Assembly: GCF_001696715.1 (NCBI RefSeq)
Contig: NZ_MBFM01000003.1
Span: 353,585 to 397,377, forward strand
Length of the DNA: 43,793 nt
Source of the DNA: Thauera phenolivorans
GTDB lineage: Bacteria; Pseudomonadota; Gammaproteobacteria; Burkholderiales; Rhodocyclaceae
Direction: 5' to 3'
Both the position numbers and the translations under genes were made by a program. This document shows positions 1 to 43,793 of this stretch, piece by piece. Every line of letters begins with the position of its first letter. The stretch's first letter is position 1. Under the pieces are notes generated by a model. That model was not told the DNA's origin, did not search any database, and saw only the letters and a program-made list of their open reading frames with translations.

Positions 1-874
1 CGACGATCCTGCCCTCGAGCTGGAAACGCTGGAGCGCGGATTCGACCAGCTCCTTTGCCAGCATCAGCAGTCGATCCCCCACGTCGACCAGCGCGTAGTC
101 GAACTCGGGATGGGCGTTCAGCGCCTGGTTGGCGGGGATGGTCCACGGGGTGGTGGTCCAGATCACCGCGGCGGCGGGCTTGTCGAGCTTCGTCAGGCCG
201 AAGGCCTCGGCGAGTTTCCCGCTATGCGCGTCCGATACCGGGAAGGCGACGTCGATCGTCGGCGACTGCTTGTCGGCGTATTCGACCTCGGCCTCGGCCA
301 GCGCCGAGCCGCAGTCGAAACACCAGTTCACCGGTTTGAGGCCCTTGAACACGTAGCCGTTCTTCGTCATCTCGGCCAGCGCGCGGATTTCGTTGGCCTC
401 GTTGGCGAAGTCCATCGTGCGGTAGGGGTTGTCCCACTCGCCGAGCACGCCGAGGCGGATGAAGTCGGCCTTCTGGATCTCGATCTGTTCGGCGGCGTAG
501 GCGCGGCACAGCTCGCGGACCTTGTCGGCGGGCAGGTTCTTGCCGTGGGTGACCTCGACCTTGTGTTCGATCGGCAAGCCGTGGCAGTCCCAGCCCGGGA
601 CGTAGGGTGCGTCGAAGCCGGCGAGCGTCTTCGAGCGCACGATGATGTCCTTGAGGATCTTGTTCAGCGCGTGGCCGATGTGCAGGCTGCCGTTGGCGTA
701 GGGCGGGCCGTCGTGGAGCACGAACTTGGGCCGGCCCGCCGAGGCGCCGCGGATCTTCTGGTAGAGCTTTCGCTGCTGCCACTCGGCGATCCAGCCCGGC
801 TCGCGCTTGGGCAGGTTGCCGCGCATCGGGAAGGGGGTGTCGGGCAGGTTGAGCGTCGTGCGGTAGTCGGCCAT
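1..874 (-). CDS. ileS: Isoleucyl-tRNA synthetase, N-terminal part (cut by window edge)
   Basis: Charges tRNA-Ile with isoleucine in the cytoplasm as a class I aminoacyl-tRNA synthetase. The first 291 codons are present and the reading frame runs off the left edge. The start [19 protein letters not shown] is typical of bacterial IleS. The class I HIGH signature is visible at residues 65-68, in NGSLHIGH, just after the conserved [10 protein letters not shown] stretch. The [10 protein letters not shown] segment is also present. The editing domain begins within the visible part ([16 protein letters not shown]), while the KMSKS loop and anticodon-binding region lie outside. It follows ribF by 14 bp on the same strand, the usual ribF-ileS order in proteobacteria, so the two are probably cotranscribed. 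Identity is very secure. Confidence 0.97.
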
Positions 875-888
875 GGCGGGGGGTTCTT

Positions 889-1851
889 TCAGCCTTGGAG
901 TGAGTTCGGAATGAAATGGTGTGCGGGATGCTGCGCGAACCAGTCGCGTGCCTGCGCGGCGTCGGCGTCGATCTGCGCCTTGAGCGCGTCGAGCGAGGGG
1001 AACTTGCGCTCGTCGCGCAGCTTTCGCAGGAAATGGACCCGGATATGGGCGCCGTAGCAGTCGCGCTGCCAGTCGAGCAGATGCACTTCGAGGCGCGTGC
1101 GGCCGCTGTCGAATGCGGTGGGACGCACGCCGATGTTGGCCACGCCGGCAACCGGCGTGTCGGCCAGGCCTTCGACGGCGACGGCGTACACGCCGGTGAG
1201 TGGCGGCGTCGGGTGCTTCATGTGGATGTTCGCGGTCGGGAAGCCGAGCTGGCGGCCGAGCTTGTCGCCGTGGGCCACGTTGCCCGCGATGCTGTAGGGG
1301 CGGCCGAGCAGGCGTCCGGCGTGGTCGAGGTCGCCGCGCGCGAGCGCCGCGCGCACCGCCGAGCTCGACACCCGCTCGCCGTCGAGTTCGAGCGTGGGCA
1401 TCGCCTCGACGGCGAAGCCGTGGCGTTCGCCTGCGGCGCGCAGCATCGCGAAGTCGCCCGCGCGTCTGGCGCCGAAGCGGAAGTCGTCGCCGATGAACAG
1501 ATGTCGCACGCCGAGCCCACGGATCAGGATGTGCTCGATGAAGTCGGCCGCCGGCTGGGCGGCGAAACGGGCGTCGAAGCGGCACACGTGAACGCGGTCG
1601 ACGCCGGACGCCGCGAGCAGCAGGAGTTTCTCGCGCAGCGAGGCGAGGCGGGCAGGCGCGGCGGCGGGAGCGAAGTATTCGCGCGGGTGCGGCTCGAAGG
1701 TCAGGACGACCGCCTTCACACCGAGGGCCCGTGCCTTGTCGGTGAGCAGCTTGAGGAGCGCCTGGTGACCGCGATGGACGCCATCGAAGTTGCCGATGGT
1801 GAGCACCGCAGGCTGGTCCGCTTGCTCGGGAATCCCGCGAAAAACCTGCAT
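889..1851 (-). CDS. ribF: Bifunctional riboflavin kinase / FMN adenylyltransferase
   Basis: Converts riboflavin to FMN and then FAD. The 320-residue protein has the usual family length. The N-terminal FAD synthetase nucleotidyltransferase domain carries [13 protein letters not shown] (about residues 18-30), the GxFDGxHxGH nucleotide-binding motif, and IGDDFRFG further on. The C-terminal riboflavin kinase domain starts near [20 protein letters not shown] and contains the PTANI flavokinase motif. It is read towards ileS with a 14-bp gap. A perfect TATAAT hexamer stands 22 bp upstream of the ATG in the short gap behind amiC, so ribF-ileS probably has its own promoter. Assignment is secure. Confidence 0.97.
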
Positions 1852-1872
1852 GACCGCCCGGAAAAAGCCGCG

Positions 1873-1878
1873 ATTATA
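1873..1878 (-). promoter_or_regulatory. Candidate sigma-70 -10 box of ribF-ileS
   Basis: On the minus strand this reads TATAAT, a perfect -10 hexamer, 22 bp before the ribF start and inside the 62-bp amiC-ribF gap. The matching -35 position (CACGCA) is poor, so the promoter is inferred mainly from the -10 and its position. It would give a very short leader. Confidence 0.4.
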
Positions 1879-1913
1879 GCGTCAAAGGGGGCGGCTGCGT
1901 GCTATGCGGCGTG

Positions 1914-3242
1914 CTAGTCGAGGCGGGCGATGCGGGTGTTGCCGTTCTGCAGGCCGGTCTCCGCGTAGCGGGTGATGCCGCGCAACAGCGCGCGCGCCAT
2001 CTTCTCCTGATAGGCGTTGTTGTTGAGCTTGCGCTCCTCGTCCGGGTTGCTGATGAAGGCGGTCTCGACCAGCACCGAGGGAATGTCCGGCGCTTTCAGC
2101 ACCGCGAAGCCGGCCTGTTCCACCTGCGGCTTGTGCAGGCGGTTGATGTCGCCGATCTCCGCCAGCATCGCGCGCCCCAGCTTGAGGCTGTCGTTGATGG
2201 TGGCGGTCTGCGACAGGTCGAGCAGGGTGCGGGCGATGTGGCCGTCCTGCTGGGCGAGGCTCACGCCGCCGACGAGGTCGGCGTCGTTTTCCTTCTGCGC
2301 CAGCCAGCGCGCCGCCGAACTCGAGGCGCCGCGCTCGGACAGCACGAAGACGGAGCTGCCGCGCGCCTCGGGGCGCACGAAGGCGTCGGCGTGGATCGAT
2401 ACGAAGAGGTCGGCGCGCACCTGGCGCGCCTTCCGGACGCGCTGGCCGAGCGGCACGAAGTAGTCGCCGTCGCGCGTCAGCACCGCGCGCATGTTGGGTT
2501 GGGCGTCGATCTGGCGCTTGAGGCGGCGTGCGATCGACAGCGTCACGTTCTTCTCGTAGCTGCCGGAGGCACCGATCGCGCCCGGGTCCTCGCCGCCGTG
2601 GCCGGGATCGAGCACCACGGTGAACAGGCGGTTCACGCCCGGGGCGTGGTTCTGCGGACGGGGGCGGGGCGAGGGGTTGGTGCTCGCGAGCTGGGTCCCG
2701 CCGGCGTTGCCTGCTGCCGCCTCGAGCGGCGAACTCTTGCGGATCAGCGCAAGCAAGGGGTCGATCGGCTCGGTCGGGTAGAGGTCGACCACCAGGCGAT
2801 GACCGTAGCCGGCGAAGGGGTCGAGCGTGAAGACCTGGGGCTCGATGCGGTTCTTCAGGTCCACCACCACCCGCACCACGCCGGGCCGGTTCTGACCCGC
2901 GCGGATGCCCTGGATGAAGGGATCGGAAGGCAGTACGCGTGTGGACAGCGACTGCAGCACGCTGTCGAGGCGCACGCCCTCGAGGTCGAGCACGAGGCGG
3001 TCGGGATCGGGCACCAGTTCGTGACTGAAGCGCAGCCGCGCCGAGCCTTCCAGCGTGATCCGGGTGTATTCCTCGGAGGGCCACACCCGCACTGCGAGGA
3101 GGCTGGGCGCGATGGCGTGCCCGACCGGGCTCAGCAGCAACGCGAGTGAGGCGCCGCCGAACTTCAGCAGGTCGCGCCGGTTCACTCCGGAGCGGACGCC
3201 CGCGGGGCGCCCTCCAATGCCTTGTTCATTTCGTTCGCGCAT
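1914..3242 (-). CDS. amiC: N-acetylmuramoyl-L-alanine amidase, AmiC type, Tat-exported
   Basis: A periplasmic zinc amidase that cuts the amide between MurNAc and the stem peptide during cell separation. The N-terminus has a twin-arginine motif (NRRDLLKFG) followed by a hydrophobic stretch ending near GHAIA, so export is by Tat, as for E. coli AmiC. An AMIN peptidoglycan-binding domain (RVWPSEEYTRITLEG onward) is followed by a proline-rich linker. The Amidase_3 domain holds VVLDPGHGGEDPGA, the downstream Glu in YEKNVTLS, FVSIHADAF and the catalytic VLVETAFISN. Two starts are possible: ATG at 3242, used here, overlaps tsaE by 61 bp; GTG at 3185 makes a GTGA overlap with the tsaE stop and places the Arg pair at residues 3-4. 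Function is secure, the start is not. Confidence 0.93.
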   Translation of the reverse strand: MRERNEQGIGGRPAGVRSGVNRRDLLKFGGASLALLLSPVGHAIAPSLLAVRVWPSEEYTRITLEGSARLRFSHELVPDPDRLVLDLEGVRLDSVLQSLSTRVLPSDPFIQGIRAGQNRPGVVRVVVDLKNRIEPQVFTLDPFAGYGHRLVVDLYPTEPIDPLLALIRKSSPLEAAAGNAGGTQLASTNPSPRPRPQNHAPGVNRLFTVVLDPGHGGEDPGAIGASGSYEKNVTLSIARRLKRQIDAQPNMRAVLTRDGDYFVPLGQRVRKARQVRADLFVSIHADAFVRPEARGSSVFVLSERGASSSAARWLAQKENDADLVGGVSLAQQDGHIARTLLDLSQTATINDSLKLGRAMLAEIGDINRLHKPQVEQAGFAVLKAPDIPSVLVETAFISNPDEERKLNNNAYQEKMARALLRGITRYAETGLQNGNTRIARLD

Positions 3243-3712
3243 CTCAGCCCCGCTTCCGTATGTCCGAAAATTTCTGCACGGCGTCCCCCCCCCGCGGTGC
3301 TCAGGCGCACTTCCAGGTCGGGCTGCGTCAGGTAGGGTGCGGCCTTGTCGGGCCACTCCACCACGCACACACCGTCCCCGGCGAAGTACTCGTCCAAGCC
3401 TGCTTCCGGGTACTCTTCCGGCGAATTGAAACGATAAAAATCAAAGTGATATAAGTCTAATCTAGAAAGTACGTAAGGTTCAATCAAGGTGTAGGTCGGA
3501 CTTTTCACCTTGCCTTCGTGACCAAGTTCACGCAGCAGGCCGCGGGTGAGCGTCGTCTTGCCGCTCCCGAGATCCCCCTGCAGCCAGATTTTCAGTCCGG
3601 GAATCAGGATCTTGGCGAGCGCGGCGCCGAGTGCCTCGGTATCGGCCTCGGCCGGCAACTGCACGCGCAGGGTGCCGTCGCTATCATTGGCGGAATGGAG
3701 AATTTCGATCAT
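3182..3712 (-). CDS. tsaE: tRNA threonylcarbamoyladenosine biosynthesis ATPase TsaE
   Basis: ATPase subunit of the TsaBDE complex that makes t6A37 on ANN-decoding tRNAs. The 176-residue protein contains a P-loop, GDLGSGKTTLTRG (about residues 47-59), the SPTYTLIEPY segment, and the conserved YHFDFYRFNSPEE and VVEWPDKA motifs. The start is ATG at 3712, 12 bp from the start of the divergent queG; queG opposite a tsaE-amidase pair is also the E. coli arrangement. The gene overlaps the start of amiC, suggesting translational coupling. A stretch of about 75 bp (roughly 3419-3495) is strikingly AT-rich, with TTA, AGA, GTA and TCT codons unlike the rest of the gene. Identity is secure. Confidence 0.96.
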   Translation of the reverse strand: MIEILHSANDSDGTLRVQLPAEADTEALGAALAKILIPGLKIWLQGDLGSGKTTLTRGLLRELGHEGKVKSPTYTLIEPYVLSRLDLYHFDFYRFNSPEEYPEAGLDEYFAGDGVCVVEWPDKAAPYLTQPDLEVRLSTAGGGRRAEIFGHTEAGLRCANEMNKALEGAPRASAPE

Positions 3713-3724
3713 GGCGGGCTCTCG

Positions 3725-4783
<1,059 letters not shown>

Positions 4784-4860
4784 TCGGCCCGCGCCGCACG
4801 CGCAGCCGGGCCGTGTCGCGTTCGGGCTAGAATTCGCGCCCCTGTCCGCGGAATGCGACG

Positions 4861-5061
4861 ATGGAACAACGTCTCGAAAAGCTCGAACTGAAAGTGATGT
4901 CGGCCGAGGACCAGCTCGATGAACTCAACCGCGTCGTCTGGCGCCAGCAGCAGGAGATCGATCTGCTGCGCCAGCACGTGCGGCTGCTTGCGGAACAGCT
5001 GAAGAGCGTGCAGCCGGGCACGCCGCTGCGGCCGGAGGACGAGATCCCGCCGCACTGGTAG
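4861..5061 (+). CDS. slyX: SlyX family small coiled-coil protein
   Basis: A 66-residue protein predicted as one amphipathic coiled coil with heptads of Leu/Val (MEQRLEKLELKVMSAEDQL) and the conserved C-terminal PPHW ending, both typical of SlyX. The molecular role of SlyX is unknown; in enterics it lies next to slyD. Here it stands 77 bp after queG, with a TAGAAT hexamer at 4828-4833 that could be a -10 box. Family assignment is secure from the ends of the protein and its length. Confidence 0.9.
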   Translation: MEQRLEKLELKVMSAEDQLDELNRVVWRQQQEIDLLRQHVRLLAEQLKSVQPGTPLRPEDEIPPHW

Positions 5062-5066
5062 GTCGC

Positions 5067-5360
5067 TTATGCGACCAGCAGGCTGGTGAGGCGCGCGAGT
5101 ACCGGCCCGAACGCGGTGCTCAGCACCAGCAGGACCGGCATGCCGTAGCAGAACAGCGAGATCGCCAGGCGGATGCGCGGATGCGCCTCGCGCAACTCGA
5201 GGAAATGGTCGCACACCAGGCGCAGCTTGAGCGCCATCACCGCCGCCACTGCGGTGGCGAGGGCGAGTTCCGTTTCGCCGCGGCCGGCCAGCGCCGCGCT
5301 TGCGAGTGTCAGTGCCACCAGCAGCAGCCAGGTGAGGTCGAGCTTTCGTGTCGGCTTCAT
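5067..5360 (-). CDS. norF: NorF-like small membrane protein (cytochrome oxidase subunit IV family)
   Basis: A 97-residue integral membrane protein with about three hydrophobic helices: LTWLLLVALTLASAALAG, the central ALATAVAAVMALKLRLVCDHFLEL region, and LAISLFCYGMPVLLVLSTA. The size, the internal K-L-R-x-x-x-D-x-F-x-E-L pattern and the position directly behind a subunit III-type gene match the NorF/prokaryotic COX4 family. NorE and NorF support nitric oxide reductase activity in denitrifiers. Ten base pairs separate it from norE, so the two form an operon. The catalytic norCB genes are not in this window. A subunit of another heme-copper oxidase cannot be excluded. Confidence 0.75.
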   Translation of the reverse strand: MKPTRKLDLTWLLLVALTLASAALAGRGETELALATAVAAVMALKLRLVCDHFLELREAHPRIRLAISLFCYGMPVLLVLSTAFGPVLARLTSLLVA

Positions 5361-5370
5361 CCCGTCCTCC

Positions 5371-5988
5371 TCAGCCCAGCAGGTAGAACAGCGGGAAGAT
5401 CATCAGCCAGATGATGTCGGTCGCGTGCCAGTAGCAGGCGAAGGCCTCGAGGCCGGAATGCTCGCCCGCGTCGTAGGCGCCGGTGGCGGTGCGCAGCATC
5501 ACCCAGAGCATGCCGAGCAGGCCCCAGAAGACGTGGATCAGGTGGTTGAAGCTCAGGTAGTAGTAGGTGACGATGAACACCCCGGCGTCGCCGTTCAGCC
5601 CGTTGGCGAGGTTCCAGCGCACCTCGAAGAGCTTGATCACCGGATATGCGAGCCCGAAGGCGAAGGCGCCGAACAGCCAGCGCAGGCTGCGTCGCGACGC
5701 GCCCTGCCGCATCGCGTGCAGCGCATGCGCGACGCACCAGCCGCTGGTCAGCAGCATCAGGGTGTAGCCGGTGCCGGCGAGCAGCGACAGCCGCGCCGGC
5801 CCTTCGGCGAAGGCCTCCGGGTGATGCGCGCGGGCGACGAAATACACCGCGAACATCAGCGCGAACTCGGTGACCTCGCAGAAGATGCCGACCCACATCG
5901 CCTTGTTGCCCGGGATGCGGCCGCTCGCCGGCGGCGGTGAGCGCCGGGCGGGCAGCGGTGGGGCGGGAAGAATGGCGGTAGGCGGCAT
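5371..5988 (-). CDS. norE: NorE-like cytochrome c oxidase subunit III family protein
   Basis: A 205-residue membrane protein of the heme-copper oxidase subunit III family, with five predicted helices after a proline-rich cytoplasmic N-terminus. The family hallmarks are MWVGIFCEVTEFALMFAVYF, the FNHLIHVFWGLLGMLWV helix and the C-terminal CYWHATDIIWLMIFPLFYLL. At about 200 residues and with no subunit I/II genes beside it, it fits NorE rather than a CoxC. NorE is an accessory protein of nitric oxide reductase maturation or activity. It lies directly upstream of norF. Subunit III membership is secure; NorE is inferred from size and partner. Confidence 0.8.
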   Translation of the reverse strand: MPPTAILPAPPLPARRSPPPASGRIPGNKAMWVGIFCEVTEFALMFAVYFVARAHHPEAFAEGPARLSLLAGTGYTLMLLTSGWCVAHALHAMRQGASRRSLRWLFGAFAFGLAYPVIKLFEVRWNLANGLNGDAGVFIVTYYYLSFNHLIHVFWGLLGMLWVMLRTATGAYDAGEHSGLEAFACYWHATDIIWLMIFPLFYLLG

Positions 5989-6094
5989 GGCAGGATGGTG
6001 GGCTCCGTGTCGGGATTTTTCCAGCCTAGCCCGCCGGGACGCGCGGCGCCTTGACGCGCGCCAATTGCGGCGGCGCCGATCCGCCTGCGCGGGC

Positions 6095-6478
6095 TCAGCG
6101 CGCGAGCCGGGTGCCGAGTTCGCGTACTGCCTCGGGGATGCCCGAGGCGGGGTCGGAGCGTTCCATCAGTGCTTCGAGCAGCCGTGCCACCACACCCTCG
6201 TGAGGCAGTGCGCTGCCGAAATGCAGCGCCGCGCCCTTGCGGTACACCGCCAGGCAGGGGAAGTCCTCGACGTCGATGTCGCCCACCAGCCCGGCGTCGT
6301 CCTCGATGTCCGCCCAGGCGAACAGGGCACCCGGCCGGCTGGCGGCGATGCGCTCGAGCACCGGTCGGAAGTCGCGGCAGGTGCCGCACCAGTCGGCGCA
6401 CAGGGCGAGCACGACGAGCGGCGCGCTCGCGAGGCGCTCATGCCCGGGCAGGTCGGTGGCGGGAATCAGGAGGGCCAT
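6095..6478 (-). CDS. Thioredoxin-fold protein with CGTC active site
   Basis: A 127-residue thioredoxin-like protein without a signal peptide, so probably cytoplasmic. The redox motif ADWCGTC lies at residues 28-34, with Cys31 and Cys34. The fold continues through WADIEDDAGLVGDIDVEDFPCLAVY, where the cis-proline precedes a Cys. CGTC instead of CGPC suggests a redox potential different from housekeeping thioredoxin. It starts 16 bp after the end of rlhA and is likely cotranscribed with it. The substrate is unknown. Confidence 0.85.
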   Translation of the reverse strand: MALLIPATDLPGHERLASAPLVVLALCADWCGTCRDFRPVLERIAASRPGALFAWADIEDDAGLVGDIDVEDFPCLAVYRKGAALHFGSALPHEGVVARLLEALMERSDPASGIPEAVRELGTRLAR

Positions 6479-6494
6479 GGCCGGTCGCCCCCGT

Positions 6495-8474
6495 TCAGCG
6501 CATAGCGGCAGGGCTGGCCGCCTCGCCCGTCCGCTTGGAAAAGAAGCTCACCTTCTGCGCCACCACCGCCTCGCGCATCTTCGCGATGTGCGGCCGCATC
6601 GCGCCCACCACGTGCATCTCGCAGCGCTTGCAGTCGAAGCGCAGGGTCAGCGTCTCGCCGCCATTGACGAGTTGCATCGGGTCGGGGCGGATGCCCTTCA
6701 CTTCCTTGGGGCAGAGGTTGAAGCTGTAGCGCAGGCAGTGCTTGGTGATCATCAGCGAGACCTCGTCGGTCTCCAGGTTCTCCTCGTAGGCGGCGTCGAT
6801 GAGCTTGACGCCGTGCTTCGTGTAGAAGGCGCGTGCCCTGCCGTTGAGCACGTTGGCGAGGTAGCTCAGCGCGTCCTGCGGGTAGGGCACGGGCGGCTCC
6901 ACGGCGACGGCGCGCGGCGGTCGCGGGTGCGCCGCGCGCCGCGCGGCCTCGAGGCTTTCCACGGCCTCGCGGCGCAGCGCGTTGAGCTGGGCGGCCGGCA
7001 GGAAGGGCGCGGCCGGCAGCTCGAGGACGATCTCGCCCGGCGCGAACATGGTGTTGCCGAGCTTGGCGAGCTGCTCGCGGATCGACGCCAGCGCGCGCTC
7101 GGCGTGCTGCGCGGGCTCGAAGGGCACGACCAGGCGCGCGCTCGCGCTGACGCCGTCCTCGTCGCGGAGGCTGAGCGCGAAGCCGTCCCCGGTGGCGAGG
7201 AAGCGGGCGTCGACCCGCACGCGGCGCTCGGCCGACTTCTTCTCGAGCGCGCGCTCGAACGCGTGGTCGTGGTTGCGGAACACCGAGGTGCCGGGCACGA
7301 GGTCGACAGGCAGTGGCTCGGCGGGGAACACGCGGTCGATGCCCTCGCCGCCGCCGTCGGGCTCGGCGCGGTTGACCCGCAGGCCGGTGAGTTCGCCCCT
7401 GGGGCCGTACCAGGTGAGGCCGTCGCCATTGTGGATCGGGCTGGTGCGCTCGATGTCGAAGAACCTGCGCCCCGTGGTGTCTATCCTCGTTACCCGGCCG
7501 ATCGCCTCGCCGACGAACTTGGGCGACTCGAATGCCTCGATGCCGTGCTGGCGCTCGTTGGCGAAGTAGTCGGTGTAGCCGCGGTTGAAGGTCTTCTCCG
7601 CCTGCGGGGTGAATAGGAAGGTGGTGCGCCCGCTCGAGGCGCGGCGATAGCGCGGGCCCTCGGCATCGGGGAACTCGATGATCTCGTCGAGCAGGCCCCG
7701 GTAGTGGGCGGTGATGTTCTTGACGTAGGCCATGTCCTTGTAGCGGCCCTCGATCTTGAACGAACTCACCCCCGCGGCGGCCAGCGCGCGCAGGTTGGCG
7801 CTCTGATTGTTGTCCTTCATCGACAGCATGTGCTGGTTGCCGGCGACGGTGTTGCCGTCCTTGTCCTTGAGGTCGTAGGGCAGGCGGCAGGCCTGGGAGC
7901 ATTCGCCGCGGTTCGCGCTGCGCCCGGTGTGTGCATGGCTGATGTAGCACTGGCCCGAAAAGGCCACGCACAGCGCGCCGTGCACGAAATATTCGAGATT
8001 GCAGTCGGTGGCCTGCGCGATCTCCCTTACCTGCTGCAGGCTCAGCTCGCGCGCCAGCACGATCTGCGAGAAGCCCACGTCCTGCAGGAAGCGGGCCTTG
8101 CTCGCGTCGCGGATGTCGGTCTGGGTGCTGGCGTGGAGCTGGATCGGCGGCAGGTCGAGCTCGAGCAGGCCCATGTCCTGCACGATCAGCGCGTCGGCGC
8201 CGGCCTCGTAGACGTCCCACGCGAGGCGCCGGGCGGCGTCGAGCTCGTGGTCGTGCAGGATGGTGTTGAGGGCGACGAAAACCTTGGCGTGATAGCGGTG
8301 GGCGTGGGCAGCGAGGCGGGCGATGTCGGCGACGGCGTTCTCCGCCGCCGCGCGCGCGCCGAAGCCGGGGCCGCCGAGATAAACGGCGTCCGCGCCATGG
8401 TTGATCGCCTCGATGCCGATGTCGGCGCTCTTGGCGGGGGCGAGGAGTTCGAGATAATGACGGCCGTGGCTCAT
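6495..8474 (-). CDS. rlhA: U32 family protein, RlhA-type 23S rRNA C2501 hydroxylation
   Basis: A 659-residue member of peptidase family U32 (DUF3656-containing subgroup). E. coli RlhA (YdcP), of similar length, is needed for 5-hydroxycytidine at position 2501 of 23S rRNA. Visible hallmarks are LELLAPAKSADIGIEAINHGADAVYLGG at the N-terminus, FVHGALCVAFSGQCYISH with its two Cys, the GECSQACRLPYDL cysteines, SFKIEGRYKDMAYV, and late Cys in ITKHCLRYSFNLCPKE and CKRCEMH. These cysteines probably hold an Fe-S cluster. ATG 8474 is preferred over an in-frame TTG 18 bp upstream. Length favours RlhA over the shorter TrhP. Confidence 0.85.
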   Translation of the reverse strand: MSHGRHYLELLAPAKSADIGIEAINHGADAVYLGGPGFGARAAAENAVADIARLAAHAHRYHAKVFVALNTILHDHELDAARRLAWDVYEAGADALIVQDMGLLELDLPPIQLHASTQTDIRDASKARFLQDVGFSQIVLARELSLQQVREIAQATDCNLEYFVHGALCVAFSGQCYISHAHTGRSANRGECSQACRLPYDLKDKDGNTVAGNQHMLSMKDNNQSANLRALAAAGVSSFKIEGRYKDMAYVKNITAHYRGLLDEIIEFPDAEGPRYRRASSGRTTFLFTPQAEKTFNRGYTDYFANERQHGIEAFESPKFVGEAIGRVTRIDTTGRRFFDIERTSPIHNGDGLTWYGPRGELTGLRVNRAEPDGGGEGIDRVFPAEPLPVDLVPGTSVFRNHDHAFERALEKKSAERRVRVDARFLATGDGFALSLRDEDGVSASARLVVPFEPAQHAERALASIREQLAKLGNTMFAPGEIVLELPAAPFLPAAQLNALRREAVESLEAARRAAHPRPPRAVAVEPPVPYPQDALSYLANVLNGRARAFYTKHGVKLIDAAYEENLETDEVSLMITKHCLRYSFNLCPKEVKGIRPDPMQLVNGGETLTLRFDCKRCEMHVVGAMRPHIAKMREAVVAQKVSFFSKRTGEAASPAAMR

Positions 8475-8525
8475 GGGGTGGAAGTGGCGCAAGCGCTTGA
8501 TCGGAAAGGGCGCAATGATAGCGCT

Positions 8526-8888
8526 TCAGCGGCGCTTGCGGCGTCGCAGCAGCACGAAGGCGGTGACCGCCGCGACGCCGACGGCGTCGGCCAGCCAGTC
8601 GAGCGGATCGCCGTAGCGGTAAGCGGTCATCGACTGCGCGAGCTCCATCGTCACGCCGTAGAGCAGCAGCCCGCCGGCGACCCGCAGCGGCTGCGCGGGC
8701 CAGGCCGCCAGCCCGAGCAGGGCGAGGGCGGCGAAGAGCAGGGCGTGTTCGATCTTGTCCTGCCAGTCGAGCAGACGCACCATCTCGGGCACCGGCATCA
8801 ACGCCAGCCAGAAGGCGGCGGCGAGCGCGAGCAGGAAGGCGAGGCGGAGCAGGGGGCGGAAGGAGAAGGAGGCTGTGCGCTTGGGCAT
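8526..8888 (-). CDS. VanZ-like small membrane protein
   Basis: A 120-residue protein with about four membrane helices: LLRLAFLLALAAAFWLALMPV, HALLFAALALLGLAAW, VAGGLLLYGVTMELAQ and ADAVGVAAVTAFVLL. A basic tail (RRRKRR) follows. The pattern DWQDKIEHALLFAALALLGLA plus a late ELAQ...DWLADAVG matches the VanZ-like family (named from a teicoplanin resistance protein, but mostly of unknown function). ATG 8888 is used; an in-frame ATG at 8927 would add 13 residues. It sits 51 bp upstream of rlhA on the same strand. Confidence 0.75.
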   Translation of the reverse strand: MPKRTASFSFRPLLRLAFLLALAAAFWLALMPVPEMVRLLDWQDKIEHALLFAALALLGLAAWPAQPLRVAGGLLLYGVTMELAQSMTAYRYGDPLDWLADAVGVAAVTAFVLLRRRKRR

Positions 8889-9071
8889 GTCGGTGTCGTG
8901 GTTCGGCAGGGTGATTGGCGGCGGCATGCGCCCCCCGCCGCCAGGGTTGCCCTGCGGGACGGGCGTGGCGCGGCGATGAACCGCGGCGTGAGACGATTGT
9001 CTCCGAGGTACGAGTCACCGAGGTAAGCGGCAATGACGCCGGAAACGAAAGATCCACCAAGGGAGGTTCCG

Positions 9072-10235
9072 ATGAAATCGTCCGTTCGTCTGCGCTGGGC
9101 CACGCTCCTGGTCGCCGCGTCGCTGATCCTTGGCGCCGGGCTGCCGTCGGCGCGTGCCGCGGACCGCATTGTGCGCACCGAGGCCGGCGCGGTCAAAATC
9201 ACCGAGGTCGCGCGCGGCCTCGAAAACCCCTGGTCACTCGCCTTCCTGCCCGACGGGCGGATGCTGGTGACCGAGCGCCCCGGGCGCCTGCGCATCGTCT
9301 CGCCCGACGGCCGCGTGTCGGCGCCGGTGTCCGGCGTACCCGAGGTGCATGCGCGCGGGCAGGGGGGCCTGCTCGACGTGGTGCTCAGCCCCACGTTCGC
9401 CAGCGACCGGACGGTCTTCCTCTCGTACGCGCAGCCGGCCGGCGGCGGCGCGCGTACCGCGGTGGCCCGCGCGCGGCTCGATGCCGAGGCGCTGCGGCTC
9501 GACGAGGTGGAGGTGATCTTCGCCCAGAAGGATTCGCCCCCGGGCAGCCACCACTGGGGCTCGCGGCTGGTGTTCGGGCGCGACGGCAACCTGTTCGTGA
9601 CCCTCGGCGACCGCTTCCACCATCGTGACCGCGCGCAGGATCTGGACAGCCACCTCGGCAAGATCGTGCGCATCCGGCCCGATGGCAGCGTGCCGGACGA
9701 CAATCCCCTAGTGAATCGCGCCGGCGCGCTGCCCGAGATCTGGTCCTACGGCCACCGCAACGTGCAGGGCGCGACCCTGCATCCGGCCAGCGGCGAGCTG
9801 TGGGCGCACGAGCACGGCCCGCAGGGCGGGGACGAGGTTAACCGGGCGCTGGCCGGGCGTAACTACGGCTGGCCGGTGATCACCCACGGCCGCGAGTACG
9901 TCGTCGGCACCCGCATCGGCGAGGGCACCGAGCGCGCCGATGTCGAGCCGCCGGTCATGCAATGGACGCCGTCGATCGCGCCCTCGGGCATGGCCTTCTA
10001 CACCGGCGAGGCCTTCCCGCAGTGGCAGGGCAACCTCTTCGTCGGCGCGCTGAAGTTTCGCCTGCTCGCCCGCCTCGTCCTGGAGGACGGCAAGGTGGTG
10101 CACGAGGAGCGCCTGCTTACCGACTTCGGCAGGCGCATTCGCGACGTGCGCCAGGGACCGGACGGCCACCTCTGGTTGCTCGAGGAAAGCGAGGGCAGCC
10201 TGCTGCGGCTGGACCCGATCCAGGCCGCCATGTAG
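9072..10235 (+). CDS. Secreted PQQ-dependent sugar dehydrogenase-like protein (Asd/YliI type)
   Basis: A 387-residue periplasmic six-bladed beta-propeller of the GSDH family (soluble glucose dehydrogenase-like), related to E. coli YliI aldose sugar dehydrogenase. A signal peptide (basic MKSSVRLR, then a hydrophobic run ending ARAAD) is followed by GLENPWSLAFLPDGRMLVTERPGRL. The family residues in GSHHWGSRLVFGRDG, YGHRNVQGA, HEHGPQGGDEVN, GRNYGWPV and the final GPDGHLWLLEES follow. The His and Arg of the first three correspond to PQQ/Ca-binding regions. ATG 9072 has a strong ribosome site (GGGAGG, 5 bp upstream). It is a single-gene unit. Substrate cannot be read from sequence. Confidence 0.88.
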   Translation: MKSSVRLRWATLLVAASLILGAGLPSARAADRIVRTEAGAVKITEVARGLENPWSLAFLPDGRMLVTERPGRLRIVSPDGRVSAPVSGVPEVHARGQGGLLDVVLSPTFASDRTVFLSYAQPAGGGARTAVARARLDAEALRLDEVEVIFAQKDSPPGSHHWGSRLVFGRDGNLFVTLGDRFHHRDRAQDLDSHLGKIVRIRPDGSVPDDNPLVNRAGALPEIWSYGHRNVQGATLHPASGELWAHEHGPQGGDEVNRALAGRNYGWPVITHGREYVVGTRIGEGTERADVEPPVMQWTPSIAPSGMAFYTGEAFPQWQGNLFVGALKFRLLARLVLEDGKVVHEERLLTDFGRRIRDVRQGPDGHLWLLEESEGSLLRLDPIQAAM

Positions 10236-10418
10236 ATCTGCAGCCCCTGCGCGATCGCGTCGGTCGTGCCGGCGGGGCGGCCGCGATCGCCCTGGGGGCA
10301 GGGCTCTTACAGAGGGGGCGTCGGTCGCCGCTGCGATGCGCGCCGCGTGAGGTGGCGTCATCCGGCGGACATGCGGGTGTAACCGGGATGTCGCTTTCGC
10401 GGCCTAAGCTGCGGCGCC

Positions 10419-11654
10419 ATGAGAGCGATCGACTTCACCACCGAAGAGCTGTGTCTCGAGCCGCGCCTGCGCATCGCGCTGGTCACCGAAACCTGGGCGC
10501 CGGAAGTCAACGGCGTGGCCATGACGCTCAGGCGGATGGTCGACGGCCTCATCCGCCGCGGCCACCGGGTGCAGCTGATACGGCCGCGCCAGGCCGCCAA
10601 CGAGCAGGCGCTGCACGGCGGCGAACTCGAGGAACTGCTGTCGCAGGGATGGAAGCTGCCGCGCTACGACGGCCTGCGCTTCGGCCTGCCCGCACGTTCC
10701 GCGCTGGTGCGCGCATGGACGCGGCAGCGCCCGGATCTGGTCCACGTCGCCACCGAGGGGCCGCTCGGCTGGACTGCGGTTTCGGCCGCGGTGAAGCTGC
10801 GCCTGCCGGTGACCTCGGACTTCCACACCAATTTCGACCACTACAGCGCCCACTACGGCGTCGGCTGGCTGCGGCAGCCGGTCAGCGCCTACCTGCGCCG
10901 TTTCCACAACCGCACCGCCGAGACCTATGTGCCGACGCGCGAGATGGCCGCGGCACTCGCCGCCCAGGGCTACCGCAAGCTGGAGGTGATCGCGCGCGGG
11001 GTCGATACCGCGCTGTATTCGCCCGCGCGGCGCAGCGGAGCGCTGCGCCGCAGCTGGGGCCTCGAGGAAGGCGGCCTCGCGGTGGTCAGCGTCGGCAGGC
11101 TGGCGCCGGAGAAGAACCTGCCGCTGACGCTGCGGGCGTTTGACGCGATCCGTGCGCGCCGCCCCGACGCGCGCCTGGTGATGGTGGGTGACGGGCCGCT
11201 GCGCGAGCAGATTGCGCGCGAGCATCCCGCGGTGGTCCTCGCCGGCATGCGCGGCGGCGAGGACCTCGCAGCGCACTACGCGTCGGCCGATCTCTTCCTC
11301 TTTCCCAGCCTCAGCGAGACCTTCGGCAACGTCACCCTCGAGGCCATGGCGAGCGGCGTGTGTCCGGTCGCCTACGACTATGCGGCTGCGGCCGAGGTCA
11401 TCGTCGATGGCGACAACGGCCTGAGCGCGCCCTGTGGTAACGAGGCGACCTTCATCGACAAGGCGCTGCGCGCAGCCGGCGATGACGGCCTGCGCCGCCG
11501 GCTCGGCGCGCGCGCCCGCGTCAGCGCCGAGGGGCTCGACTGGGAGACCATCAACGACCAGTTCGCCGCCGCGCTGATCCGCGTGTGGAGCGGGAGCAAC
11601 GCCTTCGCCACCATCCCGGCGGCGGGACCGAAGCGCGCCGGGAGCGGCCGATGA
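10419..11654 (+). CDS. GT4-family glycosyltransferase
   Basis: A 411-residue GT-B fold glycosyltransferase. The N-terminal acceptor domain starts RIALVTETWAPEVNGVAMTL, like bacterial alpha-mannosyl/glucuronosyl-diacylglycerol transferases, and contains TSDFHTNFDHYS. The C-terminal donor domain holds SVGRLAPEKNLPL, VMVGDGPLR and the EX7E-type motif in FPSLSETFGNVTLEAMASG. The stop overlaps the start of the next gene (ATGA), so it is translationally coupled to an LpxH-like phosphoesterase. Both may act on glycolipids or envelope precursors; this is inference from pairing. No membrane helix or signal peptide is seen. Confidence 0.87.
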   Translation: MRAIDFTTEELCLEPRLRIALVTETWAPEVNGVAMTLRRMVDGLIRRGHRVQLIRPRQAANEQALHGGELEELLSQGWKLPRYDGLRFGLPARSALVRAWTRQRPDLVHVATEGPLGWTAVSAAVKLRLPVTSDFHTNFDHYSAHYGVGWLRQPVSAYLRRFHNRTAETYVPTREMAAALAAQGYRKLEVIARGVDTALYSPARRSGALRRSWGLEEGGLAVVSVGRLAPEKNLPLTLRAFDAIRARRPDARLVMVGDGPLREQIAREHPAVVLAGMRGGEDLAAHYASADLFLFPSLSETFGNVTLEAMASGVCPVAYDYAAAAEVIVDGDNGLSAPCGNEATFIDKALRAAGDDGLRRRLGARARVSAEGLDWETINDQFAAALIRVWSGSNAFATIPAAGPKRAGSGR

Positions 11655-12484
11655 ATCGGGTGCGCGCGGTCTTCATTTCCGACGTCCACCTCGGCACCCG
11701 CGCGAGCCAGGCCGAGCGCCTGCTCGACTTCCTGCGCGAGCATCCCTCCGAGTACCTGTACATGCTGGGCGACATCGTCGATTTCTGGGCGATGAGCCGC
11801 AGCATCCAGTGGGCGCCGGCGCACAACACCGTGGTTCAGAAAGTGTTGCGGCGCGCGCGCCAGGGCGACAAGGTGTTCTTCATCCCGGGCAACCACGACG
11901 AGGCGCTGCGCGAGTACGTCGGCCATGCCTTCGGCGACATCCGGGTGGAGAAGGAGTGGGTGCATCGCGGGGTGGACGGCCGCCGCTACTGGCTGATCCA
12001 CGGCGACGGATACGACCAGGTGACGCGCCATCACCGCTGGGTCGCGGTGCTCGGCGACGCCGCATACAACTTCCTCGTGCGCATCAACCTGGTGCTGTCC
12101 TGGATCCGCCGGCGGCTGCGCCGGCCGGGCTACTGGTCGCTCGCCGGCTATGCCAAGCAGAAGGTGAAGAAGGCGGTCAGCTTCATCTTCGATTTCGAAG
12201 ATGCGGTCGCCCGCGCCACCCGCCAGCGCGGGCTCGACGGCGTGATCTGCGGTCACATCCACTGGGCGACCGACCGCCGCATCGGCGACGTGCGTTATCT
12301 CAACTGCGGCGACTGGGTCGATTCCTGCAGCGCGATCGTCGAGCATTTCGACGGGCGCATCGAGGTCGTGCAGTGGGGGGTGAGGGCCGGCGGGCGGACG
12401 GCGCGCGACGAGGTCCAGGCCTTGCCTGCGCCGGTCGAGGAGTTGCCTGCGAGCGTAGCGGTCGAGGAACTCGCCGGTCGCTGA
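11651..12484 (+). CDS. LpxH-like metallophosphoesterase (UDP-2,3-diacylglucosamine diphosphatase family)
   Basis: A 277-residue calcineurin-like phosphoesterase. All family metal motifs are present: FISDVHLGTR (D-x-H), MLGDIVDFW (GD), IPGNHDE (GNHD), LIHGDGYD (HGD) and VICGHIHWA (GHxH). The central lid with many basic and aromatic residues (INLVLSWIRRRLRR) resembles LpxH and LpxH2 proteins that act at the membrane face. Its ATG overlaps the stop of the upstream glycosyltransferase. A true LpxH would cleave UDP-2,3-diacylglucosamine in lipid A synthesis, but this subgroup paired with a GT4 enzyme may have a different lipid or nucleotide substrate. Confidence 0.85.
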   Translation: MNRVRAVFISDVHLGTRASQAERLLDFLREHPSEYLYMLGDIVDFWAMSRSIQWAPAHNTVVQKVLRRARQGDKVFFIPGNHDEALREYVGHAFGDIRVEKEWVHRGVDGRRYWLIHGDGYDQVTRHHRWVAVLGDAAYNFLVRINLVLSWIRRRLRRPGYWSLAGYAKQKVKKAVSFIFDFEDAVARATRQRGLDGVICGHIHWATDRRIGDVRYLNCGDWVDSCSAIVEHFDGRIEVVQWGVRAGGRTARDEVQALPAPVEELPASVAVEELAGR

Positions 12485-12516
12485 ACGTGATCCGGTCCGC
12501 GGCTGCGTGCGGCCGC

Positions 12517-12735
12517 TCAGTGCCCGGGGTCGACGCCGTCGTCGCGCATCAGCGCGAGCGCGAGGCGGATGCCGATCACCGCGTTGGCGAGGGCGAAGCC
12601 AGCGACCACGAGCGCGGCCAGCGGCAACAACGGGTAGCTGCGCAGCACCCAGGCGAGCACCGAGGAGAGCAGGTTCAGCGCCACCATCAGCCAGAAGGCG
12701 GGGTTGCGCGGCTGCCACAGGCGGGCGAACTTCAT
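12517..12735 (-). CDS. Small two-helix membrane protein, unknown function
   Basis: A 72-residue protein that begins MKFARLWQPRNPAFWLMVAL and has two predicted helices (FWLMVALNLLSSVLAWVL and LLPLAALVVAGFALANAVIG). A short acidic tail ends DDGVDPGH. Its ATG overlaps the stop of the MFS transporter upstream (ATGA), so it is translationally coupled to that gene. I recognise no named family. The coupling suggests a partner or small accessory of the transporter. It converges on the phosphoesterase gene with 32 bp between the stops. Confidence 0.7.
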   Translation of the reverse strand: MKFARLWQPRNPAFWLMVALNLLSSVLAWVLRSYPLLPLAALVVAGFALANAVIGIRLALALMRDDGVDPGH

Positions 12736-13970
12736 CGCGCCTCGGGGGCGGCGGGCGCCAGCCCGAAATGCCCACGCCGTACGATCATCCACACCAGCAC
12801 GGCGAGGCCCGCCTCGAGCGCGCCGACGAGGATGAACACCGGTTTGTAGGGCGCCTCGGAGAAGCGCTGGAAGAGGGCGAGCAGCGCGCCGCTGAGCAGC
12901 GGGCCGGCGGCGAAACCGAGGGAGCCCGCCATGTTGAAGGCGGCGAGCGCGCTCGCGCGGCAGTCGGCGCCGCCGTACTGAGCGGCGAGCAACAGCGAGG
13001 GCGCGTACATCAGCGCCGCGATCACCCCGCCGCCGGCCATCACGAGGACGAAGCGCTCGGGCGGCACGAAGCCGAGCGTGGCGAGGAAGACGCCGTACAG
13101 GATGCTGCCCGCGACCATCATCGCCAGCGGGTCGATCCGCCGGCAAAGGTGGCCGGCGGGCCAGGTCAGCAGCGAGAAGGGCACGAGGAAGGCGGCCATC
13201 GCGGCGCCGATTGCGCGCGCGTCGAAGCCGAGCACGCTGCCGAGGTAGAGCACCAGGGTGGAGATGATGAAGCCCACGGTGAGGCGATCGACGAAGGAGA
13301 AGGCGAGCGGGATCGCCAGCCCGCGGCGGCTGCGCAGGGTGCGCACGATCTCGCCGGCCGGCAGGCGGGCGCGACGCTGGTCGCCGTCGCGCAGGCCGAA
13401 CAGGGCGAGCGCGGCCATCGACAGCGACAGCACGCCGCCGGCGCGCGGCACCCACAAGGGGTCGATGCCGCCGAGCCAGCCGCCGAGCGGCGCGCCCGCG
13501 GCGACGCCGAGGCTGATCGCCGCCCCCACCGCGCCCATCTTCGCACCGAGCTGGTGGTGGGCGGCCTGGTCGGCGCCGAGCGCCATCAGCAGCGACAGCG
13601 AGGCCATGTGGCAGAAGCCCTCGAGCATGCGCAGCGCGAGCACGCCGCCGTAGGCGTCCGCGGCTTCGAGCGCGTGGGCGATCGCGAGCAGGGCGAGGCC
13701 GTTGGCGGCGAGCGCCACCACTGCGAGCGGCTTGCGTCGGCCGAGGCGGTCGGAGAGCAGGCCGGCGAGCGGGGCGCCGATCAGCGCGCCGAGCATGTTG
13801 ACCGACATGAACAGGTGACTCTGGAACTCGCCGAGTGCGGCGAAGCGGCCGAGGGTGAGCTCGGGCAGCACCGGCACCATCCCGGTGACCGGCAGCATCA
13901 GGCAGAACAGCAGGAACAGCGGCAACCAGCCGGTGAGGCGGGGCAGCGGCGGAGCGGCGGCGGGGTCCAT
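12732..13970 (-). CDS. Major facilitator superfamily transporter
   Basis: A 412-residue inner-membrane transporter with about 12 helices. The MFS motif A between helices 2 and 3 is clear (GLLSDRLGRRKPLAV), and helix 5 carries a GAPLGGWLGG glycine pattern as in drug:proton antiporters. The first helix reads LPLFLLFCLMLPVTGMVPVLPEL. A second-half loop (WPAGHLCRRIDPLAMM) mirrors motif A. The substrate cannot be deduced; an efflux role is the most common for this type. It is followed without gap by the small membrane protein. Confidence 0.88.
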   Translation of the reverse strand: MDPAAAPPLPRLTGWLPLFLLFCLMLPVTGMVPVLPELTLGRFAALGEFQSHLFMSVNMLGALIGAPLAGLLSDRLGRRKPLAVVALAANGLALLAIAHALEAADAYGGVLALRMLEGFCHMASLSLLMALGADQAAHHQLGAKMGAVGAAISLGVAAGAPLGGWLGGIDPLWVPRAGGVLSLSMAALALFGLRDGDQRRARLPAGEIVRTLRSRRGLAIPLAFSFVDRLTVGFIISTLVLYLGSVLGFDARAIGAAMAAFLVPFSLLTWPAGHLCRRIDPLAMMVAGSILYGVFLATLGFVPPERFVLVMAGGGVIAALMYAPSLLLAAQYGGADCRASALAAFNMAGSLGFAAGPLLSGALLALFQRFSEAPYKPVFILVGALEAGLAVLVWMIVRRGHFGLAPAAPEAR

Positions 13971-14100
13971 GCAGGGCGCGGAGTAGGCGTGAAGCGGCGA
14001 TGATACAGGGCTTCGGCGTCGCGGCGGTCGCCGCTGCTACGGGGTGCGGGTAGGCGCGGCGATCGACGCGATCGGACCGGTGACGCGGCTTTCGCAGTCG

Positions 14101-14673
14101 CTACAGCAGGCCCATCTCGAGCCGCGCGGCCTCGCTCATCATCTCGCGGCTCCAGGGCGGGTCCCACACCAGGTCCACGGTCGCCGCCTCGACACCCGGG
14201 ATCTTCAGCAGCTTGTCGCGCGCCTCGTCCGCAATCAGCGTGCCCATGCCGCAGCCGGGGGCGGTCAGCGTCATCTTCACCGCGAGCCGGAAACCGCCTT
14301 CGGGCAGCGGCTCGGCGGTGCAGGCGTAGACCAGACCGAGGTTGACGATGTCGATCGGGATCTCGGGGTCGAAGCAGGTGGCGAGCTGGGCCCAGGCCAT
14401 CTTCTCGATCTCCTCGGCGGTCTCCGCGGCCTCGCCGACCGCCGGCATCGCCAGCGCCTCGGGCTGCGGCTCAAGGCCGAGGGCGTCGGCGTTGCGCTCG
14501 TCCACCCGGTACAGGTTGCCGCCGCACATCACGGTGATCGAGCCGCCCAGGCGCTGGGTGACGAGCACGTGGCTGCCCTCCTCCAGGGTCTCGGGCCTGC
14601 CCCAGGGCACACTGACCGCAGCGAGCTCGCGGCTCAGCACGCGGGTGTCGGTTTCGCCGTAGCGTTCTCCCAT
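14101..14673 (-). CDS. sufT: Fe-S assembly protein SufT (MIP18/DUF59 family)
   Basis: A 190-residue SufT-type protein, last gene of the SUF operon. An N-terminal SufT-specific region (VLSRELAAVSVPWG, LEEGSHVLVTQRLGGSITV) is followed by the DUF59 fold. That fold shows FDPEIPIDIVNLGLVY and the key motif LTAPGCGMGTLIADEA, with the conserved Cys, and ends VDLVWDPPWSREMMSEAAR. SufT helps mature Fe-S proteins, probably as a carrier or targeting factor. It starts 10 bp after sufU with a GAGGAG ribosome site. Confidence 0.93.
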   Translation of the reverse strand: MGERYGETDTRVLSRELAAVSVPWGRPETLEEGSHVLVTQRLGGSITVMCGGNLYRVDERNADALGLEPQPEALAMPAVGEAAETAEEIEKMAWAQLATCFDPEIPIDIVNLGLVYACTAEPLPEGGFRLAVKMTLTAPGCGMGTLIADEARDKLLKIPGVEAATVDLVWDPPWSREMMSEAARLEMGLL

Positions 14674-14683
14674 GGTGGTCTCC

Positions 14684-15136
14684 TCATTCGGTGCGCGCGG
14701 GGTCGCGCGCGCCGACGATCGCGTTGTGCAGGGTGTGCCAGGCGAGCGTCGCGCACTTCACCCGGGCAGGGAATTCGCGCACGCCGCCGAGCACCTCGAG
14801 CTTGCCGAGGTCGCGCTCGGGGTGGGTGTCGGTGAGCATCGCGTGGACGTCGGCGAACAGCGCCTCGACCTCTTCCACCGGCCGACCCTTCACCGCCTCG
14901 GTCATCAGTGAGGCGGAGGCGGTGGAGATCGCGCAGCCGTGGCCGACGAAGCTGACGTCGGTGATCACCCCGTCCTCGATGCGCAGGAACACGGTGAGTT
15001 GGTCGCCGCACAGCGGATTGTGGCCGTCGGCCTGGTGGTCGGCCTCGGGCATGGGGTGGAAGTTCCGTGGCTTGCGGTTGTGGTCGAAGATCACTTCCTG
15101 GTAGAGCTCGCGCAGGTTGTCGTGGATGTCGCTCAT
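14684..15136 (-). CDS. sufU: SufU-type Fe-S scaffold / sulfur acceptor
   Basis: A 150-residue NifU-N-like protein of the SufU class. The ligand set Cys43 and Asp45 (LCGDQ), Cys68 (GHGCAIS) and Cys128 (VKCATLAW) is intact; in SufU these bind zinc and accept sulfur from SufS. An insertion between the second and third Cys (EVEALFADVHAMLT) is typical of SufU rather than IscU. Its ATG overlaps the stop of sufS. No sufE or sufA gene is in the operon, so SufU is presumably the sulfur transfer partner. Confidence 0.94.
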   Translation of the reverse strand: MSDIHDNLRELYQEVIFDHNRKPRNFHPMPEADHQADGHNPLCGDQLTVFLRIEDGVITDVSFVGHGCAISTASASLMTEAVKGRPVEEVEALFADVHAMLTDTHPERDLGKLEVLGGVREFPARVKCATLAWHTLHNAIVGARDPARTE

Positions 15137-16383
15137 CGGGTCGTCCCCCTCGTGCCGAACAGGTCCTGGCCCTTGTGGATCGCCGCCACCAGGGCGTCGA
15201 CGTCGGCTTCGTCGTTGTAGAGCGCGAACGAGGCGCGCGCGGTGCCCGGGATGCCGAAGCGGGTCATCAGCGGCATCGCGCAATGATGGCCGGCGCGGAT
15301 CGCCACCCCCTCGGCGTCGAGGATGGTGCCCAGGTCGTGCGGATGGATGCGATCGACCAGGAAGGACAGGATGCTCGCCTTGTGGCGCGCGGTGCCGATC
15401 AGGCGCACGCCCGGGATGTCGCCCACCGCGGCGGTGGCGCGTTCGAGCAGGGCGTGCTCGTGGGCGGCGATGCGCTCGAGGCCGATCGCCTGCACGTAGT
15501 CGATCGCCGCGGCGAGGCCGACCGCGCCGGCGATGTTCGGCGTGCCGGCCTCGAAGCGCTGCGGCGGCTCGGCGAAGCTGCTGCCCTCGAAGGCGACGGT
15601 GCGGATCATGTCGCCGCCGCCCTGCCAGGGCGGCATCGCGGCGAGCAGCTCGGCGCGGCCGTAGAGCGCGCCGATGCCGGTCGGACCGTACAGCTTGTGG
15701 CCGGAAAAGGCGTAGAAGTCGCAGCCGATCGCCTGCACATCGACCGTCTGGTGGGCCACCGCCTGGGCGCCGTCGATCAGCACGATCGCGCCTGCGGCGT
15801 GCGCCTTCGCGGTGAGTTCGGCGACCGGGTTGATCGTGCCGAGGGCGTTGGAGACCTGGGTGATCGCGAGCAGCCGGGTGCGCTCGCCGAGCAGTTGCTC
15901 GAAGGCCGCGAGCTCGAGTTCGCCGGCGTCGCTCACCGGCACCACCCTGATGGTCGCCCCCGTCTGCTCGCACAGCAGCTGCCAGGGCACGATGTTGGAG
16001 TGGTGCTCGAGCGCGGTGAGCAGGATCTCGTCGCCCGCCTTCAGGTTCGCCCGGCCCCAGCTCGCGGCGACCAGGTTGATCGCCTCGGTGGTGCCGCGGG
16101 TGAACACGATCTCTTCGGCCGCGCGCGCGTTGAGCAGGCGCCGGACCGACTCGCGGGCGACGTCGTAGAGCTCGGTGGCCTCCTGCGACAGGCGGTGCAC
16201 GCCGCGATGGATGTTGGCGTTCGACTCGCGGTAGAAGCGGCGTTCGGCCTCGATCACCGCATCGGGCTTCTGCGTGGTGGCGCCGTTGTCGAGATAGGCG
16301 AGGCGGCGGCCATGGATGGGGCGGGCGAGGATGGGGAAATCGCCGGCGAGCGCCAGCTGCCGGGCGTCGGTGCGTGCGTTCAT
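15133..16383 (-). CDS. sufS: Cysteine desulfurase SufS
   Basis: A 416-residue PLP enzyme that takes sulfur from cysteine to supply Fe-S assembly. The PLP lysine is Lys230 in SGHKLYGPTG and the catalytic cysteine is Cys368 in RAGHHCAMPLM, the group II (SufS) form. Other family marks are YLDNGATTQKP, NIHRGVHRLSQEAT, ALEHHSNIVPWQ and FEAGTPNIAGAVG. It overlaps sufD upstream and sufU downstream by ATGA junctions. Identity is very secure. Confidence 0.96.
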   Translation of the reverse strand: MNARTDARQLALAGDFPILARPIHGRRLAYLDNGATTQKPDAVIEAERRFYRESNANIHRGVHRLSQEATELYDVARESVRRLLNARAAEEIVFTRGTTEAINLVAASWGRANLKAGDEILLTALEHHSNIVPWQLLCEQTGATIRVVPVSDAGELELAAFEQLLGERTRLLAITQVSNALGTINPVAELTAKAHAAGAIVLIDGAQAVAHQTVDVQAIGCDFYAFSGHKLYGPTGIGALYGRAELLAAMPPWQGGGDMIRTVAFEGSSFAEPPQRFEAGTPNIAGAVGLAAAIDYVQAIGLERIAAHEHALLERATAAVGDIPGVRLIGTARHKASILSFLVDRIHPHDLGTILDAEGVAIRAGHHCAMPLMTRFGIPGTARASFALYNDEADVDALVAAIHKGQDLFGTRGTTR

Positions 16384-17686
16384 GCGAGCGCCTCCAGCAG
16401 TTCTCCGCCCGGCAGGCGCGCGAGCAGGGCGCTGCGGGCGCGGGCACGCAATGGCTCGAGGCCGATGCGGGCGAGCGCCTCGGCGGCGAAGGCGTAGGTC
16501 AGCAGCTGGCGGGCATGGGGCTCGTCGAGGCCGCGCGCGCGCAGGTAGAACAGACTGTCCTCGTCGAGCTGGCCGACGGTGGCGCCGTGCGCGCACTTCA
16601 CGTCGTCGGCGTAGATCTCGAGCTCGGGGCGGGCGTCGGCCTCGGCCTGACGCGACAGCAGCAGGTTGTCGCAGCGCTGCATGGCGTCGCTGCGCTGGGC
16701 GTCCTGGGCGACGATGATGCGGCCGCGGAAGACGCCGCGGCCGGCGCCATCGAGCAGGCCGCGGTAGAACTCGTGGCTGGTGCCGCGCGGGCTGGCGTGT
16801 TCGATCAGGGTGTGGTGGTCGACATGGCGCCGACCGTCGACATGGTAGAGGCCGTTGAGCAAGGCCTCGCAGCCCTCGCCGTCGAAGCGGGTACGGATGT
16901 CGTTGCGCGCGAGCTTCGCGCCGAAGGACAACGAATGCGAGGCGAAGCGCGCGCCGCGCGCCTGGCGGGCCTCGATGCCGGCGAGGTGGATCGCGCCCTC
17001 GGCCTCCTCCTGCAGCTTGAGGTGGTCGATCCGGGCGTCGGGGCCGGCCTCGATGCGGGTGATCGCGGTGGTCAGCGTGCTGCCGTCGGCGCCGGGCAGG
17101 TAGTGCTCGACCACGGTGGCGGCGGCGCCCGCGTCGGCGACGATCAGGTTGCGCAGGTGGCGACCGTGGGCCTCGCCGCCGGGCAGGAAGACGAGATGGA
17201 CCGGCGCCTCGAGCGCGACGCCTCGCGTCAGCCTGAGCAGCGCGCCGTCGGTGAAGAAGGCGGCATTGAGCGCCTGCGGGCTGTCGCCGTCCTCGGCGCG
17301 GCCGAAGGCGGCCTCCACCGTGTCGGCCTCGGTCGCGAGCGCGTCGGCGAGCGGCATCAGTGTGACGCCGGCGGGCAGCGCGCCGATGGCGGACAGCGCG
17401 GGGGCGAAGCGATCGCCGACGAACACCAGCCAGTGCCCGTCGGGCGAGGCTGCGCGCAGGCGCTCGACCGCGGCGGCGGCGTCGCCCGCGTTCGCGGCGA
17501 CGAGTTCGCTCTGCTCGAGGAAGGCGAGCGAGGTGTGGCGCCAGTCCTCCTGGCGACTGGTGGGCCAGCCCTCGTCGGCGAAGCGCTCGAGCGCACGTGC
17601 GCGCAAACGGGCGAGCCAGGGCAGTCCGGCGCCGGGCAGCTGCGGCGCGAGCGCGCGGTGGCGCTCGCGCCAGAGATCGAGCGCGC

Positions 17687-17690
<4 letters not shown>
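16380..17690 (-). CDS. sufD: Fe-S cluster assembly protein SufD
   Basis: A 436-residue SufD, which forms the SufBC2D scaffold with SufB and the ATPase SufC. The N-terminal helical region (WLARLRARALERFADEGWPTSRQEDWRHTSLAFL) is followed by the right-handed beta-helix core. The C-terminal signature HHTLIEHASPRGTSHEFYRGLLDGAGRGVFRG and KCAHGATVGQLDEDSLFYLRARGLDE are diagnostic of SufB/SufD. ATGA overlaps link it to sufC and sufS, implying balanced translation. Confidence 0.95.
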
Positions 17691-18463
<773 letters not shown>

Positions 18464-18483
18464 GTGGTGGTCTCCCTTTCCGT

Positions 18484-19932
<1,449 letters not shown>

Positions 19933-19943
19933 CGCTTGCTCCT

Positions 19944-20438
19944 TCATCTGTCCTGCGGTTCGGTGGCGGACCGCGCGCGGCGGGCGTGCAGTTCGATCGG
20001 TTGCGTGGGCCTCGGCGACCCTTGTGGCGGGTGCGACGGACCGAGCATGTCGGCGAGGCTCACCGCCTGCAGTGCGTCGCGCACCACGGTGTTGATGCCG
20101 ATCCAGCGCTCACGGATGCGGCAGTCGTCCTCCAGTTCGCACACCCCGCTGTTGGCGCTGCACTCGGTGAGGCCGAAGCGCTGCTCCTCGAGCGCGTCCA
20201 CGATGTCGGCGACGCTGATCTGCGCCGCCGCGCGGCTCAGCGCGTAGCCGCCATGCGCGCCGCGGGTGCTGGTAACGAGGGCGTGGCGCCCGAGCGACTT
20301 CAGCACCTTGCTTACGGTCGGGGCGCCGAGCCCGAGCGTGGCCGACAGGTCGGCCACGCTGAACACCCGGCCGGGCTCGCTGGCCATGTGGGTGAGGACC
20401 AGGGTGCCGTAGTCGGTCAGCTTGCTGATGCGCAACAT
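19944..20438 (-). CDS. Rrf2-family Fe-S responsive regulator of the SUF operon
   Basis: A 164-residue Rrf2-family transcription factor. The winged helix covers [19 protein letters not shown] to [13 protein letters not shown]. The C-terminal part carries three cysteines, Cys93, Cys100 and Cys106 ([16 protein letters not shown]), equivalent to the [2Fe-2S] cysteines of IscR-type regulators. It is the first gene of the suf operon and should sense cluster status and repress or adjust the operon. An imperfect dyad overlaps its likely -10 (20464-20482). ATG 20438 is used over an upstream in-frame start at 20462. It belongs to the group often named SUF system regulator; I leave the symbol open. Confidence 0.9.
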
Positions 20439-20463
20439 GGTGAAACTCCGGGCTCGTCTCAAT

Positions 20464-20482
20464 GAGTACCAATATAGTCCTC
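20464..20482. promoter_or_regulatory. Imperfect dyad over the suf operon promoter
   Basis: GAGTACCAATATAGTCCTC is an imperfect palindrome (6 of 8 positions symmetric per arm), 26 bp before the regulator start. On the minus strand it contains TATATT, a likely -10. Position and length suit an Rrf2-family operator for autoregulation. This is inferred from symmetry and place; the -35 is weak. Confidence 0.4.
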
Positions 20483-20598
20483 TTTAAGAACGAGCGCCAG
20501 CGCGGAAGTTCCGTCTTTCGCGTGCGGCCCTGGTGCGGCCGTGCCGGGAAATCGGGGGGATTCCTCACCGCCCGTTCGCGGGCTGGCCCCTGGGCGCT

Positions 20599-20630
20599 GT
20601 TTGGACAAACGTGCCGCCCTGGCCTAAATT
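20599..20630 (+). promoter_or_regulatory. Candidate promoter of the LysR gene with overlapping perfect dyad
   Basis: A perfect dyad GTTTG-GA-CAAAC (20599-20610) overlaps TTGGAC (20601-20606), a possible -35. Eighteen bases later stands TAAATT (20625-20630), a possible -10. A dyad over its own -35 suits autorepression by a LysR protein. The promoter is inferred by eye. Confidence 0.35.
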
Positions 20631-20660
20631 GTTCAGCTTTCGCGAATGACGGAGCAGGTC

Positions 20661-21611
20661 GTGGACCGCTTTCACGCCATGCAGGTGTTCAACCGGATCG
20701 TCGAGCTCGGCGGCTTCGGCAAGGCGGCCGACAACCTCGGCTTGCCGCGCGCCTCGGTGACGACGGTGATCAAGCAGCTAGAGGCCCACCTCGGGGTGCA
20801 GCTCCTCCAGCGCACGACCCGCCAGGTGAGCCCGACGCCGGACGGCGAGGCTTTCTACGAGCGCAGCGTGCGCCTCCTCGCCGACCTCGAGGAGGCCGAG
20901 TCCTCGGTGTCGGAGGCGCGCCACAGCCCGACCGGCCTGTTGCGCGTGGAGCTGCCCGGTTCGCTCGCACGCCTCGTGGTGATTCCGGCGCTGCCCGCCT
21001 TTTGCGCCCGCTATCCCCGCCTCGAGCTGGAAATCGGCACCAGCGACCGTCCGGTGGACCTGGTGCGCGAAGGGGTGGATTGCGTGCTGCGCGCCGGCGC
21101 GTTCCACGACGCCCGGCTCGCAGCGCGACCGCTGCCGCCGCTGCCGCAGGTAAGCTGCGCCAGTCCGGCCTATCTTGCCCGCTTCGGCACGCCCTCGAGC
21201 ATCGAAGCGCTCGAGGGTCACCGCGCGGTCAGCTACTTTTCCGCGCTGTCCGGGCGGCGCTTCGATCTCGAGTTCAGCTGCGGCGGCGAACTGCGGTCCC
21301 GCAGCCTGCCCTCGCAGGTGGCGGTCAGCAACGCCGCGGCCTATGTCAGCGCCTGCGAGGCCGGGCTCGGCCTGATCCAGATCCCGCTCTACCACGTTCG
21401 CAGCCAGCTCGCGGCCGGCAGCCTGGTCGAGGTGCTCGCCGACTGCCGACCACGCGACCTGCCGCTGGCGGTGCTCTATCCGCCGCATCGCCAGCCTTCG
21501 CTGCGGGTGCGGGTGTTCATCGACTGGCTGGTGGCGGTCTTCGCAGAGGCGGGCTGGGTACGCGGCGAGGACCTCGGGCGGGGGCTGCGTGCGACGCTGG
21601 CGAGCGGCTAG
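20661..21611 (+). CDS. LysR-family transcriptional regulator
   Basis: A 316-residue LysR-type regulator. The N-terminal winged helix reads DRFHAMQVFNRIVELGGFGKAADNLGLPRASVTTVIKQLEAHLG; the C-terminal ligand domain follows from about residue 90 (LLRVELPGSLARLVVIPALPAF). I prefer GTG 20661 because GGAG sits 6 bp before it and relatives commonly begin at DRFHAM; ATG 20646 lacks a ribosome site. It is divergent from the suf operon by about 220 bp but need not regulate it. The ligand is unknown. Confidence 0.88.
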   Translation: MDRFHAMQVFNRIVELGGFGKAADNLGLPRASVTTVIKQLEAHLGVQLLQRTTRQVSPTPDGEAFYERSVRLLADLEEAESSVSEARHSPTGLLRVELPGSLARLVVIPALPAFCARYPRLELEIGTSDRPVDLVREGVDCVLRAGAFHDARLAARPLPPLPQVSCASPAYLARFGTPSSIEALEGHRAVSYFSALSGRRFDLEFSCGGELRSRSLPSQVAVSNAAAYVSACEAGLGLIQIPLYHVRSQLAAGSLVEVLADCRPRDLPLAVLYPPHRQPSLRVRVFIDWLVAVFAEAGWVRGEDLGRGLRATLASG

Positions 21612-21638
21612 ACTGGCGGCTTTTGCGGGGTGCTGCCG

Positions 21639-22460
21639 ATGACCGATTCACTTTCCCGCGCTGCGACACCGGTCGGGCTGTGGCTCGCCTTCCGCGGACG
21701 CGAGCTGCTGCTGGGCGAAGACGGCGCGCTGCCTTTCGGGGCCGCGCTGCAGGCGCTCGGCGGGCTGCCGCGCGGCGTGCAGTTTCTCGGCGACCTCGAT
21801 GGCCAGCCCTGCTACGGTGCCGAACTGGCGCACGACGCGCTCCCGCCCCCGGGCAGCGGATTCCACGACTTCAAGCGGCTCTACGGCCGCCTGCCGCCGG
21901 CCACCGCGGCGCTGGCGAACCGCGCGCTCGAGCTCGTCGAGTGGGATCGCACTCACCGGTTCTGTGGCGTTTGCGGCGCGCCAACCGCGCAGCCGGACGC
22001 GCGCAAGGTGCGCATCTGCTCCAATCCCGAATGCGGGCACGAGCATTACCCGCGGGTGTCGCCGGTGGTCATCGTCGCGGTCGAGCGCGGCGAGGAGATC
22101 CTGCTCGGGCGCTCGCCCCACTTCCCGCCCGGCTTCTACAGTGTGCTCGCCGGCTTCGTGGACGCCGGGGAGACCGCGGAGGAGGCGGTGCACCGCGAGG
22201 TGTTCGAGGAGGTCGCGCTGCGGGTGCGCGAGCTGCGCTACTTCGCCAGCCAGCCCTGGCCCTTCCCGCATTCGCTGATGCTCGGCTACCAGGCGGAATA
22301 CGCGGGCGGCGAGCTCGTGTGCGCCGCCGACGAGATCGAGGACGCCGCGTTCTTCCATGTCGATCGCCTGCCGGCGAACCTGCCCGGGCGCTTCACCATC
22401 GCGCACTGGCTGATGCGCGACTTCTGTCGCCGGCACGGGCGGGAACTGGCGAGCGCCTAG
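21639..22460 (+). CDS. nudC: NAD+ diphosphatase / RNA decapping Nudix hydrolase NudC
   Basis: A 273-residue NudC. It hydrolyses NAD(H) to NMN(H) and AMP and in E. coli also removes NAD caps from RNA. A four-Cys zinc ribbon (FCGVCGAP and ICSNPECGHEHYPR) precedes the Nudix domain. The Nudix box is GFVDAGETAEEAVHREVFEE, with Ala in place of the usual Gly after EE-V. The NudC-specific SQPWPFPHSLMLGY motif follows. ATG 21639 is used rather than an in-frame GTG at 21630. It is 27 bp downstream of the LysR gene. Confidence 0.94.
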   Translation: MTDSLSRAATPVGLWLAFRGRELLLGEDGALPFGAALQALGGLPRGVQFLGDLDGQPCYGAELAHDALPPPGSGFHDFKRLYGRLPPATAALANRALELVEWDRTHRFCGVCGAPTAQPDARKVRICSNPECGHEHYPRVSPVVIVAVERGEEILLGRSPHFPPGFYSVLAGFVDAGETAEEAVHREVFEEVALRVRELRYFASQPWPFPHSLMLGYQAEYAGGELVCAADEIEDAAFFHVDRLPANLPGRFTIAHWLMRDFCRRHGRELASA

Positions 22461-22542
22461 CGCCGGCACGCGCGTCGTTCCGCTCTACCGCGGCTGGCCC
22501 GTGGTGTATAAGAAACGGGAATCGACCGCCGGGGATAACGCC

Positions 22543-25101
22543 ATGAACACCGAGTCTGTCGCCGCCGACGCACCCTTCGCCCCCACCACCGGCCTGCCCG
22601 GGCTCGATGCGGTGCTGAGCGGGGTTCAGCGCGGCGACAACATCGTGTGGCAGATTCAGGCGCTCGACGAGTACGAGGCGCTCGTCACGCCCTACGCCGA
22701 GGCGGCGCGCCGCGCCGGGCGCCGGCTGATCTACTTCCGCTTCGCCTCGCACCGCCCGCTGCTCGCCGACGATGCCGGCGTCGAGATCCACCATCCGCGG
22801 CCGGCGGACGGCTTCGACGCCTTCGTCGACCAGGTGCATTCGGTGATCGACGCCACCGGGCGCGAGGCGATGTACGTGTTCGACTGCCTGTCGGAGCTCG
22901 CCGAGGCCTGGCAGTCCGACCGCATGATGGGCAACTTCTTCCGCCTCACCTGCCCGCGCCTGTTCGACCTCGACACGGTGACCTACTTCGGCGTGTTCCG
23001 GAAGCGCCACGCGCGCGCAGGGATGGAAGTGATCACCGCGACCACGCAGTTCCTGCTCGACGTCTTCCGCTGTCGCGGTCAGCTCTACCTGCGGCCGGTC
23101 AAGGTGCAGCACCGGTCGGCGGCGTCGATGAACCTGATCCATGCCTGGGAGGCGGGCGACCACTTCCGACCGGTCGCCGACAGCGGCACCGTGTCCGAGA
23201 TCCTGGCGGGCTCCGGCTGGCCCGGGCTCGAGGACGCCCTGATCGTCGACCACTGGAAGCGTCATTTCGCGGCAGCGCGGCGGGCGCGTGCGAGCGGCGA
23301 CCCCGCGGCACGCGCCGCCGCCTTCGGGCGGCTCGCGGCGATGCTTTTTCCCGACGATGCGGGCATGACCCGCCTGGTCCGCGAGTACCTCGAGCTCGGC
23401 GACCTGCTGGCGGTGCGCGACCGCATGATCGGCGTCGGCACCATCGGCGGCAAGGCGCTCGGCATGCTGGTGGCGCGCGCGATCCTGCGCCGCGAGCTGC
23501 CCGCAGTGCATGCGCGCCTGGAAGCGCACGATTCCTTCTACGTCGGCACCGAGGTCTTCGACACCTTCTTCGTCCATAACGGCTTGTGGTGGCTCCGCCG
23601 CCAGCAGCGCGAGCCGGCGACTTTCCTGCAGGGGCTGGACGAGGCCCACGAGCGCATCATGAACGGCAGCTTCTCCGGCTCGATCCTGCGCCAGTTCGAA
23701 GGCATGCTCGACTACTTCGGCGAGTGGCCCTACATCGTGCGCTCGAGCTCACGACTGGAGGACCGCTACGGCAACGCCTTCGCCGGCCAGTACGACAGTG
23801 TGTTCTGCATGAACCAGGGCACGCGCGAGAAGCGTCGCGCCGAGTTGCTCGACGCGGTGCGCAGGGTGTACGCCAGCACGCTCGGCGCGCAGGCGCTGCG
23901 CTACCGCGAGCGGCGCGGCCTGCTCGGCCACAACGAGCAAATGGCGCTGCTGATCATGCGGGTGTCGGGAACCGCCGGCCGGCGCTATTTCAACCCTCAC
24001 GCGGCAGGCGTGGGGCTGTCCTTCAATCCCTACCCGTGGAACCCGAGGATAGACATGCGCGCCGGCGTCGTGCGACTGGTCGCCGGTCTCGGCACGCGGG
24101 CGGTGGACCGCGCCGACGACGACTACACCCGGCTGGTCGCGCTCAATGCGCCCGAGCTGCGGCCCGAGCACAATTTCGGTGCAATCGCGCGTCATTCGCA
24201 GCGCCGGATGGACACCCTCGATCTCGAACAGGACCACGTCGTCAGCGGCCCCTTCCGCGAGTTCGTGGCGGATGATGACGATTTCCCGCTGGCGCTGTTC
24301 ACCTCGCGCGAGCAGGACGGCGGCCCCGTCTTCCTGACGTTCGACGGCCTGCTCGAGCGCACGCCCTTCGCGGCGGACATGCGCGCATTGCTGGCCAGCC
24401 TGCACACGGCCTACCGCCATCCGGTGGAGATCGAATTCGCACTCAACCTTCGTGCTGACGACAGCTACCGGATCAACCTGCTGCAGTGCCGGCCGATGCA
24501 GGTGCGCAACGCCGACGGCGCGGCAGTCACCGCACCGCCGGCGGGCGCGGCGCGCCTGCTGGCAGCTCGCGGCGCGGTGATCGGACCGAGCCGCGTCATC
24601 CGCCCCGACCGCGTCATCCTGGTGCGCACCGCAGGCTACGGCCGGCTCGGCCAGCCCGGCCGGCTCGCCGTCACGCGGCTGGTCGGCCGCATCAACCGCG
24701 TCAGCGGCGACCGCGTGCTGCTCGCCCTCGGTCCCGGGCGCTGGGGCTCGAGCGATCCCTGGCTCGGCATCCCGGTCGCCTTCGCCGAGATCAACCACGT
24801 CGCTGCGCTGTGCGAGGTGGTCGCGATGCACGAGAACCTGACGCCGGACGTTTCGCTCGGCACGCATTTCATCAACGAGCTGATCGAAGCCGACACGCTG
24901 TACTTCGCCCTTTTCCCCAACCGGGAGGACAACCTGCTCGACGAGGCGGCGCTGCTGCGGCGGCCTAACCGGCTGGCCGAACTGGTGCCCGATTCCGAGC
25001 GGTGGGCGGAGCTGGTTCATGTCGCCGATGTGGCGCCGGGCGAGCTGGTGCTCTACGCGGACGCCGAGCGCCAGGCGGTCGTCGTCACCGAAGGCGGATG
25101 A
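22543..25101 (+). CDS. Large PEP/pyruvate-binding (PPDK_N, ATP-grasp) domain protein of unknown function
   Basis: An 852-residue protein. Residues 1 to about 230 resemble a RecA/KaiC-like fold (TTGLPGLDAVLSGVQRGDNIVWQI, with AMYVFDCLSELA as a Walker B-like strand), but the GKT P-loop is absent. From about residue 295 a PEP synthase-type ATP-grasp domain follows: GVGTIGGKALGML, IVRSSSRLEDRYGNAFAGQYDSVF (residues 398-421) and the closing LLQCRPMQ. The C-terminal part of roughly 180 residues (LLALGPGRWGSSDPWLG, LGTHFINELIEADTLYF) is not the phosphohistidine or PEP-binding domain of PEP synthase. Therefore it is not a complete PEP synthase; substrate and product are unknown. ATG 22543 follows GGGG by 8 bp. 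It stands alone between nudC and the phasin-like gene. Confidence 0.85.
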   Translation: MNTESVAADAPFAPTTGLPGLDAVLSGVQRGDNIVWQIQALDEYEALVTPYAEAARRAGRRLIYFRFASHRPLLADDAGVEIHHPRPADGFDAFVDQVHSVIDATGREAMYVFDCLSELAEAWQSDRMMGNFFRLTCPRLFDLDTVTYFGVFRKRHARAGMEVITATTQFLLDVFRCRGQLYLRPVKVQHRSAASMNLIHAWEAGDHFRPVADSGTVSEILAGSGWPGLEDALIVDHWKRHFAAARRARASGDPAARAAAFGRLAAMLFPDDAGMTRLVREYLELGDLLAVRDRMIGVGTIGGKALGMLVARAILRRELPAVHARLEAHDSFYVGTEVFDTFFVHNGLWWLRRQQREPATFLQGLDEAHERIMNGSFSGSILRQFEGMLDYFGEWPYIVRSSSRLEDRYGNAFAGQYDSVFCMNQGTREKRRAELLDAVRRVYASTLGAQALRYRERRGLLGHNEQMALLIMRVSGTAGRRYFNPHAAGVGLSFNPYPWNPRIDMRAGVVRLVAGLGTRAVDRADDDYTRLVALNAPELRPEHNFGAIARHSQRRMDTLDLEQDHVVSGPFREFVADDDDFPLALFTSREQDGGPVFLTFDGLLERTPFAADMRALLASLHTAYRHPVEIEFALNLRADDSYRINLLQCRPMQVRNADGAAVTAPPAGAARLLAARGAVIGPSRVIRPDRVILVRTAGYGRLGQPGRLAVTRLVGRINRVSGDRVLLALGPGRWGSSDPWLGIPVAFAEINHVAALCEVVAMHENLTPDVSLGTHFINELIEADTLYFALFPNREDNLLDEAALLRRPNRLAELVPDSERWAELVHVADVAPGELVLYADAERQAVVVTEGG

Positions 25102-25347
25102 GCGCAGGCGGGGGGAGCGGAAAGCGGCTAGAATTCGTCGATTGATGCAACAATGTGAGCGCGGGGCGGTCGAAGCAGGCGAGCTGTTCCTGCCTGCGCT
25201 ACGGTCGGCGGGTGCGGGTGGGCGGCGTCAGCGCGCAAATGCTCCGATTGCGTTTTTCCATGACTTTTTCGCGCGAAATCCATCATTGATCTGCGATATT
25301 TTACGAACACCGGGCATGATCCCGGACCGCTTCACAGGGAGAACATC

Positions 25348-25815
25348 GTGTATTCACATCGCATCATCAACCAGCACCACGTCGATTCGTTGAGCAATCT
25401 GGAGCAGGTCGGCCAACTGACCCTCGAGTCGATCCGGGCCGCCTCCGATCTGTCCCTGCGCGCGATGCGCAGCCAGGCGCAGGCCGCACGGGCCTGGTCC
25501 AGCGCGCTCGCCACGGGACGCTTCGAGGTTCCCGCCGGGAACGCCCAGCTTGGCAGCCTGGTCCAGGAATCGGTGAGCCTGCTGACCCATCACTACGCGC
25601 AGCTGGTCCAGCTCGCGGAGTCGCAACTGCACTTGGCGCATCGCAGCACGCATGACGCGCTCGGCCAGCTGCAGCATTGGGTGCCGCGCGAGGGCGAGGC
25701 GGCACTCGAGGCCTTCGACCTGGCGGTGGACGCGGCTGACCGCTCGGCGGAGAGCTTTGCCGATGCGGTGGCGCGTGTCGTCCACATGGTCGACGAGTCG
25801 TCTCCGAGCGAGTGA
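25348..25815 (+). CDS. Phasin-like protein
   Basis: A 155-residue, mostly helical protein similar in layout to phasins, which coat polyhydroxyalkanoate granules. It has Gln/Ala-rich amphipathic helices (ESIRAASDLSLRAMRSQAQAARAW and HYAQLVQLAESQLHLAHRSTHDAL) with no signal peptide or membrane helix. The start is GTG 25348, preceded by AGGGAG at 6 bp; no ATG fits better. The gene is monocistronic, with a 246-bp leader region and a strong hairpin after the stop. The family call rests on composition and helical pattern, so it is moderate. Confidence 0.65.
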   Translation: MYSHRIINQHHVDSLSNLEQVGQLTLESIRAASDLSLRAMRSQAQAARAWSSALATGRFEVPAGNAQLGSLVQESVSLLTHHYAQLVQLAESQLHLAHRSTHDALGQLQHWVPREGEAALEAFDLAVDAADRSAESFADAVARVVHMVDESSPSE

Positions 25816-25869
25816 AGCGTGCGGGCAGCTGAGGCCGCCGCAGCCTCGATCGCCAACCGCTGCGACCTG

Positions 25870-25908
25870 TCGCCCCCGCCGTCGCCGCCCGGCGAGCGGG
25901 GGCGATTT
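25870..25908 (+). terminator. Nested hairpin terminator after the phasin-like gene
   Basis: A perfect 10-bp stem (TCGCCCCCGC at 25870-25879 pairing with 25896-25905) encloses a second perfect stem TCGCC-GCCC-GGCGA and is followed by TTT. It separates the phasin-like gene from the convergent dmpR. The T-run is short, so efficiency is uncertain. Confidence 0.55.
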
Positions 25909-25919
25909 CGCGTCGGTCT

Positions 25920-27611
25920 TCAGCGCTCGCCGTCGTGCTTCTTTAGGCGGTAGTTCAACTGCGGCCGGGTCATGCCGAGCAGGCGGGCGGCAGCGGCCAG
26001 ATTGCCGTTGGCGCGTTCGACCGCGCGGCGCAGCAGGCTCTGCTCGAAGTCTTCGAGCGGGATGCCGGCGTCGAGCAGGGCGTCGTGCACATCGCCTTCG
26101 GCAGCGACGGTGGGTAGCCGGGCCTGCGGCTCCCGAAGCTTGCCGTCGGCGCCGACACCGGCCTGCGGGGGCATGACTGGCGCGCCGCCGATGAAGAGGT
26201 GTTCCACCTCGATCCAGCCGTTGCCCGGCGCGAGGATCACGCCGCGTTCGAGCACGTTCTGCAGTTCGCGCACGTTGCCTGGCCAGTGCTGGGCCTTGAG
26301 CGCGTTCATCGCCTTGTCGGTGATGCCGGCGACGCGCTTGTCGTGCAGGCTGCAGAAGCGCGCGATCATGCCGTCGACGAGGGCGGGGATGTCGGCGATG
26401 CGCTCGCGCAGCGGGGGGATCGTGACCGGATAGACGTTCAGGCGGTAGAAGAGGTCGCGGCGGAAGCGGCCTTCCTCGACCGCATCGTGCAGATTCACAT
26501 TGGTCGCCGCGACCAGGCGCACGTTGATCTTGCGCGTCTGTTCGCTGCCGAGGCGCTCGATCTCGCCCTCCTGCAGCACCCGCAGCAGCTTGGCCTGGGC
26601 CGACAGCGGGAGTTCGCCAACTTCGTCGAGGAAGAGCGTGCCGCCGTCAGCGCGCTCGAACTTGCCCGCGCGCGCGGCGTGGGCGCCGGTGAACGCGCCC
26701 TTTTCGACGCCGAACAGCTCCGACTCGATCAGCTCGTCGGGCAGGGCCGCGCAATTGACCGCGACGAAGGGCGCGTCGCGGCGCGGGCTGAGGTCGTGCA
26801 GCGCATGGGCGAAACGCTCCTTGCCCACCCCCGTCTCGCCGAGCAGCAGCACGGTCACCTTGGTCGTCGCGGCTTTCACCACCAGGTCGTAGGCGTGCTG
26901 GAAGCCGGTGGAGCTGCCGATCAGGTCGGGAATGCGGCGCCGGCAGGCGAGGCTCTGGCGCATCGCTTCGACCTGCTCGCGCAACTCGAGCAGGCGGCCG
27001 ACGATCGAGTCGGCCTCGAAGTAGGGGGTGAACTCCTGGGCGTCGGGCCATTCCTCGACCGGCTTGCCGACGATCCGGCAGCGCTCCGCGCCGGCGGCGG
27101 CGCACTCGACCTCGCGGAAGGGGATGAAGCGGCCCATGAAGTAGCTGGTGAAGCCCGACGCGTAGCCGACCTGCATCCAGCACACCGGATGTTCGGCCTG
27201 GCCGAACTCCTTCAGGTGGACTTCGGCCTCCCACGCGTGGCTCCAGCGGAATTCCCCGTAGAAGTGGCCCTTCTCGACGTCGACCTCGAGCCGAACCGGG
27301 TCGGTGTGTACGCAGCCCTCGAGGGTGTGCAGCTGGGGGCCGACGAGGAAGGACTCGATCGTGGTAGCGTCGCCGCGCAGCTTGCGCGCGAGTTCGGCAT
27401 CGCGCTGGCCCGAGGCGAAGCCCATGCGGGTGAGGATGCGGCGCGCCTGCTCCATGCCGACCGATTCGATCAGCTCCTTGCGCAGCGCCGACAGCGCGGC
27501 GGTGTGGAGCAGCACCATGCGCTGTTCCCCGAGCCAGATCAAGCCGTCGTCGGGAGAGAAGCGCAGCATCTCGCGCAGGTCCGTACTCGGCGGATAGTGA
27601 ATGCTGCTCAA
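25920..27611 (-). CDS. dmpR: Phenol-responsive sigma-54 activator, DmpR/PoxR/MopR type
   Basis: A 563-residue enhancer-binding protein that activates the phenol hydroxylase operon when bound to phenols. The N-terminal sensor (XylR_N plus V4R) keeps the pocket and zinc residues known from MopR: His95 and Trp123 match MopR His106 and Trp134, and Cys144, Glu167, Cys170 and Cys178 match its zinc tetrad by spacing. The AAA+ domain has GETGVGKE (Walker A), the sigma-54 contact loop GAFTGA, and [12 protein letters not shown]. The C-terminal Fis-type helix-turn-helix is [26 protein letters not shown]. It is divergent from the ferredoxin gene; a sigma-70 promoter covered by a dyad lies upstream. Confidence 0.95.
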
Positions 27612-27751
27612 GACCGATCTCCTCCGTATCCCGTCTATGTGCGGGTTGTCAGGGTGTCTGGATGCGGACGTACGCGAACCGATGACGCGCGTGCGACTCC
27701 CGCATCCTACCGACCGGCACGAGCTTGTGGCGAACCCTGCCGGATCGCAAT

Positions 27752-27780
27752 AATATCGAGATTTTTAATCGATAGTTCAA
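27752..27780 (-). promoter_or_regulatory. Candidate sigma-70 promoter of dmpR
   Basis: On the minus strand TTGAAC (27780-27775) and GATATT (27757-27752) are separated by exactly 17 bp, about 140-170 bp before the dmpR start. It is the best promoter match in the dmpR-ferredoxin gap. A possible weaker plus-strand pair (TTGTGG at 27725, AATAAT at 27749, 18-bp spacer) could serve the ferredoxin. Confidence 0.45.
27754..27774. promoter_or_regulatory. Dyad TATCGA-N9-TCGATA, candidate operator (site 1)
   Basis: A perfect 6-bp inverted repeat with a 9-bp spacer, occupying the spacer and part of the -10 of the dmpR promoter and the probable start region of the ferredoxin transcript. It contains ATCGAGATT, a 9-mer that returns in two other promoter regions of this cluster. 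A protein bound here would control both divergent genes. Confidence 0.45.
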
Positions 27781-27870
27781 TCTTGCTTGATTCTCCTTCG
27801 GGACCGCGGCACAGTCATCGGCTGACGGGCCACCCGCGGGGGAGCGGCCAAAACCACGAGAACGAGGCAC

Positions 27871-28188
27871 ATGGATAAGCGGTTTTCCGTCCTGATCGAG
27901 AACACAGGGGAAAGATTCAACTGTGGCAGCAACCAGAATCTGCTGCGCGGCATGGAGGTACTCGGCCGCAGGGGGATTCCCGTGGGCTGCCGTGGCGGCG
28001 GTTGCGGGGTGTGCAAGGTGCACATCCTCAGCGGCGAGTATCACACCCAGCGCATGAGCCGGTCCTGCCTGTCGGTGGAGGAGGAGGCGGAAGGCATCGT
28101 CCTCGCCTGCAAGGCCTTCCCCGACAGCGACGTCACGCTGAGGGTGATCGGCAAGATGTGCAAGGCGGTGAACAACGTCGCCGCTTGA
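27871..28188 (+). CDS. dmpQ: [2Fe-2S] ferredoxin, DmpQ/XylT type
   Basis: A 105-residue plant-type [2Fe-2S] ferredoxin. Cluster cysteines are Cys40, Cys45, Cys48 and Cys80 (GCRGGGCGVCKV ... LACKAF). The segment IPVGCRGGGCGVC followed by LSGEYHTQRMSRS closely matches XylT, which re-reduces oxidised iron in catechol 2,3-dioxygenase and so protects it from substrate inactivation. In the classic dmp and xyl operons this gene lies directly before the dioxygenase; here it is a separate unit upstream of the sigma-54 promoter, divergent from dmpR and closed by its own terminator. Confidence 0.88.
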   Translation: MDKRFSVLIENTGERFNCGSNQNLLRGMEVLGRRGIPVGCRGGGCGVCKVHILSGEYHTQRMSRSCLSVEEEAEGIVLACKAFPDSDVTLRVIGKMCKAVNNVAA

Positions 28189-28213
28189 GCGCCGCCTCCA
28201 GCCTGCCGAAAGG

Positions 28214-28245
28214 GCCGCTTCCGGGAGACCGGGGCGGCTTTTTTT
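28214..28245 (+). terminator. Rho-independent terminator after the ferredoxin gene
   Basis: GCCGCTTCCGG-GAGA-CCGGGGCGGC forms a GC-rich hairpin with a small internal mismatch, followed by seven T residues. It isolates the ferredoxin transcript from the phenol hydroxylase promoter downstream. Confidence 0.85.
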
Positions 28246-28291
28246 CGTCTTGGCCAGGGGGTGCGGGTTGTTGCGGCGCAATAAACTGGAG

Positions 28292-28326
28292 TGATCAAAT
28301 GATCAGCTCAACTTGCCAATTGATCA
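28292..28326 (+). promoter_or_regulatory. Upstream activator sites for DmpR (two)
   Basis: UAS1 is TGATCAAATGATCA (28292-28305) and UAS2 is TTGCCAATTGATCA (28313-28326). Both resemble the XylR/DmpR enhancer consensus TTGANCAATTGATCAA. Their centres are about 21 bp apart, two helical turns, and lie roughly 115-140 bp upstream of the predicted sigma-54 start site, as expected for enhancer binding. Confidence 0.75.
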
Positions 28327-28363
28327 TTTGGTGACCTTATGAATCTATAAGACTGCTGATAAA

Positions 28364-28381
28364 TCTCGATAGAAATTGAGA
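28364..28381. promoter_or_regulatory. Dyad TCTCGAT-N4-ATTGAGA, candidate operator (site 2)
   Basis: An inverted repeat with 6 of 7 symmetric positions between the activator sites and the sigma-54 promoter. Read on the minus strand it contains ATCGAGATT, the 9-mer of sites 1 and 3. It lies in the AT-rich bend region where IHF commonly binds in such promoters, so a protein here could block looping. Confidence 0.4.
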
Positions 28382-28411
28382 ATTTGCGATTTAACAGCAC
28401 CTTATCGGAAC

Positions 28412-28427
28412 TGGCACGCGACTCGCT
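28412..28427 (+). promoter_or_regulatory. Sigma-54 promoter of the phenol hydroxylase operon
   Basis: TGGCAC at 28412-28417 is the -24 element. The GG at 28413-28414 and the GC at 28425-28426 are exactly 10 bp apart, as sigma-54 requires. The -12 element reads TCGCT rather than TTGCA, a mild deviation. Transcription should begin near 28438, about 42 bp before dmpK. Confidence 0.8.
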
Positions 28428-28479
28428 TTATAAGACGCGGCGACAGACTTCGCTGAACCAAATGGATGGAGTTCTGCAA

Positions 28480-28743
28480 ATGGAGAATGAAAAGCCCGCT
28501 CTCGACACCAGCCGCAAGTTCGTGCGGCTCATCGAGCGTCGCCCGGACGGCTTCGTGGAGTTCGAGTTCGCGATCGGCGAGCCGGAGCTCTACGCCGAGA
28601 TGCTGCTGCCGGCCGACGCCTACGAGGCGTTCTGCCAGACAAACGAAGTGATTTATCTCGAACCCCGCGACGAGTCCGCGGAAGACGACGGTTCCGGTCT
28701 CGACTGGAACCTGCACCAGGCAACCCACCAGCGATTCCGCTGA
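28480..28743 (+). CDS. dmpK: Phenol hydroxylase assembly subunit P0 (DmpK)
   Basis: An 87-residue protein, first gene of the hydroxylase operon. DmpK is needed to obtain active oxygenase in vivo, probably by helping iron loading or assembly of the diiron component, but it is not needed for turnover in vitro. The family signature FVEFEFAIGEPELYAEMLLPADAYEAFC is clear. ATG 28480 is chosen because GGAG lies 8 bp before it and the family length is about 90 residues; in-frame ATGs at 28462 and 28384 lack a good site. Confidence 0.9.
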   Translation: MENEKPALDTSRKFVRLIERRPDGFVEFEFAIGEPELYAEMLLPADAYEAFCQTNEVIYLEPRDESAEDDGSGLDWNLHQATHQRFR

Positions 28744-28775
28744 CAGCAAGACCCTGCAGACGAGGAGGAGAACTC

Positions 28776-29771
28776 ATGCAAATCGATTTGCGTACCGTGT
28801 CCATCAAGCCGCTCCGGCACACCTTCGATAACGTCGCGCGCCGCATCGGCGCCGACAAGCCGGCCTCGCGCTATCAGGAAGGCACGCTGGACATGCAGCA
28901 GACGGCCAACTTCCACTACCGGCCGACCTGGGCGCCGGAATACGACATCTATGACGCGTCCCGTACCGCGATCAAGATGGCCGACTGGTATGCGTTCAAG
29001 GATCCGCGCCAGTTCTACTACGGCGCCTACTGCCTGGCGCGTGCCAAGCAGCAGGAGACCGCCGAGGCGAACTTCGACTTCGTCGAGAACCGTGGCCTGG
29101 CGGGGACGCTGCCGGAGTCGGTGCGCGACACCGTGCTGAAGCTGCTGGTGCCGCTGCGCCACGTGGCCTGGGGCTCGAACATGAACAACGCGAGCGTCTG
29201 TGCCTACAGCTATGGCACCGGCTTCTCGCAGCCGCACATCTATCACTCGATGGACCAGCTGGGCATCGCCCAGTACATCACCCGCGTCGGCCTGCTGCTG
29301 GGCGATGTCCAGACCCTGGACGAAGGCAAGCGCGCATGGATGGAAGACGACGCCTGGCAGGGCCTGCGGCGCTTCGTCGAGGATTCCTTCGTACTCCAGG
29401 ACCCGTTCGAGCTGTTCGTGGTGCAGAACGTCGTCCTCGACGGCCTGCTTTACCCGCTGGTGTACGAAACCATCATCGATGACGTGCTCTCGAGCCAGGG
29501 CGGGACGCCGGTGGCGATGCTCACCCAGTTCATGACCGACTGGTTCACCGAGACCAAGAAGTGGGCCGATGCCACGGTGAAGATCGCGGCGGCCGAATCG
29601 GCCGAGAACAAGGCGATCCTGGGCAAGTGGCTGACCGACTGGCGTGATCGCGCTGCTGCCGCGCTGCTGCCGGTGGCCCGCATCGCCCTCGGCGACCGGA
29701 CCGACGAAGTCATGGGCGAAGTCGTCCAGCAATTCAATGCCCGCATGGCGAAAGCCGGCGTGGCCATCTAA
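28776..29771 (+). CDS. dmpL: Phenol hydroxylase oxygenase beta subunit P1 (DmpL)
   Basis: A 331-residue beta subunit of the (alpha-beta-gamma)2 phenol hydroxylase. It is related in fold to the alpha subunit but has no diiron site. Family segments include MQIDLRTVSIKPLRHTFDNV, YRPTWAPEYDIYDASRTAI, MADWYAFKDPRQFYYGAYC and QDPFELFVVQNVVLDGLLYPLVY. AGGAGGAG lies 7-8 bp before ATG 28776. It is 32 bp after dmpK and 12 bp before dmpM. Confidence 0.95.
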   Translation: MQIDLRTVSIKPLRHTFDNVARRIGADKPASRYQEGTLDMQQTANFHYRPTWAPEYDIYDASRTAIKMADWYAFKDPRQFYYGAYCLARAKQQETAEANFDFVENRGLAGTLPESVRDTVLKLLVPLRHVAWGSNMNNASVCAYSYGTGFSQPHIYHSMDQLGIAQYITRVGLLLGDVQTLDEGKRAWMEDDAWQGLRRFVEDSFVLQDPFELFVVQNVVLDGLLYPLVYETIIDDVLSSQGGTPVAMLTQFMTDWFTETKKWADATVKIAAAESAENKAILGKWLTDWRDRAAAALLPVARIALGDRTDEVMGEVVQQFNARMAKAGVAI

Positions 29772-29783
29772 GGAGACATCCGG

Positions 29784-30053
29784 ATGTCGACCGTTTTCCT
29801 CGCGCTGCAAACCAACGAAGACACTCGCCCGATCATCGAGGCGATCCTGCAGGACAACCCGCACGCGGTCTGTGACGAGCAGCCGGCGATGGTGAAGATC
29901 AACGCCGAGGGCAAGCTCGTCGTGCGGCGCGAGACGATCGAGGAGCTGCTCGGCCGTGACTACGACCTGCAGGAGCTGCAGGTCAACATGATCACCATGT
30001 CGGGCAACCTCGATCAGACCGACGACGAAATGATCCTGTTCTGGAAAAACTGA
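29784..30053 (+). CDS. dmpM: Phenol hydroxylase activator protein P2 (DmpM)
   Basis: An 89-residue cofactorless regulatory (MmoB-type) protein that binds the oxygenase and couples oxygen activation to substrate hydroxylation. It begins STVFLALQTNEDTRPIIEAI and contains the conserved DLQELQVNMITMSGNLDQTDDE. It lies 12 bp after dmpL with AAGGAG before the start. Confidence 0.95.
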   Translation: MSTVFLALQTNEDTRPIIEAILQDNPHAVCDEQPAMVKINAEGKLVVRRETIEELLGRDYDLQELQVNMITMSGNLDQTDDEMILFWKN

Positions 30054-30073
30054 TTCCTCGAGGAGACGAAATC

Positions 30074-31627
30074 ATGGATATGCAAGTTGCGAAGAAGAAG
30101 CTCGGTCTGAAGGAACGCTATGCGGTGATGACGCGCGGTCTGGACTGGACGCCGTCGTACCAGAAGATGGAGGACATCTATCCCTACATCGCTTACGAGG
30201 GCATCAAGATCCACGACTGGGACAAGTGGGAGGATCCCTTCCGCCTGACCATGGACGCCTACTGGAAGTATCAGGCGGAGAAGGAGCGCAAGCTGTACTC
30301 GGTGCTCGACGCCTACACCCAGGGTAACGGCCACCTCAACGTGACCGACGCGCGCTACCTCAATACCGTCAAGCTGTTCCTGAGCGGCATCAGCCCGCTG
30401 GAATATGTGGCGCATCGCGGCTTCGCCCACGCCGGCCGTCAGTTCCCCGGCCCCGGCCCGCGCGTCGCCTGCCTGATGCAGTCGGTCGACGAGATCCGTC
30501 ACGCGCAGACCCAGGTGCACGCCGTCTCGAACTACAACAAGTACTACAACGGGATGCACGACTTCCACCATGCGCACGACCGCGTGTGGTTCCTGTCGGT
30601 GCCGAAGTCGTTCTTCGACGACGCCATCACCGCTGGTCCGTTCGAGTTCATGGTCTCGATCGGCTTCTCGTTCGAGTACGTGCTGACCAACCTGCTGTTC
30701 GTGCCCTTCGTCTCGGGCGCGGCCTACAACGGCGACATGGCCGCGATGACCTTCGGCTTCTCGGCGCAGTCCGACGAAGCCCGTCACATGACCCTCGGCC
30801 TGGAAGTCATCAAGTTCATCCTCGAGCAGGATCCGGACAACGTGCCGATCGTGCAGCGCTGGATCAACAAGTGGACCTGGCGCGGCTATCGCGTGCTGAC
30901 CCTGGTCGCGATGATGATGGACTACATGCTGCCGAAGCGCACGATGAGTTGGAAGGAGTCGTGGGAGATCTACTTCGAGGAGAACGGCGGCGCGCTGTTC
31001 AAGGACCTCGCCCGCTACGGCATCACGATGCCCAAGTGCGCCGAGCACATCGCCCTCGAGAAGGATCACCTGTCGCACCAGGCCTGGAGCACCTTCTACA
31101 ACTACGCTGCCGCGTCGAACTTCCACACCTGGATGCCGGACGAGGACGAGATGGACTGGCTGGCGTCCAAGTATCCGAACAGCTTCGACAAGCACTACCG
31201 TCCGCGTTACGAGTTCTGGCGCGAGCAGGCCGCGAAGGGCAACCGCTTCTACAACAAGACGCTGCCCATGCTGTGCCAGACCTGCCAGATCCCGATGATC
31301 TTCACCGAGCCGGGCGATCCGACCAAGATCTGCTACCGCGAAGTGGACTACAAGGGCGACAAATATCACTTCTGTTCCGACCACTGCAAGGAGATCTTCG
31401 AGTACGAGCCGGAGAAGTACGTCCAGGCCTGGCTGCCGGTGCACCAGATCTACCAGGGCAACTGCTTCCCCGAAGGCACCGATCCGACCGTGGAAGGCTT
31501 CGATCCGCTCGCCGCGGTGCTGAAGTACTACCACCTCGAGAATGGTCGCGACAACCTCGACTTCGAGGGCTCGGAAGACCAGAAGAACTTCGCCGAGTGG
31601 CGTGGTCAGGCGACCAAGAACATCTGA
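30074..31627 (+). CDS. dmpN: Phenol hydroxylase diiron oxygenase alpha subunit P3 (DmpN)
   Basis: The 517-residue catalytic subunit, which hydroxylates phenol to catechol at a carboxylate-bridged diiron centre. The ligands are Glu110, Glu140 and His143 (VDEIRHAQ), then Glu201, Glu235 and His238 (SDEARHM); spacing agrees with toluene/o-xylene monooxygenase. The C-terminal part has a YHS-type zinc site (CQTCQIPMIF with CSDHCKEIF). The start is MDMQVAKKKLGLKERYAVMTRG, with GAGGAG before it. All ligands are present, so the enzyme should be active. Confidence 0.97.
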   Translation: MDMQVAKKKLGLKERYAVMTRGLDWTPSYQKMEDIYPYIAYEGIKIHDWDKWEDPFRLTMDAYWKYQAEKERKLYSVLDAYTQGNGHLNVTDARYLNTVKLFLSGISPLEYVAHRGFAHAGRQFPGPGPRVACLMQSVDEIRHAQTQVHAVSNYNKYYNGMHDFHHAHDRVWFLSVPKSFFDDAITAGPFEFMVSIGFSFEYVLTNLLFVPFVSGAAYNGDMAAMTFGFSAQSDEARHMTLGLEVIKFILEQDPDNVPIVQRWINKWTWRGYRVLTLVAMMMDYMLPKRTMSWKESWEIYFEENGGALFKDLARYGITMPKCAEHIALEKDHLSHQAWSTFYNYAAASNFHTWMPDEDEMDWLASKYPNSFDKHYRPRYEFWREQAAKGNRFYNKTLPMLCQTCQIPMIFTEPGDPTKICYREVDYKGDKYHFCSDHCKEIFEYEPEKYVQAWLPVHQIYQGNCFPEGTDPTVEGFDPLAAVLKYYHLENGRDNLDFEGSEDQKNFAEWRGQATKNI

Positions 31628-31688
31628 TCTGCTCGCCGCGGGCGCCCGCCGCGCCCGCGGCCACCTCAAGCTAGCAAGGAGACATGAC

Positions 31689-32048
31689 ATGGCAGTTGCC
31701 GCCGTCACCAAATACGAATTCGAACCGAAGGACAAGCTCGAGAATTTCCACGGTAACCAGCTGCTGTACATCGGCTGGGAGGACCACCTGCTGTTCTGCG
31801 CGCCCTTCGCCTTCCCCTTCCCGCCGACGATGCGTTTCGGCGACATCATCGACAACGTGCTGCCGGGCGCCTTCGGCTACCACCCCGATTTCGCCAAGAT
31901 CGACTGGAGCGAGGCCTACTGGTTCAAGTCGGGCAAGCCCTGGACGCCCGACTTCGACAAGTCGCTGGCGGACAACGGCCTCAAGCACAAGGACGTGATC
32001 CGCTTCCACACGCCGGGCCTGCACGGCATCAAGGATTCGTGCAACTGA
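31689..32048 (+). CDS. dmpO: Phenol hydroxylase gamma subunit P4 (DmpO)
   Basis: A 119-residue gamma subunit of the oxygenase. Family signature: FHGNQLLYIGWEDHLLFCAPFAFPFPP and FGDIIDNVLPGAFGYHPDFAKIDW. AAGGAG stands 7 bp before ATG 31689. The gap after dmpN (61 bp) holds a GC-rich imperfect hairpin without a T-run. Confidence 0.95.
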   Translation: MAVAAVTKYEFEPKDKLENFHGNQLLYIGWEDHLLFCAPFAFPFPPTMRFGDIIDNVLPGAFGYHPDFAKIDWSEAYWFKSGKPWTPDFDKSLADNGLKHKDVIRFHTPGLHGIKDSCN

Positions 32049-32127
32049 GGGTCTCTACCGACGGCGGCCGGTGCAAGCCGGTCGCCGCAAACGGCCCGAC
32101 CGAGAACCGAGACAACGGACAACAAGC

Positions 32128-33183
32128 ATGAGCTATGAACTGACCATCGAACCGATCGGCCAGACGATCGAAGTGGAAGACGACCAGACCATCCTCGACG
32201 CGGCGCTGCGTGCCGGCATCTGGTTGCCCCATGCGTGCTGCCACGGGCTGTGCGCGACCTGCAAGGTCGTCGTGGTCGACGGCGAAGTCGATCACGGCGA
32301 GGCCTCCAGTTTCGCCCTGATGGATTTCGAACGCGACGAGGGCAAGACGCTCGCCTGCTGCGCCACGCTGCAGAGCGACGTCACGATCGAGGCCGAGATC
32401 GAGGAAGAGCCCGACGCCGAATCGATCCCGGTGCGCGACTTCGAAGGCACGGTCACCCGGGTGGAGGACCTGACGCCGACGATCAAGGGCATCTTCATCG
32501 AACTCGACGAGCCGATCCATTTCCAGGCGGGCCAGTACGTCGATTTCGGCATCGAGGGCGGCGCCTACAGCCGCGCCTTCTCGCTCGCCAACCCGCCTTC
32601 GACCGGCCGCGAGATCGAGCTCAACATCCGCATCGTGCCGGGCGGCAAGGGCACGACCTGGGTGCACGAGAACCAGAAGGCGGGCGACCGTGTGAAGCTT
32701 GCAGGCCCCTACGGCCGTTTCTTCGTGCGCAAGTCGGCGCCCGAGAACATGATCTTCATGGCCGGCGGCTCCGGCTTGTCGAGCCCGCGCTCGATGATCA
32801 TCGACCTGCTCGAGCAGGGCGAGACGAGGAAGATCACGCTGGTCTACGGTCAGCGCAGCCGCGCCGAGCTGTACTACCACGACGAATTCCTCGCGCTTGC
32901 CGAGAAGTACCCGAACTTCAGCTACGTCCCGGCGCTGTCGGACGAGCCCGCCGAATCGGACTGGAACGGCTTCCGCGGTTTCGTGCATGAAGCGGCCAAG
33001 GCCCACTTCGACAACGACTTCCGCGGCAACAAGGCCTACCTGTGCGGACCTCCGCTGATGATCGACGCCTGTATCACCACCCTGATGCAGGGCCGGCTGT
33101 TCGAGCGCGACATCTTCATGGAGAAGTTCTTCTCCGCCGCCGACGTGCAGCAGGTACGCAGCCCCCTGTTCAGGAATATTTGA
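32128..33183 (+). CDS. dmpP: Phenol hydroxylase ferredoxin-NAD(P)H reductase P5 (DmpP)
   Basis: A 351-residue reductase that passes electrons from NADH through FAD and a [2Fe-2S] cluster to the oxygenase. The N-terminal plant-type ferredoxin domain has ACCHGLCATCKV with a final Cys in LACCATLQ. The FAD domain shows AYSRAFSLANPP, and the nucleotide domain MAGGSGLSSPRSMI, YGQRSRAELYY and YLCGPPLMIDAC. ATG 32128 begins the typical MSYELTIEPIG. Confidence 0.96.
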   Translation: MSYELTIEPIGQTIEVEDDQTILDAALRAGIWLPHACCHGLCATCKVVVVDGEVDHGEASSFALMDFERDEGKTLACCATLQSDVTIEAEIEEEPDAESIPVRDFEGTVTRVEDLTPTIKGIFIELDEPIHFQAGQYVDFGIEGGAYSRAFSLANPPSTGREIELNIRIVPGGKGTTWVHENQKAGDRVKLAGPYGRFFVRKSAPENMIFMAGGSGLSSPRSMIIDLLEQGETRKITLVYGQRSRAELYYHDEFLALAEKYPNFSYVPALSDEPAESDWNGFRGFVHEAAKAHFDNDFRGNKAYLCGPPLMIDACITTLMQGRLFERDIFMEKFFSAADVQQVRSPLFRNI

Positions 33184-33199
33184 GCTGGGTCAACAAATA

Positions 33200-33228
33200 T
33201 CGAGATTCTCGAACGGGGTCGAACGGGC
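33200..33228. promoter_or_regulatory. Perfect dyad (site 3) and tandem 10-bp repeats upstream of the dioxygenase
   Basis: TCGAGA-T-TCTCGA (33200-33212) is a perfect 13-bp dyad within ATCGAGATT. It overlaps two tandem 10-mers, TCGAACGGGG (33209-33218) and TCGAACGGGC (33219-33228). All lie in the 142-bp gap between dmpP and the dioxygenase gene, suggesting a separately controlled internal promoter. Confidence 0.45.
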
Positions 33229-33233
33229 ATGGC

Positions 33234-33239
33234 TATGAT
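33234..33239 (+). promoter_or_regulatory. Candidate -10 box of an internal promoter for dmpB
   Basis: TATGAT matches 5 of 6 consensus bases and lies 86 bp before the dioxygenase start, just after the dyad and tandem repeats. No good -35 is present, consistent with regulated or weak initiation. A perfect 6-bp stem (CCGGCC-TGGA-GGCCGG, 33282-33297) follows in the leader. Confidence 0.3.
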
Positions 33240-33325
33240 TCTTGCGGCTTCGAACTGAACCTTCGATCCAATTCTTTCCGACCGGCCTGGAGGCCGGCGG
33301 AGCCACCATCTGGAGGAGATCAAAC

Positions 33326-34255
33326 ATGGCAATGACTGGCGTTCTGCGTCCCGGGCATATCTCGCTGCGTGTCCTCGACCTCGAGCAGGGCATCAACCAT
33401 TACAAGAACGTGCTCGGGCTGGTCGAGACCGGCCGCGACAACCAGGGCCGCGTCTACTTCAAGGCCTGGGACGAGCGTGACCACAACAGCGTGCTGATCC
33501 GTGAGGCGGAGGACGCCGGTATCGACTTCTTCGCCTTCAAGGTCGCCGACAAGGCCACCCTCGAGAAACTCGATGCAGACCTGAAGGCCTTCGGTCTCAC
33601 CACCGAGCGCATCCCCGCGGGCGAAATGCTCGAGACCGGCGAGCGCGTGCGCTTCCAGGTTCCGTCGGGCCACTACATCGAGCTCTACGCCGAGAAGACC
33701 GACGTCGGCAACGGCCAGCCCTATGTGAACCCCGATCCGTGGGTCCCCGATGCCGAGCGTGGAATTGCGCCCACGCGCATGGACCACTGCCTGCTGTACG
33801 GCCCGGACATCGAGAAGGTGCAGGAGATCTTCGAGAAGGTGCTGGGCTTCTTCCTCGTCGAGCATGTGGTGATGGAGGATGGCAAGACCGACCTGGCGAT
33901 CTGGCTGTCGTGCTCGATCAAGGCCCACGACATCGCTTTCGTGCGCCACCCCGAGCCGAACAAGCTGCACCACGTCGCGTTCAAGCTCGACAGCTGGGAG
34001 AAGGTGCTGCGCGCGGCCGACCTCATGTCGATGAACCGGGTGTCGATCGACATCGGCCCGACCCGTCATGGCGTCACCCGCGGCACCACGATCTACGCCT
34101 TCGACCCTTCGGGCAACCGCTTCGAGACCTTCTGCGGCGGCTACGACTGCTACCCGGACGGCAAGCCGATCAAGTGGACCTGGGACGAAGTCGGCGCCGG
34201 CATCTTCTATCACGACCGTGCGCTGAACGAGCGTTTCCTCAGCGTCGTGTCCTGA
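33326..34255 (+). CDS. dmpB: Catechol 2,3-dioxygenase
   Basis: A 309-residue extradiol dioxygenase that cleaves catechol to 2-hydroxymuconic semialdehyde. Two vicinal-oxygen-chelate repeats are visible. Iron ligands His154 (TRMDHCLLYG), His216 (KLHHVAF) and Glu267 (GNRFETFC) are intact. The acid-base residues His201, His248 and Tyr257 correspond to XylE His199, His246 and Tyr255. ATG 33326 follows GGAGGAG. It closes the first phenol transcription block and is followed by a strong terminator. Confidence 0.97.
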   Translation: MAMTGVLRPGHISLRVLDLEQGINHYKNVLGLVETGRDNQGRVYFKAWDERDHNSVLIREAEDAGIDFFAFKVADKATLEKLDADLKAFGLTTERIPAGEMLETGERVRFQVPSGHYIELYAEKTDVGNGQPYVNPDPWVPDAERGIAPTRMDHCLLYGPDIEKVQEIFEKVLGFFLVEHVVMEDGKTDLAIWLSCSIKAHDIAFVRHPEPNKLHHVAFKLDSWEKVLRAADLMSMNRVSIDIGPTRHGVTRGTTIYAFDPSGNRFETFCGGYDCYPDGKPIKWTWDEVGAGIFYHDRALNERFLSVVS

Positions 34256-34271
34256 GGCAGGCAAATGAAAG

Positions 34272-34298
34272 GCGGTGCCGCGAGGCACCGCTTTTTTT
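34272..34298 (+). terminator. Rho-independent terminator after dmpB
   Basis: A perfect 8-bp stem GCGGTGCC-GCGA-GGCACCGC followed by seven T residues. It ends the dmpK-dmpB transcript between convergent genes. On the other strand the stem is followed by only a short CTTTCATTT, so it may help end the GntR transcript weakly. Confidence 0.9.
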
Positions 34299-34321
34299 CG
34301 CTTCGCGCTGCCGGTGCGATC

Positions 34322-35047
34322 TCAGTGCGTGGCGGGCTTGCCGTTGAGGACGTCGATCGGCATGCGCTTGACGGCGTCGAGGGTGCGCAGGATGTGCTCG
34401 GAGAGGATCGAGGTGGCACGGGTGACGTCGCGCGCCAGCGCAGCCTCGAACAAGGCCTGGTGTTCGGCATGGACATCGCGAGCGACCGGCTGGCGGAACA
34501 GGCTGAGGCGGCGGTAGCGCTCCGACTGCTGGTACAGGATGTTCTGGAAGTGACGGATCCAGCGGGAGGGGCAGGCAGCGATCAGGGTTTCGTGAAAGGC
34601 GCGGTTGCGCCGCTCCCACTCCTCGGTGGTGTCCAGATCACCCTCGGAAAGTTTCTGCTCCGCCCGCGACAGGCGGTGGAAGGAGGCAACCAGCGCGGCC
34701 TCCCAAGCGTCGTCCCCGCGCGCGAGCGACTGGCGCAGGGCCTCGGTTTCGAGCAGGACGCGGGTGCGGGTGATATCCTCGAAGTCGGCAATCGAGATGG
34801 GTGCGACGCGAAAGCCGCGCTGGCCCTGCGCCACCACCAGCGCGTCGGTCACGAGCAACTGCAAGGCCTCGCGCAAGGTGCCGGCACCGACTTCGTACTG
34901 ATCCTTGAGGTGTTCCACGCGGAGCTTCTCACCCGGCGGATGCACGCCCTCGATGATGTCGCGCCGCAGTCGCTTGTAGGCCGCCTCGACCAGGGTCTTG
35001 GGCTCGTAGGGGGCACTCGTTTCTGTTGCGCTGGCGATGTCGTTCAT
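34322..35047 (-). CDS. GntR-family (FadR/FCD subgroup) transcriptional regulator
   Basis: A 241-residue regulator. The N-terminal winged helix covers TLVEAAYKRLRRDIIEGVHPPGEKL to GAGTLREALQLLVTDALV. The all-helical FCD ligand domain has candidate metal residues Asn148, His152 (NRAFHETL), His196 (AEHQAL) and His218 (LSEHIL). It sits between the dioxygenase and the second catabolic block, like the AphS repressor in the Comamonas testosteroni phenol cluster, so a role as repressor of phenol genes is likely. It is divergent from the heme-binding-type gene. A TATACT -10 candidate (35089-35084) precedes it. Confidence 0.9.
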   Translation of the reverse strand: MNDIASATETSAPYEPKTLVEAAYKRLRRDIIEGVHPPGEKLRVEHLKDQYEVGAGTLREALQLLVTDALVVAQGQRGFRVAPISIADFEDITRTRVLLETEALRQSLARGDDAWEAALVASFHRLSRAEQKLSEGDLDTTEEWERRNRAFHETLIAACPSRWIRHFQNILYQQSERYRRLSLFRQPVARDVHAEHQALFEAALARDVTRATSILSEHILRTLDAVKRMPIDVLNGKPATH

Positions 35048-35083
35048 GGGGTGGAAGATGTACGGCGGATTGTAAGCAGTCGA

Positions 35084-35089
35084 AGTATA
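35084..35089 (-). promoter_or_regulatory. Candidate -10 box of the GntR gene
   Basis: On the minus strand this reads TATACT (5 of 6), 36 bp before the GntR start. The -35 region is weak. Site 4 (35123-35130) would lie around position -45 to -52 of this transcript. Confidence 0.35.
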
Positions 35090-35122
35090 GCCGAGCGTTG
35101 AAGAATAGGGAGTTTCCCGAAA

Positions 35123-35130
35123 TCTCGAGA
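35123..35130. promoter_or_regulatory. Palindrome TCTCGAGA, candidate operator (site 4)
   Basis: A perfect 8-bp palindrome within AATCTCGAGAATT, the fourth copy of the TCGAGATT core (minus strand). It lies 7 bp upstream of the -35 of the plus-strand promoter and between the two divergent genes. This is the natural place for an autoregulated GntR operator. Confidence 0.45.
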
Positions 35131-35137
35131 ATTGTTA

Positions 35138-35166
35138 TTGACGACGAGATTCAAGAGGTCTATCTT
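35138..35166 (+). promoter_or_regulatory. Sigma-70 promoter of the second phenol block
   Basis: TTGACG (35138-35143, 5 of 6) and TATCTT (35161-35166, 4 of 6) with a 17-bp spacer. It drives the gene at 35231 and probably dmpD and the genes after it. No sigma-54 element is visible here, so this block can be expressed independently of DmpR. Confidence 0.6.
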
Positions 35167-35230
35167 CGCCCGAACTTCGAGTCATCTATAAGACCCACGC
35201 AAGGCGCGCAAGGCGCCGAGGAGAGCCGAT

Positions 35231-35668
35231 ATGAACATTGCCGTCCCGCAAGCGACCGTTTCCTGGCAAGCCGCCCATGCCGCGGTCGAGGCCGCGGTTC
35301 GCCATGCCGAGTCTCTGGGTGTGCTCATCAACGTCGGCGTGACCGACGTCGGCGGCAACCTGATCGCCTTCCTGCGCATGCCGGGCGCTTTCCCGCAGTC
35401 GATCCAGTTCGCGATCGACAAGGCCTACACCGCCGGTGGCTTCGGTTTCCCCACCTCGCAGTGGATGTCGGTCTTCGGCGACAACGAGGGCATGAAACTC
35501 GGTTTTTCGGCCCAGCCGCGCCTGATCGTGTTCGGCGGCGGTCTGCCGATCCGTGTCGATGGCCAGCTCGTCGGCGGTATCGGCGTGTCCGGTGCCTCCG
35601 AGGAGCAGGACGCCGAGTGCGCGCTCGCCGGCCTGCGCGCGATCGGCGCCGACGAAGTCGCAGCCTGA
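35231..35668 (+). CDS. GlcG/HbpS family (DUF336) heme-binding-type protein
   Basis: A 145-residue protein of the DUF336/HbpS-like fold. Family marks are AVRHAESLGVLINVGVTDVGGNLIAFLRMPGAFPQSIQFAIDKAYTA and the C-terminal GGGLPIRVDGQLVGGIGVSGASEEQDAECA. Such genes recur in aromatic catabolic clusters, including phenol clusters, but their function there is not established; some bind heme, others act as small enzymes. No signal peptide, so cytoplasmic. It is 19 bp before dmpD on the same transcript. Confidence 0.85.
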   Translation: MNIAVPQATVSWQAAHAAVEAAVRHAESLGVLINVGVTDVGGNLIAFLRMPGAFPQSIQFAIDKAYTAGGFGFPTSQWMSVFGDNEGMKLGFSAQPRLIVFGGGLPIRVDGQLVGGIGVSGASEEQDAECALAGLRAIGADEVAA

Positions 35669-35687
35669 ACCTTCGGAGGATCCCAGC

Positions 35688-36545
35688 ATGAGCGCAGCCA
35701 GCCCGGAGATCGCCCGCAGCATCGTCGCCGCAGGCATCCGCACCAACTACCACGACCTCGGTGAAGGCTTTCCGGTCCTGATGATCCACGGCTCGGGGCC
35801 GGGCGTCTCGGCCTGGGCCAACTGGCGACTGGTAATGCCCGAACTGGCGAGGCGGGCGCGCGTGATCGCGCCCGACATGGTGGGCTTCGGCTTCACCGAC
35901 CGTCCCGAGGGTCAGCGCTACGACATGGACGTGTGGGTGGAGCAGGCGGTCGGCCTGCTCGACGCGCTCGGCCTGGAGCAGGCCGACCTGGTCGGCAACT
36001 CCTTCGGCGGCGCGCTCGCGATCGCGATGGCGGTCCGTCATCCGCAGCGTGTCCGCCGCCTGGTGCTGATGGGCAGCGTCGGCGTTCCCTTCGAGATCAC
36101 CGAGGGGCTGGACAAGGTATGGGGCTATCAGCCGTCCTTCGAGTCGATGCTCGAACTGCTCGACTTCTTCGCGTGGGATCGCGCCCTCGTCAACGAGGAG
36201 CTCGCGCGCCTGCGCTACGAGGCGAGCATCCGCCCGGGCTTCCAGGAGTCCTTCTCGGCGATGTTCCCCGCACCGCGCCAGCGCTGGGTCGACGCGATGA
36301 CCAGTACCGAGGCCGAGATCCGCGCGATCCCGCACGAGACCCTGGTGATCCACGGTCGCGAGGACAAGGTGATCCCGCTGTCGAATTCGCTGACGCTCGC
36401 CGACTGGATCGCGCGCGTGCAGTTGCACGTTTATGGCCAATGCGGCCACTGGACACAGATCGAGCATGCCGGGCGCTTCGCGAAGCTGGTCGGCGACTTC
36501 CTCGCCGAGGCGGGGCAGGATGAGCCGCGCCCGCTCCAAAGCTGA
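35688..36545 (+). CDS. dmpD: 2-hydroxymuconic semialdehyde hydrolase
   Basis: A 285-residue alpha/beta hydrolase that cleaves the meta-ring-fission product to 2-hydroxypenta-2,4-dienoate and formate (or another acid from substituted substrates). The catalytic triad is Ser105 (VGNSFGGA), Asp226 (GREDKVIP) and His254 (CGHWTQIEH). The oxyanion segment HGSGPGVSAWANW is typical of DmpD/XylF/TodF. GGAGG precedes ATG 35688. Its product needs the hydratase DmpE, which is not found nearby. Confidence 0.93.
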   Translation: MSAASPEIARSIVAAGIRTNYHDLGEGFPVLMIHGSGPGVSAWANWRLVMPELARRARVIAPDMVGFGFTDRPEGQRYDMDVWVEQAVGLLDALGLEQADLVGNSFGGALAIAMAVRHPQRVRRLVLMGSVGVPFEITEGLDKVWGYQPSFESMLELLDFFAWDRALVNEELARLRYEASIRPGFQESFSAMFPAPRQRWVDAMTSTEAEIRAIPHETLVIHGREDKVIPLSNSLTLADWIARVQLHVYGQCGHWTQIEHAGRFAKLVGDFLAEAGQDEPRPLQS

Positions 36546-36741
36546 GTTGCGATCGCAGGCGCGCGGCGGGGGATTTCCGTTTTCGTCGCGCATCCTGCCA
36601 TCCCATCGCGGTGCGAGCTGAGGCACTGCACCGATTTCCGCTGCCGGCAGCGACCCGCGCCCCAACCCCACCGGCATTCATGGACCAGGCGACCGCGACC
36701 CGCTCCGGACGCAGGCCACAACACAGAAGGAACGACGACTG

Positions 36742-37668
36742 ATGAGCAACAAGATCAAGTGTGCCCTGATCGGCCCCGGCAACATCGGCACCGATCTGCT
36801 GTACAAACTCAAGCGCAGCCCGGTGCTCGAGCCGGTCTGGATGGTCGGCATCGACGCCACCTCCGAGGGCCTGGCCCGTGCGCGTGAGCTCGGCCTCAAG
36901 ACCACCGCCGACGGCGTCGATGGCCTGCTGCCTCACATCGAAGCCGACGGCGTGCAGATCGCCTTCGACGCCACCAGTGCCTACGTCCACGCCGAGAACA
37001 GCCGCAAGCTCAACGAGCTCGGCGTGCTGATGATCGACCTCACCCCGGCCGCGATCGGCCCCTTCTGCGTGCCGCCGGTCAACCTCGTCGAGCACGTCGG
37101 CAAGGGCGAGATGAACGTGAACATGGTCACCTGCGGCGGCCAGGCCACGATCCCGATGGTCGCGGCGGTGTCCCGCGTGCAGCCGGTGGCCTACGGCGAG
37201 ATCGTCGCCACCGTGTCGTCCAAGTCGGCCGGTCCGGGCACGCGCAAGAACATCGACGAGTTCACCCGCACCACCTCGGACGCGGTGGAGAAGGTGGGCG
37301 GCGCGAAGAAGGGCAAGGCGATCATCATCCTCAACCCGGCCGATCCCCCGCTGATCATGCGCGACACCGTGCATTGCCTGACCGAGACCGAACCCGACCA
37401 GGCGAAGATCACCGAGTCGATCCACGCCATGATCGCCGAAGTGCAGAAGTACGTGCCGGGTTACAAGCTCGTCAACGGCCCGGTGTTCGACGGCAACCGC
37501 GTCTCCGTGTACCTCGAGGTCGAAGGCCTGGGCGACTACCTGCCCAAGTACGCCGGCAACCTCGACATCATGACCGCCGCCGGTGCGCGCACCGCCGAGA
37601 TGTTCGCCGAGGAGATCCTCGCCGGCCGTCTTCGTCTCGAACCCAACCGCGCCGTGATGGTCGCGTGA
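36742..37668 (+). CDS. dmpF: Acetaldehyde dehydrogenase (acylating)
   Basis: A 308-residue CoA-dependent dehydrogenase that turns acetaldehyde into acetyl-CoA. The Rossmann motif is GPGNIG (residues 11-16) and the catalytic Cys131 lies in [11 protein letters not shown]. It forms a channelling complex with the aldolase encoded 14 bp downstream. The 196-bp gap before it holds no gene I can recognise, although dmpE would be expected there in the classic order. AGAAGGAA precedes the ATG. Confidence 0.97.
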
Positions 37669-37682
37669 GCAAGGAGAACACC

Positions 37683-38714
37683 ATGGATCTTCGCGGCAAG
37701 AAAATCACCGTCCACGACATGACCCTGCGCGACGGCATGCATCCCAAGCGTCATCTGATGACGCTCGAGCAGATGAAGACCATCGCCGTCGGTCTGGACG
37801 AGGCGGGCGTGCCGCTGATCGAGGTCACCCACGGTGACGGCCTCGGCGGCGCTTCGGTCAACTACGGTTTCCCCGCCCACAGCGACGAGGAATACCTCGG
37901 CACCGTGATCCCGCTGATGAAGCAGGCCAAGGTCTCGGCCCTGCTGCTGCCGGGCATCGGCACGGTCGACCACCTGCAGATGGCGAAGGATCTCGGCGTT
38001 CACACGATCCGCGTCGCCACCCACTGCACCGAGGCCGACGTCTCCGAGCAGCACATCACGCTGGCGCGCAAGCTCGACATGGACACCGTCGGCTTCCTGA
38101 TGATGAGCCACATGAACAGCGCCGAAGGCCTGATCGGCCAGGCGAAGCTGATGGAGAGCTACGGCGCCAACTGCATCTACGTCACCGACTCCGCCGGCCA
38201 CATGCTGCCCGACGACGTCAAGGCCAAGCTCGGCGCGGTGCGCGACGCGCTCAAGCCTGAGACCGAGCTCGGCTTCCACGGCCACCACAACCTGGCGATG
38301 GGCGTCGCCAACTCGATCGCGGCGATCGAAGTGGGCGCCACCCGGATCGACGCCGCCGCCGCCGGCCTCGGCGCGGGCGCCGGCAACACCCCGATGGAGG
38401 TGCTGATCGCGGTGGCCGACCTGATGGGCATCGAGACCGGGGTCGACGTGTTCAAGATCCAGGACGTCGCGGAGGACCTGGTGGTGCCGATCATGGACTT
38501 CCCGATCCGCTGCGACCGCGACGCGCTCACGCTCGGCTATGCCGGCGTGTATGGTTCCTTCCTGCTGTTCGCCAAGCGCGCGGAGAAGAAGTACGGCGTG
38601 CCCGCGCGCGAGATCCTGGTCGAGATGGGCCGCCGCGGCATGGTGGGGGGTCAGGAAGACATGATCGAGGACACCGCGATCACGCTCGCGAAGGCCAGGC
38701 AGCAGGCGGCCTGA
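37683..38714 (+). CDS. dmpG: 4-hydroxy-2-oxovalerate aldolase
   Basis: A 343-residue class II aldolase giving pyruvate and acetaldehyde. The metal and catalytic region [14 protein letters not shown] is at the N-terminus; the HGHHN motif supplies metal ligands. The C-terminal communication domain ([25 protein letters not shown]) contacts the dehydrogenase. AAGGAG precedes ATG 37683. A hairpin with a short T-run follows before dmpI. Confidence 0.97.
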
Positions 38715-38740
38715 GCGCGCCGGACGCACGAAGCACACAA

Positions 38741-38774
38741 CGGGGTCGGTGCCGGCAGGGCCGGCCCCGCTTTT
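38741..38774 (+). terminator. Intercistronic hairpin with T-run between dmpG and dmpI
   Basis: CGGGGTCGG (38741-38749) pairs with CCGGCCCCG (38761-38769), including one G-U pair, followed by CTTTT. It may act as a partial terminator or attenuator, reducing expression of dmpI and the genes beyond, or protect the upstream mRNA. Confidence 0.5.
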
Positions 38775-38796
38775 CAATGACGAGGAGGAAGCGAGC

Positions 38797-38988
38797 ATGC
38801 CCCTGGCAGAAATCACGATGATGGAAGGCCGTACCGAGGACCAGAAGCGCGCGGTGATCGAGAAGGTCACGCAGGCGCTGGTCGAGGCGGTCGGCGCTCC
38901 GATCCAGACGGTCCGTGTCGTCATCCGCGAAGTGCCCAAGACCAACTGGGGCATCGGCGGTGTTTCGGCGAAGGATCTCGGTCGCTAG
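38797..38988 (+). CDS. dmpI: 4-oxalocrotonate tautomerase
   Basis: A 63-residue tautomerase; after Met removal, Pro1 is the catalytic base. Arg11 (MMEGR) and Arg39 (TVRVVI) match the 4-OT active site. Position 50 is Trp where the Pseudomonas enzyme has Phe. It normally feeds decarboxylase DmpH in the dehydrogenase branch, but neither dmpC nor dmpH is in the cluster. GAGGAGG lies about 9 bp upstream. Confidence 0.92.
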   Translation: MPLAEITMMEGRTEDQKRAVIEKVTQALVEAVGAPIQTVRVVIREVPKTNWGIGGVSAKDLGR

Positions 38989-39099
38989 GTTCTGCCGCCG
39001 GCGACCCGACTGCCCACGGCCCGCAAGAGGCCGGGGTTCCGTTCCACAACAGAAGAAAACCAGAGCAGATACAGCAGGATCAATCAGGAGGAGAAGTCC

Positions 39100-40026
39100 A
39101 TGAAGTTCAGCAAGCTGTTTGCCGCCGTCGTGCTTGCCAGCGCGGCCATCGGCAGTGCCAGTGCCAAGGAAGGCGGCGACCAGTACCCGAACGGCGCCGA
39201 AACCTGGCTCGCCGGCGCGGTGCCGCCCCCGGGCAACTATTTCATCAACTATTTCGGCTACTACGGTGGCGACCTGCAGAACGGTGACGGCAAGGATGCG
39301 CCGGATGGCGAAGTCGACGCCTGGTTCAACGCCTTCCGCTTCGTGCAGACCACCGAGCACAAGATCCTCGGCGGCAACTACGGCTGGCACGTGATCGTGC
39401 CGGTGGTGCACCAGAAGATCGAACTCCTCGGAGGCGATGACTCAGTCAACGGCCTCGGCGACATCACGATCAACCCCTTCATCGTGTCCTGGCACGAGAA
39501 GAACTGGCACTGGGCGATCGGCCTCGACATCAACCTGCCGACCGGTCGCTACAAGGAAGGTGCACCGCGCGAAAGCATCGGCGCCAACTACTGGAGCTTC
39601 GAGCCGCTGTTCGCCTTCACCTACCTGGGCGACACCGGCTGGGAGGTCTCGGCCAAGTTCATGTACAACATCAAGACCGAGAACAGCGATTACCGTGATG
39701 CTCCTGGCGGCCCGAAGATGGATTACCAGTCGGGTGACGAATTCCACTTCGACTACCTGGTGGGCAAGCGCTTCGGCCCCTGGGGCGTCGGCGTGTCGGG
39801 CTATTACCTGAAGCAGACGACCGACGACGAGATCGATGGCAGGACGATCGACGGGAACCCCTATTGGAGCCGCGGCCGCAAGGGCCAGGTCTTCGCGATC
39901 GGCCCCACGGTCAGCTACACGACCAAGAACGGCGTACACTTCACCGGCCAGTGGAACCGCGAGACCAACGTCGAGAACCGCTTCGAGGGTGACAAGGTCA
40001 TGCTCAAGCTGATCATGCCGCTGTAA
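39100..40026 (+). CDS. SphA/MetA-pathway family outer-membrane protein
   Basis: A 308-residue exported protein of the MetA-pathway-of-phenol-degradation family (SphA-like). The signal peptide MKFSKLFAAVVLASAAIGSASA is followed by a beta-rich body with alternating aromatic residues (YFINYFGYYGGDL, WHWAIGLDINLPTGRY) and ends in a hydrophobic C-terminal strand (VMLKLIMPL) typical of outer-membrane barrels. A role in uptake of phenolic substrates is assumed for the family but not shown. AGGAGGAG precedes ATG. A strong terminator follows. Confidence 0.85.
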   Translation: MKFSKLFAAVVLASAAIGSASAKEGGDQYPNGAETWLAGAVPPPGNYFINYFGYYGGDLQNGDGKDAPDGEVDAWFNAFRFVQTTEHKILGGNYGWHVIVPVVHQKIELLGGDDSVNGLGDITINPFIVSWHEKNWHWAIGLDINLPTGRYKEGAPRESIGANYWSFEPLFAFTYLGDTGWEVSAKFMYNIKTENSDYRDAPGGPKMDYQSGDEFHFDYLVGKRFGPWGVGVSGYYLKQTTDDEIDGRTIDGNPYWSRGRKGQVFAIGPTVSYTTKNGVHFTGQWNRETNVENRFEGDKVMLKLIMPL

Positions 40027-40041
40027 TCGGCATGATTCGAA

Positions 40042-40078
40042 GCCGGCGCGGTGCCTGGCGGCACCGCGCCGGCTTTTT
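40042..40078 (+). terminator. Rho-independent terminator after the SphA-like gene
   Basis: A perfect 14-bp stem GCCGGCGCGGTGCC with loop TGGC and its complement, followed by five T residues. It is the strongest hairpin in the window and probably ends the second phenol block. Confidence 0.92.
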
Positions 40079-40106
40079 CGTTCATGCATACAGGGGAGGT
40101 CCAGAA

Positions 40107-40715
40107 ATGAGTGCAGTCCCTCAACCCGCTTCGGGAACGCCTTCGGCTGCCGGCGCACCCGCACCCGCACCGGTCACGCGGATCGCTCGCCGCCAGGCGA
40201 AGCCGGGCCGCGAGCGTGAGTACGAAGCGACCATCCGCGAGATGTTCGGTGCGATGCGCAAGCACAAGGGCTTCCTCGGCGCCGATCTGCTGCCGCCCGA
40301 AAGCGAGGGGGGCGATTACCAGGTGGTGGTCAATTTCGGCTCCGAGGCCGAACTCGCAGCGTGGGACGATAGCACCGAGCGCAGTGATTTCCACGTCCGG
40401 CTGCGCGAGGTCGCGGCGAACGAGCCCGAATATCGCCGCCTGAGCGGTCTCGAGGCCTGGTTCGCGCCCGCCGTGGTCCCCGCCTCGATGCATCCGCCGC
40501 GGGCGAAGATGGCCTTCGTCACCTGGCTGGGGATCTTCCCCACGGTGTCTTTCTATCTGTGGCTGGTGTCGCTGTGGCCGGGGTTCGTCGAGCAGCCCTT
40601 CCTGCCGCGCACTGCGGTGTTCACCGGCCTGATCGTGATCACCATGACCTGGCTCGTGATGCCGCGTCTCACCCGCTTGATGCGAGGCTTCCTCGCGTCC
40701 TCGAAGAAGGGCTAG
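40107..40715 (+). CDS. Antibiotic biosynthesis monooxygenase (ABM)-domain membrane protein
   Basis: A 202-residue protein. After a Pro/Ala-rich N-terminus, an ABM ferredoxin-like domain spans about residues 22-105 (VTRIARRQAKPGREREYEATI ... HKGFLGADLLPP). Two C-terminal membrane helices follow (VTWLGIFPTVSFYLWLVSLW and TAVFTGLIVITMTWLVMP). ABM domains can act as cofactor-free oxygenases on phenolics or quinones or as heme-handling folds; the reaction here is unknown. ATG 40107 has GGGGAGG upstream. It lies after a strong terminator, so it needs its own promoter or read-through. Confidence 0.78.
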   Translation: MSAVPQPASGTPSAAGAPAPAPVTRIARRQAKPGREREYEATIREMFGAMRKHKGFLGADLLPPESEGGDYQVVVNFGSEAELAAWDDSTERSDFHVRLREVAANEPEYRRLSGLEAWFAPAVVPASMHPPRAKMAFVTWLGIFPTVSFYLWLVSLWPGFVEQPFLPRTAVFTGLIVITMTWLVMPRLTRLMRGFLASSKKG

Positions 40716-40769
40716 CGGCGCGGCCGCAGTCGCTGCCCTCGAGGCGCGACGACTACCCGCCGCAAGCCG

Positions 40770-41480
40770 TCATTCAGGCGCGCCGATCGTGAGCTCGATC
40801 TCGCCCACGCCCGCGATCCGGCCGTGCAGGCGATCGCCTGGCCGCACCTCGCCGACGCCTTCCGGCGTGCCGGTGTAGATCAGGTCGCCGGGCGCCAGGT
40901 GATAGTAGGTCGACAGGTCGGCGATGAGCTCGGGCAGGCTCCAGATCAGGTCCGAGAGATCGGCCGACTGGCGGGTTTCCCCGTTCAGCGCGAGCGTGAT
41001 CGCGCCGCTGGAAAGCACGCCGAGTTCGTTCGCCGGGACGATCTCCGAGATCACCGCGGACTGCTCCACGTTCTTCGCCACGTCCCACGGATGGCCCTTC
41101 GCGCGCGCGGCGGCCTGCAGGTCGCGGCGCGTCATGTCGAGCCCGCAGGCGTAGCCGTAGATCATCGCGCCGGCCGCGTCCGGGGCGACGCGGAAGCCCG
41201 GAGCGCCGAGCGCGACCACCAGTTCCATCTCGTAGTGGTAGTCCGCGGTCGCGGGCGGGTAGGGCACGGTGGCACCGGATTCCACCAGGGCCGAGTTGCT
41301 CTTGGTGAAATACATCGGGCGCGCGCTCGCCTTGTCGACCGGGGCGCCCATCTCGAGCGCATGTGCATGGTAGTTGCGCCCGACGAGGAAGATGCGCTTG
41401 ACCGGGTAGCGGGCGGAGGTGCCGCGCACCGGCAGTGAGGCGGTCGCCGGCGGCGTCCACAGGTAGTTGATCGTGTTCAT
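40770..41480 (-). CDS. Fumarylacetoacetate hydrolase family protein, fumarylpyruvate hydrolase-like
   Basis: A 236-residue FAH-family enzyme. [13 protein letters not shown], metal residues in [10 protein letters not shown] and the D of [10 protein letters not shown], and the catalytic core [14 protein letters not shown] are present. Size and [10 protein letters not shown] favour fumarylpyruvate hydrolase of the gentisate pathway (NagK type) or an acylpyruvase. Some FAH proteins are decarboxylases or hydratases of meta pathways, but this one lacks the MhpD/DmpE-type layout. AAGGAG precedes ATG 41480. It converges on the ABM-domain gene. Confidence 0.85.
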
Positions 41481-41573
41481 GGTGCTCCTTGTTGGCGTGG
41501 ATCGGCGTGAAGGCCCGATTCTAGAACGCCCCGGGGCGTCCCGCCGCGCCGGGTCAGCGGGGCGGGCTCGGGG

Positions 41574-41579
41574 TATAAT
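41574..41579 (+). promoter_or_regulatory. -10 box upstream of purL
   Basis: A perfect TATAAT, 61 bp before the purL start. The -35 position (GGGTCA) is weak. PurR-type or other operators are not recognisable by eye. Confidence 0.5.
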
Positions 41580-41640
41580 CCGCGGCGTTCCGCGCCGGTC
41601 CCGGCGGCGGCGCGCCTTCCCCTTTCTGCCTGCGACCGAT

Positions 41641-43793
<2,153 letters not shown>

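Follow-up and report, generated by a model that had tools for sequence, protein, structure and literature searches.

Predicted operators for an AphS-type repressor in four gaps of the Thauera phenolivorans phenol cluster

GntR-type repressors of phenol hydroxylase genes are known from Comamonas testosteroni TA441 and R5 (AphS and PhcS), and another GntR repressor, BphS, controls biphenyl operons in KKS102 and in Polaromonas naphthalenivorans CJ2. BphS operators of KKS102 overlap the transcription start of promoter pE. AphS represses aphKLMNOP, and its gel-shift site lies around a putative IHF site (PMC3063778). The AphS/BphS operator consensus is AAATmTCGAkATTT; its source (PMC6449761) mentions multiple sites and cooperative binding for these operators, and predicts AphS regulons with this motif, whose targets are phenol genes and benR, in Thauera sp. 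MZ1T, Dechloromonas aromatica RCB, and Azoarcus sp. BH72. AphS-type control of phenol genes is thus not new: binding and repression are described in PMC3063778, and regulons in Thauera and Azoarcus are predicted in PMC6449761. The original prediction for the DNA studied here, that one GntR regulator acts through a shared element on top of a DmpR/sigma-54 switch, treated this arrangement as novel although PMC6449761 had predicted it for strains MZ1T and BH72, and missed the known operator.

The window (the whole 43,793-nucleotide stretch of DNA analysed) encodes dmpR, an XylR/DmpR-type sigma-54 activator (25920..27611, minus strand; XylR_N, V4R, Sigma54_activat, and HTH_8 domains); a 2Fe-2S ferredoxin gene, here fdx (27871..28188, plus; Fer2); the phenol hydroxylase operon dmpKLMNOP (28480..33183, plus; Phenol_hyd_sub in the first gene, orthologues of L, N, and P in relatives, the remaining names assigned by our own reading); dmpB, for catechol 2,3-dioxygenase (33326..34255, plus; TIGR03211 above cut-off); gntR, for an AphS-type GntR/FCD regulator (34322..35047, minus; Pfam GntR PF00392 and FCD PF07729, above cut-off); and the HbpS-like gene hbpS (35231..35668, plus; PF03928), probably the first gene of a lower operon. 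Judged by consensus sequences, dmpK has the features of a DmpR-type sigma-54 switch: a -24/-12 promoter, TGGCACGCGACTCGCT (28412..28427, plus; one mismatch), and two upstream activating sites (28291-28306 and 28320-28335, plus; three and four mismatches in 16) that are kept in relatives. A simple promoter scan placed a sigma-70-type promoter, TTGACG-17-TATCTT, 5' of hbpS (35138..35166, plus; TTGAC kept in relatives), but gave no such promoter in the window for either dmpB or dmpR. It also flagged the dyad in the dmpB leader as terminator-like on the minus strand.

The word TCGAGATT occurs at 27756-27763 (plus), 28362-28369 (minus), 33200-33207 (plus), and 35121-35128 (minus), every copy intergenic; the longer ATCGAGATT is exact at 27755-27763, 28362-28370, and 33199-33207. 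The original prediction had the four non-coding gaps right, but its first copy starts at 27755 rather than 27756, and its list lacked an extra TCGAGATT at 7993-8000, inside a long open reading frame (6495-8492, minus strand). Five copies in the window compare with 1.09 expected, and none of 100 shuffles reached at least five. Because TCGAGATT was picked post hoc, a second chance test considered any 8-mer common to all four gaps (51-60% GC): one appeared in just one of 2000 shuffled gap sets, and TCGAGATT is the sole such 8-mer in the real ones. The repeated element is real. By itself, the short word ATCGAGATT is unspecific, with 17 occurrences in the genome, three of them within the window.

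Each of the four gap copies sits in a 14-bp palindrome that matches the published AphS/BphS operator, with mismatches scored over 14 positions against AAATMTCGAKATTT. The predicted AphS-type operators, to which no strand is assigned, are TAATATCGAGATTT in the dmpR/fdx gap (27751..27764; one mismatch), AAATCTCGATAGAA in the dmpK promoter region (28361..28374; three mismatches), AAATATCGAGATTC in the dmpB leader (33195..33208; one mismatch), and AAATCTCGAGAATT in the gntR/hbpS gap (35120..35133; one mismatch). The last ends 4 bp ahead of the hbpS -35 box. The dmpK copy is centred at about -70 relative to the sigma-54 promoter, and is the weakest of the four, its 3/14 mismatches being equalled by a fifth match, which lies in a coding region at 31733. 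The dyads proposed originally have no common spacing; those with N9 and N4 spacers are not conserved as such in relatives and were rejected as the operator, the conserved and common unit being the 14-bp palindrome centred on TCGA.

A whole-genome scan, suggested with the original prediction, found few equally good 14-mers elsewhere. Only five places combine an intact TCGA with no more than one mismatch, all in the phenol cluster or in a ben/meta-cleavage cluster on contig C10, where operators precede both an AraC-type gene adjoining benABCD and a run of genes like those for catechol 2,3-dioxygenase and dmpC,E,H. Two further one-mismatch places, on contig C7 (AAATCCCGAGATTT), lack TCGA and were rejected; they are one site shown twice, the scaffold repeating a stretch on either side of an N run. 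Two-mismatch places at C1:151819 and C1:273818 were set aside as background, no aromatic genes being seen nearby when open reading frames were read by eye.

Related phenol clusters carry the operators in their orthologous gaps, and control gaps almost never do; this is the conservation for which the original prediction had called. Sites with at most three mismatches are present in 11/11 dmpR/fdx gaps (window included), 14/14 dmpR/dmpK gaps, 29/31 gntR/hbpS gaps, 23/36 dmpP/dmpB gaps (8 of the 13 misses belong to the L044-L059 group), and 6/10 fdx/dmpK gaps; the remaining four fdx/dmpK gaps have none, and a single one of the ten has a site with at most two. Shuffled gaps give 2-11%, and control gaps 0/36, 2/35, 0/22, 0/15, 0/4, and 0/7; the loci compared are related, so gap and locus counts are not independent. 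Position is kept as well: a TCGA-centred site with two to five mismatches lies at -69.5 to -71.5 in all ten ferredoxin-type loci, window included, and the spacing between operator and sigma-54 promoter is constant in these 10/10 and in 11/14 others. The other three dmpR/dmpK-type loci have no operator at the hydroxylase promoter, their counted site lying closer to dmpR.

The motif also tracks a protein family. The DNA-binding segment of the window's GntR protein, VGAGTLREAL, is identical in 47/48 loci L012-L059 and in 0/32 loci L060-L091; sites with at most two mismatches occur in 39/48 of the former loci versus 2/32 of the latter. Against this link, genomes without an AphS-like protein still have 0.65 one-mismatch places each, versus 1.78 in the 27 others that have the protein. 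The GntR protein is 50.7% identical to BphS of strain CJ2; regulators of loci L044-L059 show 53-58% identity, and adjoin dmpR in 14/16 loci. The best NCBIfam match of the GntR protein, CsiR, scores 171 bits, below the curated cut-off of 218. Two further traits of the family are found in the window: an XylR/DmpR-type partner, the constant companion of AphS (there AphR), here dmpR; and operators upstream of both the regulator's own gene and catabolic genes, as for AphS and BphS.

Taken together, these comparisons make it very probable that a single repressor, the AphS/BphS-type GntR/FCD protein encoded by gntR, has all four elements as its operators. A single AphS-type regulator is supported because the sites match the published operator, are conserved in orthologous clusters, and follow the protein family. 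Coincidence is scarcely credible as the source of the pattern: TCGAGATT was selected by eye from AT-rich gaps, has its fifth copy in coding DNA, and contributes to a 9-mer found 17 times in the genome, but the shuffled gap sets, the orthologous conservation, and the match to an independently published motif all speak against a word merely chosen afterwards. It is improbable, too, that a different regulator (an FCD/GntR paralogue, BenR, or AphT) binds some of the sites, the local GntR protein being limited to its own neighbourhood. Published networks do contain targets common to AphS, AphR, AphT, and BenR; against this, AphT has as its motif an odd palindrome of the LysR type, BenR belongs to the AraC family (PMC6449761 for both points), and the closest homologue of the GntR protein within its own genome is 31% identical.

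The remaining alternative is that a different factor binds the elements, IHF at AT-rich bend sites being the simplest candidate, with the common word a by-product of AT-rich promoter DNA. The dmpK copy is located where XylR/DmpR promoters are expected to have an IHF site; the reported AphS site surrounds a putative one (PMC3063778); and the operator of locus L017 is overlapped by an IHF-like match. In a search with a consensus rather than a matrix, however, 19/21 operator-bearing hydroxylase promoters had no IHF match (at most one mismatch) at -110 to -30, and the palindrome tracks the AphS-type protein and is also present at the hbpS and dmpB promoters. IHF was rejected as the binder, and this reading is quite improbable. 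Loci L020, L023, and L042, without an operator at the hydroxylase promoter, have an IHF-like match at -46, clearly above shuffles in two of the three.

Control by the AphS-type protein would work as follows. With substrate absent, AphS dimers would occupy the 14-bp palindromes. At the hydroxylase promoter, the operator could hinder the DmpR loop; in the divergent gntR and dmpR gaps, operators could allow gntR to repress itself and the activator to be controlled; and the dmpB-leader operator would govern a presumed internal promoter. HOPDA releases BphS, and by analogy a ring-fission product would probably release AphS.

The hbpS promoter may involve a second core. In 27/31 gntR/hbpS gaps a second TCGA lies 19 bp from the operator with TTGAC between, and in relatives it falls inside the -35/-10 spacer; in the window, the core inside this spacer has decayed to ACGA (35144..35147, no strand). 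The exact core-N9-TTGAC-N1-TCGA module is found in 16/28 genomes that encode an AphS-like protein (E up to 1e-60) versus 0/93 that lack one; the window's genome has none, nor have 11 dmpR/fdx, 14 dmpR/dmpK, 10 fdx/dmpK, and 36 dmpP/dmpB gaps, and the module belongs to the hbpS promoter. The control for the pair was a 23-bp spacing; a reversed pattern gives few matches for a palindrome, and hence was not relied on. Some dmpB, dmpR, and bphS promoters also have 19-bp pairs, but lack the TTGAC box between the cores. In the dmpB leader, a second TCGA with poor flanks (33219..33222, no strand) lies 19 bp downstream of the operator, and no other place in the genome matches ATMTCGAKA-N13-TCGA exactly. 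Neither the 19-bp spacing nor an operator-TTGAC-operator layout was found in the Discussion and other passages of PMC6449761 that were consulted. Tentatively, and with somewhat less than even confidence, AphS might act in two modes of fixed geometry: a two-dimer lock at the hbpS sigma-70 promoter, with cores 19 bp apart enclosing the TTGAC -35 box (half-decayed in the window's genome); and one dimer at the sigma-54 promoter, fixed at -70 (ferredoxin-gene loci) or -52 (Rhodoferax-type loci), taking the place of an IHF bend instead of contending with IHF for a site already present.

These results extend to T. phenolivorans a known repressor layer that would keep the genes for phenol degradation closed even when the activator is ready, and that probably reaches benzoate genes elsewhere in the genome. 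The fixed 19-bp pair around the -35 box provides a concrete, testable model for promoter closure by AphS/BphS repressors. Where the operator lies at the sigma-54 promoter is relevant to a published proposal, namely that AphS hampers the binding of IHF.

Among known systems, AphS and PhcS are closest: operator type, XylR/DmpR-type partner, and target operon are the same, and there, as in the window, the operator lies between activator sites and sigma-54 promoter. Sequence comparison supports the original proposal of a single GntR regulator acting on top of the DmpR/sigma-54 switch, an arrangement published for AphS/PhcS. Gene order differs. Usually aphS is in an operon with aphR (PMC6449761), an arrangement not obligatory for AphS, whereas the window's gntR lies about 6.7 kb from dmpR, downstream of dmpB and divergent from hbpS, a layout shared by 30/32 loci L012-L043. 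The window also has additional operators, one in the leader of dmpB and one between gntR and hbpS. BphS, unlike the window's regulator, controls biphenyl genes; in CJ2 its DNA-binding segment, VSGGTVREAL, differs from VGAGTLREAL at 3/10 positions, and this regulator, encoded in front of the bph genes, has two operator-like sites with three mismatches each, 19 bp apart.

Each of four gaps in the phenol cluster contains one copy of TCGAGATT, in non-coding DNA in every case: dmpR/fdx, where fdx encodes a ferredoxin; fdx/dmpK, the hydroxylase promoter; dmpP/dmpB, the dmpB leader; and gntR/hbpS. The original prediction, of one GntR regulator acting at four such elements over the DmpR/sigma-54 switch, had placed these copies correctly to within one base and in non-coding DNA. 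A fifth copy (7993–8000) lies within a coding ORF. The expected number in the window is 1.09, and a count of five was reached in 0 of 100 shuffles. After-the-fact choice of the word was allowed for by counting any 8-mer common to four dinucleotide-shuffled gaps; one appeared in 1 of 2000 gap sets, and TCGAGATT is the sole such 8-mer in the real gaps. Both controls bear out the judgement that the sharing is unlikely by chance. The related word ATCGAGATT occurs 17 times in the genome, three of them in the window, and the short word alone therefore lacks specificity. Nor are the dyads originally drawn the conserved unit, since their spacers vary.

The window regulator is a GntR/FCD protein. In the available part of PMC6449761, which compares aromatic regulons across betaproteobacteria, the operator for the GntR repressors AphS and BphS is a 14-nt palindrome, AAATmTCGAkATTT. 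Matches to this AphS/BphS-type operator (the sense in which "operator" is used here) begin at 27751, 33195 and 35120, with one mismatch each, and at 28361, with three; a further three-mismatch match, at 31733, lies in coding DNA. Five matches were equalled by 0 of 100 shuffles.

Across the 3.69-Mb genome, seven places lie within one mismatch of the motif, five of them with the TCGA core intact: three in the window and two on contig C10. The first C10 site separates an AraC-type gene from a divergent gene, beside BenA, BenB, BenC and BenD genes whose scores exceed NCBIfam cut-offs. The second is flanked by benD and by a gene run that encodes a catechol 2,3-dioxygenase and an aldehyde dehydrogenase and includes genes of the dmpH and dmpE types. 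The genome scan proposed as a check, run with the published motif, placed TCGA-intact sites within one mismatch only in the window and among the C10 ben/meta-cleavage genes. The accessible text of PMC6449761 predicts AphS control of benR in Thauera and Dechloromonas.

Four further places have two mismatches. That at C1:718226 precedes a second gene for catechol 2,3-dioxygenase, which neighbours a second XylR/DmpR gene; that at C7:351989 (L096 3990–4003) is 58 bases ahead of a gene for a transporter, and the best NCBIfam match of this transporter, the aromatic acid/H+ symport family, is under cut-off. Reading of the surrounding ORFs revealed no aromatic genes near the other two. The stretch C1:714000–722000 (L094) thus carries a second gene set, comprising this catechol 2,3-dioxygenase, the XylR/DmpR-type regulator and Phenol_MetA_deg.

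Two one-mismatch places on contig C7 were rejected: they lack TCGA, and are a single site doubled across a scaffold gap. Exact direct repeats with a 10-base N run between the copies occur in four stretches of this genome: L092 1–861 (spacing 561), L093 5115–6056 (642), L095 1–1374 (1074) and L097 1125–2103 (679). These probably are unmerged contig overlaps in the scaffold, doubling genes and motif matches. The window contains no direct repeats around N runs.

The next-best homologue of the GntR protein in its own genome is 31% identical. Among relatives, the helix-turn-helix segment VGAGTLREAL is conserved without change in 47 of the 48 loci with closer homologues (L012–L059) versus 0 of 32 with more distant ones (L060–L091), and a site within two mismatches is present in 39 of 48 versus 2 of 32. 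An AphS-like protein (E up to 1e-60) was found in 28 of 121 sampled family genomes. With this genome left out, places within one mismatch number 1.78 per genome with the protein (n=27) versus 0.65 without (n=93; Mann-Whitney p = 1.3e-5).

Orthologous gaps were taken from the window and L012–L059, 48 of the 80 best among 100 loci that hold GntR-protein relatives, and were counted if both flanking genes were found and the length was 21–899 bases. As the original prediction anticipated, operators recur in the target gaps and are rare in control gaps, although the loci are akin, so that these counts are not independent, and several are from unclassified MAGs. Sites within three mismatches are present in 11/11 dmpR/fdx gaps (nine within two mismatches; 2% of shuffled gaps), 6/10 fdx/dmpK (one; 4%), 14/14 dmpR/dmpK without ferredoxin (11; 11%), 23/36 dmpP/dmpB (16; 3%) and 29/31 gntR/hbpS (nine; 8%). 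Control gaps gave 0/36 (dmpL/dmpN), 2/35 (dmpN/dmpP), 0/22 (dmpB/gntR), 0/15 (gntR/dmpR), 0/4 (hbpS/dmpD) and 0/7 (dmpD/dmpF). Two loci carry an operator-like site about 170 bases downstream of a Phenol_MetA_deg gene (L018 4857, one mismatch; L037 4782, none); no site within three mismatches follows the window's copy of this gene.

The region ahead of dmpK carries, in this order, two DmpR-type sites, the operator and the sigma-54 promoter. If the start site is placed 24 bases past the -24 G, the operator is centred at -69.5 to -71.5 in 10/10 ferredoxin-type loci (two to five mismatches), and at -52.5 in 11/14 loci with dmpR and dmpK but no ferredoxin gene. In these 11 loci a second site, with zero to four mismatches, lies towards dmpR, between about -259 and -272. 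The IHF consensus (at most one mismatch, -110 to -30) is absent from 19 of 21 operator-bearing promoters. In the other three of these 14 loci (L020, L023 and L042), where no ferredoxin gene was found between dmpR and dmpK, the hydroxylase promoter lacks the operator and instead shows an IHF-like match at -46. The published suggestion, in the accessible part of PMC3063778, is that AphS hampers IHF; the data allow the operator to be a stand-in for the IHF site, from which AphS would directly hinder the DmpR loop.

The gntR/hbpS operator stops 4 bp short of a TTGACG-17-TATCTT promoter, and relatives have in this gap a second TCGA exactly 19 bp from the first. Spacing was counted over 102 gaps, 87 with a TCGA-centred site within four mismatches. 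TCGA falls at 19 bp 49 times, in 44 gaps (on both sides in five); other distances from 5 to 60 have a mean of 0.8 and a maximum of 4. Gaps with this spacing are 27/31 gntR/hbpS, 11/36 dmpP/dmpB, 3/11 dmpR/fdx, 2/14 dmpR/dmpK and 1/10 fdx/dmpK. Of the gntR/hbpS gaps, 27/31 hold the full module (core-N9-TTGAC-N1-TCGA), versus 0 of the 71 other gaps. Anywhere in the genome, a stricter module occurs in 16/28 family genomes with an AphS-like protein versus 0/93 without (Fisher p = 8.5e-13); any 19-bp pair, in 17/28 and 1/93; and the 23-bp spacing control, in 0/28 and 2/93. The simplest reading of the pair is two dimers, which would flank the -35 box. In the window itself, the hbpS site has ACGA in place of the second core, and the dmpB site has a TCGA there whose flanks are poor; the dmpR/fdx and dmpK sites have no second core at 19 bp. 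Four dmpB leaders (L024, L025, L027 and L043) contain three consecutive TCGA cores in 19-bp steps, with TTTGAC between cores two and three in L024.

The substance of these findings is already covered by the AphS, PhcS and BphS papers and by predicted regulons. In their available parts, PMC3063778 describes AphS and PhcS repression and an AphS gel-shift site around a putative IHF site; PMC11448139 and PMC10282184, release of BphS by HOPDA; and PMC6449761, predicted AphS regulons. The 19-bp geometry was not found in a literature search, in the accessible text of PMC6449761, or (as "19 bp") in that of the PMC11448139 main text; it may already be recorded in the original AphS/BphS papers or supplementary site tables. 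BphS of P. naphthalenivorans CJ2, whose gene precedes the bph genes, shares 50.7% identity with the window protein, but its corresponding segment is VSGGTVREAL, unlike the window type. The region upstream of CJ2 bphS contains two operator-like sites 19 bp apart; the pair is absent from one of two other plasmid relatives and present (one and five mismatches) in the other.
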